57,180 nucleotides of DNA. It comes from Pseudomonadota bacterium (GTDB taxonomy: Bacteria > Pseudomonadota > Gammaproteobacteria > JAKAQQ01). A program made the position numbers and the translations under genes. The stretch covers positions 1-57,180 of the forward strand of contig JAJZYM010000010.1 in NCBI GenBank assembly GCA_021798115.1. The letters are read 5' to 3'. Within the stretch, counting starts at the first letter, position 1. Each line of letters starts with the position of its first letter. The notes under the pieces were generated by a model. That model was not told the DNA's origin and did not search any database. It worked only from the letters and a program-made list of their open reading frames with translations. Below are positions 1-57,180 of this stretch, piece by piece.

Positions 1-1471
1 CCCCGTCGGTTTCGCGAACGAGCGCGGCAAGGAGCTCGAGGTACGCTTCCGGATAGTCGGGCGCGTTGACGGCGGGGAGACGCTCGGGAAGATAGAGGAG
101 CCCCTGACGGGCGTAGTCGAAGGGGCTCTCGAGGACGAGGCCCTCGTCGGCCTCGACCCCGATCTGGCGCGCGAAGGGTTCGAGCCGCCCCGCCACGGCC
201 AGTGTGGCCGAGAGAAAGACCCAGGAAGCGCCCGTCGCACGTACGAGATCGCTGAACGTCCGACGGGGATCTTCGGCGAGAAGACGGAAGACAGAGCGCC
301 TCCCCTCCCCCTCGACCCAGGCGAGCGCCCGCGTCCACGCCTCCTCCGGCCGTGCTGTGGGTTCTTCCGCGGAGGCACGCTCGGACCCTTCGCCGTCGGC
401 GTCGAGCCAGCGTGCGAAAAAATCGGACGCGGCCCGGGCGCGTGTCCGCAAAGACGCTCCTTCCGCCGACTCTTCCACGGGTGGGCTCGTGCGATCGAGA
501 ATCTCCGCGATCTCGGCCAGGAGGGACGAAAGCGTCCCCATGATCGAGCGGTCCTCGGGGAGGATCCGCGTCTCGAAACGGTGCGAGCGGTTCCGGAACA
601 GCCGCCCGAGGGCCTCCTCGAGGCGGAGGACGAGCTCACGCCCGCGCTCCGGGGCCCCGGGGCGACCGAACCCTCGCCGGGCATCGTGCAGAAGCTCCTC
701 GAGTCGACCCGCACCGTAGCTCTCGGCGAGCGCCGTGAACAAAAGATCCGCAAGACGGTGGGCTTCGTCGACGATGAAGGCGTCGGCCTCGGGAAGGAGG
801 GCCCCGAACCCCTCCCGCTTGAGCAGGAGATCCGTCAGCAGAAGATGGTGATTGATCACCACGATGTCCGCCTCTTGCGCCCGGCGTCGGGCGCGGTAGA
901 CAAAGCAGTCGGCAAACGCGGGGCAGGCCGATCCGGTGCAGGCCTCGGCGGTCGTCACCACCTGGGAACGAAGAACCGAGAGATCCCCGGCGTCGGGGTA
1001 GTGGTCGAGATCCCCCTCGTCGCTGTGCCGGGCCCAAAGATCAAGACGTTCCACATCCGCGCCCGAAAAGCCCGGAAGACCGGGTGTCTCGAGGAGACGC
1101 CCCAGGCGGAAACGGCAGAGGTAGTGGGCCCGCCCCTTGAGGACGGCGATCGTGCGCGGGCGGTCGAGAAGCTTCTGAAGACGCGGAAGATCGCGGTGCG
1201 CGATCTGGTCCTGAAGCGGCACCGTCCCCGTGGAGACGACGACCCGTCCGCCGCTCTCGAGCGCCGGGACGAGATACGCCAGAGTCTTCCCGATGCCCGT
1301 GGGAGCGTGGGCCACGAGGGTCTCCCCGCGCGTCCCGAGCGCCCGGGCGATCGCCTGGGCAAGCTTTTCCTGCTGCGGTCGCGAACGATAGTCGTCGTGT
1401 CCACGCGCGATCGGCCCGTCCTCTGCGAACGCCCCGCGCACCCGTTCGCCGTAGCCGTCCGCACGAGCCAT
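1..1471 (-). CDS. DinG/YoaA-family Fe-S ATP-dependent DNA helicase, C-terminus cut by the window edge
   Basis: Superfamily 2, XPD-like helicase that unwinds DNA with ATP. The frame stays open from an ATG at 1471 to base 2, about 490 codons, so the last part lies outside the window. Walker A is APTGIGKT at residues 56-63 and the Walker B/DEAH box is VDEAH around 234-238. Four cysteines lie between them: C119 in HYLC, and C178, C183 and C189 in EACTGSACPAFADC. This is the spacing of the 4Fe-4S cluster of DinG/XPD helicases. The order Walker A, Fe-S domain, DEAH fits YoaA or DinG. The conserved C-terminal helicase motifs V and VI were not reached, so YoaA and DinG cannot be told apart. It runs in the same direction as rlmB and rnr, about 200 bases downstream, and could share their transcript. 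Confidence 0.9.
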   Translation of the reverse strand, partial: MARADGYGERVRGAFAEDGPIARGHDDYRSRPQQEKLAQAIARALGTRGETLVAHAPTGIGKTLAYLVPALESGGRVVVSTGTVPLQDQIAHRDLPRLQKLLDRPRTIAVLKGRAHYLCRFRLGRLLETPGLPGFSGADVERLDLWARHSDEGDLDHYPDAGDLSVLRSQVVTTAEACTGSACPAFADCFVYRARRRAQEADIVVINHHLLLTDLLLKREGFGALLPEADAFIVDEAHRLADLLFTALAESYGAGRLEELLHDARRGFGRPGAPERGRELVLRLEEALGRLFRNRSHRFETRILPEDRSIMGTLSSLLAEIAEILDRTSPPVEESAEGASLRTRARAASDFFARWLDADGEGSERASAEEPTARPEEAWTRALAWVEGEGRRSVFRLLAEDPRRTFSDLVRATGASWVFLSATLAVAGRLEPFARQIGVEADEGLVLESPFDYARQGLLYLPERLPAVNAPDYPEAYLELLAALVRETDG

Positions 1472-1676
1472 GACGTGCTCTACCCGATGCCTCAATCCAA
1501 GTGCGTGAAGTATAAGTCCCGCACCATCGATCCAGGAGATCGCGGAGATCGCGGACGGTGGGTGGTTCGAACCTCGAGAGCCAGGGCCCACCGACAGGCC
1601 GTTCAGCGGTTTCCGCCTGGTGGGGGGCGATACAGGAGCCCAGCGAAAGTCCACCGCGGGATCCGTGATCTCGCGA

Positions 1677-2498
1677 TCATGCCTTCGGCTCGTCGGACCC
1701 CCTCTCCTCCTGAGCCTCGGGCACGGGGTGGTTCTGCCGGCGGTATTCGTAGAGCGCCACACCCGTGGCCACCGCCACGTTGAGACTCTCGACGCGCGTG
1801 GCCAGCGGAATCGTGGCGAGAAGGTCGCAGCGCTCGCGGACGAGACGGCGAAGACCCTGTCCCTCCTGACCGACGACGAAGGCACGCGGGCCACGAAGAT
1901 CACACCGGGCGAGCGGAAGCGAGGCGTGCGGGTCGAGACCGACCGTCCAGTAGCCGCCTTCTTTGAGCCGCGCAAGCGCGGAGGAGACGTTGGGCACCTC
2001 GATCAGGGCCAGCTCCCGCTCGCTCCCGGCGGCCGCCTTACGGGCCACGGCAGAGAGTGGCGCCATCCGCCGCTCGGGGGCGACGACGGCGGCGCAGCCG
2101 AAGCCCGCGGCCGCCCGGAGGCAGGCCCCGTAGTTGCGCGGGTCCTCGAGCCCGTCGAGGACGAGCACCAAAGAAACGTCGTCGGGTTCCACGGGCACGA
2201 GGTCCTCGAGACCGACCCGGCGACGGGCCACGGACTCTTCTCCTCCCGTCCCGAGAAGCACACAACCCTGGTGGTGACGGGCCCCGGCGAGGCGGTCGAG
2301 CTCGGCCCGCGCCCGGAACTCGACCGTCACCCCCGACGCCCGGGCGCGGGCCTCGATCTCCCGCCGCCAGGGCGTGGGAGGGCCTTCGAGGAGGTAGAGA
2401 CGGAGCACTCCCCCGCTCTCCGGAAAGGCGAGGGCGGAGGCCACCGCGTGTCGGCCGTAGGCGAGAGTGCGGACGCAAGGACGCTCGGGTCGTGCCAT
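1677..2498 (-). CDS. rlmB: 23S rRNA (guanosine-2251-2'-O)-methyltransferase RlmB
   Basis: SpoU-class (SPOUT) methyltransferase that places a 2'-O-methyl group on a 23S rRNA guanosine, using S-adenosylmethionine. The length, 273 residues, is slightly above the E. coli protein. The N-terminal substrate-binding domain (about 1-95, opening with YGRHAVASAL) is followed by the three SpoU motifs: DGLEDPRNYGACLRAA near 114-129, VVGQEGQGLRRLV near 207-219 and IPLATRVESLNVAVATGVAL near 229-248. The last two form the trefoil-knot SAM site. The ATG directly follows the rnr stop codon (TGA-ATG, no gap), so the two are a translationally linked pair, the usual gammaproteobacterial rnr-rlmB order. Confidence 0.95.
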   Translation of the reverse strand: MARPERPCVRTLAYGRHAVASALAFPESGGVLRLYLLEGPPTPWRREIEARARASGVTVEFRARAELDRLAGARHHQGCVLLGTGGEESVARRRVGLEDLVPVEPDDVSLVLVLDGLEDPRNYGACLRAAAGFGCAAVVAPERRMAPLSAVARKAAAGSERELALIEVPNVSSALARLKEGGYWTVGLDPHASLPLARCDLRGPRAFVVGQEGQGLRRLVRERCDLLATIPLATRVESLNVAVATGVALYEYRRQNHPVPEAQEERGSDEPKA

Positions 2499-4730
2499 TC
2501 AGGCCTCTTCGCAGGCCAGGTCCATCTTGAGCTCGTCGACGTCGATACGCACGATGCGAACCTTCATGCGGCTTCCCAGCCGGAAGGTGGCCCCGTGGTG
2601 TTCACCGTGCAGGGACTGGCTGCGCGGATCGTGCCGGTAGTAGTCGGGCGGGAGCGACGAGACGTGGACGAGCCCGTTGGCGTAGAGCCCGTCGAGCTCG
2701 ACGAAGAGGCCGAAGGGAAGGACCCCGGTCACGAGACCCGCGTGAACACTGCCGATCTCCTTCTCCAGATGCGCGAGGATGTAGCGCTGGAGCACGAAGC
2801 GGCTCGCCTCATCGGCCAGGCGCTCGCGGAGCGAACAGCGAACGGCCAGCTCGTGGAGCGAAGAGCCCGTCTCGGCCTCGTCCTTCTCCTCGATGTAGCC
2901 GGCGATCGCGCGGTGCACGACGAGGTCGGGGTAACGGCGGATCGGGGACGTGAAGTGGGTGTAGTGACGCAGACCCAAGCCGAAGTGCCCCAGGGGACGG
3001 GGGTCGTAGACCGCGCGGTTGAGTGAGCGCAGGACGAGCATTTCGATCAGACGTCGCTCGGGTTTGGAAGCCACCCGTTCGAGAAGCCGCGCGTACTCGG
3101 TGACGGGGGGGGTCTCGCCACCTCCGAGGCGGAGACCAAAAGCGGCGAGATTCTCGCGGACCGCGTCCAGACGGTCCGCGGGGGGCGGCTCGTGGATGCG
3201 GTAGAACCCGTGCAGCCGGCGATGTTCGAGAAAACGCGCCGCCTCCCCGTTGGCCGCGATCATGCACTCCTCGATCAGCCGGTGAGCATCGCGGCGCATG
3301 ACGGGCTCGATCGCGCTCACCCGCCCCTGGCGGTCGAGACGGACCTTGACCTCGCTGCTCTCGAAATCGAGAGCGCCGCGGCGATGGCGGGCGCGACGAA
3401 GCCGGGCATAAAGGGCGTAGAGTTCCTCGAGAGGCTCGAGGAGAGGGCCCAACGCGCGGCGGGCCGAGAGATGGCGGTCCTCGCAGGCCGCCGCCACCTC
3501 GTCGTAGGTGAGGCGGGCGCGCGAATGCATGAGTCCGCGCCCAAAGCGGCTGCGCTTGACCTCACCCTCCCCGTCGATGTCCATCTCGCACCAGAGGCAG
3601 TAGCGCGGGACCTCGGGGCGAAGCGAGCAAAGATCGTTCGAAAGACGCTCGGGGAGCATCGGGAGCACCCGGTCGACGAAATAGACGGACGTCGTCCGCG
3701 CGCGTGCCTCGCGGTCCACCGCTCCCCCCGGGATCACGTAGGCCGAGACGTCCGCGATGGCGACGAGAAGTTTCCATCCGCCCCCGGGCAAGCGGCGGGC
3801 GGCAACGGCGTCGTCGAAATCGCGGGCATCGGCCCCGTCGATCGTGACGAGAGGCCACTCCGCGAGATCGCGTCGCCCCTCCGGGCAGCGGCCGGAAGGT
3901 TCGTCGAACCCCGCGACCTCCTCGAGCGCTTCGGCGCTCCAACCGTCGCGTAGACCGTAGGTCGAGATCGCGAGACTCGTGTGCGCCCCGGGGCCCCGAC
4001 CGTCCCCGAAACGCTCGACGATACGGACGATCCCCTCGCCGGGCCTTTCGGGGGGGTGAAGGATCTCGGCGCGGACATACTCGCCCTCCCGCGCCCCCTG
4101 TTCTTCGCCCGGGGCGACGGGAAAATCCTGCGTGAGACGGGGATGGATGGGACGGACCAGGGGCACACCGCGCTCGCGGACGAAGCGGCCGGCAAAAACG
4201 GTCTGCGCCCGCTCGAGGATCTCGACGATCTGACCCATGCGGGTCCCGTCCGGCCGCTCGAGCGGGCGAACGAGAACACGATCGCCTTCAAACACCCGCG
4301 CCATCTCGACAGGCGCGAGCGTGATCGGGGGATCGCCGTTCAGCGGGAGAACGTAGCCCAAGCCGTCACGCGCCGCCTGCACGAGGCCGCTCGTGAACGG
4401 AAGGTGGTCGGTGAGACACCAGAGCCCGGCGCGGTTGAGAATCAGAACGCCCTGGCTCACCATGGCGGTGAGGCGACGGCGAAGCGGCTCGGTGTCCTTC
4501 GCGGGATCAAGGGCGCAGGCGGCCACGATCTCCTCGAGGCCGGCCGGCTGTTGCCGCGCAAGGAACCACTGCTGGAGGAATCTCCGGCTTGGGATCGGCC
4601 TCTCGTAACGCCGCTTTTCCTCGGCGTAGTCGGGGTCGTCACGGGGCCAGCGGAGAGAGCCATCCCGTGCTTCCCGCCCGCGCCCCACGCGCTTCTGACC
4701 CGACGAGCTCCGGCGCCGACCTGTTGACAT
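2499..4730 (-). CDS. rnr: Ribonuclease R, 3'-5' exoribonuclease
   Basis: RNase II/R family exonuclease that degrades structured RNA processively from the 3' end. It has 743 residues, a little shorter than the E. coli enzyme because the Lys-rich C-terminal tail is missing; the protein ends just after the S1 domain. Order: winged-helix region (about 45-110), cold-shock domains (about 110-260), RNB catalytic domain with IDGADARDFDDAV near 296-308 (metal-binding aspartates) and TSPIRRYPDLVVHRAI in the C-terminal part, and an S1 domain (GLVTGVLPFGLFVELDG) in the last 90 residues. The ATG at 4730 lies within the -35 region of the divergent tRNA-Leu promoter. No good ribosome binding site precedes it, so a leaderless mRNA or another start is possible. 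No in-frame alternative is obviously better. Confidence 0.95.
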   Translation of the reverse strand: MSTGRRRSSSGQKRVGRGREARDGSLRWPRDDPDYAEEKRRYERPIPSRRFLQQWFLARQQPAGLEEIVAACALDPAKDTEPLRRRLTAMVSQGVLILNRAGLWCLTDHLPFTSGLVQAARDGLGYVLPLNGDPPITLAPVEMARVFEGDRVLVRPLERPDGTRMGQIVEILERAQTVFAGRFVRERGVPLVRPIHPRLTQDFPVAPGEEQGAREGEYVRAEILHPPERPGEGIVRIVERFGDGRGPGAHTSLAISTYGLRDGWSAEALEEVAGFDEPSGRCPEGRRDLAEWPLVTIDGADARDFDDAVAARRLPGGGWKLLVAIADVSAYVIPGGAVDREARARTTSVYFVDRVLPMLPERLSNDLCSLRPEVPRYCLWCEMDIDGEGEVKRSRFGRGLMHSRARLTYDEVAAACEDRHLSARRALGPLLEPLEELYALYARLRRARHRRGALDFESSEVKVRLDRQGRVSAIEPVMRRDAHRLIEECMIAANGEAARFLEHRRLHGFYRIHEPPPADRLDAVRENLAAFGLRLGGGETPPVTEYARLLERVASKPERRLIEMLVLRSLNRAVYDPRPLGHFGLGLRHYTHFTSPIRRYPDLVVHRAIAGYIEEKDEAETGSSLHELAVRCSLRERLADEASRFVLQRYILAHLEKEIGSVHAGLVTGVLPFGLFVELDGLYANGLVHVSSLPPDYYRHDPRSQSLHGEHHGATFRLGSRMKVRIVRIDVDELKMDLACEEA

Positions 4731-4752
4731 CGTTTTGTCTGGCCCCTAAAAT
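4724..4752 (+). promoter_or_regulatory. Sigma-70 promoter of tRNA-Leu
   Basis: A perfect -35 TTGACA (4724-4729), a 17-base spacer and -10 TAAAAT (4747-4752) give an expected start near 4759, some 17 bases before the mature tRNA. The -35 box overlaps the rnr start codon on the other strand. Confidence 0.85.
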
Positions 4753-4775
4753 CGCTATCTTAAACCAGCAACCGT

Positions 4776-4860
4776 GCCGAGATGGCGGAACTGGTAGACG
4801 CGCTGGTTTCAGGTACCAGTGGAGCAATCCGTGGAGGTTCGAGTCCTCTTCTCGGCACCA
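4776..4860 (+). tRNA. tRNA-Leu (anticodon CAG)
   Basis: An 85-base tRNA with encoded CCA. The acceptor stem GCCGAGA pairs with TCTCGGC, followed by discriminator A and CCA. The anticodon stem CTGGT/ACCAG encloses loop TTCAGGT with CAG at 4810-4812. The D arm carries GGTAGACGC and a long variable arm is present, as expected for class II tRNA-Leu. The T arm is GAGGTTCGAGTCCTC. It decodes CUG. Confidence 0.97.
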
Positions 4861-5099
4861 ACAAGAAACAGAACCTCGATCAGGCCCCGCCAGGATCTCA
4901 AGTTTCTCGCGCGTTCCTGAAAAGGGCCGGGATTCCTGCAGCGTTCCGTCCTGCGATGACCGAGAAGGGACGGCGAGGCCGTCGGGCCATCTTTCCCGAC
5001 TCTGAACGGCCGGGCCTGTCGCGCCAAGGGTTCAGGCCAGGACGCGCCGGAACGGGCGGCGGGGTCCCTCTCCCGTCACGGCTTTGCGGGTCCCGAAAA

Positions 5100-5837
5100 T
5101 CAGGCTCTCCGGCCGCGCGCGGTACGCCTCTTTCTCGCCGTCGTCCTCGCAGCCGTCTTGACCTTCCGCGCCGCCTTCGCGACCGCCTTGCGTCGGGTCG
5201 ATGGACGACGGACACTGCTCTTTGCGGTCTCGAGTGAAGACGTCACGAGGACGTTCCGGACGTCGACCGGGCGGGTCGGATCGCGCACTTCCATATGGTG
5301 CCGGCGACGTCCACGGCCGTAGTTTTTCCAGTGCCCCGAATCCTTCCAAACCGCCCACCATTCGGGCAGTGTCAGTGCAACCCGACGGCGACGATGTCGG
5401 CTCGCCGAGGCATGGAATACGCGGAACCGGTGCAGCGGGGAGCGGTGGCTCCAGTGCGGAAGCCGGCGGTAGGCGGGCGAGATCGCCCGCCACTCGGCGA
5501 GGACTTTCTCGACCTCCTCGTGCGAGCAGCGGTAATCACGCCGCGCCGTCCTCTCGAGTTTGCGCAGGCGGTCCTTGTCCTGCAAGAGTTGACGGCGGGC
5601 GGTGCGGAGCGAGACACCGCCCTGCAAACGCGAGATGCCGAGAGCACGCAGAATCTGACGCACCCGTTCGGCGGTGAGTCCCACCTCATCGGCGATGGCG
5701 GTGCAGGTTCCCCCGGAAAGATAGCGCCGGGCGATCTTTTGAATCCCCTTGCGTCTCCTGGGATCTTCGTAGCGCTCGTCGATGATCCGCGAGACCCGCC
5801 GCCACACCCGCCCGTCGATCGAAACAATGCTGTTCAT
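5100..5837 (-). CDS. HTH DNA-binding protein with histone H1/AlgP-like basic tail, function unknown
   Basis: A 245-residue basic protein not recognised as a named family. Residues about 30-70 (IARRYLSGGTCTAIADEVGL, then TAERVRQILRALGI) look like a sigma-70 region 4-type helix-turn-helix. Residues about 95-200 hold a WWAVWKDSGHWKNYGRG segment and DVRNVLVTSSLETAK, reminiscent of a short motif seen in phage-associated DNA-binding proteins; this is a weak inference. The last 40 residues are almost only Lys, Arg, Ala and Thr (KAVAKAARKVKTAART), as in AlgP or bacterial H1-like proteins that bind DNA nonspecifically. It stands alone, with its own strong promoter and an ATG preceded by GAGG. A nucleoid-associated or regulatory role is likely but unproven. 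Confidence 0.75.
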   Translation of the reverse strand: MNSIVSIDGRVWRRVSRIIDERYEDPRRRKGIQKIARRYLSGGTCTAIADEVGLTAERVRQILRALGISRLQGGVSLRTARRQLLQDKDRLRKLERTARRDYRCSHEEVEKVLAEWRAISPAYRRLPHWSHRSPLHRFRVFHASASRHRRRRVALTLPEWWAVWKDSGHWKNYGRGRRRHHMEVRDPTRPVDVRNVLVTSSLETAKSSVRRPSTRRKAVAKAARKVKTAARTTARKRRTARGRRA

Positions 5838-5933
5838 GGCAAAACCCTCTGCGTCGTCGGGGCCAGCGCCGATGATCCCTGGCCGTGCAAGCCCAGGTCT
5901 TCATCCGGCATGACAGCCTGCACCCCCGGAGCG

Positions 5934-5962
5934 ATTATAGGACGAGGGACGCAAAAGAGCAA
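5934..5962 (-). promoter_or_regulatory. Sigma-70 promoter of the HTH/H1-like gene
   Basis: On the minus strand, a -35 TTGCTC (5962-5957), a 17-base spacer and a perfect -10 TATAAT (5939-5934). The predicted start near 5927 leaves a leader of about 90 bases before the ATG at 5837. Confidence 0.7.
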
Positions 5963-6204
5963 ATTGAATCTCTCGGCAAATCGGGCCCCGTCGTGCGTTC
6001 GCGTGTTTGAATCGCGGGGAAAAGATCCCTATCGCCCGGGAGGGATCTCATCGATTGCGCGTTGCAAATCCTTGCACAATGGGAATGCTCGATCACCGCA
6101 TCTCTTCGATCGTGGCCAGAATCGGTGAGCCCGAAAACAAAAAACGATGTTCCGGGACACAAGACACCGCGCCCCCCGGATCGGGACCGGCGATGAGAAG
6201 CGGT
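5963..6204. other. Intergenic stretch, no gene seen
   Basis: With 5838-5933, which is the leader of the HTH gene, this makes a 367-base gap between that gene and the short-chain dehydrogenase end. It is less GC-rich than its surroundings. I see no coding frame with family resemblance, no tRNA and no clear terminator hairpin with a T tract. Confidence 0.5.
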
Positions 6205-6954
6205 TTACGAGCGGGTGTTCTCGCCAAGGGAGCGCAGGTCGATCGTCGGCTCACGACCGAAGACATCGGACGTCACATAATCGAGGAACCGTTGCGCCGC
6301 GACTTCGGGGGAGACGAGAAGACCTTCGCGCGCGAGATCAAGAAAACGCCGCCGCTCGGGAAACACGGCGGGATCGAGCCCCCGCACCTCCGTCTGCATG
6401 TCCGTGTCGATCACCCCCGGAGCCACGCTCGCGATGCGCCATCCCGCGGAGGCGTCCACGGCCGCGGTACGCGCATGCTGGTCGAGCCCGGCCTTGACGG
6501 CACCGTAGACACTCCAGCCCGCGAGCGGGCGACGGGCCGCTCCGCTCGAGACGTGCGCCACCCGGCGGTCCGGGAGGCCCACGGTGACGCGGGCAAAGAC
6601 GCTCGTGAGAACGAGCGGGGCGACGAAATCGACCGCCGCGGCGCGCACGATCTCCGTCGCCGCAAGACGCTCCGGGGGACCCACCGGCCCGAGAAGCCCC
6701 GCGTTGTTGATGAGGACAACCATGGCGCTCCCGGCCAACCACGTCTCGAGATCGAGATCCTCGAGCACGCGCACGAGACGCGTGAGATCCCCAAGATCGA
6801 TCGCGGTCTCCCGGAAGCGTTCGGGCCCCACGCCGGGCGGAGGGCTCAGGGATCGGCGCGCCAGCCCCCAGACCGCCCCGCCGCGTGCGAGGGCCTCGCG
6901 GGCCAGCGCGGCGCCGAGTCCGCGCGAGTGACCCGTGATGAGAAAGCGGATCAC
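6205..6954 (-). CDS. Short-chain dehydrogenase/reductase (SDR), substrate unknown
   Basis: A classical NAD(P)-dependent SDR, 249 residues. The Rossmann glycine motif TGHSRGLG is at 7-14 (basic R11 suggests NADP), NNAG at 83-86, and the catalytic Ser-Tyr-Lys triad at S136/137, Y150 and K154 (YGAVK). APGVIDTDMQTEV near 180 is the usual post-Lys segment. The frame continues 70 codons upstream with no domain similarity; the GTG at 6954, preceded by GTGGAG, gives the family N-terminus and is preferred. The sequence resembles sepiapterin/benzil reductase-like SDRs, but the substrate cannot be told. It is the last gene of the minus-strand run that begins with the ccm operon, 61 bases after the DnaJ gene. 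Confidence 0.88.
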   Translation of the reverse strand: MIRFLITGHSRGLGAALAREALARGGAVWGLARRSLSPPPGVGPERFRETAIDLGDLTRLVRVLEDLDLETWLAGSAMVVLINNAGLLGPVGPPERLAATEIVRAAAVDFVAPLVLTSVFARVTVGLPDRRVAHVSSGAARRPLAGWSVYGAVKAGLDQHARTAAVDASAGWRIASVAPGVIDTDMQTEVRGLDPAVFPERRRFLDLAREGLLVSPEVAAQRFLDYVTSDVFGREPTIDLRSLGENTRS

Positions 6955-7015
6955 CGCTCGCTCCACCCCGGAAACGATCCGGGTGCGCGCCTCGTCGGGC
7001 GGTCGGTCCCGACGA

Positions 7016-7912
7016 TCAACCGAGTCTCCGCCGCGGATCCTCGGTGACGCTCGCGGCGAGACGCCGGAGGAGTTCCTGCCCCTCCTCGCTCCAGCGTTCG
7101 GGAAGAACGGGCTCGGGAACGACGTACAGGTCGCCCGCTCCACCTCCGGGTTTGTGGAGCCCACGGCCCGAGAGCCTCATGCGTCTCCCGGCCCGGCTTG
7201 CGGGCGGAATCTTGAGGCGGACCTTGCCGTCGAGGGTGGGAACTTCGACCTCGGTGCCAAGCGCGAGCTCCCACGGGTAGACCGGGAGCCTGAGGACAAG
7301 GTCGTGCCCCTCGAGGGCGAAGAGGGAATGCGGACGAACGCGGACCCGCAGAATGAGATCGCCGCGCTTCTCCCGACCGAGTCCCGAAGGGGCCTGGCCG
7401 CGAAGACGGAGCGTCTGTCCGTCCTGCGCGCCGGGAGGGATCTTGACCTGGACCGTTGCGTGCGGGAGAGCGAGGCGGCGCGCCGCCCCGCGGTGGGCCT
7501 CCTCGAGGCTGATCTCGATCTCGCCGGCGTCGACATCGGCCGCCGGAGCCTCGCGGAAGGACCCTCGCCGCCGTCCCCCGGAACCGAAACCGAAGAGCTC
7601 GAAGAACGACCCGAGGTCCAGCCCCTCGGCCCCGTCCGCGGGCTGAAAACCGAAACTCGAGGCCCACTCGGGTGGAGGGTCGAAGCGCTCACCCGGTCGA
7701 CGCGATCCGAGGGCGTCGTACGCGCGCCTTTTCTCGGGGTCGCTCAAGACCTCGTAGGCCTGCGAAATCTTCTTGAAGCGCTCCTCCGCATCCGGGGCCT
7801 TCGAGACGTCCGGATGGTACGTCCGCGCGAGGCGCCGGTAAGCCTTCTTGATCTCCTCGGGACGCGCGTCCCGGGAGACCCCGAGCGTCTGGTAGAAATC
7901 CTCGTATTCCAT
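7016..7912 (-). CDS. DnaJ/CbpA-type co-chaperone without zinc finger
   Basis: A J-domain protein that stimulates Hsp70 (DnaK) ATPase and holds unfolded clients. The 298 residues comprise a J domain (1-70, HPD at 33-35), a Gly/Phe-rich linker (about 80-125, [10 protein letters not shown] and [11 protein letters not shown]) and two C-terminal beta-barrel client-binding domains (about 128-290; [19 protein letters not shown] and [19 protein letters not shown]). The CxxCxGxG zinc repeats of true DnaJ are absent, so it is a type II CbpA-like protein. It lies 33 bases after the MaoC-like gene. A link to cytochrome maturation is only suggested by gene order. Confidence 0.92.
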
Positions 7913-7945
7913 CGCTTGCCTCCCAACACCGTCGGCGTCCGCCGC

Positions 7946-8854
7946 TCAGCGTGTCTCGACGTTGCCCTCGAGGTGAACCGTGCGGCGCAGCCGGTCCTGA
8001 AGCTGGAAATAGAGCATCGGGTCACGCCACCACGAGGACAGCCTGAGACGGTCGCGGCCGGTCACGAAGCGGCGAAAGCGGGCCTCGACCCGAAGCGAGG
8101 AGCGCCCGTCGAGATTGAGGGCCGCGAGGGTACGCGAGACCAGCCACATGCCCGGCGCCACCGCGGCGGGAAATCCCAGCATCCGAGCAAAGGTGTTGTT
8201 GAGATGGATGGGATTCAAGTCCCCGGAGACGCGCGCATGACGCCAGCCGATGCCCTCCTCGGGCGAGAAATCGCGCTGGACGGCGTCCTCGGGGGGAACG
8301 AGAGGCTGAAGATCGCGGATCCTCTTGAACGCCCGGCGGCGCTCCGGGACGAGGAGCTCGAGTTCCTCCCGCCAGATCTCGTCACCCCGGGGCCCGAGTT
8401 CGGTCGTGAGGGTGAATTCCAGGCCGCGGGGCGTGTGCGTAAACCCCGTCAGGCTCGCCCGGTAGGTGAGCGGCGGCACGAGCTCGAGGGGGCGGAAACT
8501 CTGGAGGCGAAGCGCCGTCTGGATGATCCCCCGAGCGCGGATCGGAAGGCGCGCATCAAAAAGCAGAAGGGCGTGGAGCGGGGCGGCCAGGAAATGGGGA
8601 TAGGTCGGGGGTGTCGTTCCGGGGGCGTAGCCGGTCTGGATCCTGTAGGCTTCGTGGCGCGCCGGATCCACCCGAGAGACCGTGAGTTCGCGCTCGATCG
8701 CGATCTGCTCGAGCTCACGCGGCGGGAGCCAGCGAGGACGGCGGTCGAGCGCGAGCGCGACGAGGAGGGAGCCGGGCGAGCGAAGCGCCAGCCGGGCGAG
8801 AAGCCCGGCGGGAGGTGCGGCTTCGCCGCTCCGAGAGGACGGAGGTGCACTCAT
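7946..8854 (-). CDS. MaoC-like hot-dog dehydratase/hydratase domain protein
   Basis: A roughly 302-residue double hot-dog protein. The second half holds the hydratase-2 signature HARVSGDLNPIHLN near 206-219 with the Asp and His that activate water in R-specific enoyl-CoA hydratases. PAAVAPGMWLVSRTLAAL follows, as in MaoC proteins. The first half (PTYPHFLAAPLHALLLFDA) looks like the degenerate partner hot dog. The likely substrate is an acyl-CoA or acyl-ACP thioester, not determinable here. The ATG overlaps the ccmI stop (TGATG; a GTG one codon earlier is also possible), so it is translationally coupled to the cytochrome maturation operon, an unusual partner. Confidence 0.83.
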   Translation of the reverse strand: MSAPPSSRSGEAAPPAGLLARLALRSPGSLLVALALDRRPRWLPPRELEQIAIERELTVSRVDPARHEAYRIQTGYAPGTTPPTYPHFLAAPLHALLLFDARLPIRARGIIQTALRLQSFRPLELVPPLTYRASLTGFTHTPRGLEFTLTTELGPRGDEIWREELELLVPERRRAFKRIRDLQPLVPPEDAVQRDFSPEEGIGWRHARVSGDLNPIHLNNTFARMLGFPAAVAPGMWLVSRTLAALNLDGRSSLRVEARFRRFVTGRDRLRLSSWWRDPMLYFQLQDRLRRTVHLEGNVETR

Positions 8855-10098
8855 CACGGGCGGGAATCGGGCGAGCGGGCACGATCCCCGAGACGCTCGT
8901 CGATCCGCACCCGCAGACGGTGGGCCGTGCGGAGGTAGGAACGGGAATAGATTCGCCGACCCTCGAGATCCCCCGGCGCGGGCGAGGCGAGACCGTTCAT
9001 GCTGAGAAGAGCCACGAGCTCGACCTCACGGGGAAGGTGGGAAGGTGGCCCCATCGGGCTGTCGGAGGGGGAGAGGGCCACAACGAGCGGGAACGCGGGA
9101 TGGGGAAGGACCCGAACATAGTACGGCGGGCTCTCGGGCGCCGAGGGGTTGCGGAGGAAGACGTAGAGCCGTGCCCCGGCCGGGACGGGGGTGGCGCGGG
9201 TCGCGAGCGCGTCGCTCACGTGCACCCGCCACACAGCGCCCTTCCCTTCCTCGTCCTCGGAGACCGGGGGTTGGGCCGGCGTCCCCCCGAGCGCCACCAC
9301 ACGCGAGGCGACGATGCCGCGCACCGTGCTCGGGAGCGTGGGATTCTCGAGAAGGCGGTTCCAGAGACGGAGCGCACGCGCCCGATCATGCGCGACGGCG
9401 AGTTCCAGAAGGCCTCCCCACCAGAGCGCTTTCGGTTGATCCGGATCGATGCGCAGCGCCCGGTGGGTGAGGGCGAGCTCGCGCGCGTCGAGCCGGCCGT
9501 GCTGCGCGAGGATGAGGACCTGGGCGTAATCCGCGAGAACCCCGGGGTTCTTCCCTCCTCCGTGGTGAAGGAGGTGATGGTAAGCCGCGGCGGCCCTACG
9601 GTCGTGACCGAGAAGTTCGTAACCGCGCGCCAAGGCCCGCCAGCCGCGGACGTCACCCGGATGCCGTGCAAGATGACGGCGGTAGCGGTGAAGCGCAAGC
9701 CGGAGGTCGTGGCGCTGCGCCGCACGCGGACCGAAGAAGACGTAGCGCCAACCACCGTAGACGCCGTAAAGACCCAGGGCGAGGACGACCATCAACACCA
9801 CGACGGCGGTCCGCGACAACGGGTGGCTCACGCGCCGTGGAGGAGCCGCGGTCGCCCGCCCATAGGCCTCGACCATCCGGCCGAGGTCGGATTCGGCCGT
9901 GGGAAGGTCCTCGGGACGAAGATCCCCCGAGGCGCGGGCGTCTTCGAGTTCGCGCCGGATCGACGCCCTGAGCCAGCCCCGGACGCGCTCGGGAGCCGCA
10001 TCCTGCTCTGTCGGTGTCGTCCCTAGGGCGCGCAGCACGAGGACGGCGGCCGCCCCCAGAAGAAGAAGAGATCCCACGACGAAGACGGCGGCACTCAT
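8854..10098 (-). CDS. ccmI: Cytochrome c maturation protein CcmI (TPR apocytochrome chaperone)
   Basis: A 414-residue inner-membrane protein that binds the C-terminus of apocytochrome c and delivers it to the CcmF/CcmH haem ligation complex. The sequence has a TM helix at about 4-25, a cytoplasmic loop with a leucine-rich pattern, a second TM at about 97-118 (AVVVLMVVLALGLYGVYGGW), then periplasmic TPR-like repeats (about 125-250, WRALARGYELLGHDRRAAAAY) and a C-terminal domain (about 270-400) with VSDALATRATPVPAGARLYV, the usual CcmI/NrfG-type end. The start overlaps the ccmH stop by four bases (ATGA). Confidence 0.92.
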   Translation of the reverse strand: MSAAVFVVGSLLLLGAAAVLVLRALGTTPTEQDAAPERVRGWLRASIRRELEDARASGDLRPEDLPTAESDLGRMVEAYGRATAAPPRRVSHPLSRTAVVVLMVVLALGLYGVYGGWRYVFFGPRAAQRHDLRLALHRYRRHLARHPGDVRGWRALARGYELLGHDRRAAAAYHHLLHHGGGKNPGVLADYAQVLILAQHGRLDARELALTHRALRIDPDQPKALWWGGLLELAVAHDRARALRLWNRLLENPTLPSTVRGIVASRVVALGGTPAQPPVSEDEEGKGAVWRVHVSDALATRATPVPAGARLYVFLRNPSAPESPPYYVRVLPHPAFPLVVALSPSDSPMGPPSHLPREVELVALLSMNGLASPAPGDLEGRRIYSRSYLRTAHRLRVRIDERLGDRARSPDSRP

Positions 10099-10553
10099 CG
10101 CTCGGCACTCCTGAGAGGATCCGTACCGTCACGGCGGGCGCGTCTCACGATGATCGTGAGCAGCACGAGGACGCCCAGCGCGAGGAGGACGAAAGGCCCC
10201 CACCAGAGAGCGAGCGTTTCGCGGTCGACCGGAGGCTTGAAGAGAACGAAATCGCCGTAGCGGGCGACGAGATAGCGCTTGATGGCCCGGTTGGACTCAC
10301 CCCTGAGGAGCATCCGACGGATCTGTTGGCGCATGAGGGTCGCGAGGGGGGCCGGAGAATTGGCGATGTTGAGATCCTGGCACTGAAGGCAGCGCACCTC
10401 CTCGATGAGGTGCTGGTAGCGGGCCTCGAGGACAGGATTGGCCAGCGGAGGGGAACTTCCGACGGCTCTCGCCCGGGGAAGGACGAGCACGGTCGTGAGC
10501 GCAAGAAGCGCGAGCAACGCCGAGAACGGGCGGAGAACGCGCGCCGCCGTCAT
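10095..10553 (-). CDS. ccmH: Cytochrome c maturation protein CcmH (thiol oxidoreductase subunit)
   Basis: A membrane-anchored reductant of the apocytochrome CxxCH thiols. With the start at 10553 the protein has 152 residues: signal/anchor helix at about 8-30, the RCLQCQ motif with C55 and C58, the three-helix CcmH fold (LATLMRQQIRRMLLRGESN, YLVARYGDFVLFKPP) and a C-terminal TM helix (about 115-138). The open frame reaches 10874 but that part only shadows ccmG. The ATG at 10553 overlaps the ccmG stop as ATGA. The E. coli fused CcmH corresponds to this protein plus CcmI. Confidence 0.95.
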   Translation of the reverse strand: MTAARVLRPFSALLALLALTTVLVLPRARAVGSSPPLANPVLEARYQHLIEEVRCLQCQDLNIANSPAPLATLMRQQIRRMLLRGESNRAIKRYLVARYGDFVLFKPPVDRETLALWWGPFVLLALGVLVLLTIIVRRARRDGTDPLRSAER

Positions 10554-11104
10554 GCCCGGGCCCGGGGGGAGGAGAGCCGACGGAGGAGCGGCAGAAGACG
10601 CCGACGGACGACCCGCCGGGTGAGGGGGCCGATGATCTTGCCACGGATGACGCCGTGCGGCCCGAGAACGAAGGTCTCGGGGGTTCCGTACACCCCCCAG
10701 TTCATGGCGCTGACTCCCCGAGGATCGTAGGCAATGGCGCGGTAGGGGTCCCCGTAACGGCGGAGGAAGGCCAAGGCAGCCCGGCGATGATCCTGGTAGT
10801 CGAGGCCGATGATGCGTACGCCGTGGGCGGCGAGACTCATGAGGACACGGTGCTCGGCCACGCAGGTCACGCACCAGCTGGCCCAGACATTGAACAGTGT
10901 GGGCCGCCCGCGGAAGACCCTCTCCGTGAGCCGGAGCGCGGGGTGTCCGAGCCGCGGCAATGAGAAGACGGGGGCGGGTTTGCCGATGAGCGGAGAGGGC
11001 ACGCGCGAGGGGTTGTGCTTGAGGCCGATCCAGCCGATGAGAATGAGCGCCCCGATGAGAACGAGCGGAAGCGCGAAGAGAAGGCGGGTGCGGACTGCGC
11101 TCAC
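10550..11104 (-). CDS. ccmG: Thiol:disulfide interchange protein CcmG/DsbE
   Basis: A periplasmic, membrane-tethered thioredoxin that keeps apocytochrome or CcmH cysteines reduced. It has 184 residues: an N-terminal anchor helix at about 7-27, then a thioredoxin fold with VWASWCVTC (C78, C81) and the cis-proline loop YGTPETF. A longer frame starts at 11155, but the GTG at 11104 overlaps the ccmF stop by four bases (GTGA), matching the spacing of the rest of the operon and leaving a normal N-terminus. Confidence 0.95.
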   Translation of the reverse strand: MSAVRTRLLFALPLVLIGALILIGWIGLKHNPSRVPSPLIGKPAPVFSLPRLGHPALRLTERVFRGRPTLFNVWASWCVTCVAEHRVLMSLAAHGVRIIGLDYQDHRRAALAFLRRYGDPYRAIAYDPRGVSAMNWGVYGTPETFVLGPHGVIRGKIIGPLTRRVVRRRLLPLLRRLSSPRARA

Positions 11105-13077
11105 GGGCCCTCCCCTCCGCCCGGGGTGGAACGCGGAGGCGGCAAGCGACGCCAACGGTAGCGGCGATCCCAGAGGGCGACGAAAGCTCCGAGCGCCATC
11201 ACCAGCCCCCCGAGCCAGACGAAGATCACCATCGGCTCGTAGCGGAAACGCACGCTCCAGCGGCCCCCGCCGAGATTGTTACCGAGGGCGACGAAGACAT
11301 CGTGAAGTCCCCCGCCCACGATACCGGCCCCTGTGGTACTTCCGAGCCCGGGCCCAAAATTCTTTTTCACGCTCACGGTGCGTGCCCAGGGCCGACCGTG
11401 GTGGAGAATCAGGAAGCGGGCGGCCGTGCCCCGCCAATCGGGGCCGCGCGCCGGTTCGTATCCGCGGAGAATGAAGGTGAAGCCCGCCATACGGAAGGCT
11501 TTCCCAACGTGCATCGGATCGTCCCGCCACACGGAGAGCGTCGTGCTCACCGTAATCCCGAGAATGGCCAGGCCCAACCCGAAATGTGCGATCGACATGC
11601 CGATCGTGCTCGCGTTCCACCCCGCCGTCCTGCCCTTGAGACGTCTCCAGAGGGCGGCGGCCGGTTCGCGGAGCGCGGTGATCATGACCCAGACGGAGAG
11701 AAGGACGCCCACGGCCGTGAGGGGGGGCCAGGAATGCGCGAACGCAAGGACGAGGACGAGCGTCCAGCCGACGGCCGAAAGAAGGAGCGGCCAGCGCAGG
11801 CGGCGAAGGAGGTCGCCCATTCGCCCGCTCACCCAGGGGACGAAGGGACCGACTCCGATGATGACGAAGAGGGGGAGGATGACCGGGATGAAAACGTGGT
11901 CAAAATAGGGCGGGCCCACCGAGAGTTTCTGGAGCCCGAACGCCTCGACAAAGAGGGGGTAGAGCGTGCCAATGAACACCGTGGCCGCGCCGACGACAAG
12001 AAAGACGTTGTTGAGAAGAAGAAAGGTCTCGCGCGAGAAGAGCCGAAAGGCCCCGCCCCGATCCTGCAGGAGATACGGCGCGCGCCAGAGATAGATCGTG
12101 AGCGCCGCCCCCGCCATGAAGGCGAGGAGCGCAAGAACGAACATTCCGCGCCGGGGATCCATGGCGAAAGCGTGCACGGAGATGAGCACGCCCGAACGGA
12201 CGAGGAAGGTGCCGAGGAGCGAGAGCGAAAAAGCCGTGATCGCGAGAAGCGCCGTCCAGCTCTTGAAGACCCCGCGCTTTTCGGTCACGGCGAGTGAATG
12301 AATGAGCGCGGCCCCGACGAGCCAGGGCATGAACGAGGCGTTCTCCACGGGATCCCAAAACCACCAGCCGCCCCAACCGAGCACGTAATAGGACCAGTAG
12401 CTTCCGAGGACGATGCCGGCGGTGAGGAACATCCAGGCGGCGATCGTCCACGGCCGCGTCCAGCGTGCCCAGAGCTGGTCCATCGTTCCGCCGAGGAGCG
12501 CGGCTATGGCAAACGCGAAGGCGACGGACATCCCGACATACCCCATGTAGAGCATGGGGGGATGGATGGCCAGGAACGGATCCTGGAGGAGAGGATCGAG
12601 ATTGGCGCCCTGGTGGGGAACGGGGAAGACGAGGACGAAGGGGTTCGAGGTCAAGAGTGAGAAAGCGAGGAACCCCGCCGTCACCAGCCCGAGGACACCG
12701 AGCACGCGGCTCACGAACGGCCGGGGGAGGCCCCGGCTGAACCACGCGACCGCCCCCGTCCACACGACGAGGATGAGAATCCAGAGCAGCATGGAGCCTT
12801 CGTGCGCCCCCCAGACAGCGGCGATCCGGTAAAAGAGCGGAAGACGCGTGCTCGAGTTCTCGGCCACGTAACGAACCATGAAGTCGTTGGTCACGAACGC
12901 CCAAGTGAGCGCTCCGTAGGCGAAGAGGGTGAAGGCGAAGAGCCCCGCGGTGAGCGGACGAACCGCGCCCATCAACCGGGGATCGTCACGGTGCGCCCCC
13001 CAAAGCCCGCAGTAACAGAGGAGGAGGGAGAGAAAGAGCGCGAGGATGAGGGCCAGAAGACCGAGCTGGGGAATCAC
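11101..13077 (-). CDS. ccmF: Haem lyase CcmF
   Basis: A polytopic haem c synthase subunit that takes haem from CcmE and joins it to apocytochrome. It has 658 residues, the family length, and about 15 hydrophobic segments. It carries the tryptophan-rich WWD haem-handling motif (GWGGWWFWDPVENASFMPWL) around 230-250 and conserved histidines, as in AIHPPMLYMGY near 170. The GTG start at 13077 overlaps the ccmE stop by four bases. Confidence 0.97.
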   Translation of the reverse strand: MIPQLGLLALILALFLSLLLCYCGLWGAHRDDPRLMGAVRPLTAGLFAFTLFAYGALTWAFVTNDFMVRYVAENSSTRLPLFYRIAAVWGAHEGSMLLWILILVVWTGAVAWFSRGLPRPFVSRVLGVLGLVTAGFLAFSLLTSNPFVLVFPVPHQGANLDPLLQDPFLAIHPPMLYMGYVGMSVAFAFAIAALLGGTMDQLWARWTRPWTIAAWMFLTAGIVLGSYWSYYVLGWGGWWFWDPVENASFMPWLVGAALIHSLAVTEKRGVFKSWTALLAITAFSLSLLGTFLVRSGVLISVHAFAMDPRRGMFVLALLAFMAGAALTIYLWRAPYLLQDRGGAFRLFSRETFLLLNNVFLVVGAATVFIGTLYPLFVEAFGLQKLSVGPPYFDHVFIPVILPLFVIIGVGPFVPWVSGRMGDLLRRLRWPLLLSAVGWTLVLVLAFAHSWPPLTAVGVLLSVWVMITALREPAAALWRRLKGRTAGWNASTIGMSIAHFGLGLAILGITVSTTLSVWRDDPMHVGKAFRMAGFTFILRGYEPARGPDWRGTAARFLILHHGRPWARTVSVKKNFGPGLGSTTGAGIVGGGLHDVFVALGNNLGGGRWSVRFRYEPMVIFVWLGGLVMALGAFVALWDRRYRWRRLPPPRSTPGGGEGP

Positions 13078-13541
13078 GGGCGGGTCACCAAGGCCGTCGT
13101 TCCGCCGGGAAGCGAGCCGGGGATGTGCGGGGCGTTATAGCGGGAGTGAATCCCCGGAGGATGGTAGCCGGGCCCGTGCTTGGCCAGGATCTCGTTGGCG
13201 ACGAATGTGCCCTTCACGAGATCACCGCGCGCGACGACGCCCTGCCCGGGGCGAAAGAGGTCCGGCAAGACGCCGGTGAAGACCACGGGGATGCTGTGGT
13301 GGCCATCGGTGAGGACAAAGCGGACCGTCATGCTGCCGGGATGGCGCCGCACGCTCCCCGGGAGGACGAGCCCCCCGAGCCGGAAGTCCCCGCTCGTCGG
13401 CGCCCGCCCCTCGGCAACCTGGGTCGGCGTGAGATAGTAGAGGAGTTCGCCGTGAAGAGCCCGCAAGGCAAAAAAGACGGAGGCCCCCACCGCGACAATC
13501 ATCGCGGCGAGCATGAACATACGTTGTCTTCGGGGCGTCAT
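13074..13541 (-). CDS. ccmE: Haem chaperone CcmE
   Basis: A periplasmic OB-fold protein that binds haem covalently and shuttles it from CcmC to CcmF. It has 155 residues: a TM anchor at about 9-28, the beta-barrel (FRLGGLVLPGSVRR, VVFTGVLPDLFRPGQGVVARG) and the haem-attachment motif LAKHGPGYHPP, with H122 as the expected covalent ligand and Y126 as axial ligand. These match E. coli H130 and Y134 in relative spacing. Confidence 0.96.
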   Translation of the reverse strand: MTPRRQRMFMLAAMIVAVGASVFFALRALHGELLYYLTPTQVAEGRAPTSGDFRLGGLVLPGSVRRHPGSMTVRFVLTDGHHSIPVVFTGVLPDLFRPGQGVVARGDLVKGTFVANEILAKHGPGYHPPGIHSRYNAPHIPGSLPGGTTALVTRP

Positions 13542-13544
13542 CGT

Positions 13545-13715
13545 TTAAGACTCCAGGTCGTGTGTCTCTCGGGCTTCGCGCACCTCGCGCCGCGCCCGTT
13601 TCTCAAGGCGCACGGCGGCCACGAGGTTGCCGACCATCACAAGGAAGCCGAACCCGAAGGCCGGCCAGACATAGAGGGCGAACCCCCCCATGCTCCAAAA
13701 AGTCGACCAGGTCAC
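13545..13715 (-). CDS. ccmD: Haem exporter small subunit CcmD
   Basis: A 56-residue protein easily missed because of its size. The GTG at 13715 overlaps the ccmC stop by four bases (GTGA), and the stop lies three bases before ccmE. It has one TM helix at about 12-34 (ALYVWPAFGFGFLVMVGNLV) and a charged cytoplasmic tail (RLEKRARREVREARE), the typical CcmD pattern. In E. coli CcmD helps release holo-CcmE from the CcmABC complex. Confidence 0.92.
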   Translation of the reverse strand: MTWSTFWSMGGFALYVWPAFGFGFLVMVGNLVAAVRLEKRARREVREARETHDLES

Positions 13716-14476
13716 GGCGCGCCCACCGCTTCCCGGGCCCAGTCCGTGTCGAGCTGGCGGAGAAGGATCTCGGAGCGGGCCCGCCACAGAACGAGGGCCC
13801 CAAAATAACACATGAATCCGAGCCACATGACCAGGAGCGGCCAGAGCATCGAGGGCGCCACTGTCGTGTGCAGATGACCGTCGAAGGGATTGCCGCGGAA
13901 GATGGACCCCTGGTGAAGAGTCTGCCACCAGTCCACCGAGTAATGAATGATCGGCACGTCGACGGCCCCGACGATCGCGAGGATCGCCGCCGCCCGATCA
14001 CCGGTCTGCGGGTTCTCGAACGAACGGGAAAGAGCGATGACCCCGAGGTAAAGGAAGAACAGGATGAGTTCCGACGTGAGGCGTGCGTCCCAGACCCAGA
14101 ACGTTCCCCACATCGGCTTGGCCCAGAGCGATCCCGTCACGAGAGTGATGGCGGTGAACGCCGCCCCGATCGGCGCGGCCGCCGACGCCATGGCGTGCGC
14201 CAGCTTGATCCGCCAGATGAGGCCGATGAGACCGCAGACGGCCAGGAAAACGAAAATGAAGAGCGACATCCACGCGCTCGGCACGTGCATGTAGATGATG
14301 CGGAAGCCGTTGCCCTGCTGGAAATCCGGCGGCGCAAGCCAAAGCCCCCCGTAAAGGCCGATCGCGATGGCGACAAAGGAGACGACAGCGAACGCGCGTC
14401 CCCAGGGTCGGGACACCCGGTAGAAGTAGGGGGGCGAAGCCCAGCGATGGATCCAGCGCGACCAGCGTCCGCTCAC
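13712..14476 (-). CDS. ccmC: Haem exporter/transfer protein CcmC
   Basis: A six-TM inner-membrane protein that attaches haem to CcmE. It has 254 residues. The WWD motif is PMWGTFWVWDARLTSELIL around 123-141, and flanking haem-ligand histidines occur in IIYMHVPSAWMS (about 61-72) and IIHYSVDWWQTLHQG (about 176-190). The start is a GTG at 14476, three bases after the ccmB stop. Confidence 0.96.
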   Translation of the reverse strand: MSGRWSRWIHRWASPPYFYRVSRPWGRAFAVVSFVAIAIGLYGGLWLAPPDFQQGNGFRIIYMHVPSAWMSLFIFVFLAVCGLIGLIWRIKLAHAMASAAAPIGAAFTAITLVTGSLWAKPMWGTFWVWDARLTSELILFFLYLGVIALSRSFENPQTGDRAAAILAIVGAVDVPIIHYSVDWWQTLHQGSIFRGNPFDGHLHTTVAPSMLWPLLVMWLGFMCYFGALVLWRARSEILLRQLDTDWAREAVGAP

Positions 14477-14479
14477 GGT

Positions 14480-15139
14480 TCAGACCTCCAGGGCCACCCG
14501 AAGGGCGGCGGCGGTGGCTTTGGGGATGAGCGCCAGAGCCAGAAAGAAGAGTGCGGCAAGCACGTAAAGCGGCGTCCTCGGATCGAGCCCCCTTTCGGCG
14601 AGGAGCACGGCATGGGCCCCGAAGATGAGCACCGGCGTGGCCAACGGAAGAAGGAGCACGGGAAGGAGAACGAGGGAATGACGCAGACCCACGGTGAGAG
14701 CCGATCCCAAAGCCCCGAGGAGCGTGAGGCAGCCCGTGGTGAGAACGAGCGACACGAGAAGAACCGGCAGGATGGGCGGAGGAAACGAGAACCACAAAGC
14801 CAAAAGTGGCGCCAGGAGGACAAGGGGGAGACTCAGGGACACCCACCCTGCAAAGACCCGCACGAGCACGATGAGTTCCAGAGGACGCGGACTCAACAAC
14901 ATCTGCTCGAGACTTCCGTCGTCGTGATCGTCCCGGAAGAGGCCGGCAAAGGCGACCACTGACGCCAACGTGGCGTCGATCCAGATGACGCCCGGGGCGA
15001 TGAGCGAGAGAAGGCGCGGGCTCGGACCGAGCGCCAGTGGAAAGAGCGAGGCCACTAGGACATAAAAAATGACCGGCGCCAGGTAATCGCCCCGGGCCCG
15101 GTAGATCATGCGAAGCTGCGCGCCGAGAAGTCCGTTCAT
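14480..15139 (-). CDS. ccmB: Haem exporter ABC permease CcmB
   Basis: The 219-residue permease partner of CcmA in the complex that frees holo-CcmE. It has six hydrophobic helices and the family segment FRDDHDDGSLEQMLLSPRPL near 68-87. The start overlaps the ccmA stop by four bases (ATGA). Confidence 0.95.
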   Translation of the reverse strand: MNGLLGAQLRMIYRARGDYLAPVIFYVLVASLFPLALGPSPRLLSLIAPGVIWIDATLASVVAFAGLFRDDHDDGSLEQMLLSPRPLELIVLVRVFAGWVSLSLPLVLLAPLLALWFSFPPPILPVLLVSLVLTTGCLTLLGALGSALTVGLRHSLVLLPVLLLPLATPVLIFGAHAVLLAERGLDPRTPLYVLAALFFLALALIPKATAAALRVALEV

Positions 15140-15753
15140 CGTTTCGTTCCGAGTTCGAGCACGGTGGCGGGGACGAGGCTCGGAGGGAGCGGCTGGTGGC
15201 TGGCCACGACGGCCGTCCCTCCGGCCGTCAGGTGGCGGGCGAGGAGCCCGCCCAGAGCGGCGATGCCGTCATGGTCGAGGGCGGTCAGAGGCTCGTCGAG
15301 CAACCAAAGCGGTGCCGCGCTGTACTCGAGGCACGCGAGGGATACACGCCGACGCTGACCGGCCGAGAGCCGCTGGCAAGGGAGATCCGGAAGCGCGGAG
15401 ACGTCAAAGAAAGGAGACGGCGTGGGAACCCGCCAACCCGTCGGGCCGACCAGGAGTCTCCGGTACGCGAGGTTTTCTTCAGGCGTCAGCATCGACTTGA
15501 TTCCCTCGAGGTGACCGAGGAACGCCACCTCCCCGCGATAGGCCCCCCCCCACTCCCCGATCGTGCGCCCGCTCCACCGGATCACGCCCTCTTCCGGCCT
15601 TCCGAAGCCGGCGAGAACGCGAAGCAGGGTGCTCTTGCCCGAGCCGTTGGGGCCGACGATGTAGGCGAAAGCGCCCCGGTCCACACGGAGGTCGACGCGG
15701 CGCGCGAGAAGACGGCGTCCCCGTCGCAAGACTAGCCCTTCGATATCGAGCAC
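15136..15753 (-). CDS. ccmA: Haem exporter ATP-binding protein CcmA
   Basis: The ABC ATPase that drives release of haem-loaded CcmE. Walker A is GPNGSGKST, the signature LSAGQRRRVSLA and Walker B LWLLDEPLTALD. Family proteins begin a few residues before the first strand, so the GTG at 15753 (MLDIEGLVLRRG, 205 residues) is preferred to the upstream GTG at 15807, which adds a Gly/Arg-rich 18-residue piece. Neither has a strong ribosome binding site. This is the first gene of the ccmABCDEFGHI operon. Confidence 0.93.
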   Translation of the reverse strand: MLDIEGLVLRRGRRLLARRVDLRVDRGAFAYIVGPNGSGKSTLLRVLAGFGRPEEGVIRWSGRTIGEWGGAYRGEVAFLGHLEGIKSMLTPEENLAYRRLLVGPTGWRVPTPSPFFDVSALPDLPCQRLSAGQRRRVSLACLEYSAAPLWLLDEPLTALDHDGIAALGGLLARHLTAGGTAVVASHQPLPPSLVPATVLELGTKR

Positions 15754-15899
15754 GTTCTGCCCACATGCGATGACGCCGCCGCCTCTTCCCCCGCGGCCGA
15801 GAGGCACCCTGCGCCCGCACGGCGAAACGAAACAGGAAAACGAGGCATCGACGCTATTTTAGCCGATGCCGCCTTCCGAAGACCCTGCGCGGTCCCGCC

Positions 15900-17669
15900 T
15901 CAACCGAGACGCGTATCGTCCTCGCCCAGGACGCCGACGCCGCTGCGCACCGCGGCGATGTGCGCTTGGGCACGCGGGAGTACGTGATCAATATAGAACG
16001 CGGCGCTCGCAATCTTTTCGTCGGTGGGTACCGGCGAAGGCTCGCCCCGCGCCACAGCGCGCGCGGACGCGCGCAAGAGGATCGCGCCCCCGAGGAGAGT
16101 GCCGCACGCCATAAGAAGCGGGGTGGCCACGCTCGGCGCGAGGAGGGCCTCACCGGAAGCGGCGCCGAGGACATCGGCCGCGGCGCGCCGGAGATCGTCG
16201 AGCACGCGCCGGACGGCCTCCGCGCGTGCCCGCAAGGCGGGCGGAGCCGACGCGCAGTCACCGGCCACTTCCTCCGCAAGTTCTCCAAGCGCAACACCGC
16301 GGTCGCGAAGGATCTTGCGCCCGACGAAATCCAACGCCTGGATCCCGGTCGTTCCTTCGTAGATCGTGAGAATGCGGGCGTCGCGGACGTACTGCGCCAT
16401 GCCCGTCTCCTCGACGTAACCCATGCCGCCGTGGACCTGGAGTGCCAGCGAGACCATCTCCTGCGCGGTCTCGGTGCACCAGCCCTTCACGATCGGCGTG
16501 AGGAGCGCCACCCGGCGGGCGTGGCGATCTTTCTCCGCGCCGCGGCCGCGTTCCGAGAGGTCGAGGGAACGAAAGGCGTCGAGCGCCACGAGACGCATGG
16601 CCTCGATCTGGGACTTCATGAGCCAGAGCATGCGGCGCACGTCAGGGTGGTGCGCGATCGTCACCCGCCCTCCTCCGCCGGAGGGGTCCGCGCCCTGCAC
16701 CCGCTCACGCGCGTAGCGACGCGCCGCCTGGAACGCCGCTTCGGAAACTGCCACACCCTGCTGGCCGACGGAGAGCCGGGCCCGGTTCATCATGAGAAAC
16801 ATCGCCGCCAGCCCCTGGTGCTGCTCCCCGATGAGCCACGCCTCGGCCCCGCCCTTGTCCCCGTAGCTCATCACGCAGGTGGGGCTTCCGTGGATGCCGA
16901 GCTTGTGTTCGATGGAGACGGCCCGCAGGTCGTTCTCCTCACCCGGGGTCCCGTCCTCCTTGGGGCAACGGCGGGGCACGATGAAGAGGGAGAGCCCCCG
17001 GGTCCCCTCCGGCGCGTCGGGGGTGCGGGCGAGCACCATGTGCACGATGTTCTCGGCAAGATCGTGCTCCCCCCAGGTAATGAAGATCTTCTGACCGCGC
17101 AGACGGAAGCGGCCGGGAGCGCCCGTGGGCTCGGCGAGCGCGCGGGTGGCTCCGAGGTCGCTTCCGGCCTGGGGCTCGGTGAGGTTCATGGTCCCCGTCC
17201 AGCGGCCGCTCACCATCGGCTTCGCGTAGAGCGCTTTCTGTTCGGGCGTTCCGAATCTGAGCAGAAGTTCGACCGCCCCCTGGGTCAGAAGCGGGCAGAG
17301 CGAAAAGGACATGTTCGCCGACTGCCACATCTCCTGGAGGACGGCGCTCAGGAGCTCGGGCAAGCCCATGCCGTCGTACTCGGGGGGGAACGAGACACCG
17401 TTCCAACCCCCCGCCACGAAATCGGCGTAGACGTCCTTGAAGGAGGCCGGGGCGAGCACCCCCGTCGGGGTCAGCCGGGCCCCCTCCGTATCGCCGTCGC
17501 GGTTCGTGGGGGCCAGGCGTTCCTCCGCGAATCGGGCCCCCTCCTCGAGAACGGCGTCGACGGTCCCGGAGTCGATCGCCCCCTCCGGGGACAAGCTTGG
17601 GATCTCACTCAACCCAAGGACATCGTCGAGGAGGAAACGGTATTCAGATAGAGGAGCCTGATAGGACAC
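15900..17669 (-). CDS. Acyl-CoA dehydrogenase, DmdC/long C-terminal type
   Basis: An FAD flavoenzyme making the alpha-beta double bond of an acyl-CoA. It has 589 residues, the length of the DmdC (3-methylmercaptopropionyl-CoA dehydrogenase-like) group, longer than the usual 380 because of an added C-terminal helical domain (about 470-589). The N-terminus YQAPLSEYRFLLDDVLGL is that group's signature. The FAD segment TGTMNLTEPQAGSDLGATRA is near 155-174. QVHGGMGYVEETGMAQYVRD and the catalytic-Glu loop IYEGTTGIQALDFVGRK follow. The open frame extends to 17726, but the GTG at 17669 with GGGAG upstream gives the conserved start. The substrate is unknown. It precedes the ccm operon in the same direction, 146 bases before the ccmA start. 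Confidence 0.9.
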   Translation of the reverse strand: MSYQAPLSEYRFLLDDVLGLSEIPSLSPEGAIDSGTVDAVLEEGARFAEERLAPTNRDGDTEGARLTPTGVLAPASFKDVYADFVAGGWNGVSFPPEYDGMGLPELLSAVLQEMWQSANMSFSLCPLLTQGAVELLLRFGTPEQKALYAKPMVSGRWTGTMNLTEPQAGSDLGATRALAEPTGAPGRFRLRGQKIFITWGEHDLAENIVHMVLARTPDAPEGTRGLSLFIVPRRCPKEDGTPGEENDLRAVSIEHKLGIHGSPTCVMSYGDKGGAEAWLIGEQHQGLAAMFLMMNRARLSVGQQGVAVSEAAFQAARRYARERVQGADPSGGGGRVTIAHHPDVRRMLWLMKSQIEAMRLVALDAFRSLDLSERGRGAEKDRHARRVALLTPIVKGWCTETAQEMVSLALQVHGGMGYVEETGMAQYVRDARILTIYEGTTGIQALDFVGRKILRDRGVALGELAEEVAGDCASAPPALRARAEAVRRVLDDLRRAAADVLGAASGEALLAPSVATPLLMACGTLLGGAILLRASARAVARGEPSPVPTDEKIASAAFYIDHVLPRAQAHIAAVRSGVGVLGEDDTRLG

Positions 17670-17704
17670 GCGCGAACTCCCGAAGGAAGAGCATCCTCGA
17701 AATT

Positions 17705-20700
17705 TTACGCGATTGCCTCGTCCCACCCGGCGCGATCACGGGAAACCCCTGCCGCGTCCGGCGCGCGCGTTGCGGTTTCCGTCCCGCGAAGATGCGCGTC
17801 GAGGGCACGCCCCGTCGCTGTCCGGCGGCGGCGGATGCGCTGCGGCGGGCCGGCAGCGACGAGGCGTCCTCCCGCGGGCCCACCGCCCGGGCCCAGGTCA
17901 ATGATCCAGTCGGCGGCCGTCATGACGTCGAGATTGTGCTCGATGACAACGACGGAATGGCCGGCCGCCACGAACTTATCGAGCGTGGCCAGGAGCCGGG
18001 CCACATCTTCCTGATGAAGCCCCACCGTAGGCTCGTCGAGGACGTAGAGCGTGGGGGGCGAACGGCGCGTCTCGGTGCGCGCGAGTTCGCTCACGAGCTT
18101 GAGCCGCTGGGCCTCACCGCCCGAGAGGGTCGGCGAGGGTTGCCCCAGCGTGAGGTAACCGAGGCCGACATCTTCGAGAAGGCCGAGAGCGCGGTCGATC
18201 CGGGCATGGGCGGCAAAGAGCGGGCGGGCCTCGGCCACGGTGAGTGTGAGGAGATCCCCGACCGTACGGCCCTGCCAACGGACGGACTCGACGGCTTCGG
18301 CGTAGCGCCGTCCGGCGCACGCCTCACAGGGCACGTGGACATCGGGAAGGAACTGCATCTCGAGATGGACGACCCCCTGCCCTTGGCATTGGGGGCAAGC
18401 TCCTGTCTTGGTGTTGAAGGAAAACCGCGTCGCCCCAAAACCGAGCGCCCGGGCATCGACCGTGCGGGCGTAGAGGCCGCGGACGTCGTCCCAGAAACCG
18501 ACGTAAGTGGCCGGGCAGGAACGGGGGTTCTTCCCGATCGGGCTTTGGTCGATCTCGAGAACGCGCGCGATCGCCTCGGCGCCGTGGAAGCGGTGCCAGA
18601 GAGGAGCAGGCGCTGAGCGGGGGGTGCGACGGGCGCGGCCTTCGAGAGCTTCGCGCACCGCGCGCAGGAGAACACCTCGGACCAGGGTGGACTTGCCGCT
18701 CCCGGAAACGCCCGTCACGACCACGAGGCGGCCGAGCGGAACGCTCACGTCGAGACCGTCGATGTTGCGGGCACGGATGCCCTCGAGGCGCAGTGCGGGG
18801 TCGCGCCCCTCGTGGTACGGCCGGAGGAGGCGGGACGGGAGCGTCGGCCGACGGGCCAGCGCGCGCCCGGTGGCGGTGGGCGCGGCGGCGATCTCGCGCC
18901 ACGTGCCCTCGGCGACGACGCGGCCGCCCTCGCGCCCGGCGCCGGGACCGAGATCGATGATGCGGTCGCTCGCGCGCATCGTGTCCTCGTCGTGCTCGAC
19001 GACGAGGACCGTGTTGCCGGCGTCACGGAGCCGGTGAAGGGCGTGGACGAGGCGGTGCTGATCGACGGGATGGAGCCCGATCGAAGGCTCATCGAGCACG
19101 TAGCAGACGCCGCGGAGACTGGTTCCGAGCTGGGCGGCAAGCCGGAGCCGCTGAGCCTCACCGCCCGAGAGGGTCGGGGCCGCCCGATCGAGGGTGAGGT
19201 AGCCGAGACCGACCTCGGTCAGGAATCCGAGGCGGAGGAGAATCTCACGCCGAAGATCCTCGCCAATCGCCCGCGCACGGCCCTTGAGCTTGAGCCCCTC
19301 AAAAAAGCGGTGCACCTCCTCGACCGTGCCGGCGACAAGAGCACCGATGTCCCGCTCCCCCAGGCGCACGGCCAACGCTTCGGGGCGGAGACGTCGCCCG
19401 TGGCAAGTCGGGCACGCTTCGGCCTCGTGGCCGTCGTCGCCGGGCGGGCCGGCGAGTCCCGTTCCGGTGCACTCCGGGCACCAGCCGAGAGGCGAACTGA
19501 ACGAAAAGAGGTACGGATCCGGCGGCGGAACACCGCGCCCGCAGGCGGGACAGCCGCGCTCGAGAGAATAGACCTTTTCGCTCCCGCCGCTGCGCACCGC
19601 CACGGTGCCGTGGGCCAAGACCTGAGCCCGCTCGAACATCTCGCCCAGGGCGGCCGCGTTCTTCCCGACCCGCAAGGGGCCCAGCACGATCTCAATCGTG
19701 TGCGTGCGGTAGCGGCTCAGAGGTTCCCAGTCGCGGACGGCGACGTCGGTTCCGTCCACACGGAGTTTCTCGTACCCGTGCCGCCGGGCCCAGGGGCCGA
19801 GCGTCCGGTAGTGGCCCTTGCGGGAGCGAACGAGAGGGGCCAGAAACTCGATCTCGCGGCCGGCGAACGCGCGGGCGATCTCGGCGAGGATCGAGGCGCG
19901 GTCCCGCGAGACGATGGGTTCGCCACAGGCGACGCAGAACGCTTGCCCGAGGTGGGCGTAGAGAAGGCGGAGGAACGGATGGATCTCGGTGAGTGTCGCC
20001 ACCGTGCTCTTGACGCCCCCCCGGCTCGTCCGCTGCTCAATGGCAACCGTGGGCGGAAGGCCTTCGATCGCGTCGACCTCGGCGCGCGGACGGCGTGGAA
20101 CGTACTGGCGAACGTAGGCGTTGAGGGTCTCGAGAAAGCGTCTCTGCCCTTCGGAGAAGACGACATCGAAGGCGAGGGTGCTTTTGCCGCTCCCCGACAC
20201 CCCGGTGAGCACCGTGAGCCGCTCGTGCGGGATATCGACCGTGAGCGCCGTCAGGTTGTGCACCCGGGCGCCGCGGACGGCGATCGCGGGGGGAGGAGGC
20301 GGCGGCGCGGGCGAGACGAGAGAACGCGTGCGGCCGCGGGCGCGAAGAGCCCGCCCCGTGTGGCTCTCGGCCACCTCGGCCAGACGCTCCGGGGTGGTGG
20401 CGGCCACGACACGGCCCCCCGCCTCGCCGCCTTCCGGACCGAGATCGATGACCCAATCGGCGGCGGCGATGACGTCGAGGTTGTGCTCGACGACAAGCAC
20501 CGTGTGCCCCCTTTCGAGCAGTCTGTCGAACACGTGCATGAGCGTGTCGACGTCCGCGGCGTGAAGACCGGTGGTCGGTTCGTCGAAGAGAAAGAGCGTG
20601 CGCGGGCCGTTGGGCGCTTCCGTGCGGAGAAAGGCCGGCGCGACATAGGCGGCCAGTTTGAGGCGCTGGGCCTCGCCGCCCGAAAGGGTGCTGAAAGACT

Positions 20701-23323
20701 GACCGAGGCGAAGGTAGCCGAGGCCCACGTCCTCGAGGGTCCCGAGACGCATCGCGATCTCGGGCCACGCAGCGAAGAGTTTCCGCGCCTCACTCACGGT
20801 GAGGGCAAGCACATCGGCGATCGAACGGGAGGCGCCTCCTTCCGTCAGCTGCACCTCGAGAATTTCGGGCCGGTAGCGCCGTCCCGCGCAGACGGCGCAG
20901 GGCAAGACGACATCCGCGAGGTACGGAAGATCCACGGTCTCCTGACCGCTCCCCTCGCACTGCGGGCAGGCGCCGAGCGGACTGTTGAAACTGAAATGAC
21001 CGGGACCGTAGCCGCGGCCGAGGGCGAGCGGGAGGGACGCGAAGATCTCCCGGATGAGGGTCCAGGCGCCGACGTGACTCGCGGGCACACTGCGGCTCGA
21101 GCGGACGGGCGGGGACTGATCGACGACGACGGCTTCGGCAATCCGCTCGAGGCCCCGGACCTCGCCCCAGGCGATGTCCTCCCCGGTCCCGTGGGCGTGG
21201 CGATGGCTTCCGAGGGCGGGCGCAAGAACGTCGTGGACGAGTGTGCTCTTGCCGCTTCCGGACACACCCGAGAGGACCACGAAGTGGCCGAGAGGAAGAG
21301 CCACGTCGGCGTGACGAAGGTTGCGCGCCACGATGTTCGACACCCGAAGCCAGGAGGTCCGCTCTCCCGGAAGACGCGGTGTTCTCTTCCCGACCTCGAA
21401 ACGTCCGAGAAGATAGTCGGCGGTCTTCGAGCCACGGGCCTCAGGGAGCGCCGCAAGCGGCCCCGCGAAGACCACCCGCCCCCCCTCCTCGCCCGCTCCC
21501 GGACCGAGATCGACCAGATGATCCGCGGCGGCGAGAAGCCCGGGATCGTGTTCGACGACGACCACCGTATTGCCCGCATCGCGCAGACGCCGGAGCACCC
21601 CGGCGAGGCGATCGACGTCGCGTGGATGGAGCCCGACCGACGGCTCGTCGAGAGCAAAGAGCGTCCGCACCAAACCCGTTCCGAGAGCGGTGGTGAGATT
21701 GATCCTCTGGAGCTCCCCACCCGAGAGGGTGCGCGAGGGCCGATCGAGCGTGAGGTAACCCAAACCGACTTCAACCAGGTAAGTCAGCCGGTGACGCACG
21801 GCGTCGAGGAGATCTTTGCCGCCGGCGCGCAGGAACCCCTCTGGAACCTCAAGACGGGCAAAAAAGGTCTGAAGTGTCTCGATCGGGATCGACGCGAGCT
21901 CGTGGAGATGAAAGCCGGGAAGCCGCGCGTAGTCGTCCGGCGCCAGACGGACATGCGACGGAAGCTTGCGGAACGTCGTCGACCCGAGTTCCGTCGCATC
22001 GGCGTCCCCCAGACGGAAATCCAGGGCCTCGGGCCGAAGACGCATGCCCGCGCAAGACGGGCACGGGACGTAAGATCGGTACTGGGCGAGGAAAATCCGA
22101 ACATGACGCTTGTAGCCACGGGATTCGAGCCAGCGGAAGAAGCCGCGAACGCCGTACCAGAGCCCCTCCTCCCACGCGCTTTCCCCCTCCCCCTCCCAAA
22201 TCCAGCGGCGTTCGTCCGCCGCGAGCTCCGCCCAGGGCCGCTCGACAGCGAGGCCGCGCCGTCGCGCCGCCCGCAGAAGATCCTTCTGGCACTGTCCGTA
22301 AGCGTCGGACTGCCAAGGTCGGATCGCCCCACCGCGTAGGGAAAGAGTCGGATCGGGCACGACGCGGTGGGGATCGATGCCGCTCACCCGCCCGAAGCCG
22401 GTGCAGGTGGGGCAGGCCCCGAGAGGATGATTGAACGAGAAGAGGTGCGCCCGGGGCTCGACGTGCGTGGTTCCGCACGCGGCACAACCGTAGCGCGGTG
22501 CGAACGGAAGAATCCGAAGCCTCTCCGGCATCCGCACCGCCACCCGGACCTCCGCCCCGTGACGGAACGCCGCGCGGAGCGCTTCCTCGAGTCTCTCGCC
22601 CGCCTGGGCGTCGAGAAGGAAGCGGTCCTGCTCGACCTCGAGTGTCTCGGAATCCACGTCGTCGACACGCACGTAGCCCTGGCGGGTGAGCGACGCACGC
22701 ATCTCGGCCAACGTGAAGTTCTCCGGCCGGCGCATCCGGAAAAGCACGCTCACACGGTGGTCCCGCACGGCGGGATCGGCGAGGAGGAGTCGAGCGACGG
22801 ACTCGGGATCGTCGCGACGGATCGGGCCACCGCACGACGGACAGAAGCCCCGTGCAAGATGCGTGTAAAGAACACGCAGGTGATCGAGGAGCTCGGTCAT
22901 CGTTCCGACCGTCGAGCGCGTGTTGTGCATGGGGTTGTACGGACGGATGGCAACGCCCGGAGGCACACCCGTGAGCGAGCGCACGGCGGGCCGGGGCATC
23001 CGGTCCAGAAACTGGCGGACGTAGGTCGAGAAGGTTTCGACGTAACGCCTCTGTGCTTCGGCGTAGAGCGTGTCGAAAACGAGGGAGGACTTTCCCGCGC
23101 CCGAGACCCCGGAGACCACAGTGAGCCGCCCGAGGGGGATGTCGAGGTCGATGTCTCTGAGATTGTGTTGGCGGACGCCGCGCAGGCGGATTGCCGCATC
23201 GCCCCCTGGCTCGCCCCCCCCGGTCGCGGGCGGCCCATACGAGGACGCCGGCTGAGCGCCGGCGTCCCCTCCCCCTTCCGCGGAGAATGATTGCGGAAGG
23301 GGGTTCACCCGCCCGTCGGTCAC
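17705..23323 (-). CDS. uvrA: Double-length excinuclease ABC subunit UvrA (tandem UvrA)
   Basis: The DNA damage-recognition ATPase of nucleotide excision repair, but 1872 residues instead of about 940, because two UvrA-like halves are joined. Four ABC modules are visible: Walker A at 71-79 (SGVSGAGKS), about 688, about 1043 and about 1539 (SGSGKST). Each has LSGGE(L/A)QR and DEP(S/T)xGLH. Each half carries the UvrA zinc modules (YGCAACGTTH...CPTC; CPQCEGSG...PCAVCAGRRYRPE; RGCPACGRG...CPECTGTG; CPQCQGQG...PCEACAGRRY). All ATPase motifs look intact. The GTG start overlaps the stop of the upstream beta-propeller gene by four bases. The first 45 residues are a low-complexity extension, and another GTG at 23308 is possible. 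Fused UvrA paralogues of this size are known in some gammaproteobacteria; a standard uvrA may exist elsewhere. Confidence 0.93.
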   Translation of the reverse strand: MTDGRVNPLPQSFSAEGGGDAGAQPASSYGPPATGGGEPGGDAAIRLRGVRQHNLRDIDLDIPLGRLTVVSGVSGAGKSSLVFDTLYAEAQRRYVETFSTYVRQFLDRMPRPAVRSLTGVPPGVAIRPYNPMHNTRSTVGTMTELLDHLRVLYTHLARGFCPSCGGPIRRDDPESVARLLLADPAVRDHRVSVLFRMRRPENFTLAEMRASLTRQGYVRVDDVDSETLEVEQDRFLLDAQAGERLEEALRAAFRHGAEVRVAVRMPERLRILPFAPRYGCAACGTTHVEPRAHLFSFNHPLGACPTCTGFGRVSGIDPHRVVPDPTLSLRGGAIRPWQSDAYGQCQKDLLRAARRRGLAVERPWAELAADERRWIWEGEGESAWEEGLWYGVRGFFRWLESRGYKRHVRIFLAQYRSYVPCPSCAGMRLRPEALDFRLGDADATELGSTTFRKLPSHVRLAPDDYARLPGFHLHELASIPIETLQTFFARLEVPEGFLRAGGKDLLDAVRHRLTYLVEVGLGYLTLDRPSRTLSGGELQRINLTTALGTGLVRTLFALDEPSVGLHPRDVDRLAGVLRRLRDAGNTVVVVEHDPGLLAAADHLVDLGPGAGEEGGRVVFAGPLAALPEARGSKTADYLLGRFEVGKRTPRLPGERTSWLRVSNIVARNLRHADVALPLGHFVVLSGVSGSGKSTLVHDVLAPALGSHRHAHGTGEDIAWGEVRGLERIAEAVVVDQSPPVRSSRSVPASHVGAWTLIREIFASLPLALGRGYGPGHFSFNSPLGACPQCEGSGQETVDLPYLADVVLPCAVCAGRRYRPEILEVQLTEGGASRSIADVLALTVSEARKLFAAWPEIAMRLGTLEDVGLGYLRLGQSFSTLSGGEAQRLKLAAYVAPAFLRTEAPNGPRTLFLFDEPTTGLHAADVDTLMHVFDRLLERGHTVLVVEHNLDVIAAADWVIDLGPEGGEAGGRVVAATTPERLAEVAESHTGRALRARGRTRSLVSPAPPPPPPAIAVRGARVHNLTALTVDIPHERLTVLTGVSGSGKSTLAFDVVFSEGQRRFLETLNAYVRQYVPRRPRAEVDAIEGLPPTVAIEQRTSRGGVKSTVATLTEIHPFLRLLYAHLGQAFCVACGEPIVSRDRASILAEIARAFAGREIEFLAPLVRSRKGHYRTLGPWARRHGYEKLRVDGTDVAVRDWEPLSRYRTHTIEIVLGPLRVGKNAAALGEMFERAQVLAHGTVAVRSGGSEKVYSLERGCPACGRGVPPPDPYLFSFSSPLGWCPECTGTGLAGPPGDDGHEAEACPTCHGRRLRPEALAVRLGERDIGALVAGTVEEVHRFFEGLKLKGRARAIGEDLRREILLRLGFLTEVGLGYLTLDRAAPTLSGGEAQRLRLAAQLGTSLRGVCYVLDEPSIGLHPVDQHRLVHALHRLRDAGNTVLVVEHDEDTMRASDRIIDLGPGAGREGGRVVAEGTWREIAAAPTATGRALARRPTLPSRLLRPYHEGRDPALRLEGIRARNIDGLDVSVPLGRLVVVTGVSGSGKSTLVRGVLLRAVREALEGRARRTPRSAPAPLWHRFHGAEAIARVLEIDQSPIGKNPRSCPATYVGFWDDVRGLYARTVDARALGFGATRFSFNTKTGACPQCQGQGVVHLEMQFLPDVHVPCEACAGRRYAEAVESVRWQGRTVGDLLTLTVAEARPLFAAHARIDRALGLLEDVGLGYLTLGQPSPTLSGGEAQRLKLVSELARTETRRSPPTLYVLDEPTVGLHQEDVARLLATLDKFVAAGHSVVVIEHNLDVMTAADWIIDLGPGGGPAGGRLVAAGPPQRIRRRRTATGRALDAHLRGTETATRAPDAAGVSRDRAGWDEAIA
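23244..23303. repeat. Two tandem perfect inverted repeats inside the 5' end of uvrA
   Basis: Arm pairs are GACGCCGGC/GCCGGCGTC (23244-23252 and 23258-23266, 5-base loop) and CCCCCTTCCG/CGGAAGGGGG (23271-23280 and 23294-23303, 13-base loop). Both would form strong RNA hairpins just after the overlapping beta-propeller stop and uvrA start. Neither has a T tract, so an intrinsic terminator is not supported. Confidence 0.7.
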
Positions 23324-26300
23324 ATCCGTGTCGCGGGCGGGAGTTTCGGCGGCTCACGAAGCATGATCGGCTTGCCGAGAGGCAGAACGCCGAGCTTCTG
23401 CCCGTAGGCGAGAGCGTCGTAGCGACGGACGGCGTCACGGATCGGGCCGTTGATCCGGGCCAGGAGAGCCCCGACACGACGACGATCGTGCGCCACAAGC
23501 GTCCGCTCCTGCGCGCGAGGCATGGTGAGACCGCCGAAGGCCGTCATCCCGTAGAGCACCGTCACGTGCATGTGCACACGCGAGTAGTGCCGGAGGAAAT
23601 CCTCCGAGGCGCCGTGCTGGAGATCGGCGTCCCACAGGGGATGTTCGAAGGTCTTGAGGGTCTTGGCCAGCGCCTTGGCTTGAGCGATCAGAGCAGCGTG
23701 ACGGCGGGCGAAGGCCGGGTGCCTCTGAGCCCGCGCGAGGACCGCTCCGAGATGACGACGCCAGAAGGCGGTGCGGTCGAGGAGGCGGTTGAAGGCGGAG
23801 AGGACCGAACGCATGGTGAGGGCGAGCTGCGTGTTGGCGCGGTAGACGGCAAGAGGTTCACGATCGTTCGGGTCGCGATGCACCCGAGCGGTGACCGTGC
23901 GCGTGATGCCGTCGGCGCTCACACTGATCCGGTAGAGCCCGGGGGGAACACGGGGACCGAAGCCTCCGCTGAAGAACCCGCCGCGACCGCCGCCGGCGAG
24001 CTTGAGCCGGGCCGGACCGCGGTACTGCAGTGTCCACACCGCCTGATTGACGCCGGCTTTTGCGGGGCCGTTGAAACGGTCGACAAATCCGCCGGCGCTG
24101 TTGCGGACGACGATCGTCACGGGGGTCTTGTGGGCCGCCGCCTCGGCAGGGGTCGGCTTGAGCGCATGCTGGAGGCTGTAGGTGATCACCACACCCGTCA
24201 CCGCATTCGGTCCGCGGAAGTTGCTTGGACCGGCTCCATTCGTGTGGCTCGCGTAGACGAGCGTGCCCGGAGCCGCGGGGAAGAGGTGGAACGCTTCGCG
24301 AGCCACCTTGGCGTTCCAGTTCTCCAAGGGACGCAGGTTGTCCAGCACCCAGACCCCACGCCCGTGTGTCACCAAAACGAGGCTGTGGGTGCGGCGAACA
24401 AACTGGAGGTCGAAGACGGCCGCCGAAGGCAGATTGGCGTGAAGCGGCAACCAGCGCCCACCGTTGTCGAGTGAATAGTAGAGCCCGTCCATCGTCCCGG
24501 CCATGAGGAGGTCCGGATCGTTGGGATCCGAGCGGGCGACCAGGACGGAGTGGTCGGGAAGACCGTGGGTGATCTTCCGCCAGCTCCGCCCGTAGTCGGT
24601 GGTCCGATAGACGTAGGGGCGATCGTTGCCAAGCATGTGCGCATCAAAGACGGCGTAGGCCGTTCCCGGATGCCGCCAGGACACCGTTACGTGCCAGACG
24701 CGGGCCCATTTCGGTGCGCCGCTCGGGGTCACGTTCGACCAGTGCCGGCCGCCGTTGCGGGTGACCCAAACCCAGCCGTCGTCCGTCCCCACCCAAAGGA
24801 CCTTGGGGTTGGAGGGGGCGATGGTCACGGACTGGATCGTATCGTAGGTTTCCGCGCCGGAAAGATCCTTGTCGATCGGTCCCCCGGTGGGTCCCTGTTT
24901 GCTCTTGACGTCGCGCGTGAGGTCAGGGCTCACCACGGTCCAGTGTTTACCGCCGTCCAGACTGTGAAAGAGGACATCGCCCGCGACGTAGACGTCGTTG
25001 GGATCGGTGCGTGAAACGGCGATGGGGGTGGTCCAATCAAAGCGGTATTTCTGCTTCGCCATGACTTTCCCGGAGAAGAGATCCCCCACCAGAATGTCGC
25101 GAAGGTAGGGATTGATGCTGCGCGCCCGCCGGGTGAGACGGTCGTAACGGACGATGTCACCGTCGTCGGTCGTGGCGTAAATGATGTTCGCATCGCTCGG
25201 GGCCGGAATGACATACTGCCCGTCGCCGCCGGAAACCTGGAACCAGTCTTGGAAGCCGACGACTCCGCCGCGGCGGTAGTCGCTCGAGGCGCCACACCAG
25301 GCGTTGTTGTCTTGAAGTCCACCGCAGATGAGGAAGGGGAAGACCCGATCGTTCGTCGCCACCTGGTAGAACTGCTCGATCGGCAAATTGTCGAGAAAGC
25401 GCCAGTGGCGTCCGCCGTCGAGGCTGAGGTACACCCCGCCGTCGTTGCCCTGAATGATCCGGTTTGGATTGTGGGGATCGATCCAGATCGCATGGTGATC
25501 GACGTGGACACCGGGATCGGCATAGAAAGAGGTTCGTCCACCGTTCATGGACTCCATGAGTTTCATGGAAAGAAAGAACAGGCGGTTCGGGTTGTTGGGG
25601 AAAACAGCGAGTTGCGTGAAATAGAACGGACGAACGTCGTCGTTGTGATCGTTACTGACTTCCCGCCAGCGGCTCCCGAGATCGTGCGAGACCCAGACGG
25701 TGCCGCCGCGGGCCTGAAGGACAGCGTAGACCGTGGACGGTTGGCTGGGGGCGAAGGCGACGGCGCTGCGGCCCATCGGTCCGCGTGGCAGTCCTTGCGT
25801 CAGCCGTGTCCAATGCGCACCGCCGTCCAGGCTGCGGTAGAGCCCACCGGAGCGGCCACCGCTCACGAGAATCCAGGGGTGACGTTGGACCGGCCACATC
25901 CCGGCGATGAGAACCTTGGGGTTCCCCGGCTCGAACGCGAGTGTCGAGCAACCGGTGTGGGGATTGAGGTAGAGGATCTTGCTCCAGGTTTTCCCGTTGT
26001 TCGTGGTCTCGTAGACACCGCGGTAGGGGGTGGGCTTCCAGACGTCGCCCAGGACGCAGGCGTAGACGTTGTCGGGATTGTCCGGGTTGATGAGCACGGC
26101 GGAAATCTGCCCGCGGTGCGCCAGACCTTTCTTCTCCCAGGTCCGTCCGCCGTCCGGTGAGAAATAAATCCCATCGCCGTTCAGCATGTCGTTGCGGGGA
26201 TTGTCTTCACCGGTGCCGACCCAGACCCAATCCGGATGGCCCGGCACGAGCGCGACGGCTCCGATCGAGAGCGTCGGGCCGTGGTCGAAGACGTTGCGCC

Positions 26301-26529
26301 AACTCATGCCGCCGTCCGTGGTCTTCCAGACACCACCGCCGGCGGTCCCGACATAGTAGAGGCCCGGGTTCCCGGCCACGCCGACCACGCTCGTCACGCG
26401 CCCGCCGGCGACGGCCGGACCGAGGTTGCGAAAGCGCAGCGTGTGAAACGGGCCGGCGGCCCAGGCGGGCCCGGCCAGAAAACCGGCGCAGAGTAGGAAG
26501 AGCAGGGCTTTCGTGAGTTTCGTGTTCAT
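23320..26529 (-). CDS. Secreted Asp-box beta-propeller protein (VPS10/sortilin-like, glycosyl hydrolase-type)
   Basis: A large exported protein of 1069 residues. A signal peptide at 1-24 (ALLFLLCAGFLAGPAWA) is followed by at least ten BNR/Asp-box repeats of the form SxDGGxxW (TTDGGMSW, SPDGGRTW, TTNNGKTW, SLDGGAHW, SLDGGRHW, SLDGGKHW, TRNGGRHW, TTDYGRSW and others), building one or two beta-propellers up to about residue 720. A beta-sandwich-like region and a helical C-terminus follow. Proteins of this kind are annotated as VPS10 domain or glycosyl hydrolase; no catalytic activity can be assigned. The ATG at 26529 has AGGA upstream; the longer frame to 26625 lacks a signal peptide start. The stop overlaps the uvrA start, an odd pairing of a secreted protein with DNA repair. 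Confidence 0.88.
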   Translation of the reverse strand: MNTKLTKALLFLLCAGFLAGPAWAAGPFHTLRFRNLGPAVAGGRVTSVVGVAGNPGLYYVGTAGGGVWKTTDGGMSWRNVFDHGPTLSIGAVALVPGHPDWVWVGTGEDNPRNDMLNGDGIYFSPDGGRTWEKKGLAHRGQISAVLINPDNPDNVYACVLGDVWKPTPYRGVYETTNNGKTWSKILYLNPHTGCSTLAFEPGNPKVLIAGMWPVQRHPWILVSGGRSGGLYRSLDGGAHWTRLTQGLPRGPMGRSAVAFAPSQPSTVYAVLQARGGTVWVSHDLGSRWREVSNDHNDDVRPFYFTQLAVFPNNPNRLFFLSMKLMESMNGGRTSFYADPGVHVDHHAIWIDPHNPNRIIQGNDGGVYLSLDGGRHWRFLDNLPIEQFYQVATNDRVFPFLICGGLQDNNAWCGASSDYRRGGVVGFQDWFQVSGGDGQYVIPAPSDANIIYATTDDGDIVRYDRLTRRARSINPYLRDILVGDLFSGKVMAKQKYRFDWTTPIAVSRTDPNDVYVAGDVLFHSLDGGKHWTVVSPDLTRDVKSKQGPTGGPIDKDLSGAETYDTIQSVTIAPSNPKVLWVGTDDGWVWVTRNGGRHWSNVTPSGAPKWARVWHVTVSWRHPGTAYAVFDAHMLGNDRPYVYRTTDYGRSWRKITHGLPDHSVLVARSDPNDPDLLMAGTMDGLYYSLDNGGRWLPLHANLPSAAVFDLQFVRRTHSLVLVTHGRGVWVLDNLRPLENWNAKVAREAFHLFPAAPGTLVYASHTNGAGPSNFRGPNAVTGVVITYSLQHALKPTPAEAAAHKTPVTIVVRNSAGGFVDRFNGPAKAGVNQAVWTLQYRGPARLKLAGGGRGGFFSGGFGPRVPPGLYRISVSADGITRTVTARVHRDPNDREPLAVYRANTQLALTMRSVLSAFNRLLDRTAFWRRHLGAVLARAQRHPAFARRHAALIAQAKALAKTLKTFEHPLWDADLQHGASEDFLRHYSRVHMHVTVLYGMTAFGGLTMPRAQERTLVAHDRRRVGALLARINGPIRDAVRRYDALAYGQKLGVLPLGKPIMLREPPKLPPATRM

Positions 26530-26604
26530 GAGGTTGTCCTCATCATTGTGGTTTCCACGTCTCGAAGGAAAGCCGTCCACCGCGTGAGACGCACCCGCGG
26601 GGGG

Positions 26605-26610
26605 AGTATA
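26605..26610 (-). promoter_or_regulatory. Candidate -10 box for the beta-propeller gene
   Basis: TATACT on the minus strand, about 75 bases before the ATG at 26529. No clear -35 is seen at 16-18 bases. The rest of 26530-26820, the gap to the RND gene end, shows no coding frame and no clear terminator. Confidence 0.4.
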
Positions 26611-26820
26611 ACGCCGTTCCATCACACCGACTCGGAGCTGCCCAAGCCAGTGCCAAGCCGATGGCCTGTTTCATCGAGGCCGGTTTCACGGTTTCACACT
26701 CGCCTTGCGACAACGGCGAGCGCCTTCCTCTCTCCACAGGCTTCACATCCGGCGGAACTGGCCGCAAACCGCCTGGGGCGGCCAAGGCATACGCCATTGG
26801 GATCGCAACGCGAGGGTCGT

Positions 26821-29800
26821 TCACGTATGCTCCGGTGTCGGGACGGGCAGGGACGGGACACGCGCCGTTCGGCTCCGCCGCAGCCAGAGGGTGAGCTCCT
26901 CCATCGCCACGTAAAACGCCGGCGTGATGTAGAGCGTCAGCAGCTGGGAAAAGATAAGCCCGCCCACCACGGCAACCCCGAGCGGCCGACGGGCCCCCGC
27001 CCCCGTTCCGCTGGCCACAGCGATCGGAAGCACCCCAAGGATGGCGGCCAGCGTCGTCATCATGATCGGGCGAAACCGCACCCGGCAAGCCTCCACGATG
27101 GCGTCGATCGGGCTCTGACCCTGGCGGCGCTGGCCGATCGCGAAGTCCACCATGATGATCCCGTTTTTCTTGACGAGACCGACGAGCATGATGAGACCCA
27201 CGAAACTGTAGATATCCAGATGCTCGTGAAAAACGAGAAGCGTGAGGAGCGCGCCCATGATCGCGAGCGGCAGGGCCGAAAGGATGGTCAGCGGATGAAT
27301 AAAGTGTTCGTAGAGAATCGCAAGCACCATGTAGATCACAAGGATTGTGACCAGGAGAAGAAGGGGAAGAGACACAAGGGATTTCTCGAACGCTTTGGCG
27401 TTGCCGGCAAAGCGGCCGTCGACACCGGCCGGAAGGACACGGGCGGCGAGGCGCTTGATGCGCGCGGTCGCCCGTCCGAGCGAAACCCCCGGAGCCAAGT
27501 TGAACGAGAACGTGACCGAGGGAAGCTGTTCGTAGTGGTCGATCTGGAGCGGTCCAACGCTCGGACGAACACGCGCGACGCTCGTGAGCGGAACGATGCC
27601 GCCGCCGCTGGTCGGCACATAGAGCGCGTTCAAGGCGTCGAGGTTCTGCTGGTAGCGCGGGGCGAGCTCAAGGATGACCTGGTATTCGTTGGTGGCTCCA
27701 TAAATGAGGCTGACGTAGTTGCCGCCGTAGGCCTCGTAAAGGGTCTGCTGGATCACCTGCGGCGTCACGCCGAGTGCGGCGGCCCGGCGCCGGAGAATGT
27801 GGATCTTGAGTTCGGGATTGTCGATCTCGAGATCGCTGCTCACGTCTTCAAGGCCGGGAAGCGTGCGAAGTTTCGGCAGAAACGCCGAGGCCGCCTGGTC
27901 GAGCTTGCGAAGGCTGACGCCCTGGAGCACGTATTCGTAACCGGCGTTGCCACCGAGGGTGCCGACGTTGATGGCCGACGGAAGACGGAAGTACACATTG
28001 ACCTGATGCACAACCGAAAGCGAACGCCTGAGCTGGTCGACCACACGTGTGGCGCTTTCGTGCCGTTTGCTCATCCTCTTGAGCATGATGAAAAGCCGCC
28101 CGACGTTGCCCCCGGCGGCGCCGCCCCGCCCCTGGCCGACCGAAGAGATCGCCCGGGCGACGGCGGGGTTGGCACGCACGATCTTGGCCACGCGATCTTG
28201 AAGATGACGAAGCTGGTGAAACGTGATGCCTTCGGGGGCTTCGACCGAGGCGATCACGAGGCCGGTGTCCTCCGTGGGAATGAATCCCTTGGGAATGATC
28301 AGGAAGAGATAGATCGTGAGGACCAGGGTCCCGGTGCCCACGACGAGCATGAGTCGCCAATGGGTCACCGCCCAACGCAGACTCCGCACGTACGCATCCC
28401 GCACCGTGTCGAAGGATCGTTCCAGGATCTGGTAGAGCCGCCCGTGCCGGCCCGGCCCGCGGAGAAACCGGCTGCAGAGCATGGGGGTCAGTGTGAGAGA
28501 GACGAGTCCCGAAATCAGGATGGCGAACGCCACGGTGAGTGCGAACTCGCGAAAGAGTCGACCGAGCATCCCACCAAGAAGGAGAATGGGGAGAAACACC
28601 GCCACGAGCGAGAGCGTCATGGAGACAACGGTAAAGGCAATTTCCCGACTGCCGATCAGCGCCGCTTTCAGGCGGGGTTCGCCCGCTTCACGATGGCGAA
28701 CGATATTTTCCAGAACGACCACGGCGTCGTCCACGACGAAGCCGACGGCCAGGGTCAGGGCCATGAGCGAAAGATTGTCGAGGCTGAAACCCGCGAGCTT
28801 CATGAGCGCAAAGGTTCCAATGATCGAGAGCGGGAGGGCCAACGCCGAAATCAGGGTGGCGCGGATGTCGCGGAGAAAAAGGAAGATCACGGCCACCACC
28901 AGCACCATGGCGATGAGGAGCGTGTTCTGCACCTCGTGAATCGAGGCCAGGACGTACGCGGCGTGGTCGTGAAACATCTGAAGGCGCGCCCCCCCGGGAG
29001 CTTCCCGGCTGAGCGTGGGCAGAATCTTGATGATCGCGCGGGAAATATCCACGGCGTTGGAATTGGGTTGCCGCTGAACGGCGAGAAGAATCGCCGGGCG
29101 GAGCCGGCCGTGATCGTAACTCTTGTTGAAGAAACGGGTGACCTGCTTGTTGGCCGCCACGCTGGCGACGGCCCGCCCGATGCTCGAGAGATAGACCGGA
29201 GCTCCGTTGCGGTACGCCACGATGATGCGCCCGTACTGCGCCGGGGCGCGGAGCTGCCCGTTCGCCAGAACGGTGTAGGTCGAGGTGCGTCCGTAGAGCG
29301 TGCCGGCCGGCAGGTTCGAGTTGGCCCCCTCGACGGCGCTGGCCACCTGGGTCAGGGTGAGTCCGCGGGCCGCCAGCGCGTAGGGGTTCATCTCGAGCCG
29401 TACGGCGTAGGTTTGCCCCCCGAAGACATCCACTTTGGAGACTCCGGAGATCATCGAGATCCGCTCCGCCACCCTCGTTTCGGCGTACTTGTCGAGCACC
29501 GTCATCGGGATGTGACGGGCCGTCAGTCCGAGGAAGACGATCGGCGAGGCGGTGGGGTTGGCTTTGAAGAGCGTCGGCGGCTGAGGAAGATTCGGAGGAA
29601 GACGGCCCAGCGACTGGGAGATGGCCGCTTGCACGTCCATGGCGGCGTTGTTGATGTTGCGCGAGAGGTTGAACTGAAGCGTCACGAAGGTGTTGCCCAT
29701 CGTGCTCTGCGAGCTCATCGAGCGCAGGCCCTGGATGCTCGAGAACTGGCGCTCGAGCGGGGTGGCCACCGTGGAAGCCATGGTTTGCGGGCTGGCGCCG

Positions 29801-29961
29801 GGAAGTCCCGCATCGACGTAGATCGTGGGGAAGCTGACGTTCGGGAGCTCGCTCACCGGGAGGGATTGATACGCGACAAGCCCGAAGACCAAGAGCGCAC
29901 TCATCACCACCGTCGTCATGACGGGACGGTGGATAAAGAGAGCGGAGGGATTGCTCTTCAC
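26821..29961 (-). CDS. RND efflux transporter, inner-membrane pump (HAE1/MdtB type)
   Basis: A proton-driven multidrug efflux subunit of the AcrB/MdtBC superfamily, 1046 residues, with 12 TM helices, two large periplasmic loops (after TM1 and TM7) and the proton-relay pair D411-D412 in GFVVDDAVVVLENI (AcrB D407/D408). PVMTTVVMSALLVFGLVAYQ is TM1. The C-terminus has IMVDFAIGQRRQG and PIMMTTLAAILGVLPIAVA. The GTG at 29961, with AGAGGAA upstream, is preferred to the frame start at 29997. It follows the membrane fusion gene by 90 bases. Substrates cannot be read from sequence; the local two-component system probably regulates it. Confidence 0.94.
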   Translation of the reverse strand: MKSNPSALFIHRPVMTTVVMSALLVFGLVAYQSLPVSELPNVSFPTIYVDAGLPGASPQTMASTVATPLERQFSSIQGLRSMSSQSTMGNTFVTLQFNLSRNINNAAMDVQAAISQSLGRLPPNLPQPPTLFKANPTASPIVFLGLTARHIPMTVLDKYAETRVAERISMISGVSKVDVFGGQTYAVRLEMNPYALAARGLTLTQVASAVEGANSNLPAGTLYGRTSTYTVLANGQLRAPAQYGRIIVAYRNGAPVYLSSIGRAVASVAANKQVTRFFNKSYDHGRLRPAILLAVQRQPNSNAVDISRAIIKILPTLSREAPGGARLQMFHDHAAYVLASIHEVQNTLLIAMVLVVAVIFLFLRDIRATLISALALPLSIIGTFALMKLAGFSLDNLSLMALTLAVGFVVDDAVVVLENIVRHREAGEPRLKAALIGSREIAFTVVSMTLSLVAVFLPILLLGGMLGRLFREFALTVAFAILISGLVSLTLTPMLCSRFLRGPGRHGRLYQILERSFDTVRDAYVRSLRWAVTHWRLMLVVGTGTLVLTIYLFLIIPKGFIPTEDTGLVIASVEAPEGITFHQLRHLQDRVAKIVRANPAVARAISSVGQGRGGAAGGNVGRLFIMLKRMSKRHESATRVVDQLRRSLSVVHQVNVYFRLPSAINVGTLGGNAGYEYVLQGVSLRKLDQAASAFLPKLRTLPGLEDVSSDLEIDNPELKIHILRRRAAALGVTPQVIQQTLYEAYGGNYVSLIYGATNEYQVILELAPRYQQNLDALNALYVPTSGGGIVPLTSVARVRPSVGPLQIDHYEQLPSVTFSFNLAPGVSLGRATARIKRLAARVLPAGVDGRFAGNAKAFEKSLVSLPLLLLVTILVIYMVLAILYEHFIHPLTILSALPLAIMGALLTLLVFHEHLDIYSFVGLIMLVGLVKKNGIIMVDFAIGQRRQGQSPIDAIVEACRVRFRPIMMTTLAAILGVLPIAVASGTGAGARRPLGVAVVGGLIFSQLLTLYITPAFYVAMEELTLWLRRSRTARVPSLPVPTPEHT

Positions 29962-30051
29962 GCGCCGCTTCCTCTCGGGCCCGCGTGGACCCTGCACTGT
30001 CTCCCGCCAACGATCCGCGGGATGAGGCCGTCTGGAGCACCCTTCATCCGG

Positions 30052-31185
30052 TCAGGACCACGGACGCGGGGGAGGATCCGGAAGGATTTTTTCCACATGG
30101 ACCGCCACCCCGTCGCGCATCCGCCGCGGCACGTGGGCCACGACGACGGAGCCCGGTGGTGGTCCCTGGGACAAGACGGCGTAGGAGCCGATCTGACGGC
30201 TTTCGGTCACCGGCACGATCGTGGCGTGTCCGTGCGCGATGACGTAGACGAAATCACCGTTCTGTCCGGGCTGGACCGCACTTTGGCGAACGACGAGCGC
30301 GTTGGGCTGGACGGCCAGAACGACACGGACGGCCACGTACTCTCCGGGCCACAACCGCACGGGGACGTTCGCCACACGGGCCATGGCCAGAAAGGTGCCG
30401 GTCGTGGCGTTCACCGTGTTGTCGACGAACACCAAAGGACCCGCGCCGAGGGGATCCTGGACCGATTCGCGCAGAACCTGCACCTCGATCACGTGCGTGC
30501 GGCGGTTGTCGAGCACGGCGTCAAGATCGCGCTGGGGCAGTTGGAACGAGACGAGGATCGGCGACATCTGGTTGACCGTCACGAGCGGCGTGGTCATCGA
30601 AGGACCGACCACGTTGCCCGCACGCACCATGATTTCTCCGGCCAGTCCGTCGATGGGCGAACGAATGAGCGTGTAGCCAAGATTGATCTCGGCCTGGGTG
30701 AGCAACGCCTTGTCCTGAGCGGCGGTGGCTTTTGCCGTGATGTAGGTCTGTGGAGCAATAAACCCCTGGGGAACGAGCTTGGCATCACGCTGCGCCTGCG
30801 CGGCGACGGCCAAATAGGCGGCCCTGGCCTGCGCGACCGCGGCCCGATAGGGTGCAGGGTTGATTTCGAACAACCGCTCGCCCCGATGCACGTACTGGCC
30901 CTGATGGAAATAGACCCGCGTGAGGAGCCCGCTCACCTGGGGTGTGATGCTGACGCTGTGCCGTGAGACCACCTGGCCGACGGCCTTGATCCAAAACGGC
31001 ATCGCGCGGCGCACGACGTGAGCGCCAATCACGTAAACCGGAGGCGGCATCGTGCGCGCCCCGCCCTGCACCGTGGGATCGATCCGTGTGAAGACGAAAT
31101 AGCCTCCGGCCGCGAGCCCGATCAAAAGGCCGGCGACCAGGAGGACGCGGGGTCGGAAAACGGTGGAGAAACGCTCGGAAGTCAT
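30052..31185 (-). CDS. RND efflux membrane fusion protein (periplasmic adaptor)
   Basis: An HlyD/AcrA-family adaptor linking the RND pump to an outer-membrane channel. It has 377 residues: an N-terminal TM/signal anchor at about 11-32 (VLLVAGLLIGLAAGGYFVF), biotinyl-lipoyl halves (VSITPQVSGLLTRVYFHQGQ and YTLIRSPIDGLAGEIMVRAG), an alpha-hairpin between them (about 105-155, Ala/Gln-rich), a beta-barrel (SPILVSFQLPQRDLDAVL) and a membrane-proximal domain. The ATG at 31185 is chosen over the 90-codon upstream extension, which lacks coding character and would cover the promoter region. It is the first gene of the pump operon. Confidence 0.93.
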   Translation of the reverse strand: MTSERFSTVFRPRVLLVAGLLIGLAAGGYFVFTRIDPTVQGGARTMPPPVYVIGAHVVRRAMPFWIKAVGQVVSRHSVSITPQVSGLLTRVYFHQGQYVHRGERLFEINPAPYRAAVAQARAAYLAVAAQAQRDAKLVPQGFIAPQTYITAKATAAQDKALLTQAEINLGYTLIRSPIDGLAGEIMVRAGNVVGPSMTTPLVTVNQMSPILVSFQLPQRDLDAVLDNRRTHVIEVQVLRESVQDPLGAGPLVFVDNTVNATTGTFLAMARVANVPVRLWPGEYVAVRVVLAVQPNALVVRQSAVQPGQNGDFVYVIAHGHATIVPVTESRQIGSYAVLSQGPPPGSVVVAHVPRRMRDGVAVHVEKILPDPPPRPWS

Positions 31186-31296
31186 ACGGGGAAACGTCTT
31201 CCGCTCAAGGTACCGGCAGGAGCGGAGGGGGAGGATGGGCCCTACAGGGCCCCGTTGGGACGGCAACGTTGACTCCGCCCCTGCGGTACGGGGATT

Positions 31297-31345
31297 AGTA
31301 TGCCCGAGACACGACGCCCGGAAAACGGCTGTTACATTTTGTAAC
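31297..31345. promoter_or_regulatory. Divergent control region with RstA-box-like palindrome
   Basis: GTTAC-ATTTT-GTAAC at 31331-31345 is a perfect 5-bp inverted repeat, and the containing TACATTTTGTAACG matches the E. coli RstA box (TACATNTNGTTACA) at 10 of 12 fixed positions. On the minus strand a -10-like CATACT lies at 31302-31297, placing the palindrome near -48 of the pump operon, an activator position. The response regulator gene begins about 90 bases away on the other side. Binding by that regulator is an inference. Confidence 0.55.
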
Positions 31346-31434
31346 GCAGCGCTCGGGCCGCGGGCGCCTGCACTATCCTCGAAGTGAGCACAAACACACG
31401 GCGGGCCGCACCCGTCGCGGGAGGTCCCGGAAGG

Positions 31435-32166
31435 GTGAGCAGGGCCGATCACATCCTGGTGATCGATGACGACGCCGACATCCGGCTTCTACTCCAGGCC
31501 TATCTCCTGAGACACGGCTATCGGGTGACGACGGCGGCGAACGGCAGCATCCTCCACGATCTCCTCGCCCGCGGTGCGCGGCCCGAGATCGATCTCGTCG
31601 TTTTGGACCTCATGCTGCCCGGAGAAGATGGCTTCAGCCTCTGCCGCGCCGTCCGGGCCCGCTCGCGTCTGCCCATTCTCATTCTCACCGCTCGGGGCGA
31701 GGACGAGGACCGCATCCGCGGCCTCGATCTCGGAGCGGACGACTATCTCGTCAAGCCCTTCCATCCCGACGAGCTCAGGGCCCGTGTGCAGAGCATCCTC
31801 CGACGCGCACGCGCCTACCCCGAAACCGCACCGGGTGAGCCGGCGAAGATTTTCCGCTTTGCCGGCTGGACGCTCGATACCGTCCGCCGGGAGCTGCGCA
31901 GCCCCGACGGGACCTTGATCAGTCTCACCGGGACCGAGTACCGGCTTCTTCAGGCTTTCCTCGAGCACCCCGGAGCGGTCCTCACGCGTGAGAGACTCTC
32001 GGAAATGGTCTACGCGCGCACCCCCACCCCTTACGATCGGAACCTTGACGTCCTGGTCAGCCGGCTCCGTCGCCGCCTCGGTGACGGCGGCCGTGATCCC
32101 CGCCTCCTGCAGGCCGTGCGCGGACAGGGTTACCGTCTGGCGTCCACAGTGGAGCACGGTCCATGA
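31435..32166 (+). CDS. OmpR/PhoB-family response regulator
   Basis: A two-component DNA-binding regulator of 243 residues. The receiver domain (5-120) has acidic pocket D11-D13, phospho-acceptor D58 (VVLDLMLPGEDG), T/A switch ILTARG and K in LVKPF. The C-terminal winged helix (about 145-240) contains LTGTEYRLLQAFLEHPGAVL and VRGQGYRL. The frame opens at a GTG at 31384, but the GTG at 31435 has GGGAGG upstream and gives the usual N-terminus, so it is preferred. The stop overlaps the kinase start by four bases. It probably controls the divergent RND operon. Confidence 0.93.
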   Translation: MSRADHILVIDDDADIRLLLQAYLLRHGYRVTTAANGSILHDLLARGARPEIDLVVLDLMLPGEDGFSLCRAVRARSRLPILILTARGEDEDRIRGLDLGADDYLVKPFHPDELRARVQSILRRARAYPETAPGEPAKIFRFAGWTLDTVRRELRSPDGTLISLTGTEYRLLQAFLEHPGAVLTRERLSEMVYARTPTPYDRNLDVLVSRLRRRLGDGGRDPRLLQAVRGQGYRLASTVEHGP

Positions 32167-33584
32167 AACGTCTGACCGCTCTGATTCCCGCGTCCCTCTT
32201 CGGACGGCTGGTTCTCATCCTCGCCATCGGGCTCGTCCTCGCGCAGTTCCTCGGGGCGGCCCTGAGTGTCTACGAGCGCGACCAGGCGCTCATCTACACC
32301 AGCGACCGGCAGTGGGCGGAACACGACGCCGAAGTCGTGCGACTGATGGACACGCTCTCCGCGCGCGAGCAGTACGCCATCGCCGCGATCCGCATGACCC
32401 CCGCGCTCAGCGTCTCGGTTCTTCCGCCGCACACGGCCATGCCGCGCGGAGCCCATCCCCAGGATCACGACGGACGGGTTTTCGAGACCATGCTCCACAA
32501 GCTGCTCCCGAGCCACCGGATTCGCGGCTATCTCCTGCGCTTTCCGGTCCCGGGGCACAAGGCCCGCAGCCTCTTCGGTCTCGGCTACCGCACCCGAAGC
32601 ATCGTGGAGGTGCAGCTGAGGAACGGGCGCTGGGTGTCATTCAATTTTCTGCGCCCCCTCGAATTGCATCAGTGGCCCTACCCGCTTCTCGCCTATCTGG
32701 CAGTGGTCCTGGGCGCCGTCATCATCCTCTCCTACGTCGCGGTCCGCGTCGTCCTGCGCCCCCTCGGCCAGCTGGCCGAGGCCGCCAAAAGTCTCGGCAA
32801 GGACTTGAACCGCCCCCCCCTTCCGGAGGACGGACCGAGCGAGGTCGCGCACGCGGCGCACGCCTTCAACTGGATGCAAAACCGCCTGCGGAGGATGTTC
32901 GACAGCCGGCTCCGTCTCCTCACGGCAGTCTCGCACGACCTGAGGACCCCGATCACCCGCATGCGGCTCCGTGCCGAAATGCTCGAGGACGAGGTCACAC
33001 GACGCAAGTTCATCCAGGACCTGCAGGACATGGAAACCATGACCAACGGGGCGCTCGAATATCTGCGCGGTCTCACCGGCAACGTCGAGGCGCCCCAGGA
33101 GCGGCTCGATTTCGCCAGTCTCGTCGAAACTCTCGTTCTCGACCGGAGCGAACTCGGGCAGCGGGTCAGCCTGCGCCGACCGAAGGGGCGTCTGCCCGTC
33201 CGGGGTTCGCCCCTCCAGCTGCGTCGCGTTCTCGACAACATTCTCGACAACGCGTTCACCTACGGACGCAACCCCGAAGTCGCGCTGCACTCCGCAGGCG
33301 ATCACGTCGTCTGTTCCGTGCGCGACCACGGACCGGGCGTCCCCGAAGACGAACTGCCCCGCATCCTCGAACCCTACTACCGCCTGGATCCCGCCCGAGG
33401 CGGGGCACCACGCAATCTCGGTCTTGGTCTCAGCATCGCCCAGAGCCTCATCGCCCAACACAGGGGGCATCTCGTCCTCCGCAACGCGGAGGGCGGCGGA
33501 CTCGAGGTCGTCATCACGCTCCCTCTGATACCCGAGAGCGCGCATTGGTCTTCATCCCAGCGGGCGGTCGGAGGCGGCGAATAA
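32163..33584 (+). CDS. EnvZ/RstB-like sensor histidine kinase
   Basis: An inner-membrane sensor of 473 residues. TM1 at about 13-33, a periplasmic sensor of roughly 140 residues with no recognised fold, TM2 at about 172-198, HAMP to about 250, a HisKA domain with phospho-accepting H258 in VSHDLRTPITRMRL, and an HATPase domain with N box NILDNAF, G1 DHGPGVPEDELPRI and G2 GLGLSIAQSL. All catalytic motifs are intact. It is translated from an ATGA overlap with the regulator gene. Its signal is unknown; envelope or metal stress would fit the neighbours. Confidence 0.93.
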   Translation: MKRLTALIPASLFGRLVLILAIGLVLAQFLGAALSVYERDQALIYTSDRQWAEHDAEVVRLMDTLSAREQYAIAAIRMTPALSVSVLPPHTAMPRGAHPQDHDGRVFETMLHKLLPSHRIRGYLLRFPVPGHKARSLFGLGYRTRSIVEVQLRNGRWVSFNFLRPLELHQWPYPLLAYLAVVLGAVIILSYVAVRVVLRPLGQLAEAAKSLGKDLNRPPLPEDGPSEVAHAAHAFNWMQNRLRRMFDSRLRLLTAVSHDLRTPITRMRLRAEMLEDEVTRRKFIQDLQDMETMTNGALEYLRGLTGNVEAPQERLDFASLVETLVLDRSELGQRVSLRRPKGRLPVRGSPLQLRRVLDNILDNAFTYGRNPEVALHSAGDHVVCSVRDHGPGVPEDELPRILEPYYRLDPARGGAPRNLGLGLSIAQSLIAQHRGHLVLRNAEGGGLEVVITLPLIPESAHWSSSQRAVGGGE

Positions 33585-33630
33585 CGCAATAAACTTGCAA
33601 AATGAACCGCGGAACGATATATTGAGCGCC

Positions 33631-34116
33631 ATGGCCCGTCCCGCCCACGCCGCACCCGCTCTCCTCGCCCTCATGAAAGGGGAAGGCGCCCCGCACGCCT
33701 GGACTCTGGGTGAGATGTCCCGGCGGCTTCGGCAGAACGACGCCGGATGCGACCCTTCGACCATCTTCCGCACCGTCGCCCGGCTCGTCGAACAGGGAGC
33801 TCTCGTCCGGCTGACCGACCCGGGCGGACGCGGCCCGCGTTACGAACTCGCGGGAGCCCACCACGACCACCTGCGCTGCCGCTCGTGCCAGCGCCTGTTC
33901 CCGATCCCCTGCCCGCTTGATCCGGCGCTCTCCGAACGGCTTGAGCACACGATCGGACACCACGTCGAACGACACGAACTCGTGCTCGAGGGGTTATGCG
34001 TCCGCTGCCGCCGCAGCCGGCCACAGTCCTCACCCTCCCCGACCCCACGGCGCAAACGTCGAACGGCGGCTCCCCCCAACCCCGCGTCCGACAGCGGCAC
34101 AGGGTCTTGCTCATGA
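33631..34116 (+). CDS. Fur-family metal-responsive transcriptional regulator
   Basis: A 161-residue regulator: winged helix at 1-75 (DPSTIFRTVARLVEQGALVR) and a metal-binding dimerisation domain with HHDHLRCRSC (H77, H78, H80, C83, C86) and a second CxxC at C123-C126. The paired CxxC motifs are the structural zinc site of Fur/Zur/PerR proteins. The tail after 126 is a long Pro/Ser/Arg stretch, unusual for the family. The ATG at 33631 is weakly spaced; a TTG at 33595 would add 12 residues. Its stop overlaps the start of the next gene by four bases, so it most likely controls, and is made with, the membrane protein that follows. Which metal or peroxide it senses is not clear. Confidence 0.88.
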   Translation: MARPAHAAPALLALMKGEGAPHAWTLGEMSRRLRQNDAGCDPSTIFRTVARLVEQGALVRLTDPGGRGPRYELAGAHHDHLRCRSCQRLFPIPCPLDPALSERLEHTIGHHVERHELVLEGLCVRCRRSRPQSSPSPTPRRKRRTAAPPNPASDSGTGSCS

Positions 34117-34976
34117 TCAACCTCTGGGATCCGCAGGCCACCTCCCTGGGGCTTGTGCTGCTCACGGCCTTCCTCCTCGGGATCATCCACGGGGTCACGC
34201 CAGACGAACACACATGGCCGATCACCTTCTCCTACGCGATCGGGGGCTACTCAACACGCCGCGGTCTCCGCGCCGGGCTCACCTTTTCTCTTGCGTTCAC
34301 TTTCCAGCGGGCCCTTGCGAGCGAACTCGCCTACCTCGGTTTCGCCCGCATCTTCGTCGGGAACCCCGCACTCGGCTACGCGGTCTACGTCGTGGTCGGC
34401 GGCGTCATGACCTGGGCGGGTTGGAGCATTGCGCACGGGAAAGCCCTCCCGTTCTACCACCCGCCGGCCCGTGAACGCTGGAGCGACACCCGGCCGTGGA
34501 TGCCCGCCGTGCACGGCTTCATCGCCGGCTGGGGATTCGGCGCCTTCGCGATCATCATCTACACGGTACTGGCCCCCGCGATGCCCACGGCGGCGTGGGG
34601 CTGGGTCCCCGGAGCCTTTTTCGGCCTCGGAACCACCGTGGTCCAGGCCGGAGCCGGCGCGGGGTTCGGTTACTGGCTGGCCCGGCGCAAGAAAATCGCG
34701 GACCCTGAGCTCATCCGCCGTATCGGTTTGAGGACCGCCAGCCGCACACTCGAACTGGGAGGACTCGCGTTCGTCGGCGCGGGAATCTTCGGGCTCCTCT
34801 TCCCCTCCCTCGCCGCGCGGGGGATCGACACCGGACTGCGGATCCACAACCTCCACACGATCGGTCTCCCTTTCGTCCTGGTCGTCGGGGTCGTCCTCGG
34901 CATCGGCCTCACATCCCTACGCCGTGCGCTCCGCGAGACCCTGGCGGTCCCCCCCACGTCCTTGCCGAAGGCCTGA
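34113..34976 (+). CDS. Polytopic membrane protein with HGVTPDEH motif, probable metal-ion transporter
   Basis: A 287-residue protein with about six TM helices. The first ends in GIIHGVTPDEHTWPITFSYA (HxxxxDEH at 26-33), a charged motif inside the membrane like the HxxxxDH signature of NiCoT/RcnA-type nickel-cobalt carriers and UreH/TauE-like proteins. FHPP-type and loop histidines occur mid-protein (AHGKALPFYHPP, PAVHGFIAGWGFG). The frame opens at 33996 inside the Fur gene; the ATG at 34113 forms an ATGA overlap with the fur-like stop and is clearly the start. The pairing argues for metal transport under Fur-family control; the metal and direction are unknown. Confidence 0.75.
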   Translation: MINLWDPQATSLGLVLLTAFLLGIIHGVTPDEHTWPITFSYAIGGYSTRRGLRAGLTFSLAFTFQRALASELAYLGFARIFVGNPALGYAVYVVVGGVMTWAGWSIAHGKALPFYHPPARERWSDTRPWMPAVHGFIAGWGFGAFAIIIYTVLAPAMPTAAWGWVPGAFFGLGTTVVQAGAGAGFGYWLARRKKIADPELIRRIGLRTASRTLELGGLAFVGAGIFGLLFPSLAARGIDTGLRIHNLHTIGLPFVLVVGVVLGIGLTSLRRALRETLAVPPTSLPKA

Positions 34977-35015
34977 ACACAACGCCCTCCTCGGGACGAC
35001 AGCGGCTGAACCCCC

Positions 35016-35044
35016 TGGATATCCGCGGCTTCGATCCCTATAAT
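35016..35044 (+). promoter_or_regulatory. Sigma-70 promoter of the Bax-inhibitor-1-like gene
   Basis: -35 TGGATA (35016-35021), a 17-base spacer and a perfect -10 TATAAT (35039-35044), about 60 bases before the ATG at 35107. Confidence 0.7.
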
Positions 35045-35106
35045 CAACTCGGCGGACGGTCCGTCCTCATCCGCCTCGGCCTTTCACCCGCACGGAGAGT
35101 GATCCC

Positions 35107-35895
35107 ATGCCCCAGCAAAGCGGTAACCCCACCCTCAACCCCCGGCTTCTGTCGAATTTCCCCGCGACCCGGACCGGGAAGGTCATGACCTTGGGCGGCA
35201 CCTTGAACAAGGTCGCCGTCTCGCTGGCGCTGGTCGTGCTGGCGGCCCTCTTCACCTGGAACCGCTACGTCAACGCGTACGACGCCGCCCGACTCGCCAG
35301 CCCACTTCAGGCCGGCCAGGCCGGCGCCGCCGCCGTGAGCGGGTTCATCCTGGCCGGCGTGATCGTCGGCCTCGTGCTCGCGATCGCCACAGCCTTCAAA
35401 CCGACCTGGTCGCCGATCACGGCCCCTCTCTACGCCCTGGCCGAAGGGCTTTTCCTGGGAGGCGTCTCGGCCATCTTCAACACGAGTTACCCGGGGGTGG
35501 TCATCCAGGCGGTGCTTCTCACCTTCGCGGTGATGGCCGTGATGCTCTTCCTCTACCGTTCCGGCATCATCAAAGTCACGCCCCGACTCACGGCGGGCAT
35601 CATGGCCGCGACGGGCGGTGTGTTCGTCTTCTATCTCGTGACGTGGGTCCTCCCGTTTTTCGGTGTGAGCACGAACGCGCTCTTTTTCGGCACACAGCTC
35701 AGCATCGTCATCAGTCTGGTCATCGTGGCCATCGCCGCCTTCAACCTCCTGCTCGACTTCGAAACGATCCGCCGCGGAAGCCAGGAGGGCTGGCCGGAAT
35801 ACATGGAGTGGTATTCGGCCTTCGCGCTCACGGTCACGCTCGTCTGGCTCTATCTCGAGATCCTCCGCCTCATGGCGAATCTCCGGAGCCAGTAA
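35107..35895 (+). CDS. Bax inhibitor-1/YccA-family integral membrane protein
   Basis: A 262-residue membrane protein with seven hydrophobic segments after a hydrophilic N-terminus (1-30). The pattern GVSAIFNTSYPGVVIQAVLLT, then VTPRLTAGIMAATGG, then LDFETIRRGSQEGWPEYMEW and VTLVWLYLEILRLM is that of the bacterial BaxI_1 group (COG4760-like). The conserved acidic LDFETI in the last helices is the putative calcium/proton site of this superfamily. The physiological role in bacteria is poorly known; calcium leak or membrane protein quality control has been proposed for relatives. It is a single gene with its own promoter. Confidence 0.88.
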   Translation: MPQQSGNPTLNPRLLSNFPATRTGKVMTLGGTLNKVAVSLALVVLAALFTWNRYVNAYDAARLASPLQAGQAGAAAVSGFILAGVIVGLVLAIATAFKPTWSPITAPLYALAEGLFLGGVSAIFNTSYPGVVIQAVLLTFAVMAVMLFLYRSGIIKVTPRLTAGIMAATGGVFVFYLVTWVLPFFGVSTNALFFGTQLSIVISLVIVAIAAFNLLLDFETIRRGSQEGWPEYMEWYSAFALTVTLVWLYLEILRLMANLRSQ

Positions 35896-36067
35896 GGCCC
35901 ACAAGGCCCGAGAAACCGGCATCCCCTCGGCTCGCTGGACAGCCGGAGGGCCGGAGGGACGGTGTTGGGGCTGTTGACAGAGGAGAATCTCCGGCGATCC
36001 CCGGTGGGCCATCGTTGTTGCTCTTTCCGAAGAGTCGCCTCAGTTGCTGAGGCGATCCCCACTGTCG

Positions 36068-37477
36068 TCAACGGTGCCTTTTGATCAGGGGGGCGGGCGC
36101 GTGTGTTCCGCCCGCCGCACTGACTCGAGCGGAGGGCTTGGGAAGGCCGCGCGGGCGACCTTCGTCGAGCAGGACGTACGGCGTCAGAAGTCCCACGCTC
36201 TCCTGAAGCCGGAAGCGCGCGAGGGTGGCTTCCACCCGCGAACGGACGAGGGCCACGCGGGCTCCCAGGAGTTCCTGCTCGGCGTTGAGGACATCGAGGA
36301 ATGTGCGCGTTCCGACCCGATGCTCGACCACAACGCCCCGATAAGCTCGGACTTCGGCACGGACTTGGGCATTGTAGGCCCGAATCTCGGCACGGCGGCT
36401 TTGGTACTCCATCCACGCCTCCGTCGCCTGAGCACGCGCGGTGCGCACAGAGGCGTGGAGGTCCGCCCGACTCGCGCGAATCTCCTCGCGCGCCTCCCGC
36501 TCGCGTGCGCTCGTTTCCCCGCCGGAATAAATCGGGTAATCAAACTGGATGGCCAGCGTGGCACTGTTGAATTTCGTGAATCCGTATTCGGGGTATTGGG
36601 CCCGCATGTAACTGCCGCTCAGGAGCACCCGGGGGTAAAACCCCGAGCGGATTTCGCTTGCACGATGGCGGGCCACGCGCCGAGAAAAGCGCGCCGCCAA
36701 AACGCTGAAGTTCTCCGCCGCCAGCGCCCGAGCCTGAACGAGCGTGCTCGGAATCGTTCCTAGAGCCACCGGGGAGACCAGGCGACGGGGCGGGGGGGCT
36801 CCGATGACAGATTGGTAGAACGCCGCGGCTTCCCGGACCCGGGCGCGGGCGGCAATGAGGCGGGCGTCCGCCTGCTCGAGACGAGCCCGAGCTTCGGAAA
36901 GATCGGTCCGGGTGGCCTCACCGTTCCGGAGCTCGTTCATCACATCGTGGAGGTGCTGGAGGAGAGTCGTCCTGTTGTGTTGCTCGAGGCTCACCACGGC
37001 TTTGGCGAGGTACAGCCGCGCGTAGACACTGGCCGTCTCGTAGAGCAGACTCTCCTCCACCTCGCGATAGGACGCCAGAGTCGCGGCCACGGTATCCCGG
37101 GCCGCGCGCACCGCAGCCTGCACCCGCCCACCCTGGTAGAGCGGTTGCTCGACGGTGACGCCGTAGCTGTACTGGTTGGCGGAGAGTGTCGGAAAGACCG
37201 GAAACAGGAAAGAAGCACCGCTCCAATGGGAACGGCCTGCGAAACCCGTCAGATCGATGCGGGGATTGTCCCCGGAACGTGCCACCGAAAGAGCGGCGGA
37301 CATGGCCCGAAGGCGCGCCCGCGCGGCGCGGAGGAGAGGACTCGTGGTGAGCGCCTGCCGGAAAGCCTGGGTGAGGTTCCCCGCCCGGGCGTGCACGCCC
37401 GCGGCGAGCGCGAGACACACACAGAGAGCGACCGGGATATGGCCGCAGCGTCGATGATCCGGGGACGATCGTTTCAT
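36068..37477 (-). CDS. TolC-family outer membrane efflux protein
   Basis: An outer-membrane channel of 469 residues with a signal peptide (about 14-34, ALCVCLALAAGVHA) and the duplicated OEP domain: YGVTVEQPLYQGGRVQAAVR in the first half and LAIQFDYPIYSGGETSARER in the second, each followed by a long helix rich in Ala, Arg and Glu. The end (LLTPYVLLDE) matches TolC-type proteins. The frame continues 401 codons upstream over the antisense of mlaE; the ATG at 37477 is the true start. It probably completes the RND pump encoded 5 kb away, though it is also next to the mla operon. Confidence 0.92.
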   Translation of the reverse strand: MKRSSPDHRRCGHIPVALCVCLALAAGVHARAGNLTQAFRQALTTSPLLRAARARLRAMSAALSVARSGDNPRIDLTGFAGRSHWSGASFLFPVFPTLSANQYSYGVTVEQPLYQGGRVQAAVRAARDTVAATLASYREVEESLLYETASVYARLYLAKAVVSLEQHNRTTLLQHLHDVMNELRNGEATRTDLSEARARLEQADARLIAARARVREAAAFYQSVIGAPPPRRLVSPVALGTIPSTLVQARALAAENFSVLAARFSRRVARHRASEIRSGFYPRVLLSGSYMRAQYPEYGFTKFNSATLAIQFDYPIYSGGETSAREREAREEIRASRADLHASVRTARAQATEAWMEYQSRRAEIRAYNAQVRAEVRAYRGVVVEHRVGTRTFLDVLNAEQELLGARVALVRSRVEATLARFRLQESVGLLTPYVLLDEGRPRGLPKPSARVSAAGGTHAPAPLIKRHR

Positions 37478-37568
37478 GGACCCTACCGATGGCACGATCC
37501 CGTGCGTGGGAGCACAACGGGAATTCAGTGAAGACACGGACAACCGACAGGCCGCCCCTGTCCTCCAT

Positions 37569-37574
37569 ATTATA
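37569..37574 (-). promoter_or_regulatory. -10 box for the TolC-type gene
   Basis: A perfect TATAAT on the minus strand, giving a leader of about 85 bases. The -35 at 17 bases (TCGGTG) is poor, so an activator may be needed. The divergent mlaE start is at 37649. Confidence 0.5.
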
Positions 37575-37648
37575 GGTATGCTCGTTTTCATCACCGATTC
37601 CGGCGGCGCGCGGGGGCGGACCCACCCGTCGGGGTCACGGTCGACACC

Positions 37649-38785
37649 GTGACGGCCAAAGCGTCTCCGGCGGATGCCGTCCCACCGCCGCGGGTGCGTC
37701 TTCTTCGCGACGGGGGGCGGGACCTCCTCGTTGTGGAAGGCACCTGGACGTTGCACACGCTCGCCCCGAAGAACGTCCGCCGTCCGCTCCTCCGCCGTCT
37801 GCACACCGAGGCGCACCATGCGCCGTGGCGGTTGTCGGCCGCGGAACTCGATGCGGCGGGGGCCTGTTTCCTTTTGACCGCGTGGAGCGGGACCTTGCCC
37901 CCGGATCTCGAGGGCGACGAAGACCAACGGGCGCTTCTCGAGCACTGCCGGAACGCCCTCCGGGGCGACGAGGCTCCCGCTCCCCGTGTCTCCCCGCTCG
38001 AGGCGCTCGGCACCTCCGTCCTCGGCAGCGGACGCAGTCTCCTGCACGCCCTCGAGGTGCTGGGCGGCTTCGCCCTGAGGACCCTGGCGGTCCTTTCCGG
38101 ACGCCGACGCCCGCATCTCGGCGCGCTCAGCCGCGAAATCACCGCCACGGGGGTGCGGGCCCTTTTCATCGTCGCGCTGGTCTCCCTCCTGATCGGCATC
38201 GTCATGAGTTATCTCATCGCCCTCGAAATGAGGAGCTACTCGGCCTATGATTTCCTCATTTTTGTTCTCGGCGTGGCGATCCTGCGCGAGCTCGGCCCCG
38301 TGCTCGCCGCGCTCCTCGTGGCGGGCCGTTCGGGCTCGGCCATCACCGCCGAGATCGGCGTGATGCGGATCCGGGGCGAGCTCGACGCACTTCGGGCGAT
38401 GGGGCTCGACGAAGGCGGCCGGCTGATCGACCCCAAGATCCTGGCGCTCGTCGTCACGCTTCCGCTGCTCACGCTGTGGAGCGATTTCTTTGCGCTCGCG
38501 GGCGGACTCCTCACAGCCTCGCTCACCCTCGATTTGCCCATGGGCCATCTTGTCGATCTCATCCCGCGGACGGTCCCTCAGAGCGATTACTGGATCGGCA
38601 TCGGCAAGGCCGCGGTCTTCGGTCTCGTGATCGGCATCGTGGCCACCACCTTCGGCCTCGAGATCGAGGCCGACAGCCAAAGCCTCGGCGAGAAGACGAC
38701 GCGCTCGGTGGTGACGGCGATCACCACCGTCATTCTCCTGGACGCGCTGGCCGCCCTCGCGTTTCGTTCGGTCGGTCTGCCGTGA
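37649..38785 (+). CDS. mlaE: MlaE-family ABC lipid transport permease with N-terminal STAS-like domain
   Basis: The permease of a phospholipid transport system between inner and outer membranes. It has 378 residues, about 110 longer than E. coli MlaE, because a soluble STAS-like domain (about 10-100, ending LSAAELDAAGACFLLTAW) precedes the permease part. MlaE signatures: SLLIGIVMSYLIALEMRSYS, FVLGVAILRELGPVLAALLV and GRSGSAITAEIGVMRIRGEL. This STAS fusion could replace a separate MlaB. The GTG at 37649 is the only reasonable start. First of four overlapping genes. Confidence 0.93.
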   Translation: MTAKASPADAVPPPRVRLLRDGGRDLLVVEGTWTLHTLAPKNVRRPLLRRLHTEAHHAPWRLSAAELDAAGACFLLTAWSGTLPPDLEGDEDQRALLEHCRNALRGDEAPAPRVSPLEALGTSVLGSGRSLLHALEVLGGFALRTLAVLSGRRRPHLGALSREITATGVRALFIVALVSLLIGIVMSYLIALEMRSYSAYDFLIFVLGVAILRELGPVLAALLVAGRSGSAITAEIGVMRIRGELDALRAMGLDEGGRLIDPKILALVVTLPLLTLWSDFFALAGGLLTASLTLDLPMGHLVDLIPRTVPQSDYWIGIGKAAVFGLVIGIVATTFGLEIEADSQSLGEKTTRSVVTAITTVILLDALAALAFRSVGLP

Positions 38786-39540
38786 GTCCCCCCCCCACCC
38801 CCATCCTCGAGGCCAACGGGATGAGCGTCCGCTACGGCCCGCAGTGGATTCTCCGCGATGTCTCGTTCAGGGTCGAAGCCGGCGAATGCCTGGGCCTGGT
38901 GGGGGCCTCGGGAACGGGCAAGAGTGCTCTTCTCCGTCATCTCCTGGCCCTCGAACGGACCGCCGGCGGCCGCCTGAGTCTCTTCGGCCGCCGGATCGAC
39001 GGGCCCGACGATCCGGCGCTCCACCTCCTGCGCCGACGGATCGGGATCCTCTTTCAGGGCGGCGCCCTCTTCAGCGCTCTCGACGTGCTCGAAAACGTGG
39101 CGCTTCCTCCCCGCGCGCTGCACCTCCCCACGGACTGGGCCAACGCCATGGCGCGCGTCGCTCTCAGCGAGGCCGGGCTCGATCCCGCCGTGACCGGTCA
39201 CAAGAAGCCGGCCGAACTCTCCGGCGGCATGGCGACCCGCGCCGCGCTCGCCCGGGCGATCGTCCTCGAACCCGAGCTTCTCGTCCTCGACGAACCCACG
39301 CAGGGGCTCGATCCTCCGGTCGCGCGCGCCTTCGTCACCGCGCTCCGCGAGCTACGCCACCGCTCCTCGTCGACGGTGCTCCTGGTCACGCACGATCTCG
39401 AGACGCTCCACGCGCTCGCCGACCGCATCGCGGTCCTCGGGGAGGGGAAGCTTCTCACCATCGGAACACCGGACGAGGTAACGCGCTACGATCACCCTGT
39501 GGTCCACGACTACTTCCAGGGGTGGAGAAGCCTCCCATGA
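38782..39540 (+). CDS. mlaF: MlaF-type ABC transporter ATPase
   Basis: The ATPase of the Mla-type lipid transporter, 252 residues: Walker A GASGTGKSAL at 41-50, Q loop LFQGGALFSALDVLENVALP, signature LSGGMATRAALARAI and Walker B LLVLDEPTQGLDP, H loop LVTHD. The C-terminus has the MlaF-like AIRYDHPVVHDY-type end (TRYDHPVVHDYFQG). The GTG at 38782 overlaps the mlaE stop by four bases; the upstream frame from 38476 is only a shadow of mlaE. Confidence 0.95.
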   Translation: MSPPPTPILEANGMSVRYGPQWILRDVSFRVEAGECLGLVGASGTGKSALLRHLLALERTAGGRLSLFGRRIDGPDDPALHLLRRRIGILFQGGALFSALDVLENVALPPRALHLPTDWANAMARVALSEAGLDPAVTGHKKPAELSGGMATRAALARAIVLEPELLVLDEPTQGLDPPVARAFVTALRELRHRSSSTVLLVTHDLETLHALADRIAVLGEGKLLTIGTPDEVTRYDHPVVHDYFQGWRSLP

Positions 39541-40421
39541 CCCAGCGCACGCACGCGCTCGCAACCGGTCTCTTCCTGGCGATCCTGGGCGCCGGGGTGC
39601 TCGTCGCGTTCCTCTGGCTGCGCGGCGGAATCGCCGGCGGACGGGTCTACGAACTCGTGAGCCATCGTGGCTCGGCTTCCGGGCTCTACCCCGGTGCCCC
39701 GGTCACCGAGCGCGGGCTCACCGTCGGCCATGTCGTGGCGCTCCGCCTCCGCGGCTATCCCCCTTCGGTCGTCGTCAAAATCCGTCTCCATCCGGGGGTA
39801 CGCGTGGGCGTGGGAACACGGGCGTTCGTCACGACCTCTCTCTTCGGCGGCGGAGGATCGCTCGCCCTCGTTCCCCCCACCCACGGCCCGTATCGGCCGC
39901 TCACCGCCCCCTCGGGTCGCCCCCCCCGCATTCCGCTCGTCGCATCGGCGCGCGGCCGCCTCCTCCACAATCTCTCCGTCACGGCCGCTGAACTCCGCCT
40001 TCTCGGATCCCGACTCGACCGCCTGCTCGATCCGCAAACACTCCGGAGCGTGTCCGTCTTCACCCGGGAAAGCGCCCGGACGAGTCGTCATCTCGCCCGC
40101 CTCAGCGCCGAGGCCGATCGGGCTCTACCGCTCCTCGTCACACGTGTCAACAGCCTGATCGTCTCAAGCCGCGCCCTCGCCCGATCCCTCCGGAACGAGA
40201 CGCAGAGCCTTCACCACGGCACCCGCCGGTTGGAAACCACCCTTCTTCTACGCACACTGCCGGAGACGGACGCAAGCCTCCGGGCTCTCGCCCGCGCCGC
40301 CCGGGCCTGGTCGCGCTTCGGCGCCCGGCTCGATCACGACCCGCAGATCCTTTTCTACGGGCGCCGCTTCGCCCGCCCGAAACCTGCGGCCCATCCGCAG
40401 CGAGGAGGTCCACAGCCTTGA
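39537..40421 (+). CDS. mlaD: MlaD-like MCE-domain lipid-binding protein
   Basis: An inner-membrane-anchored periplasmic MCE protein that forms the lipid tunnel. It has 294 residues: a TM helix at about 8-28 (GLFLAILGAGVLVAFLWL), an MCE domain (about 37-118, with GLYPGAPVTERGLTVGHVVAL and VRVGVGTRAFVTTSLFGGG) and an alpha-helical C-terminus with heptad-like repeats (about 135-260) as in longer MCE proteins. ATGA overlap with mlaF. Confidence 0.93.
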   Translation: MTQRTHALATGLFLAILGAGVLVAFLWLRGGIAGGRVYELVSHRGSASGLYPGAPVTERGLTVGHVVALRLRGYPPSVVVKIRLHPGVRVGVGTRAFVTTSLFGGGGSLALVPPTHGPYRPLTAPSGRPPRIPLVASARGRLLHNLSVTAAELRLLGSRLDRLLDPQTLRSVSVFTRESARTSRHLARLSAEADRALPLLVTRVNSLIVSSRALARSLRNETQSLHHGTRRLETTLLLRTLPETDASLRALARAARAWSRFGARLDHDPQILFYGRRFARPKPAAHPQRGGPQP

Positions 40422-41020
40422 AAAGCCTTCCTTCCGCTCTCCTCGTCGTCCCCCTCCTCGCCGCGCTCGGGTCCTGCTCCATCACGCCGCCCGAACGACC
40501 CCTCCCGGCGACGTTCGCTTTCCCCATCCGGGTCCGCGTCCGCGCGCACAATCCCTCGATTCCCCCTCTCGTGCTCTTCCCCGTCCGCGCTCCCTCGTGG
40601 CTCGCGACACGGCTCCTCTACGTCCGCCGCGCGGGCGGCCTGCGGATCGCCCCGCACCGACGCGCTGTCTGGATTGCCCCGCTTCCCGGACTCTTCGACG
40701 AAGCGCTCCGGGCGACCCTCATCCCGCACGAGAGGGCGGGAGCGGCCCGGATGGCTCTCCACGTCCGTCTCTTCGATCTCGAAGAGACCGTCTCGGCCAA
40801 GACGGCCCGGGTCGCCCTCGTCGCCCGCACCCGGCTCGCAAGTCTCCGCCGCGGCGTCCCCTCCCGCGTGCATCTTTGGCGCCTCGCCGTCAAGACGCGG
40901 CCCGGGGCACGCGACGAGGCGCGGGCCATTCTCCTTCTCGACCGGCGTTTCAACACGGCCGTCCTCCGCTGGCTCGTCCGCCGGGCCGAGCCCCGTCGGG
41001 CGACCCCGTCTCCCCGGTGA
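40418..41020 (+). CDS. ABC-type transport auxiliary lipoprotein (PqiC-like)
   Basis: A 200-residue outer-membrane lipoprotein with a lipobox ending LAALGSC (C20). The pattern APSWLATRLLYVRRAGGLRI and FDEALRATLIPH fits the ABC_trans_aux/PqiC family found downstream of MCE operons. The start is a TTG at 40418 overlapping the mlaD stop by four bases, with GAGGAGG some bases upstream. No MlaA, MlaC or MlaB gene follows, so this lipoprotein may serve as the outer-membrane partner. Confidence 0.85.
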   Translation: MKSLPSALLVVPLLAALGSCSITPPERPLPATFAFPIRVRVRAHNPSIPPLVLFPVRAPSWLATRLLYVRRAGGLRIAPHRRAVWIAPLPGLFDEALRATLIPHERAGAARMALHVRLFDLEETVSAKTARVALVARTRLASLRRGVPSRVHLWRLAVKTRPGARDEARAILLLDRRFNTAVLRWLVRRAEPRRATPSPR

Positions 41021-41062
41021 GTCCGGCCTCCGGGTTTTCGCGGCGGAAGCTACGGGAGGGGA

Positions 41063-41572
41063 TCAGTCTGCACCCTCCCCCGCCGCCCGCCGGAGCAGCC
41101 AGGGATCGGCCCTGAGTGCGTCGAGCACCCGTGCGCCTTGCGGGCTCTCCCCGTGCGGCTCAAGGATACGCGCGCCCTCGACGGGCACGAGAACACAGTG
41201 GAGATCGGCGCGGGGAAGATGACCGCGCCCGCGCTCGGGCCATTCGACGAGAAGGTTCGCACCTGCGGGGAGTTCGCGAAGCGCGAGATCCTCGACTTCG
41301 GCGGGCACCCGCAGGCGGTAGAGATCGACGTGGACGAAATGGAAACCTTCGCCCTCGTGATCTTCACGCAGGATGAAGGTCGGGCTCGTCACGTCCGCTC
41401 CCCGGTCCCACGCGCGGACGAGACCACGAACGAAGCTCGTCTTGCCGGCGCCGAGCGGCCCCTCGAGGTAGACGACGAGGCCCGTTCCGCGCGGCCAGAC
41501 CGCCCGCAGCCGACGGCCAAGAGGGGCCCAGTCTCTCGGACGGATCCGCCAGCGGACGGGAGGTACGCTCAC
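41063..41572 (-). CDS. tsaE: tRNA threonylcarbamoyladenosine biosynthesis protein TsaE
   Basis: The P-loop ATPase of the TsaBDE complex that forms t6A37 in tRNA. It has 169 residues: Walker A LEGPLGAGKTSFVRGL (GPLGAGKT at 38-45), switch region SPTFILREDHEG and HVDLYRL, and the conserved LLVEWPERG near 109-117. The start overlaps the nnrD stop by four bases (ATGA), a common pairing. Confidence 0.95.
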   Translation of the reverse strand: MSVPPVRWRIRPRDWAPLGRRLRAVWPRGTGLVVYLEGPLGAGKTSFVRGLVRAWDRGADVTSPTFILREDHEGEGFHFVHVDLYRLRVPAEVEDLALRELPAGANLLVEWPERGRGHLPRADLHCVLVPVEGARILEPHGESPQGARVLDALRADPWLLRRAAGEGAD

Positions 41573-43062
41573 GGCCCGATGAAGGGAAGGAGATCCTGCG
41601 AGATCGGACCCCAGCTTCGTCCCCGGGCCACCGCAAGCCCCGCCCGCGCGTGCAGAAGGACCGCCGCGCGGGCGGACACCCCGGGCGGAAGTCCCCGCGC
41701 CCTGAGACCGGCCACGACACCGGTCAGGAGATCGCCCGTCCCCGCCGTCGCCAGGACCGCCAGCGCGTAGGGAGCCAGCGAGAGCGTCCCGTCGGGATCC
41801 GCCACCACGGTCCCGCTGCCTTTGAGGATCACGGTCGCGTCGTAGCGGAGGGCGAGTGCACGGGCCGCTTCAAAGCGGTCGCCCTGGACCTCGGCGATCG
41901 ACGTTCCGAGAAGGCGGGCGGCCTCGCCCGGGTGCGGGGTGAGAATCCAGTCCGTGCGGCGGACGGGCGTGGCGGCCAGAAGATTGAGCCCGTCGGCATC
42001 GAGGACGAGAGGCCGAGGGTCGCGGACGAGGAGTTCCCAGAGAGTTTGTCCCCACGGACCCTGGCCCAGGCCCGGACCGAGGGCGAGGACATCCGCCGCG
42101 ATCCGTCCGAGGGCGGTTGCGCTGGGACGGCGGAGACCGTGGACCATGAGCGAAGGAGCGCCGGCAACGACGCCCGCGACGTGTTCGGGTCGGGTCACGA
42201 CGCTCACGAGCCCCGCCCCCGCCCGCAGGGCGGCTTCGCCGGCGAGACGCACCGCTCCCCCGTAACCGAGATCCCCGCCGACGACCAGCACGCGACCCCC
42301 GAGACCTTTGTGGGCGTCCGCGGGACGCGGAGGAACGAGTGACGCGAGATCGGCCGTCGCGAGGACGTCGGCCGTGGCGGGAGTCTCGGCCAGGAGCTCC
42401 TCGAGACCGAGGGGATCGACTTCGAGGTGGCCGACGTAACGCCCGGCCGCGGCGGTGAGATGGCCCGGAGCGGCGCTGATCAAGGCGAGCGTCACCCGTG
42501 CGGGAAGAGCGACGGGCCGCGGTTGCCCGCTGGCCGCGTCGAGTCCGGAGGGGATATCGAGCGCCAGGATCTCGTGTCCCGCACCCTCAAGCCTGCTCAG
42601 GAGATCCGCCGTCTCACGCTCGAGCGGACGCGAGAGGCCAAGGCCGAAAAGACCATCGGCGAGCACCGTCTCGGACCACGACGGCCAGGACCGAAGAAAC
42701 GAGGTCACCTCCGCGCGCGGCACGACCCTCCCGCCCGCCTGGCCATAGCGTTCGCAGGCGGCGCAGGCCGCCGCCGCGGCGGGCTTCCCCCAGGCAAGAA
42801 CGACCGCATCCCCCCCTGTTTCAAGCACCCGGCGGGCGAGGGTGTAGCCGTCGCCCCCGTTGTTGCCCGTCCCGCAGAGAACGAGGAGGTGGCGCGCCCA
42901 GGGCCAACAGCGTCTCAAGAGTTTCCGGGCAGACTCCCCGGCCCGCTCCATGAGTGTCTCGGGTCCAAGCCCGAGACGCCGTTGGGCTTCCTCTTCGAGC
43001 CGCCGATGGGTCGCCACCGCATCGACCCGCCGTGGACCTGAAGCGTCAGGAGGGCAAATCAT
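41569..43062 (-). CDS. nnrD: Bifunctional NAD(P)H-hydrate epimerase / ADP-dependent NAD(P)H-hydrate dehydratase
   Basis: A repair enzyme for hydrated NADH and NADPH. It has 497 residues: the N-terminal YjeF_N epimerase (about 13-215; CGTGNNGGDGYTLARR at 63-78, LDIPSGLDAASG) and the C-terminal ribokinase-like dehydratase (about 225-497; AHKGLGGRVLVVGGDLGYGG, LALGPGLGQG, DADGLNLLA, ILTPHPGEAARLLG, and the active-site ATAGTGDLLTGVVAGL near 437-452). The ATG at 43062 with AGGA upstream is the start. The frame opens much further upstream only because queG lies antisense. Often called nnrDE, nnr or yjeF. Confidence 0.95.
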   Translation of the reverse strand: MICPPDASGPRRVDAVATHRRLEEEAQRRLGLGPETLMERAGESARKLLRRCWPWARHLLVLCGTGNNGGDGYTLARRVLETGGDAVVLAWGKPAAAAACAACERYGQAGGRVVPRAEVTSFLRSWPSWSETVLADGLFGLGLSRPLERETADLLSRLEGAGHEILALDIPSGLDAASGQPRPVALPARVTLALISAAPGHLTAAAGRYVGHLEVDPLGLEELLAETPATADVLATADLASLVPPRPADAHKGLGGRVLVVGGDLGYGGAVRLAGEAALRAGAGLVSVVTRPEHVAGVVAGAPSLMVHGLRRPSATALGRIAADVLALGPGLGQGPWGQTLWELLVRDPRPLVLDADGLNLLAATPVRRTDWILTPHPGEAARLLGTSIAEVQGDRFEAARALALRYDATVILKGSGTVVADPDGTLSLAPYALAVLATAGTGDLLTGVVAGLRARGLPPGVSARAAVLLHARAGLAVARGRSWGPISQDLLPFIGP

Positions 43063-43179
43063 CGTCGTCCTCGGTGGGGGCCGAAGGCCCATTCTAAGGA
43101 AGGGGGCGCCGGCTCCGGCCGCGAGCGGCGAAGACGCGAGTCCTAGAATGGAGGGAGCCGCCCCGAGGAGCCCACGCCG

Positions 43180-44304
43180 ACGTCCCCCGTTACCCCATCC
43201 GCGCTGGCCGCAGTCCGAAACGAGCTCGAAATCCTGGCCCGGAACGAAGGCTTCACGGACGTCGGGGTAAGCGCGCCCCCGCTGCCCGAGGAAACCGCCC
43301 GCCGGCTCTTCCTCTGGCTCGACGAGGGCTGCCACGGGACGATGGGCTACATGGCGCGCACCGCTCTCCACCGCCTCGACCCCGCGGCTCTCGAGCCCGG
43401 CTCTCTTCGGGTCCTCGTCTTCACCGCCGACTACGCCCTCGAGCGGCGCGAGGCGCTCGGGGTGCTGTCCGATGGCTCGCGGGGATACGTGGCCCGCTAC
43501 GCCCTCGGGCGCGATTACCACCGGGCGCTCCGCGTCCGTCTGCGCCGCCTCGCCCGCGCCCTCGCCCTTCTCGCCGGCCCTCCCTACCGTTTCCGGGTGC
43601 TGGCCGACAGCGCTCCCCTCATGGAAAAACCCTACGCCGTCAAGGCCGGTCTCGGCTGGATCGGAAAAAACACCTGCCTCATTCATCCCGAGGGCGGTTC
43701 CGCCCGCCTGCTCGGCGAAATCCTGACGGATCTCCCGCTCGCGGCCGACGCGACCCCCACACCGGACAGCTGTGGGCGTTGCCGGGCCTGCCTCGAGGTG
43801 TGTCCGACGGGCGCGCTCACCGCCCCCTACCGCCTCGACGCCCGCCGCTGCATCTCCTATCTCACGATCGAGCACCACGGGCCGATCCCCGTCGAGCTCC
43901 GCCCCCTCCTCGGGAACCGGATCTTCGGTTGCGACGACTGCCAGCTCGTCTGCCCCTGGAACCTGAGGGCCCGCCGTCACCCCCTCCCCGACTTCGACGA
44001 GCGGCACGGGCTCGGGGCGCCCGAACTCGCCGCCCTCCTCGACTGGGACGAGGCCACGTTCGACGCCCGCACCGAAGGAAGCGCGCTGCGTCGCGTGGGC
44101 CACGAACGCTGGCTGCGCAACGTGGCCACCGCCCTCGGCAACGGGCCGGCACATCCGACCGCACGTCGCGCCCTCCTCCAGCGTCAAACCCACCCCTCGG
44201 CCCTCGTGCGCGAGCACGTCCGCTGGGCGCTCGACGCGCTCGGCACCCGGGCGCAGGCGCGAGAGTCGGCCTCTTGCGAAAAGGCGACCGAACCCCTAGC
44301 ATAG
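43180..44304 (+). CDS. queG: Epoxyqueuosine reductase QueG, start codon non-canonical or uncertain
   Basis: A cobalamin-dependent Fe-S enzyme for the last step of queuosine synthesis on tRNA. Motifs: EKPYAVKAGLGWIGKNTC, two 4Fe-4S clusters (CGRCRACLEVCPTGA and FGCDDCQLVCPWN), RRCISYLTIEHHGPIP and a HEAT-like C-terminal region. The first ATG in frame is at 43342, but similarity extends upstream (LAAVRNELEILARNEGFTDV, then FLWLDEGCHGTMGYMA). Between the stop codon at 43144 and 43342 there is no ATG, GTG or TTG. An ACG at 43180, nine bases after GAGGAG, would give the expected length; CTG at 43204 is another option, and initiation at 43342 would remove about 54 conserved residues. The body of the gene is intact. 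Confidence 0.9.
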   Translation, partial: TSPVTPSALAAVRNELEILARNEGFTDVGVSAPPLPEETARRLFLWLDEGCHGTMGYMARTALHRLDPAALEPGSLRVLVFTADYALERREALGVLSDGSRGYVARYALGRDYHRALRVRLRRLARALALLAGPPYRFRVLADSAPLMEKPYAVKAGLGWIGKNTCLIHPEGGSARLLGEILTDLPLAADATPTPDSCGRCRACLEVCPTGALTAPYRLDARRCISYLTIEHHGPIPVELRPLLGNRIFGCDDCQLVCPWNLRARRHPLPDFDERHGLGAPELAALLDWDEATFDARTEGSALRRVGHERWLRNVATALGNGPAHPTARRALLQRQTHPSALVREHVRWALDALGTRAQARESASCEKATEPLA

Positions 44305-44360
44305 AAACCCGCGGCCCCAATCGACCCGCCTCCTTGAGCCAATACTGGGGAGCCACACCC

Positions 44361-45209
44361 GTGAGCGACACGAAGACCCCGCTCGAGTTGCCGCCCGCCC
44401 GTCCGACGTCCTGGTCCGTCGACCGCCTGCCCTGGCACGAACTCGAGCGGACCTCCGTGGCCGACGACGAGATGCTCTTTTACATGGTCGCGACGGCGTC
44501 CTTCGTCGAGATCACCACCGACCTTTACACGAACAATCTCCTCGATCACTACCGTGACGCCCCTCCGCTCCTCGAGTGGCTCGTCCGTCATTGGCAACCG
44601 GAAGAACTTCAGCACGGCGTCGCGCTCCGCCGCTATGTCGAGACCGTCTGGCCCGCATTCCCGTGGGAGGAAGCCTACAACGCCTTCTTCGCCGAGTACG
44701 CAGCACTGTGCAACGAGTCCGCGCTCGAACCCTCACACAGTGGGGAAATGGCCGCCCGCTGCATCGTCGAGACCGGAACCTCGTCCTACTACACGATGCT
44801 CCGCGAACGAAGCCCCGAGCCGCTGCTGAAAACGATCGCCGGCCACATTCGCAACGACGAAGTCGGGCATTACAAGTATTTCTATCACGCCTTTCTCCAC
44901 TACGCGCGTGAAGAAAAGAGTTCGCGACGGCAGACGATGGGCGCACTCTGGCGGCGAATCCGTGAGGCCAACGGCGAGGACGCCTACGTCGCCTTCCGCC
45001 ACGTCCACACCTTCCACACCCACCGTCCGGAGCGTGTCGACGAGGACTACCGGGCGTTTCGCCGGAGCCTCGACGAGGCTCTGCAGAAACACTTTCCTTT
45101 CGAGATGGCCGTGCGCATGACCCTCAAGCCTCTCGAACTGCCGGCCTGGGCCGAGCGGACGTCGACGGCTCTTCTCACACCCCTCGCCCGCCGCTTCGTC
45201 GCCTCCTGA
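44361..45209 (+). CDS. Ferritin-like diiron protein, function unknown
   Basis: A helical protein of 282 residues with a complete diiron ligand set: E50 (FVEITTD), E82 and H85 (EELQH), E137 (IVETGT), E167 and H170 (DEVGH). This E/ExxH/E/ExxH order is that of acyl-ACP desaturases and other ferritin-like oxidases. The chain is shorter than plant-type desaturases and has no TM helix. Substrate and reaction are unknown; fatty acyl oxidation or hydroxylation and oxygen/iron handling are both possible. The GTG at 44361 with GGGGAG upstream is preferred. It follows queG by 56 bases in the same direction and converges with panD. Confidence 0.78.
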   Translation: MSDTKTPLELPPARPTSWSVDRLPWHELERTSVADDEMLFYMVATASFVEITTDLYTNNLLDHYRDAPPLLEWLVRHWQPEELQHGVALRRYVETVWPAFPWEEAYNAFFAEYAALCNESALEPSHSGEMAARCIVETGTSSYYTMLRERSPEPLLKTIAGHIRNDEVGHYKYFYHAFLHYAREEKSSRRQTMGALWRRIREANGEDAYVAFRHVHTFHTHRPERVDEDYRAFRRSLDEALQKHFPFEMAVRMTLKPLELPAWAERTSTALLTPLARRFVAS

Positions 45210-45216
45210 GACCGGA

Positions 45217-45591
45217 TCAGGCGCTCCTGTCCGGACCGCGGTGGCGGACGATGCGGTTCGCCTCGTCCAGATAGACGAGCCGGGGCTGATGCTGCGCGGC
45301 CTCCTCCTCGGTGAGAAGGGCGTAGGCGGCAATGATGACGACATCACCCACCACGGCGGCCCGGGCGGCCGAGCCGTTGAGCGAGACGGTTCCCGAGCCT
45401 TCGGGCGCGCGGATGGCGTAAGTCACGAGCCGCTGGCCGTTGGTGACGTTGTAGACGTGCACCTGCTCGAATTCCCGAATCCCGGCCCGGGCGAGCAGCG
45501 CCTCGTCGATGGCGCACGAACCCTCGTAGTCCGGGAGAACCTGCGTGACGCGGGCGCGATGGAGTTTGGCCTTGAGGAACGTGAGATACAT
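45217..45591 (-). CDS. panD: Aspartate 1-decarboxylase proenzyme PanD
   Basis: Makes beta-alanine from L-aspartate for pantothenate. It has 124 residues with the self-cleavage site G24-S25 in DYEGSCAIDE, which generates the pyruvoyl group, and further conserved residues in VYNVTNGQRLVTYAI and SGTVSLNGSAARAAVVGDVV. The frame opens 12 codons earlier, but the ATG at 45591 gives exactly the E. coli spacing to the cleavage site. Last gene of the pan cluster, 60 bases after panC. Confidence 0.96.
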   Translation of the reverse strand: MYLTFLKAKLHRARVTQVLPDYEGSCAIDEALLARAGIREFEQVHVYNVTNGQRLVTYAIRAPEGSGTVSLNGSAARAAVVGDVVIIAAYALLTEEEAAQHQPRLVYLDEANRIVRHRGPDRSA

Positions 45592-45651
45592 GGGCACGGG
45601 AAACGAGAGCCGGCACCCTTCCATCATACCCTCCCCGCGGAGGCCGACGGA

Positions 45652-46527
45652 TCAGGATCCCGAAGACTCCATCTCAGGGGAGACCGGAAGGTTGTCGATG
45701 AGGCGGGTGCGACCGAGACGGGCGGCGGCGAGGATGCGAAGAGACGCCGGAGGGTCGTGCGGGCGTGGGACGGCCAGATCCTCGGCGCGACGGACGCTCA
45801 CGTACTCGACCCGAAACCCGTACTCCCCGAGTTCGGCCGCGGCCTCTTGTTCGAGCGTGGCCCAGTCGCGCTCTCCCGCCTCCACCCGCGCGCCCAGGCG
45901 GCGGAGCACGGCCACGAGGCGCGGCGCACGCAGACGCTCCGTCGGCGTGAGGTAACGGTTGCGCGAACTCAGGGCCAGCCCGTCCCGCTCGCGGACGGTG
46001 GGGACCGTGGCGATCTCAAGCGGCAGATGGAGATCCGTCACCAGACGGCGGACGAGAAGACACTGCTGATAGTCCTTCTCGCCGAAGAGGGCGTAGTCCG
46101 GACGGACGATCGTGAACAGACGCAGCACGACCCCGGCCACCCCGTCGAAATGCCCGGGACGCGACGCCCCGCAGAGGATGGTGGAGAACCCCGGAACCGA
46201 GACACGCGTGGCTTCCCCGGCGCCGAACGGATAGATCTCCTCCGCTTCGGGACGGAAAAGAAGATCGGTCTCGAGGCGCGACAGCAGCCGCTCGTCGTCC
46301 TGCGGGGTGCGCGGATAGGTCGCGAAATCCTCCCCGGCTCCGAACTGGGTGGGATTGACGAAGACGCTCACGACCACCCGGTCGCAGAGAGCCTGGGCGC
46401 GGCGCACGAGGGCCGCGTGACCTTCGTGGAGGTTGCCCATCGTCGGGACGAGCCCGATCACAGAGCCCTCCGTGCGCCAGCCCTCGAGCCAGCGGCGAAG
46501 ATCCGCGACGGTCGAGGAGACGCGCAT
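45652..46527 (-). CDS. panC: Pantothenate synthetase PanC
   Basis: Joins pantoate and beta-alanine with ATP. It has 291 residues: PTMGNLHEGHAAL with the HxGH nucleotide motif at H34-H37, VSVFVNPTQFGAGEDFATYP, the pantoate-binding KDYQQCLLVRRL and the KMSKS-like ALSSRNRYLTP. The ATG at 46527 is one base after the panB stop (TGA-G-ATG). A longer frame from 46581 would overlap panB and is rejected. Confidence 0.96.
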   Translation of the reverse strand: MRVSSTVADLRRWLEGWRTEGSVIGLVPTMGNLHEGHAALVRRAQALCDRVVVSVFVNPTQFGAGEDFATYPRTPQDDERLLSRLETDLLFRPEAEEIYPFGAGEATRVSVPGFSTILCGASRPGHFDGVAGVVLRLFTIVRPDYALFGEKDYQQCLLVRRLVTDLHLPLEIATVPTVRERDGLALSSRNRYLTPTERLRAPRLVAVLRRLGARVEAGERDWATLEQEAAAELGEYGFRVEYVSVRRAEDLAVPRPHDPPASLRILAAARLGRTRLIDNLPVSPEMESSGS

Positions 46528-46528
46528 C

Positions 46529-47395
46529 TCAGTCACGGTAGATGTGTTCGGACCCCGGATAGATCTTCCCCCGGACTTCACGAACGTAGAGGTCGAGCGC
46601 TCGGGCCACCGACCCTCCCGCGAGGGCCAGGTAGTCCTTGGCGAAGCGGGGCCGGTGTCCCGCGCTCAACCCGAGGACGTCGTAGAGGACGAGGATCTGC
46701 CCGTCGACACCCGGCCCGGCACCGATGCCGATCACCGGGACGGGCGAAGACCGGGTGACGGCCGCGGCGAGATCCGCGGGCACGCACTCGAGGAGCAAGA
46801 GATCCGCACCGGCCTCGACGAGGCGGGCGGCGTCCTCCTCGATGCGGCGGCGCTCCTCCGCCTTGCGTCCCGCCACACGGAACCCCCCGGTCTTGTAGAC
46901 CGACTGGGGACGGAGACCGAGATGGGCGCAGACCGGGATCCCCTCGTCGCCGAGAACGCGGACGATCTCCTCCTGGCGGCGGGTGCTCTCGAGCTTGACC
47001 ATGCGTGCCCCCCCCTCCTGGAGGAGGCGTGCGGCGTTGCGGACGGCCCGCTCCGGCGTGTCGTAGGACGCAAAAGGCATGTCGGCCACGAGGTAGGCCC
47101 GGCGGAGCCCGCGGGCGACGAGGCGGGTGTGATAGACCATCTCGTCCATGCTCACCGGCACGGTCGAGTCGTGTCCCTGGACAACCATCCCAAGGGAATC
47201 GCCCACGAGGACGAGGTCCGTCCCGGCCGCGTCGACGAGTCGGGCGAAGGTCGCGTCGTACGCGGTGAGGCAGACGAGAGGTGTCCCTTCCCGGCGGAGG
47301 CGCCGGAAATCCGCGAGTCCCAGGGGTCCGGGGCTTGCGCCCCCCCCAGCGGCCGGCGGAGGGCTGTCGTCCCCGACGTGGGCGTAGCCGTCCAT
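46529..47395 (-). CDS. panB: 3-methyl-2-oxobutanoate hydroxymethyltransferase PanB
   Basis: Forms ketopantoate from 2-ketoisovalerate and methylene-tetrahydrofolate. It has 288 residues. The TIM barrel carries GDSLGMVVQGHDSTVPVSMD, DMPFASY, VKLESTRRQEEIVRVLGDEG, AHLGLRPQSVYKTGGFRV and GIGAGPGVDGQILVLYDVLG, including the Mg-binding Asp and catalytic Glu positions. The start shares one base with the stop of the upstream kinase gene (TGATG). Confidence 0.96.
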   Translation of the reverse strand: MDGYAHVGDDSPPPAAGGGASPGPLGLADFRRLRREGTPLVCLTAYDATFARLVDAAGTDLVLVGDSLGMVVQGHDSTVPVSMDEMVYHTRLVARGLRRAYLVADMPFASYDTPERAVRNAARLLQEGGARMVKLESTRRQEEIVRVLGDEGIPVCAHLGLRPQSVYKTGGFRVAGRKAEERRRIEEDAARLVEAGADLLLLECVPADLAAAVTRSSPVPVIGIGAGPGVDGQILVLYDVLGLSAGHRPRFAKDYLALAGGSVARALDLYVREVRGKIYPGSEHIYRD

Positions 47396-48060
47396 CAGCC
47401 GTAACGGACCGCGGGGTTGAAGAAGTTTCGTCCGTGACGGACGCGGGCGATCTCCTCGAGAAGCGCCGCGTAGTCCTCGTCGTCCTCGATCGGATTGATC
47501 GAAGCGGCATTCACGATGAGAAGCGGAGCTTCCTCGTAGTGGTGGAAGAAATCGGCGTACGCGTCTGCGACCTGCTCGAGATACGAACGGCGGATGTATT
47601 GCTCGTAGGGGACGCCGCGGCGGCTGATGCGCCGGGCCAGGACATCGACCGGAGCCTGGAGATAAAGGACGAGATCCGGCCGGGGGAGATCCTCGACAAA
47701 GCGCCGGTAGATTTCCTCGTAGAGTTCAAACTCGTCGTCGTCGAGATTGAGCCGCGCGAAAAGGCGGTCCTTGGCGAAGAGGTAGTCGCTCACCGCGTGG
47801 GGGCGGAAGAGCTCGCCCTGCTTGAGGCGGCGGAGCTGGCGCACGCGTTGGAAGAGGAAGGAGAGCTGCGTCGGCAACGCAAGCGCGCGGGGATCACGGT
47901 AGAAGCGCTCGAGAAACGGATTTTCCGCCGCGTTCTCCATGAGGAGCGAGGCCCCGTACGTCTCCGAAAGCCGACGCGCGAGGCTCGATTTGCCGACACC
48001 GATCGGCCCCTCGACGACGAGAAAGCGGTGTGGTGAGAGCGTCTCAGCGGGGCCAGTCAT
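47395..48060 (-). CDS. Deoxynucleoside kinase family protein (deoxyadenosine/deoxyguanosine kinase-like)
   Basis: A P-loop nucleoside kinase of 221 residues. Walker A VEGPIGVGKSSLARRL (K24), the ENPFLERFY segment, AKDRLFARLNL with the DR(S/L) substrate loop, DLVLYLQAPVDVLARRI and the LID region RISRRGVPYEQYI. Such dNK-type proteins sit between folK and panB in many gammaproteobacteria, as here. The true substrate in that context is not settled; a role in deoxynucleoside salvage is a family inference. It overlaps folK by 17 bases. Confidence 0.88.
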   Translation of the reverse strand: MTGPAETLSPHRFLVVEGPIGVGKSSLARRLSETYGASLLMENAAENPFLERFYRDPRALALPTQLSFLFQRVRQLRRLKQGELFRPHAVSDYLFAKDRLFARLNLDDDEFELYEEIYRRFVEDLPRPDLVLYLQAPVDVLARRISRRGVPYEQYIRRSYLEQVADAYADFFHHYEEAPLLIVNAASINPIEDDEDYAALLEEIARVRHGRNFFNPAVRYG

Positions 48061-48547
48061 CGAGAAACACCAGGTCGTGTGGGGAAGAGCGGGCGCAGAG
48101 CGCCTCGAGGGAACCGAGCCCCGGGATCTCGAGCCCGGGGGCGATCTCCCTTAGAGGATATAGCACGAAGGCTCGCGAGGCGAGCCCCGGGTGCGGGAGC
48201 ACCGGATCCGGGCCGGTGCGCACGAGCGTCCCGTAGAGGAGAAGGTCGAGATCGAGCGGGCGCGGCGCCCAGCGCTCGGCGCCGCGGCGGCGACCGTGAC
48301 GGTATTCAATGGCGTGGAACCACGAGAGGAGCCGTCCGGGCTCGAGCGCGGTTTCGATTTCGGCCACGGCGTTCCAGTACGCGGGCTGGTCTCCGCCCCC
48401 AAGGGGCGGGTTCCGGCAGGGGCGCGAGACACGAAGGAGGCGGGCGGCGGGCGGGTGATCGAGATCCGCAAGCCCGCGGCGGAGATGGTCGAGAGGCTCG
48501 TCGATGTTGGCGCCAAGCCCCACGTAGGCCCGGGTTCCCGGCGCCAA
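48044..48547 (-). CDS. folK: 2-amino-4-hydroxy-6-hydroxymethyldihydropteridine pyrophosphokinase (HPPK)
   Basis: Transfers pyrophosphate from ATP to the pterin in folate synthesis. It has 167 residues. AYVGLGANIDEPLDHLRRGL opens the ferredoxin-like fold, and RWAPRPLDLDLLLYG at 92-106 holds the two Mg-binding aspartates D99 and D101. HPGLASRAFVLYPLREIAP is the C-terminal family motif. It lies three bases after pcnB and overlaps the kinase gene, forming one operon that also supplies pantothenate enzymes. Confidence 0.96.
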   Translation of the reverse strand: MAPGTRAYVGLGANIDEPLDHLRRGLADLDHPPAARLLRVSRPCRNPPLGGGDQPAYWNAVAEIETALEPGRLLSWFHAIEYRHGRRRGAERWAPRPLDLDLLLYGTLVRTGPDPVLPHPGLASRAFVLYPLREIAPGLEIPGLGSLEALCARSSPHDLVFLDDWPR

Positions 48548-48550
48548 GCG

Positions 48551-49885
48551 CTACCCGCCCCGGGATCCGTCGGGGGCGACGTTCCGTCCGCCCGCCCCGG
48601 GACCGGAGAAGCGCGCCCGCGACCGCCCTCCCGCCGTGTGATGGCTGCCGCCGCTCCGTTCCCAGGCCTCGTGCCAGAGGGCGTGCCGGGAGGCCTCGGC
48701 GTCGTGACCCACCCGGTTGCGCAGGAGATCGAGAGACGCGGCAAAGCGGCTGCGGCGCAGATAGCGCTCGCTCGAGCCGTTCGGATCCCCGTCGAAGAGG
48801 GCCTGATCGCCCAGGATCTCCTGGGCGGGCTCGGCAAAGCGGCGGGGGACCTCGACGAGGCGGCGCTGGCGGCCGATCAGGACGGAGGCGGCACGGACGT
48901 GGGCCTCGTGCCAGGGGAGCCCGTCGCCTTCGTGAAACGCGACGGCCAGCCGACGGGTCGGAGGCCAGAGGAGAGAGGCCAAAAGAAAGGCAGGCGTGAC
49001 CGGAAGATCGGCCGCGACCCGGGCGTCGGTGTCGGCCAGACTGCGCTCGATGAAGGCCAGGCAGGCCCCGGAAGCCTCGGCCGCGACCACATCCTCGGTC
49101 CACGGGAAGAGAACGGCGAGCAGCCCGTGACGGCGCAGGCCCGCGAACGCGGCGGCGGCGTGTCCGTTGAGAAAGAGTTTGTTGATCTCATCGAAAAGAC
49201 GCGCCGGGGGGACGGTGCGGAGGAGAGGCCCGAGTTCCTTCATGGGCGCTGCGGTTTCGGCATCGATGTGGAAGCCGAGTTTGGATTCGAAACGGACGGC
49301 GCGGAGCATGCGCACCGGATCTTCACGGTAACGCTGGGTCGGCTCGCCGATGAGGCGAAGACGTCCGGCACGCAGATCCGCGAGTCCGTTCACCCAGTCG
49401 CGGAGCGATTCGTCCCGGGCGTCGTAGTAAAGGGCGTTGACCGTAAAGTCACGTCGGTAGGCGTCGTCGCGCTCCGTCCCGTAGACGTTGTCACGGAGAA
49501 GACGGCCCTCGTCGGAGACCACCGAACCGGCCTCACGGCCGCTCGGGGTCGCGCGGAACGTGGCCACCTCCACGTAGTGGCGGCCGAAATAGACGTGCAC
49601 GAGCCGGAAACGGCGTCCGATCAGACGGGAGTTGCGGAAGATGCGCCGCACCTCTTCCGGATGCGCGCCGGTGGCAATGTCGAAGTCTTTCGGGTGCCAC
49701 CCAAGAAGGAGATCACGGAGCGAGCCACCGACCACATAGGCGGCGTGGCCGCGTTCCTCGAGACGCCCAAGAATCTCGAGCGCCTGGGGCGGGAAGGCGT
49801 CCCGGCCGAGACCGTGGTCCGTCCGGGGAATGATCCGCGGTTCGCTCTGCGGTTCGGTGCCGTTCCGTGGAGGGGGGGGATTCAA
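48551..49885 (-). CDS. pcnB: Poly(A) polymerase I PcnB
   Basis: Adds 3' poly(A) tails that target RNA for decay. About 444 residues: the class II nucleotidyltransferase motif VVGGSLRDLLLG, catalytic KDFDIATGA, NCRLIGRRFR-type FRNSRLIGRRFRLVHVYFG, VEVATFR, RRDFTVNALYY, REDPVRMLRAVRFESKLGF and the C-terminal arm to the end. A basic tail (GRSRARFSGPGAGGRN) follows. No ATG or GTG lies between the divergent tRNA-Glu and the conserved segment PRIIPRTDHGLGRDA; TTG at 49885 is the only canonical start, with no good ribosome binding site. First gene of the pcnB-folK-dNK-panBCD run. Confidence 0.93.
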   Translation of the reverse strand: MNPPPPRNGTEPQSEPRIIPRTDHGLGRDAFPPQALEILGRLEERGHAAYVVGGSLRDLLLGWHPKDFDIATGAHPEEVRRIFRNSRLIGRRFRLVHVYFGRHYVEVATFRATPSGREAGSVVSDEGRLLRDNVYGTERDDAYRRDFTVNALYYDARDESLRDWVNGLADLRAGRLRLIGEPTQRYREDPVRMLRAVRFESKLGFHIDAETAAPMKELGPLLRTVPPARLFDEINKLFLNGHAAAAFAGLRRHGLLAVLFPWTEDVVAAEASGACLAFIERSLADTDARVAADLPVTPAFLLASLLWPPTRRLAVAFHEGDGLPWHEAHVRAASVLIGRQRRLVEVPRRFAEPAQEILGDQALFDGDPNGSSERYLRRSRFAASLDLLRNRVGHDAEASRHALWHEAWERSGGSHHTAGGRSRARFSGPGAGGRNVAPDGSRGG

Positions 49886-49918
49886 TGAGGAATGAAAAAG
49901 AAAACGACGAGTAGCCGC

Positions 49919-49924
49919 TATAAT
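49919..49924 (+). promoter_or_regulatory. -10 box of tRNA-Glu
   Basis: A perfect TATAAT about 46 bases before the tRNA. The -35 at 17 bases (AAAAGA) is not consensus. The divergent pcnB start lies 34 bases to the left. Confidence 0.55.
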
Positions 49925-49969
49925 AGCCGAGCACGCGAACGAGCGACCGTCCGCGGGCCCCGAAGCAGG

Positions 49970-50045
49970 GCTCCCTTCGTCTAGAGGCCCAGGACAGCGC
50001 CCTCTCACGGCGTAGACAGGGGTTCGAATCCCCTAGGGAGCGCCA
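49970..50045 (+). tRNA. tRNA-Glu (anticodon CTC)
   Basis: 76 bases with encoded CCA. Acceptor GCTCCCT pairs with AGGGAGC, discriminator G. The anticodon stem GCGCC/GGCGT (one G-T pair) encloses loop CTCTCAC with CTC at 50004-50006. The T arm is AGGGGTTCGAATCCCCT. It is very close to E. coli tRNA-Glu outside the anticodon and acceptor. It decodes GAG. Confidence 0.97.
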
Positions 50046-50422
50046 TCTCGTGATGTGATGGCCGGCGAACTTCCTCGCAAACCCCCTCAGCACACGGCCG
50101 AAGCGGTCTTTCACGGCCCCACGAGCCACATCCGCCGAGGCGAACTCCGGCACGCGAATCCTGCGTAGGCCGATCGTGCGCCCAACGGGGTTGGCGGGCG
50201 AGATGACGGGCTTCATGCCCGGCCGTGCCCCGGCCCCCGGAAACATTCGACCCGCCCCCGCGCACCAGCGGATCAGCCGACGTCTTGCCCTCGGGTGAGG
50301 CCTCCCCCCACGATCCCGATGTTCCATTCCCTGCGAAAACGAACCGTGACGGGCGCGCCTCCTCTTGAATCCGATCCCAAAACGCATACTGTTCCAGGTG
50401 TCCCGCCAAGGAGAGATCACCC
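50046..50422. other. Intergenic stretch between tRNA-Glu and the thioredoxin-TPR gene
   Basis: Open frames exist on the minus strand across this stretch and through the tRNA, but show no recognisable motif and no conserved start. A TTGAAT...TACTGT pair at about 50365-50392 (16-base spacer) could be the promoter of the gene at 50423. No integrase or tRNA 3'-end repeat was noticed. Confidence 0.4.
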
Positions 50423-51241
50423 GTGCCGTCGCCCTCCCCCCTCGTCCGCAACGTCGGCCTCGCCGACTTCGAAGCCGAAGTTCTCCACGCCTCACGCGAA
50501 CGACTCGTCCTCGTCGACTTCTGGGCCGGCTGGTGCCAGCCATGCCGGATGCTGGCCCCGGTTCTCGAACGCGTCGTCGGCGACTACGAGGGACGGGTGC
50601 TCCTCGCCAAGGTCGAAACCGATCGCGAAGAGGAGCTGGCGGCCCGATACGACATCCGGGGGATCCCCAACGTCAAAGCCTTCCGCGACGGCCGTGAGGT
50701 CGACGGCTTCGTCGGGGTCATCCCCGAGCGCGAGATCCGCCGCTTCATCGATCGCCATGTTCCGGATCCCGACCAGACGACGATCGACGAGGCCCGCCGT
50801 CTCGCGCGTGAGGGTCGGCGCAGCGAGGCGATCGACCGCCTTCGGCCCTTGGCCGAAGGCCGCCCGGGCGGCAACCTCGCGCTCGAACTCGCCTCGCTCC
50901 TCCTCGACCAGGGCCGGAGCGGAGAAGCCCGGGAGATCGCCGCGCGGCTCGTTGCGGAGGACGTCGACGAGAACGCGCTGAGCCATCTCCGCACCCGGCT
51001 GGCCTTTGCCGACATCCTCGAGCATCCGGAGGGAGTTCCCGCGGCGCTCGTCACAGCGGCCCGGGCCATCTTCGCCGGACTGTACGACGAGGCCCTCGAC
51101 GGGCTTCTGAGCGCCCTCGCTTCAGCCCCGGCGGCGGAAAAGCCGCGCCTGCGTGAAGCGTTTCTCGACGCCCTGCGGCTGCTTGCGGACGAAGAAGCAC
51201 GCAACACCTGGCGGCGCCGGCTCGCCCGGCTCCTCCACTGA
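50423..51241 (+). CDS. Thioredoxin-TPR protein, CnoX/YbbN-like
   Basis: A chaperedoxin-like protein of 272 residues. An N-terminal thioredoxin domain (about 5-112) with active site WAGWCQPCRM (C38, C41), cis-Pro loop GIPNVKAF, then TPR-like repeats (about 120-272; ARRLAREGRRSEAIDRLRPLAE). Unlike E. coli CnoX, which has SxxC, the full CxxC is present, so redox activity is expected. Family members hold unfolded proteins under oxidative stress and hand them to GroEL/DnaK. The GTG start has a strong AAGGAGAG site upstream. Confidence 0.92.
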   Translation: MPSPSPLVRNVGLADFEAEVLHASRERLVLVDFWAGWCQPCRMLAPVLERVVGDYEGRVLLAKVETDREEELAARYDIRGIPNVKAFRDGREVDGFVGVIPEREIRRFIDRHVPDPDQTTIDEARRLAREGRRSEAIDRLRPLAEGRPGGNLALELASLLLDQGRSGEAREIAARLVAEDVDENALSHLRTRLAFADILEHPEGVPAALVTAARAIFAGLYDEALDGLLSALASAPAAEKPRLREAFLDALRLLADEEARNTWRRRLARLLH

Positions 51242-51307
51242 AGACCACACCGGACGACCCACGTCGATCCGTTAGACTTGGGAGCCGGTCCTCCCTCCCT
51301 GGCCCGT

Positions 51308-52714
51308 ATGCCCGTCCCCCGCCCCCGCACCATGCCCGGCGTCCTCGAACTCCTGCCCGAGGAGCAGCGACTCTTTGCGGCGATGCTCGCGACCGTCCGT
51401 GCGGGCTTCGAGCGCTTCGGCTTTGCACCGATCGAGACCCCCGCCATCGAGTACAGCGACATCCTTCTCACCAAGCAGGGAGGAGAGACGGAACGGCAGG
51501 TCTACTTCGTCACCCCGACGGGAGCGCTCGAGCGCGGCGGGGTTCTCCCCGAGCTCGCCCTGCGTTTCGACCTCACCGTTCCCCTGGCCCGTTACGTGGC
51601 GGAACACGAACACGATCTCGTCTTCCCGTTCCGCCGTTACCAAATCCAGCGCGTCTACCGCGGCGAGCGCCCACAGCGCGGACGCTTCCGCGAGTTCTAT
51701 CAGTGCGACGCCGACGTCGTCGGCAAAGACCGTCTGGGGCTCCATCACGACGCGGAGATGATCGCGGTCATCCACACCGTCCTCCGCGATCTCGGTCTCG
51801 GCACTTTTCGGGTCACGCTCAACCACCGAAAGCTCCTCCGCGGCATCCTCACGGGCTTCGGAATTGCGGAGGACGAGCGGCAAGCCGCCGTTCTCCGTGA
51901 GATCGACAAACTCGACAAACGGAGCCCGGAAGAAGTGCGTGCCGCTCTCCGCGGGGGAGACTGCGCCCTTGGGGATCAGGACGCAGGCGGGATTCTCATC
52001 GCCCTCGACGCCCGATCGAGGGGATACACGGAGACGACCGCCCTTCTGGCTTCTCTTGGACTCCACGATCCCCTCGCGAACGAGGGACGGGAGGAACTCG
52101 CGGCGGTGCTCACGACGGCCCGCGCGCTCGGCGTGCCCTCCGAAGCCGTCGGCGTGGATCTGGCCATCGCCCGCGGCCTCGACTACTACACCGGGACGGT
52201 CTTCGAGACGCGGCTTCTCGATCACCCGGGCATTGGCTCGATCGCCTCCGGCGGCCGCTACGAGAATCTGGCCGGTCACTACACCCGCTCGCATCTTCCC
52301 GGCGTCGGCTTCTCGATCGGGGCCACCCGTCTTTACTGGCAGCTTCGGGAGGCGGGCCTTCTGCCCGCGCTCCCGGTGATCACGACCGAGGTTCTCGTCG
52401 CCCTCACGGGCGAGGAGGACCGCACGGAGGCCCTCGATATTGCCCGCGAGCTCCGTGCCCACGGCGTGCGTGTCGAAACCGTGCTCGAAACGGGCAAGCT
52501 CGCCGCGCAGTTCAAGCGCGCCGACCGGCTCGGCATCCGCTGGGTCGTCCTCACCGGGGGCGAGGAGCGGGCCACGGCCTGCGTGAGTCTCAAAGATCTC
52601 AAGAACGGCGAGCAGCGACGTCTCCCCCGCCAGGATCTTCTCCCTTACCTCCAGGCGCAACAGCGCAGCAGTTCTCGCCCTTCCGGAAACGACGGCGAAG
52701 CAGGGACAATCTAG
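51308..52714 (+). CDS. hisS: Histidine--tRNA ligase
   Basis: A class II synthetase of 468 residues. Its N-terminus (PRTMPGVLELLPEEQRLFAA) is that of the Xanthomonas-like HisS group. Motif 2 region (RYQIQRVYRGERPQRGRFRE), the histidine A/HisA motifs ARGLDYYTGTVFE and SGGRYENL, motif 3 GVGFSIGATRLYW and the C-terminal anticodon-binding domain (about 365-450) are intact. The ATG at 51308 is used; an upstream in-frame start at 51278 would add ten residues without similarity. Confidence 0.95.
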   Translation: MPVPRPRTMPGVLELLPEEQRLFAAMLATVRAGFERFGFAPIETPAIEYSDILLTKQGGETERQVYFVTPTGALERGGVLPELALRFDLTVPLARYVAEHEHDLVFPFRRYQIQRVYRGERPQRGRFREFYQCDADVVGKDRLGLHHDAEMIAVIHTVLRDLGLGTFRVTLNHRKLLRGILTGFGIAEDERQAAVLREIDKLDKRSPEEVRAALRGGDCALGDQDAGGILIALDARSRGYTETTALLASLGLHDPLANEGREELAAVLTTARALGVPSEAVGVDLAIARGLDYYTGTVFETRLLDHPGIGSIASGGRYENLAGHYTRSHLPGVGFSIGATRLYWQLREAGLLPALPVITTEVLVALTGEEDRTEALDIARELRAHGVRVETVLETGKLAAQFKRADRLGIRWVVLTGGEERATACVSLKDLKNGEQRRLPRQDLLPYLQAQQRSSSRPSGNDGEAGTI

Positions 52715-52718
52715 ATCG

Positions 52719-53030
52719 ATGGTGAAAAACCAGTTTTTCTGGTGGGAGGGGAAAACGTTGGTGGTCAACATCCTGGGCAAGGCCCGCGCCTCCAAGGATG
52801 CGATAGGTCAGCCCAGGGCCACACATCTCAAAGTCACTGTCACGGCGCCTCCAGAGAACGGTCGCGCCACCGATCACATGGTGCGTTTTTTGGCGCGTGA
52901 GTTTGGGGTTTCGCCCTCGGCCATTGAGGTGGTTTTTGGAAGGATGAGTGCCCGCAAGCAGCTGCGCATCACGGCTCCGACAAAATTGCCACAGGTCTTT
53001 CGGGAACACATCGATCCCTTGGGCGATTAA
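52719..53030 (+). CDS. DUF167/YggU-family protein
   Basis: A small protein of 103 residues. The pattern LVVNILGKARASKDAIG, LKVTVTAPPENGRATDHMVR, AREFGVSPSAIEVVFGRMSARKQLRI is that of DUF167 (YggU), which has a mixed alpha/beta fold and no firm function. It starts four bases after hisS and may be co-transcribed. Codon use is less GC-biased than in hisS, and it marks the boundary to the accessory region. Confidence 0.9.
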   Translation: MVKNQFFWWEGKTLVVNILGKARASKDAIGQPRATHLKVTVTAPPENGRATDHMVRFLAREFGVSPSAIEVVFGRMSARKQLRITAPTKLPQVFREHIDPLGD

Positions 53031-53175
53031 GGAACACCCGGATCGATTCGTGCCGAGGGAGCCCCCTATCGGCCGATGGCGGAGGATGCCTGCCCTCTTT
53101 TGAATTTGAACCCGGATGACCATGAAACCATGCCTTCCACCGGAGGACGGTAGCCACCGCGCTCCAGTGTCCCCC

Positions 53176-53445
53176 TCAGGGATAGACGTCCTTGCGATGT
53201 CCGATCTGGACCACGAGCACAACGAGTGCCGTATCCTGAATCGCGCAAATCAGCCGGTCGTCGCCCACCCGGTAGCACCAGAGGCTCGCGAAGGCCGGAC
53301 CGTGCAGCGCCTTGCCCTGGCTCCACGGATCGGCGTGGGGGGCGATGCGCTCATCCATGAAATCGACGAGGCGCCGAGCCGCCGGACGATCGAGCTTGTG
53401 CAGTTTCTTGAGCGCAGTCTCGGTGTACTCAATCGTCCACGCCAA
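53176..53445 (-). CDS. RelE/ParE-superfamily toxin
   Basis: An 89-residue protein with the RelE/ParE fold pattern: AWTIEYTETALKKLHKLDRPAARRLVDFM, then KALHGPAFASLWCYRVGDDRLICAI with the conserved R and Y/R, and a basic C-terminus (IGHRKDVYP). RelE-type toxins cut mRNA on the ribosome and ParE-type toxins target gyrase; IGHRKDVY favours RelE-like. The start overlaps the antitoxin gene by 17 bases. Confidence 0.9.
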   Translation of the reverse strand: MAWTIEYTETALKKLHKLDRPAARRLVDFMDERIAPHADPWSQGKALHGPAFASLWCYRVGDDRLICAIQDTALVVLVVQIGHRKDVYP

Positions 53446-53656
53446 GCTCGGCCCTCACCTGCTCGGCTGTGTAGATCTTCTCGCGCCCTGAGCGCACCCG
53501 CTCGAGGGTCGCGGCGGCGAGATACGCTTCCTCGAGTTCATCGAGCCCTCCCGTGATGAGCTCGCGCAGGTAATAGGCCTTGGTCCGGCCCGTTCGGGCC
53601 GCCAACCGATCGAGCCGCCGCTCGGTCTTTTCGTCCAGTCGGATGGAGGTCGCCAT
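53429..53656 (-). CDS. Ribbon-helix-helix antitoxin (RelB/TraY-like)
   Basis: A 75-residue antitoxin with an N-terminal MetJ/Arc-like RHH DNA-binding domain (SIRLDEKTERRLDRLAARTG, then TKAYYLRELITGGL) and a C-terminal toxin-binding helix (EKIYTAEQVRAEL). It precedes the toxin, the normal order, and probably represses the pair through the repeats upstream of its ATG. Confidence 0.9.
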   Translation of the reverse strand: MATSIRLDEKTERRLDRLAARTGRTKAYYLRELITGGLDELEEAYLAAATLERVRSGREKIYTAEQVRAELGVDD

Positions 53657-53679
53657 GGATTGCTTCTCTTCTGATGAAT

Positions 53680-53697
53680 ACGTGTATGCACGTGTAT
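53680..53697. promoter_or_regulatory. Putative operator of the toxin-antitoxin pair
   Basis: Two copies of ACGTGTAT (53680-53687 and 53690-53697), ten bases apart, one helical turn, just upstream of the antitoxin start at 53656. RHH repressors bind such tandem half-sites. Confidence 0.55.
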
Positions 53698-53756
53698 CAC
53701 ACTGTCATTCTGGTCGGCCGCCGGAACCCCGACCTGGCCGGGTATTCACGAATCAA

Positions 53757-53791
53757 ATGCGCAAAGTATCAAAAAATGATACTTTGCGCAT
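53757..53791. repeat. 15-bp perfect inverted repeat, probable AbiEi-type operator
   Basis: ATGCGCAAAGTATCA (53757-53771) and TGATACTTTGCGCAT (53777-53791) separated by five A residues. The likely ATG of the relic antitoxin gene lies at its centre-right (53776). AbiEi antitoxins autorepress through inverted repeats at this position. Confidence 0.75.
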
Positions 53792-54296
53792 ATAGATACG
53801 AATCCTTCTCGCCTGAACGCCAGGGGCTATATAGAGCCCTCGCCTCCCGCGGACGCTATCAGTTCGGCTCTGAAGAGGCCCGCAAGGCACTCGGAGTTTC
53901 GGAGGCCGCGGCCAAGCTGGCGCTGAATCGGCTCGCCCGACGGGGCCTGATCGCCAGCCCGGCGCGCGGATTCTACGTCATCGTTCTGCCGGAATACCAC
54001 CGTCTCGGCTGCCTCCCGGCCGAGCAATTCATTCCGCCCTGATGCAGCGGCAGGGCCTGGACTACTATGCCGGGCCACTATCGGCGGCCCAGTTTCACGG
54101 CGCCGCCCATCAAAGACCGCAGGAATTCCAGGTCATGCTCACCAAGGCGCGCCGTCCCATTCACTGCGGGCAGATACGCGTCATCTTCCATGTACGCAAA
54201 CGCCTCAAGGACGTGCCGGTGCAGACGCTCAACACGCCGCGTGGCACGATCCTCGTCTCTGCGCCCGAAGCGACGGCATCGGCACCAGGTGACTGA
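53776..54296 (+). pseudogene. AbiEi-like type IV antitoxin, frameshifted and truncated
   Basis: The N-terminal frame (53776-54042) has the winged-helix pattern of AbiEi antitoxins: RYQFGSEEARKALGVSEAAA, LNRLARRGLIASPARGFYVI, then LGCLPAEQFIP. It hits TGA at 54040. The family continues FIPALMxxxGxxYYAG; here that continuation (MQRQGLDYYAGPLSAAQFHG, then AAHQRPQEFQVML, KARRPIHCGQIRVIF, NTPRGTILVSAPEAT) is in the next frame from 54042. One base is missing in the CCGCCC tract at about 54034-54039. The second frame ends early at 54296, before the C-terminal antitoxin domain. No AbiEii toxin gene follows. This was a full-length antitoxin, now broken. Confidence 0.82.
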
Positions 54297-54306
54297 CGCT
54301 CTGCAC

Positions 54307-54429
54307 TTACGACTCGCGGCGCTCCACGGCCTTCAAACCGCCCATACCGAGCATCCAGTACAGTAACAAAGCCAGCCACATGGTCTGGATCAGGTGGATC
54401 CATGCGAACTCAATCAAGGAAGAGATCAT
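54307..54429 (-). pseudogene. Fragment resembling the N-terminus of an isoprenylcysteine carboxyl methyltransferase-like protein
   Basis: A 40-codon frame with one hydrophobic helix (LIQTMWLALLLYWMLGMGG) followed by LKAVERRES and a stop. Membrane methyltransferases of the ICMT type often begin with a YW-containing helix and a basic RRES turn. The remaining helices and the SAM-binding C-terminus are absent, so this looks like a broken end. A tiny independent membrane peptide is the alternative. Confidence 0.4.
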
Positions 54430-54725
54430 GGAACGCTCCGCATCGCGACGCTCGGAATGGCGGTCATTCTCAAGCAAATTCAGCTTCGGGCGGGAGTAAA
54501 GCCGGATAAAGCCATCGAGGGTCAAGGGCGCGCGGGGAATCGCCAGTGCCGGGCTCCACATCCGCGGCGCTGGGCCGAGAAGCGCGGGACGATGACGCCG
54601 GCGTACACAACGCGGTGGAGCGGTCTGGCGATCGTGAGGGTGTGAGAGTGGGCATGCTGGATCAAAGGACTGCGGCTGGGGTCGGCGTCGACGCAAAACA
54701 ATCCCGCATTGCGCCCGTGCGTTCT
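54430..54725. other. Non-coding or degraded stretch
   Basis: About 300 bases between the methyltransferase-like fragment and the CPBP gene end. Open frames on either strand show no family motif. It may be remnant sequence of the region's decayed genes. Confidence 0.35.
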
Positions 54726-55571
54726 TCACCAGCGGCCACGCGCCACCCGCACGAGCGCCACCAAGCCATAAATCGCCACAAAGGCCCCGATACCTAGATA
54801 GGCGAGCATCAATCCGTGTTGCAAGACGCTCTCGTGGGCTACGGCCAGATACAGCCACGCGCCCCATACCATCAGGCTGTCAATAGCGTAGTGGGTAGCA
54901 ATGCTCCACCGCAGCCCGAAGCGGACGCGCATGCTGGCCAACAGTACGCCCAGCACGAATTGCGGGATTACCAGAAAGAATGCCCACCACGTCAGGTGGT
55001 TGGCGTAAATGGCTGCGTGTGCCGCGCCGAACAGGATGCAGGAGACCCAGAAGATCACGACGCCCCTATTGCGAAACAGCCTCAGCACGGGTTCGCGCGC
55101 GTAGCCGTACAACAGCAGGCTGACCAAACATGCCGGAATCAGCACCCAGAAGAGCTCGAAGTAGTGGGCGACGCCGTAGGCCGGAAGCCTGTGCATCAAG
55201 TTCTGGCGCAGCAGCACATAGAGGTAGGTGAAGAAAAACGCCAGGCCGACGAACACGGGCTTCGGCGCCGTGGAGAGCATCGCCCGGAATGCAAGCTCCT
55301 CTAAAAGAGGTGCCACAGCCACGATCGCGGCCGCTGACCAAGAAGCGTGAGTCAACAGATGGTTCACGAAGCTGTTCGGAGGGACTGTCCAGCCAAAAAG
55401 GTGAACGAGCAGTTGATCCAATGCCCCACCTGCGAAGCCGATCAGCAGCAGGAGGCACAACCAACCCAGCCAACGCCAGAGCGTCAGTACCTCCGATGCG
55501 TGTTCGCCAAGTTCCGGCTTGCGCAGGAAGCGCAGCAGTGGCGTGGGTCTGCTCATGAGTGCGTCGTTCAT
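54726..55571 (-). CDS. CPBP-family intramembrane metalloprotease
   Basis: An integral membrane protein of 281 residues with about seven hydrophobic helices. The CPBP/Abi signature is present: EELAFRAML (E91, E92, R95), FGAAHAAIY (FxxxH) and HYAIDS (third motif). These residues form the intramembrane active site of Rce1-like glutamic endopeptidases. The ATG at 55571 has AGGAGA upstream. The substrate is unknown; family members in bacteria are linked to bacteriocin immunity and maturation, which fits an accessory region. Isolated gene. Confidence 0.88.
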   Translation of the reverse strand: MNDALMSRPTPLLRFLRKPELGEHASEVLTLWRWLGWLCLLLLIGFAGGALDQLLVHLFGWTVPPNSFVNHLLTHASWSAAAIVAVAPLLEELAFRAMLSTAPKPVFVGLAFFFTYLYVLLRQNLMHRLPAYGVAHYFELFWVLIPACLVSLLLYGYAREPVLRLFRNRGVVIFWVSCILFGAAHAAIYANHLTWWAFFLVIPQFVLGVLLASMRVRFGLRWSIATHYAIDSLMVWGAWLYLAVAHESVLQHGLMLAYLGIGAFVAIYGLVALVRVARGRW

Positions 55572-56063
55572 CGCAATTTCTCCTGGATCTCTCACCGCTC
55601 TGTTGAACCCGTTGACTTCCCCCGCCCTGGTTCCCACTCACGGACCGCGGCAGCTCCCAGGCAGGAACATCGGACGGAGGATTGTACGATTTTTCCCGAT
55701 CGGCTCCATCCCGGAGGGCACTGTGGCGTCATTGCAGGGCCAAGCCATAGGGCTTTCTGGGCTGCCCTTCACGACCAGTGGCCGAAAGCTCAATACCTTG
55801 CCCCGCAAGGCGTTGTTGAGGACCAGATCTCGAAGGCTTCGCCTTGTGCACCGGGTGGCCATCGACGATGAGGAACGCAAGGCGTCGAGCCTGGGCGCAG
55901 GAAATCGCGGAACACCCGCGTTGTAAATCTGCACTTGAACACCATGAACAACCAGTGTCGTGAGTTGGTCAGGGCAGAGAGCCGATTGCATCCGCAGCTG
56001 CCAACCCAATTCTCAAATATCCCCTTTTCTCCCAAGCAGAAATGCCCCCTTTTGTGCGGAAGT
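55572..56063. other. Stretch without recognised gene
   Basis: About 490 bases. A 123-codon minus-strand frame (55638-56009) has no recognisable motif and is not called. The rightmost part (about 55990-56063) shows the short sequence that follows the transposase relic. No tRNA or promoter of note. Confidence 0.4.
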
Positions 56064-56560
56064 TCAGCGGCTCAAGGAAGGCGCGGTGAGTTTGGCCTTT
56101 CCGATGGGAGAACGACGCCAGGGATGACCGGGAGCGGGCTTTCTTTAGGGCGCGGCCCGCTCTGTCTTTCTCTGGCGTTGTCCACGGTTTGGCGGAGTCT
56201 GCTCTCGTCGTCGAGGAGATAGGCGGTTCCCCCTCACTGAGCAGACGATAGGTCAATGATCGGCCCATGTGTAGCGGTGACGGGGCCATCGAACGCCTCA
56301 CAGACCGTGACCCGGGCACCGCGAAGACGGTAACCCTTGTCCTGTCCGGTGAGCAGGTATTCCCGGCTCTTGAACTGGAACGTCAGGCTCTTCCAGCCAC
56401 GCCCGCCGCGGCCAGACCGCAGTTCGCGGCTGATCGTGGCCTTGTGCAAGCCCACAACCGTCCCCACTCTCGCTTTGTTGATGGCCGGATTTCATCAGCG
56501 CATCAATCGGGTCACGTCGGTGCTCGGCGAGCTGCGCATCGTGTCTCATCAGTCCCTCTC
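56064..56560 (-). pseudogene. Chimeric transposase relic (IS30-like HTH joined to the C-terminus of a different transposase)
   Basis: Reading on the minus strand, an IS30-type helix-turn-helix is split over two frames: DALMKSGHQQSES in one, and TVVGLHKATISRELRSGRGG in the next, a frameshift near 56480. Instead of the IS30 body, the frame runs into KSREYLLTGQDKGYRLRGAR and VTVCEAFDGPVTATH, which resembles the C-terminal part of ISNCY/IS481-type transposases. It stops at 56234. In a third frame RKPAPGHPWRRSPIGKAKL ends at 56064, matching the typical PDHPWR end of such transposases. No inverted repeats were found. A non-functional, deletion-scarred remnant. Confidence 0.7.
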
Positions 56561-56920
56561 ATTCTTGCCGGAGCGAAAGAACGGGATGCTAACGCAGCCT
56601 GCCTCTCACTCCGATTCCATGGGTGGCACTTCCGAGTTGAATTCGCGGTTGCTCATGCTGTTCGTTGTCCGTTCGATGCCTGATGTTGGTCAAGGGGGAG
56701 TTGTCGGTCTCATTCCCAAAGAAAGGGGTATGAATCATCAGAGATTCCCTAAGGATTTCCTCACCGGAGAGGCACACAAACCCAACCACTTCCGCAACCA
56801 AGGGTGATAACGAGCGGAAGGAGAGCGCACCCCAAGAAAGCCCCACCCGTGGAGGAGAGGAGCGGTGAATTGGAGGGCTCTCCGACGCGCGGCCCGGGCC
56901 CATCGCGAACAGCGTGCCCC
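56561..56920. other. Stretch without recognised gene
   Basis: About 360 bases, AT-richer than the core genes. Frames on both strands are short and without motif. It separates the transposase relic from the gene at the window edge. Confidence 0.4.
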
Positions 56921-57180
56921 CTACGTGCGGCGGATGACGACGAGCCCGGAGAGTCCGTGCTGCGAAAGGCGCCGGTTGAACGCGGCGACCTCGGTCTGCA
57001 CCACTTCACGGAGACGGTTTCGGGCGGCGGCAAGTTCACCGTCGAGATCGCGATAGACCGCCACGTCCTGACTCGTCGGGGCGTAGTCGGAGCTGTGTTC
57101 CACCACGCGCAGGAGCACACACAGACGGCCGAGAATGCGCACGGGATGCTGGAAGGCATCCTCGCGAGCTCCCGTGAGAT
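56921..57180 (-). CDS. C-terminus of a probable secreted beta-propeller (VPS10-like) protein, cut by the window edge
   Basis: The frame is open from the window end to a TAG at 56921, about 85 residues. The helical sequence (SDYAPTSQDVAVYRDLDGEL, AAARNRLREVV, VAAFNRRLSQHGLSGLVVI) matches the C-terminal helical region seen in VPS10-like glycosyl hydrolase proteins, where a PTxQ segment precedes a helix ending in LNxxLxxxGLxxIVV. The diagnostic Asp-box repeats are outside the window, so the call is tentative. If right, it is a second such gene besides the one at 23320-26529. Confidence 0.55.
   Translation of the reverse strand, partial: LTGAREDAFQHPVRILGRLCVLLRVVEHSSDYAPTSQDVAVYRDLDGELAAARNRLREVVQTEVAAFNRRLSQHGLSGLVVIRRT

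Follow-up and report, generated by a model that had tools for sequence, protein, structure and literature searches.

Locus and gene content

The window, that is, the whole stretch of DNA that was analysed, is one contig of 57,180 bases from a genome of 1.88 Mb in 38 contigs (G000). Direct reading of its ORFs places a gene at 5837–5100 on the minus strand, with an ATG start and a product of 245 amino acids. The features discussed below are as follows.

5100–5837, minus strand: complete gene for an HTH, a helical linker, a predicted HNH-like beta-beta-alpha domain and a basic tail (ORF, two genus orthologues, dN/dS and AlphaFold2 model)
5613–5762, minus strand: HTH region, residues 26–75, of sigma-70 region 4.2 type, motif TAERVRQIL (profile A9, invariant residues and fold match)
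5202–5450, minus strand: Trp-rich domain, residues 130–212, predicted to be HNH-like, with two helices, beta strands at 180–184 and 196–200 and a helix from 201 (domain-only model and PHROG matches of relatives)
5103–5222, minus strand: Arg/Ala/Lys tail, the last 40 residues, net charge +18 (composition in three orthologues and rank among 155 ORF calls)
5934–5939, minus strand: -10 element TATAAT (direct reading; conserved in all three genus members)
5957–5962, minus strand: -35-like element TTGCTC with a 17-bp spacer (direct reading; TTGCTCTTT conserved in all three genus members)
4776–4860, plus strand: tRNA-Leu(CAG), convergent neighbour (adjoins the gene in all three genus members; family synteny breaks beyond it)

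The neighbours, named by eye from their translations, are RNase R, SDR, DnaJ and tRNA-Leu, and on their evidence a resident prophage was rejected. The first-pass annotation called the gene stand-alone, and its surroundings agree: the SDR ORF upstream on the same strand stops 367 bp ahead of the start codon, and the tRNA-Leu is convergent downstream. A 667-aa ORF in the same area (6935–8938, plus strand) runs antisense to the DnaJ-like and neighbouring ORFs and is probably a high-GC artefact.

Orthologues, selection and synteny

A convincing copy was found in three of 56 genomes (G000 and its relatives), all of one genus, with identities of 100, 89 (89–90) and 63%. The two other carriers are the "Proteobacteria bacterium" MAGs YF3.bin4 and YF2.bin84. 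The gene is single-copy in G000 and occupies one locus across the genus, and it was not found in any of the six other family members searched (completeness 73–94%). Three more weak matches in other families (E 2e-4 to 0.008) had internal stops and were taken as chance.

Whole-gene dN/dS (Nei-Gojobori) was 0.27 between G000 and G001 and 0.29–0.30 against G002, where synonymous sites are close to saturation. By part, the HTH, linker and Trp-rich domain gave 0.17–0.33 and the tail (residues 204–245) 0.54–0.74. Since two more genomes of the genus encode it with dN/dS of 0.27–0.30, 5837–5100 is a real gene, on which purifying selection acts in all three genus members, and a spurious ORF in high-GC DNA is ruled out.

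The order RNase R, tRNA-Leu(CAG), gene is common to the three genus members. The SDR gene is next in order in G000 and G001 and was found only in these two of nine family genomes (G002 is 65% complete). RNase R was detected in five of the six other family genomes, and tRNA-Leu adjoins it in all five. In two of those five, which belong to other genera, the order hflX-hflK-hflC-purA-tRNA-Leu was seen by eye, whereas in G000 the hflX-hflK-hflC-purA block lies on contig C6, away from the window, and the 20 kb read there contain no tRNA. Because tRNA-Leu adjoins this block in other genera and the block is elsewhere in G000, the gene sits at a synteny break at tRNA-Leu (window 4776–7164).

Promoter region

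The description of the promoter as near-perfect holds for the -10 element, which is TATAAT exactly, but not for the -35 element: TTGCTC agrees with the consensus at three of six positions only, which is why the consensus promoter scan did not list this promoter. Upstream of the gene, TTGCTCTTT and GTCCTATAAT are conserved in all three genomes, even though the upstream DNA around them is for the most part poorly alignable in G002. Conservation of TTGCTCTTT plus GTCCTATAAT (window 5934–5965) reaches beyond the two promoter hexamers, and the extra conserved bases around them could be an operator.

Database searches

Single-protein searches of Pfam, PHROGs, NCBIfam and PDB sequences returned weak HTH or chance matches only, and no NCBIfam model passed its cut-off on the window protein. 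With the whole protein, tblastn came back empty from 50,697 phage records, and from 72,556 plasmid records it gave a single match, put down to chance (E 6); the protein middle alone gave none in the phage records and two at E 5–6 in the plasmid records. Profile A3 had ten matches in 369 genomes of the class, namely G000, G001 and eight weak matches that all stop short of the Trp-rich domain; these eight were rejected as relatives and taken as ordinary HTHs. Two scans of genome contigs by short peptide patterns, which were not exhaustive, detected nothing the first time and only two genus members the second, and phrog_16521 had no match in the gene's own genome. With the whole model, Foldseek found no PDB match at E ≤ 0.001, and in a viral structure library there was one match at E 5.5e-4, to an uncharacterised phage protein, besides PHG31p119nc at E 0.19.

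Helix-turn-helix region

The sole Pfam signal on the window protein is the HTH at about residues 34–65, where Sigma70_r4 (PF04545) scores 20.1 bits, below its cut-off of 24.1; the two orthologues, at 22.3 and 18.9 bits, are below it as well. Three phage relatives (L007, L028 and L029, see the next section) pass the gathering cut-off, and Sigma70_r4 matches 30 of 32 family members at E ≤ 0.01, the best at 8.2e-13. When profile A9 (31 rows) was compared with PDB sequences, the primary sigma factors SigA/RpoD came first (best SigA E 3.3e-10). The SigA alignment spans the family profile consensus TLEEIGxxFGVTRERVRQI, at which the window protein reads TAERVRQI. The best fold match of the model HTH was sigmaA domain 4 (Z 5.8, rmsd 1.9 A over 52 residues); KorA and others scored within 1 of it and so tie. 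The earlier label of a sigma-region-4-like HTH is borne out by the 30 matching members and by the sigma factors that the family profile finds.

The motif E-R-x-R-Q of the recognition helix is invariant in 31 of 31 aligned rows. In sigma-70, the invariant residues of this helix read the -35 element. RER is present in all 28 viral rows with the HTH, and its first Arg is replaced by Ala in all three genus proteins; because of this replacement, the site of the genus proteins need not be a -35 element. Compared with sigma-70 region 4, then, the HTH and its recognition helix are alike, but the window HTH stands alone, with no region 2 found, is fused to another domain, stays under the Pfam cut-off and has Ala for the first Arg of RER. 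Sigma region 2 had no match in the window protein at E up to 10 in Pfam (HMMER filters drop most weak ones), and Sigma70_r3 had a single match, E 0.23, on the same HTH residues.

A two-domain family in phages

An IMG/VR scan with the alignment of the three genus sequences detected a viral ORF, L007, that aligns to residues 41–205 and so covers the HTH, linker and Trp-rich domain (29% identity and E 2e-16 to the window protein in a pair comparison). Widening from L007 yielded at least 34 loci, at least 28 of them with both domains when read, and with L029 the set comprises at least 29 distinct viral contigs. Judged by sequence, the HTH and the Trp-rich domain together are a phage family. The architecture had been put forward as belonging to no described family, which is right in that no curated Pfam or NCBIfam model exceeds its cut-off, but the two-domain set recurs in these viral contigs. 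No model listed in the family Pfam scan (25 of 36 families) and the PHROG scans names the phage combination as a whole, and a word search of open-licence literature gave no account of an HTH plus Trp-rich HNH-like phage protein beside a repressor. The parts of the protein are of known kinds; what is new is the host version with its tail and the phage combination, unnamed in the scans made.

Several loci were set aside. L054 (near-duplicate of L051 by eye), L034, L008 and L027 (L007 contig), L028 (same as L057) and L030 (same as L058) were left out of A7, and L062–L067, without a second domain, were dropped. L031 has no sigma-type HTH; it was excluded from A9 and from the 29 viral records used for neighbour counts, and was dropped from the tree for gaps. 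The tree groups the three genus proteins in a single clade (support 1.000), whose stem measures 1.67 substitutions per site, and their closest phage relative shares 32.5% over the compared columns of the tree alignment.

The L007 protein matches 79 annotated phage records, by name of enterobacteria, Vibrio and Aeromonas phages, and among the 60 matches listed the match covers the Trp-rich domain. Annotations in the records looked at read hypothetical, "putative endonuclease e-11" or "HNH endonuclease". Coverage of at least 80% was reached by none of the 79 records for the L007 protein and none of 55 for that of L040. In Vibrio phage VPp1 (L009:731–1183) the Trp-rich-domain ORF is not so annotated, and the CDS that the record calls "endonuclease" stops at position 774 of the locus.

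Two-domain phage proteins of L029, L038, L040, L044 and L061 have C-termini that look AP2-type by eye; AP2 (PF00847) is absent among the 25 of 36 Pfam families listed for the family scan. Phage HNN-AP2 proteins are described in part of PMC2248197. As far as the relevant parts of PMC2248197 and PMC10448857 describe them, phage HNH/HNN endonucleases with AP2 resemble the window protein in phage origin and in an HNH-like unit beside a DNA-binding module. The window protein differs from them: it has no His at the catalytic position and no AP2, the HTH comes first, and its phage relatives lie beside repressor-type genes.

The Trp-rich domain

The segment WWAVWKDSGHW (residues 160–170) had been credited with a phage-like flavour, and the Trp-rich domain is indeed common to viral ORFs. 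AlphaFold2 models of the full protein (mean pLDDT 91.3) and of the domain only (86.7) agree on two helices followed by strand, loop, strand and helix. Among 32 domain members, 29 match phrog_16521 at E ≤ 0.1, 17 match phrog_3118 "HNH endonuclease" (best 7.9e-7), five match phrog_4592 "decoy of host sigma70" (best 4.4e-4), two match phrog_3377 "HNH endonuclease" (0.0025) and two endonuclease VII (0.064). The window domain alone matches no PHROG family, phrog_16521 and phrog_3118 included, and that of the orthologue L002 reaches E 0.073 with phrog_16521. Foldseek with the domain model gave 27 PDB matches, 18 of them HNH chains (15 colicin E7/E9 DNase and three I-F_HNH/HNH-Cascade), all individually insignificant at E ≥ 2.8. 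VIA returned weak rows only, the best HNH chain (HNH-Cascade, Z 2.8) standing below another chain at Z 3.7, and the domain profile A8 found no relative among PDB sequences (best E 0.14).

We take the catalytic His of HNH units to stand at the end of beta-1 and the metal-binding His/Asn in the helix, with the register set by the predicted fold. At the end of beta-1, A8 has YxMxR in 26 of 29 viral rows and His in none, and the window protein reads HHMEV. The central Asn is kept (N195 in the window protein) and the Asn of the last helix is replaced in the three genus proteins. A reading of the domain as a degenerate HNH unit is moderately supported. DNA cleavage by it is unlikely, because the position of the catalytic His is not His and the last-helix Asn is lost in the genus.

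Part of PMC2988022 describes the mobile elements of T4. In four of ten phage regions read (those of the T4-like L012, L014, L015 and L018), Trp-rich-domain genes lie among tRNA genes. NUMOD3 was detected at E below 0.1 in three of nine T4-like domain proteins, and one, L014, exceeds the curated cut-off; by sequence, these genes are candidates for unrecognised homing-type elements. Phrog_16521, a phage family of unknown function in which L015 is annotated "HNH endonuclease", shares the Trp-rich domain with the window family. Its T4-like members, however, start with the domain, carry C-terminal extensions (some with NUMOD3) and have no sigma-type N-terminal HTH, and the window domain does not score against it.

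An active HNH-type homing or site-specific nuclease would fit the HNH-like predicted fold, the T4-like relatives among tRNA genes with their three NUMOD3 signals, the AP2-like C-termini seen by eye in several phage members, and the domain ORF of L031, which lies by eye between terminase-like and portal-like ORFs. We consider it very unlikely for the window protein, given the beta-1 motif without His in any of the 29 viral rows, the last-helix Asn lost in the three genus proteins, and a gene that is single-copy in G000 and confined to one locus in the genus.

The sigma-4.2-type helix and the five domain matches to phrog_4592 point to another role, that of an RNA-polymerase modulator which would mimic sigma region 4 and compete with or titrate sigma-70, as postulated for T4 Srd. 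The N-terminus of Srd, annotated "postulated decoy", does align with the domain, but this alignment is weak (P 0.06) and involves the HNH-like domain, not the HTH, and region 2 was not found in the window protein. Such a role is quite unlikely, if a little less so than that of a nuclease. In T4 srd itself (L095:2540–3286) the weakly aligned part comprises residues 13–85, and judged by sequence, Srd is perhaps not a mimic of sigma but a degenerate HNH protein.

Gene position in phages

Matches to HTH_3 (CI/Cro/Xre-type) were detected in 24 of the 29 viral records, and of these, L039 and L061 match nowhere except in the frame of the gene itself; a match that overlapped the gene did not count as a neighbour. 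A divergent HTH_3 gene lies upstream within 2 kb in 16 of the 29 and within 500 bp in 14. Random placement gave means of 1.07 and 0.28, and none of 20,000 trials reached the observed numbers; the trials treat records as independent, and the near-duplicates L051 and L054 are both among the 29 records, so that there are fewer than 16 independent cases. The 13 records without a divergent HTH_3 gene are not clear negatives, because they may be fragments.

On the same strand, an HTH_3 match lies no more than 135 bp upstream in six of the 29 (L038, L040, L041, L043, L047 and L056), and four more records (L007, L050, L051 and L054) have one that shares bases with the assigned ORF but in a different frame. 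L053, read by eye, has a repressor gene first, then a Cro-like gene, the two-domain gene and an overlapping gene taken for replication. From its sequence context, the two-domain gene of phages evidently occupies the place of an early regulator. Lambda CII-type early regulators are alike in gene position: several of the phage relatives lie downstream of a Cro-like gene and close to a CI-like one; no sequence relation is claimed. The captured gene of the window has, by eye, no CI/Xre-type repressor neighbour.

The basic tail

The last 40 residues comprise 12 Arg, nine Ala, six Lys and five Thr, with 18 Lys/Arg, no Asp or Glu and one Pro. Their net charge of +18 is the first of 155 ORF calls (next +13, mean 1.6, SD 4.0), and the whole window protein is also the most basic of the 155; these heuristic calls come from the window and ten sampled genome stretches, and some are certainly false. 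From residue 204 on, 29 of 39 aligned residues are retained in G001 and 15 of 42 in G002. The orthologue tails are still basic, with 17 (G001) and 13 (G002) Lys/Arg in the last 40 residues and one acid each.

A Lys/Ala/Arg tail of 40 residues, like that of histone H1 or AlgP, had been proposed. Its exceptional basicity stands, but it is Arg-rich, not Lys-rich. AlgP has 25 perfect KPAA repeats according to the part of PMC9239181 that describes it, and no KPAA tandem repeat was found in the window protein sequence. A basic, Ala-rich C-terminal tail is common to AlgP, PhaF, histone H1-like proteins and the window protein. The window tail, however, is dominated by Arg, has no KPAA and extends over about 40 residues, against 154–195 given for AlgP, PhaF and histone H1-like proteins in the same part of PMC9239181. 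With more Arg than Lys, one Pro in the last 40 residues and no KPAA repeat, the comparison with H1 and AlgP does not hold beyond what appears to be a resemblance of composition only, and kinship with AlgP is ruled out by the lack of repeats.

The first-pass annotation also proposed a sequence-directed nucleoid-associated protein, in which the HTH would seed binding and the basic tail spread along or condense the DNA. The rank of the tail and of the whole protein among the ORF calls is consistent with this, as is tail basicity retained in three orthologues while the sequence drifts. On the other side stand the shortness of the tail, its Arg-rich composition without KPAA repeats, phage relatives clustered beside repressor-type genes, and a convincing gene match in only three of 56 genomes of one genus. 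The proposal is weakly supported: nothing speaks for it directly, and the position in phages points to a gene regulator. We regard a nucleoid role as unlikely.

Proposed origin and function

What the gene's origin and role may be is best explained by an old chromosomal capture of a DNA-binding protein from the early region of a temperate phage, now a stand-alone host gene and regulator; we give this slightly better than even chances. It is read as a regulator because 16 of 29 phage relatives have a divergent CI/Xre-type gene within 2 kb. Several results weigh against capture and a regulator role. With phage relatives this distant (best 32.5%), a change of function is possible; the genus proteins have Ala in place of the first Arg of RER; no PHROG is matched by the window domain on its own; a divergent HTH_3 neighbour is missing from 13 of 29 viral records; and the T4-like genes related to the second domain are found among tRNA genes, some with NUMOD3, in a homing-like manner.

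As a captured regulator, the protein would read a specific DNA site with its HTH. The HNH-like domain would be non-catalytic and serve DNA contact or assembly, and this unit together with the long helices may hold or dimerise the protein. The Arg-rich tail would add non-specific, charge-driven affinity for DNA, where some phage relatives instead end in an AP2-like part or an extra HTH. The protein would then regulate transcription from a restricted set of promoters, its own perhaps among them.

A broader proposal is that the phage proteins are an undescribed class of temperate-phage early regulators. A helix of the kind with which the housekeeping sigma reads -35 elements, joined to a dead HNH unit, would sit on -35 elements and contend with RNA polymerase in the switch between lysis and lysogeny; one bacterial genus would have retained a protein of this class as a regulator of its own and given it the basic tail. 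This is tentative and, in our view, rather doubtful.

Sequence, predicted fold and gene position outline a phage family in which a reading head of sigma type is joined to a nuclease-like domain and the gene has a CI/Xre-type neighbour. It opens a testable question: have phages borrowed sigma helices to read -35 elements? The gene of the window, itself of moderate interest, is probably a further example of a phage protein that a host has retained as a regulator. Precedents for nuclease-related proteins turned regulators are CapR of PLE satellites and plant AP2 factors, given in part of PMC10448857. The proposed route is the same in the part of that source concerned with them, a nuclease-related phage protein being kept for DNA binding, although we infer the route here and the domains of the window protein differ from those of CapR, which derives from T5orf172, and of plant AP2 factors.
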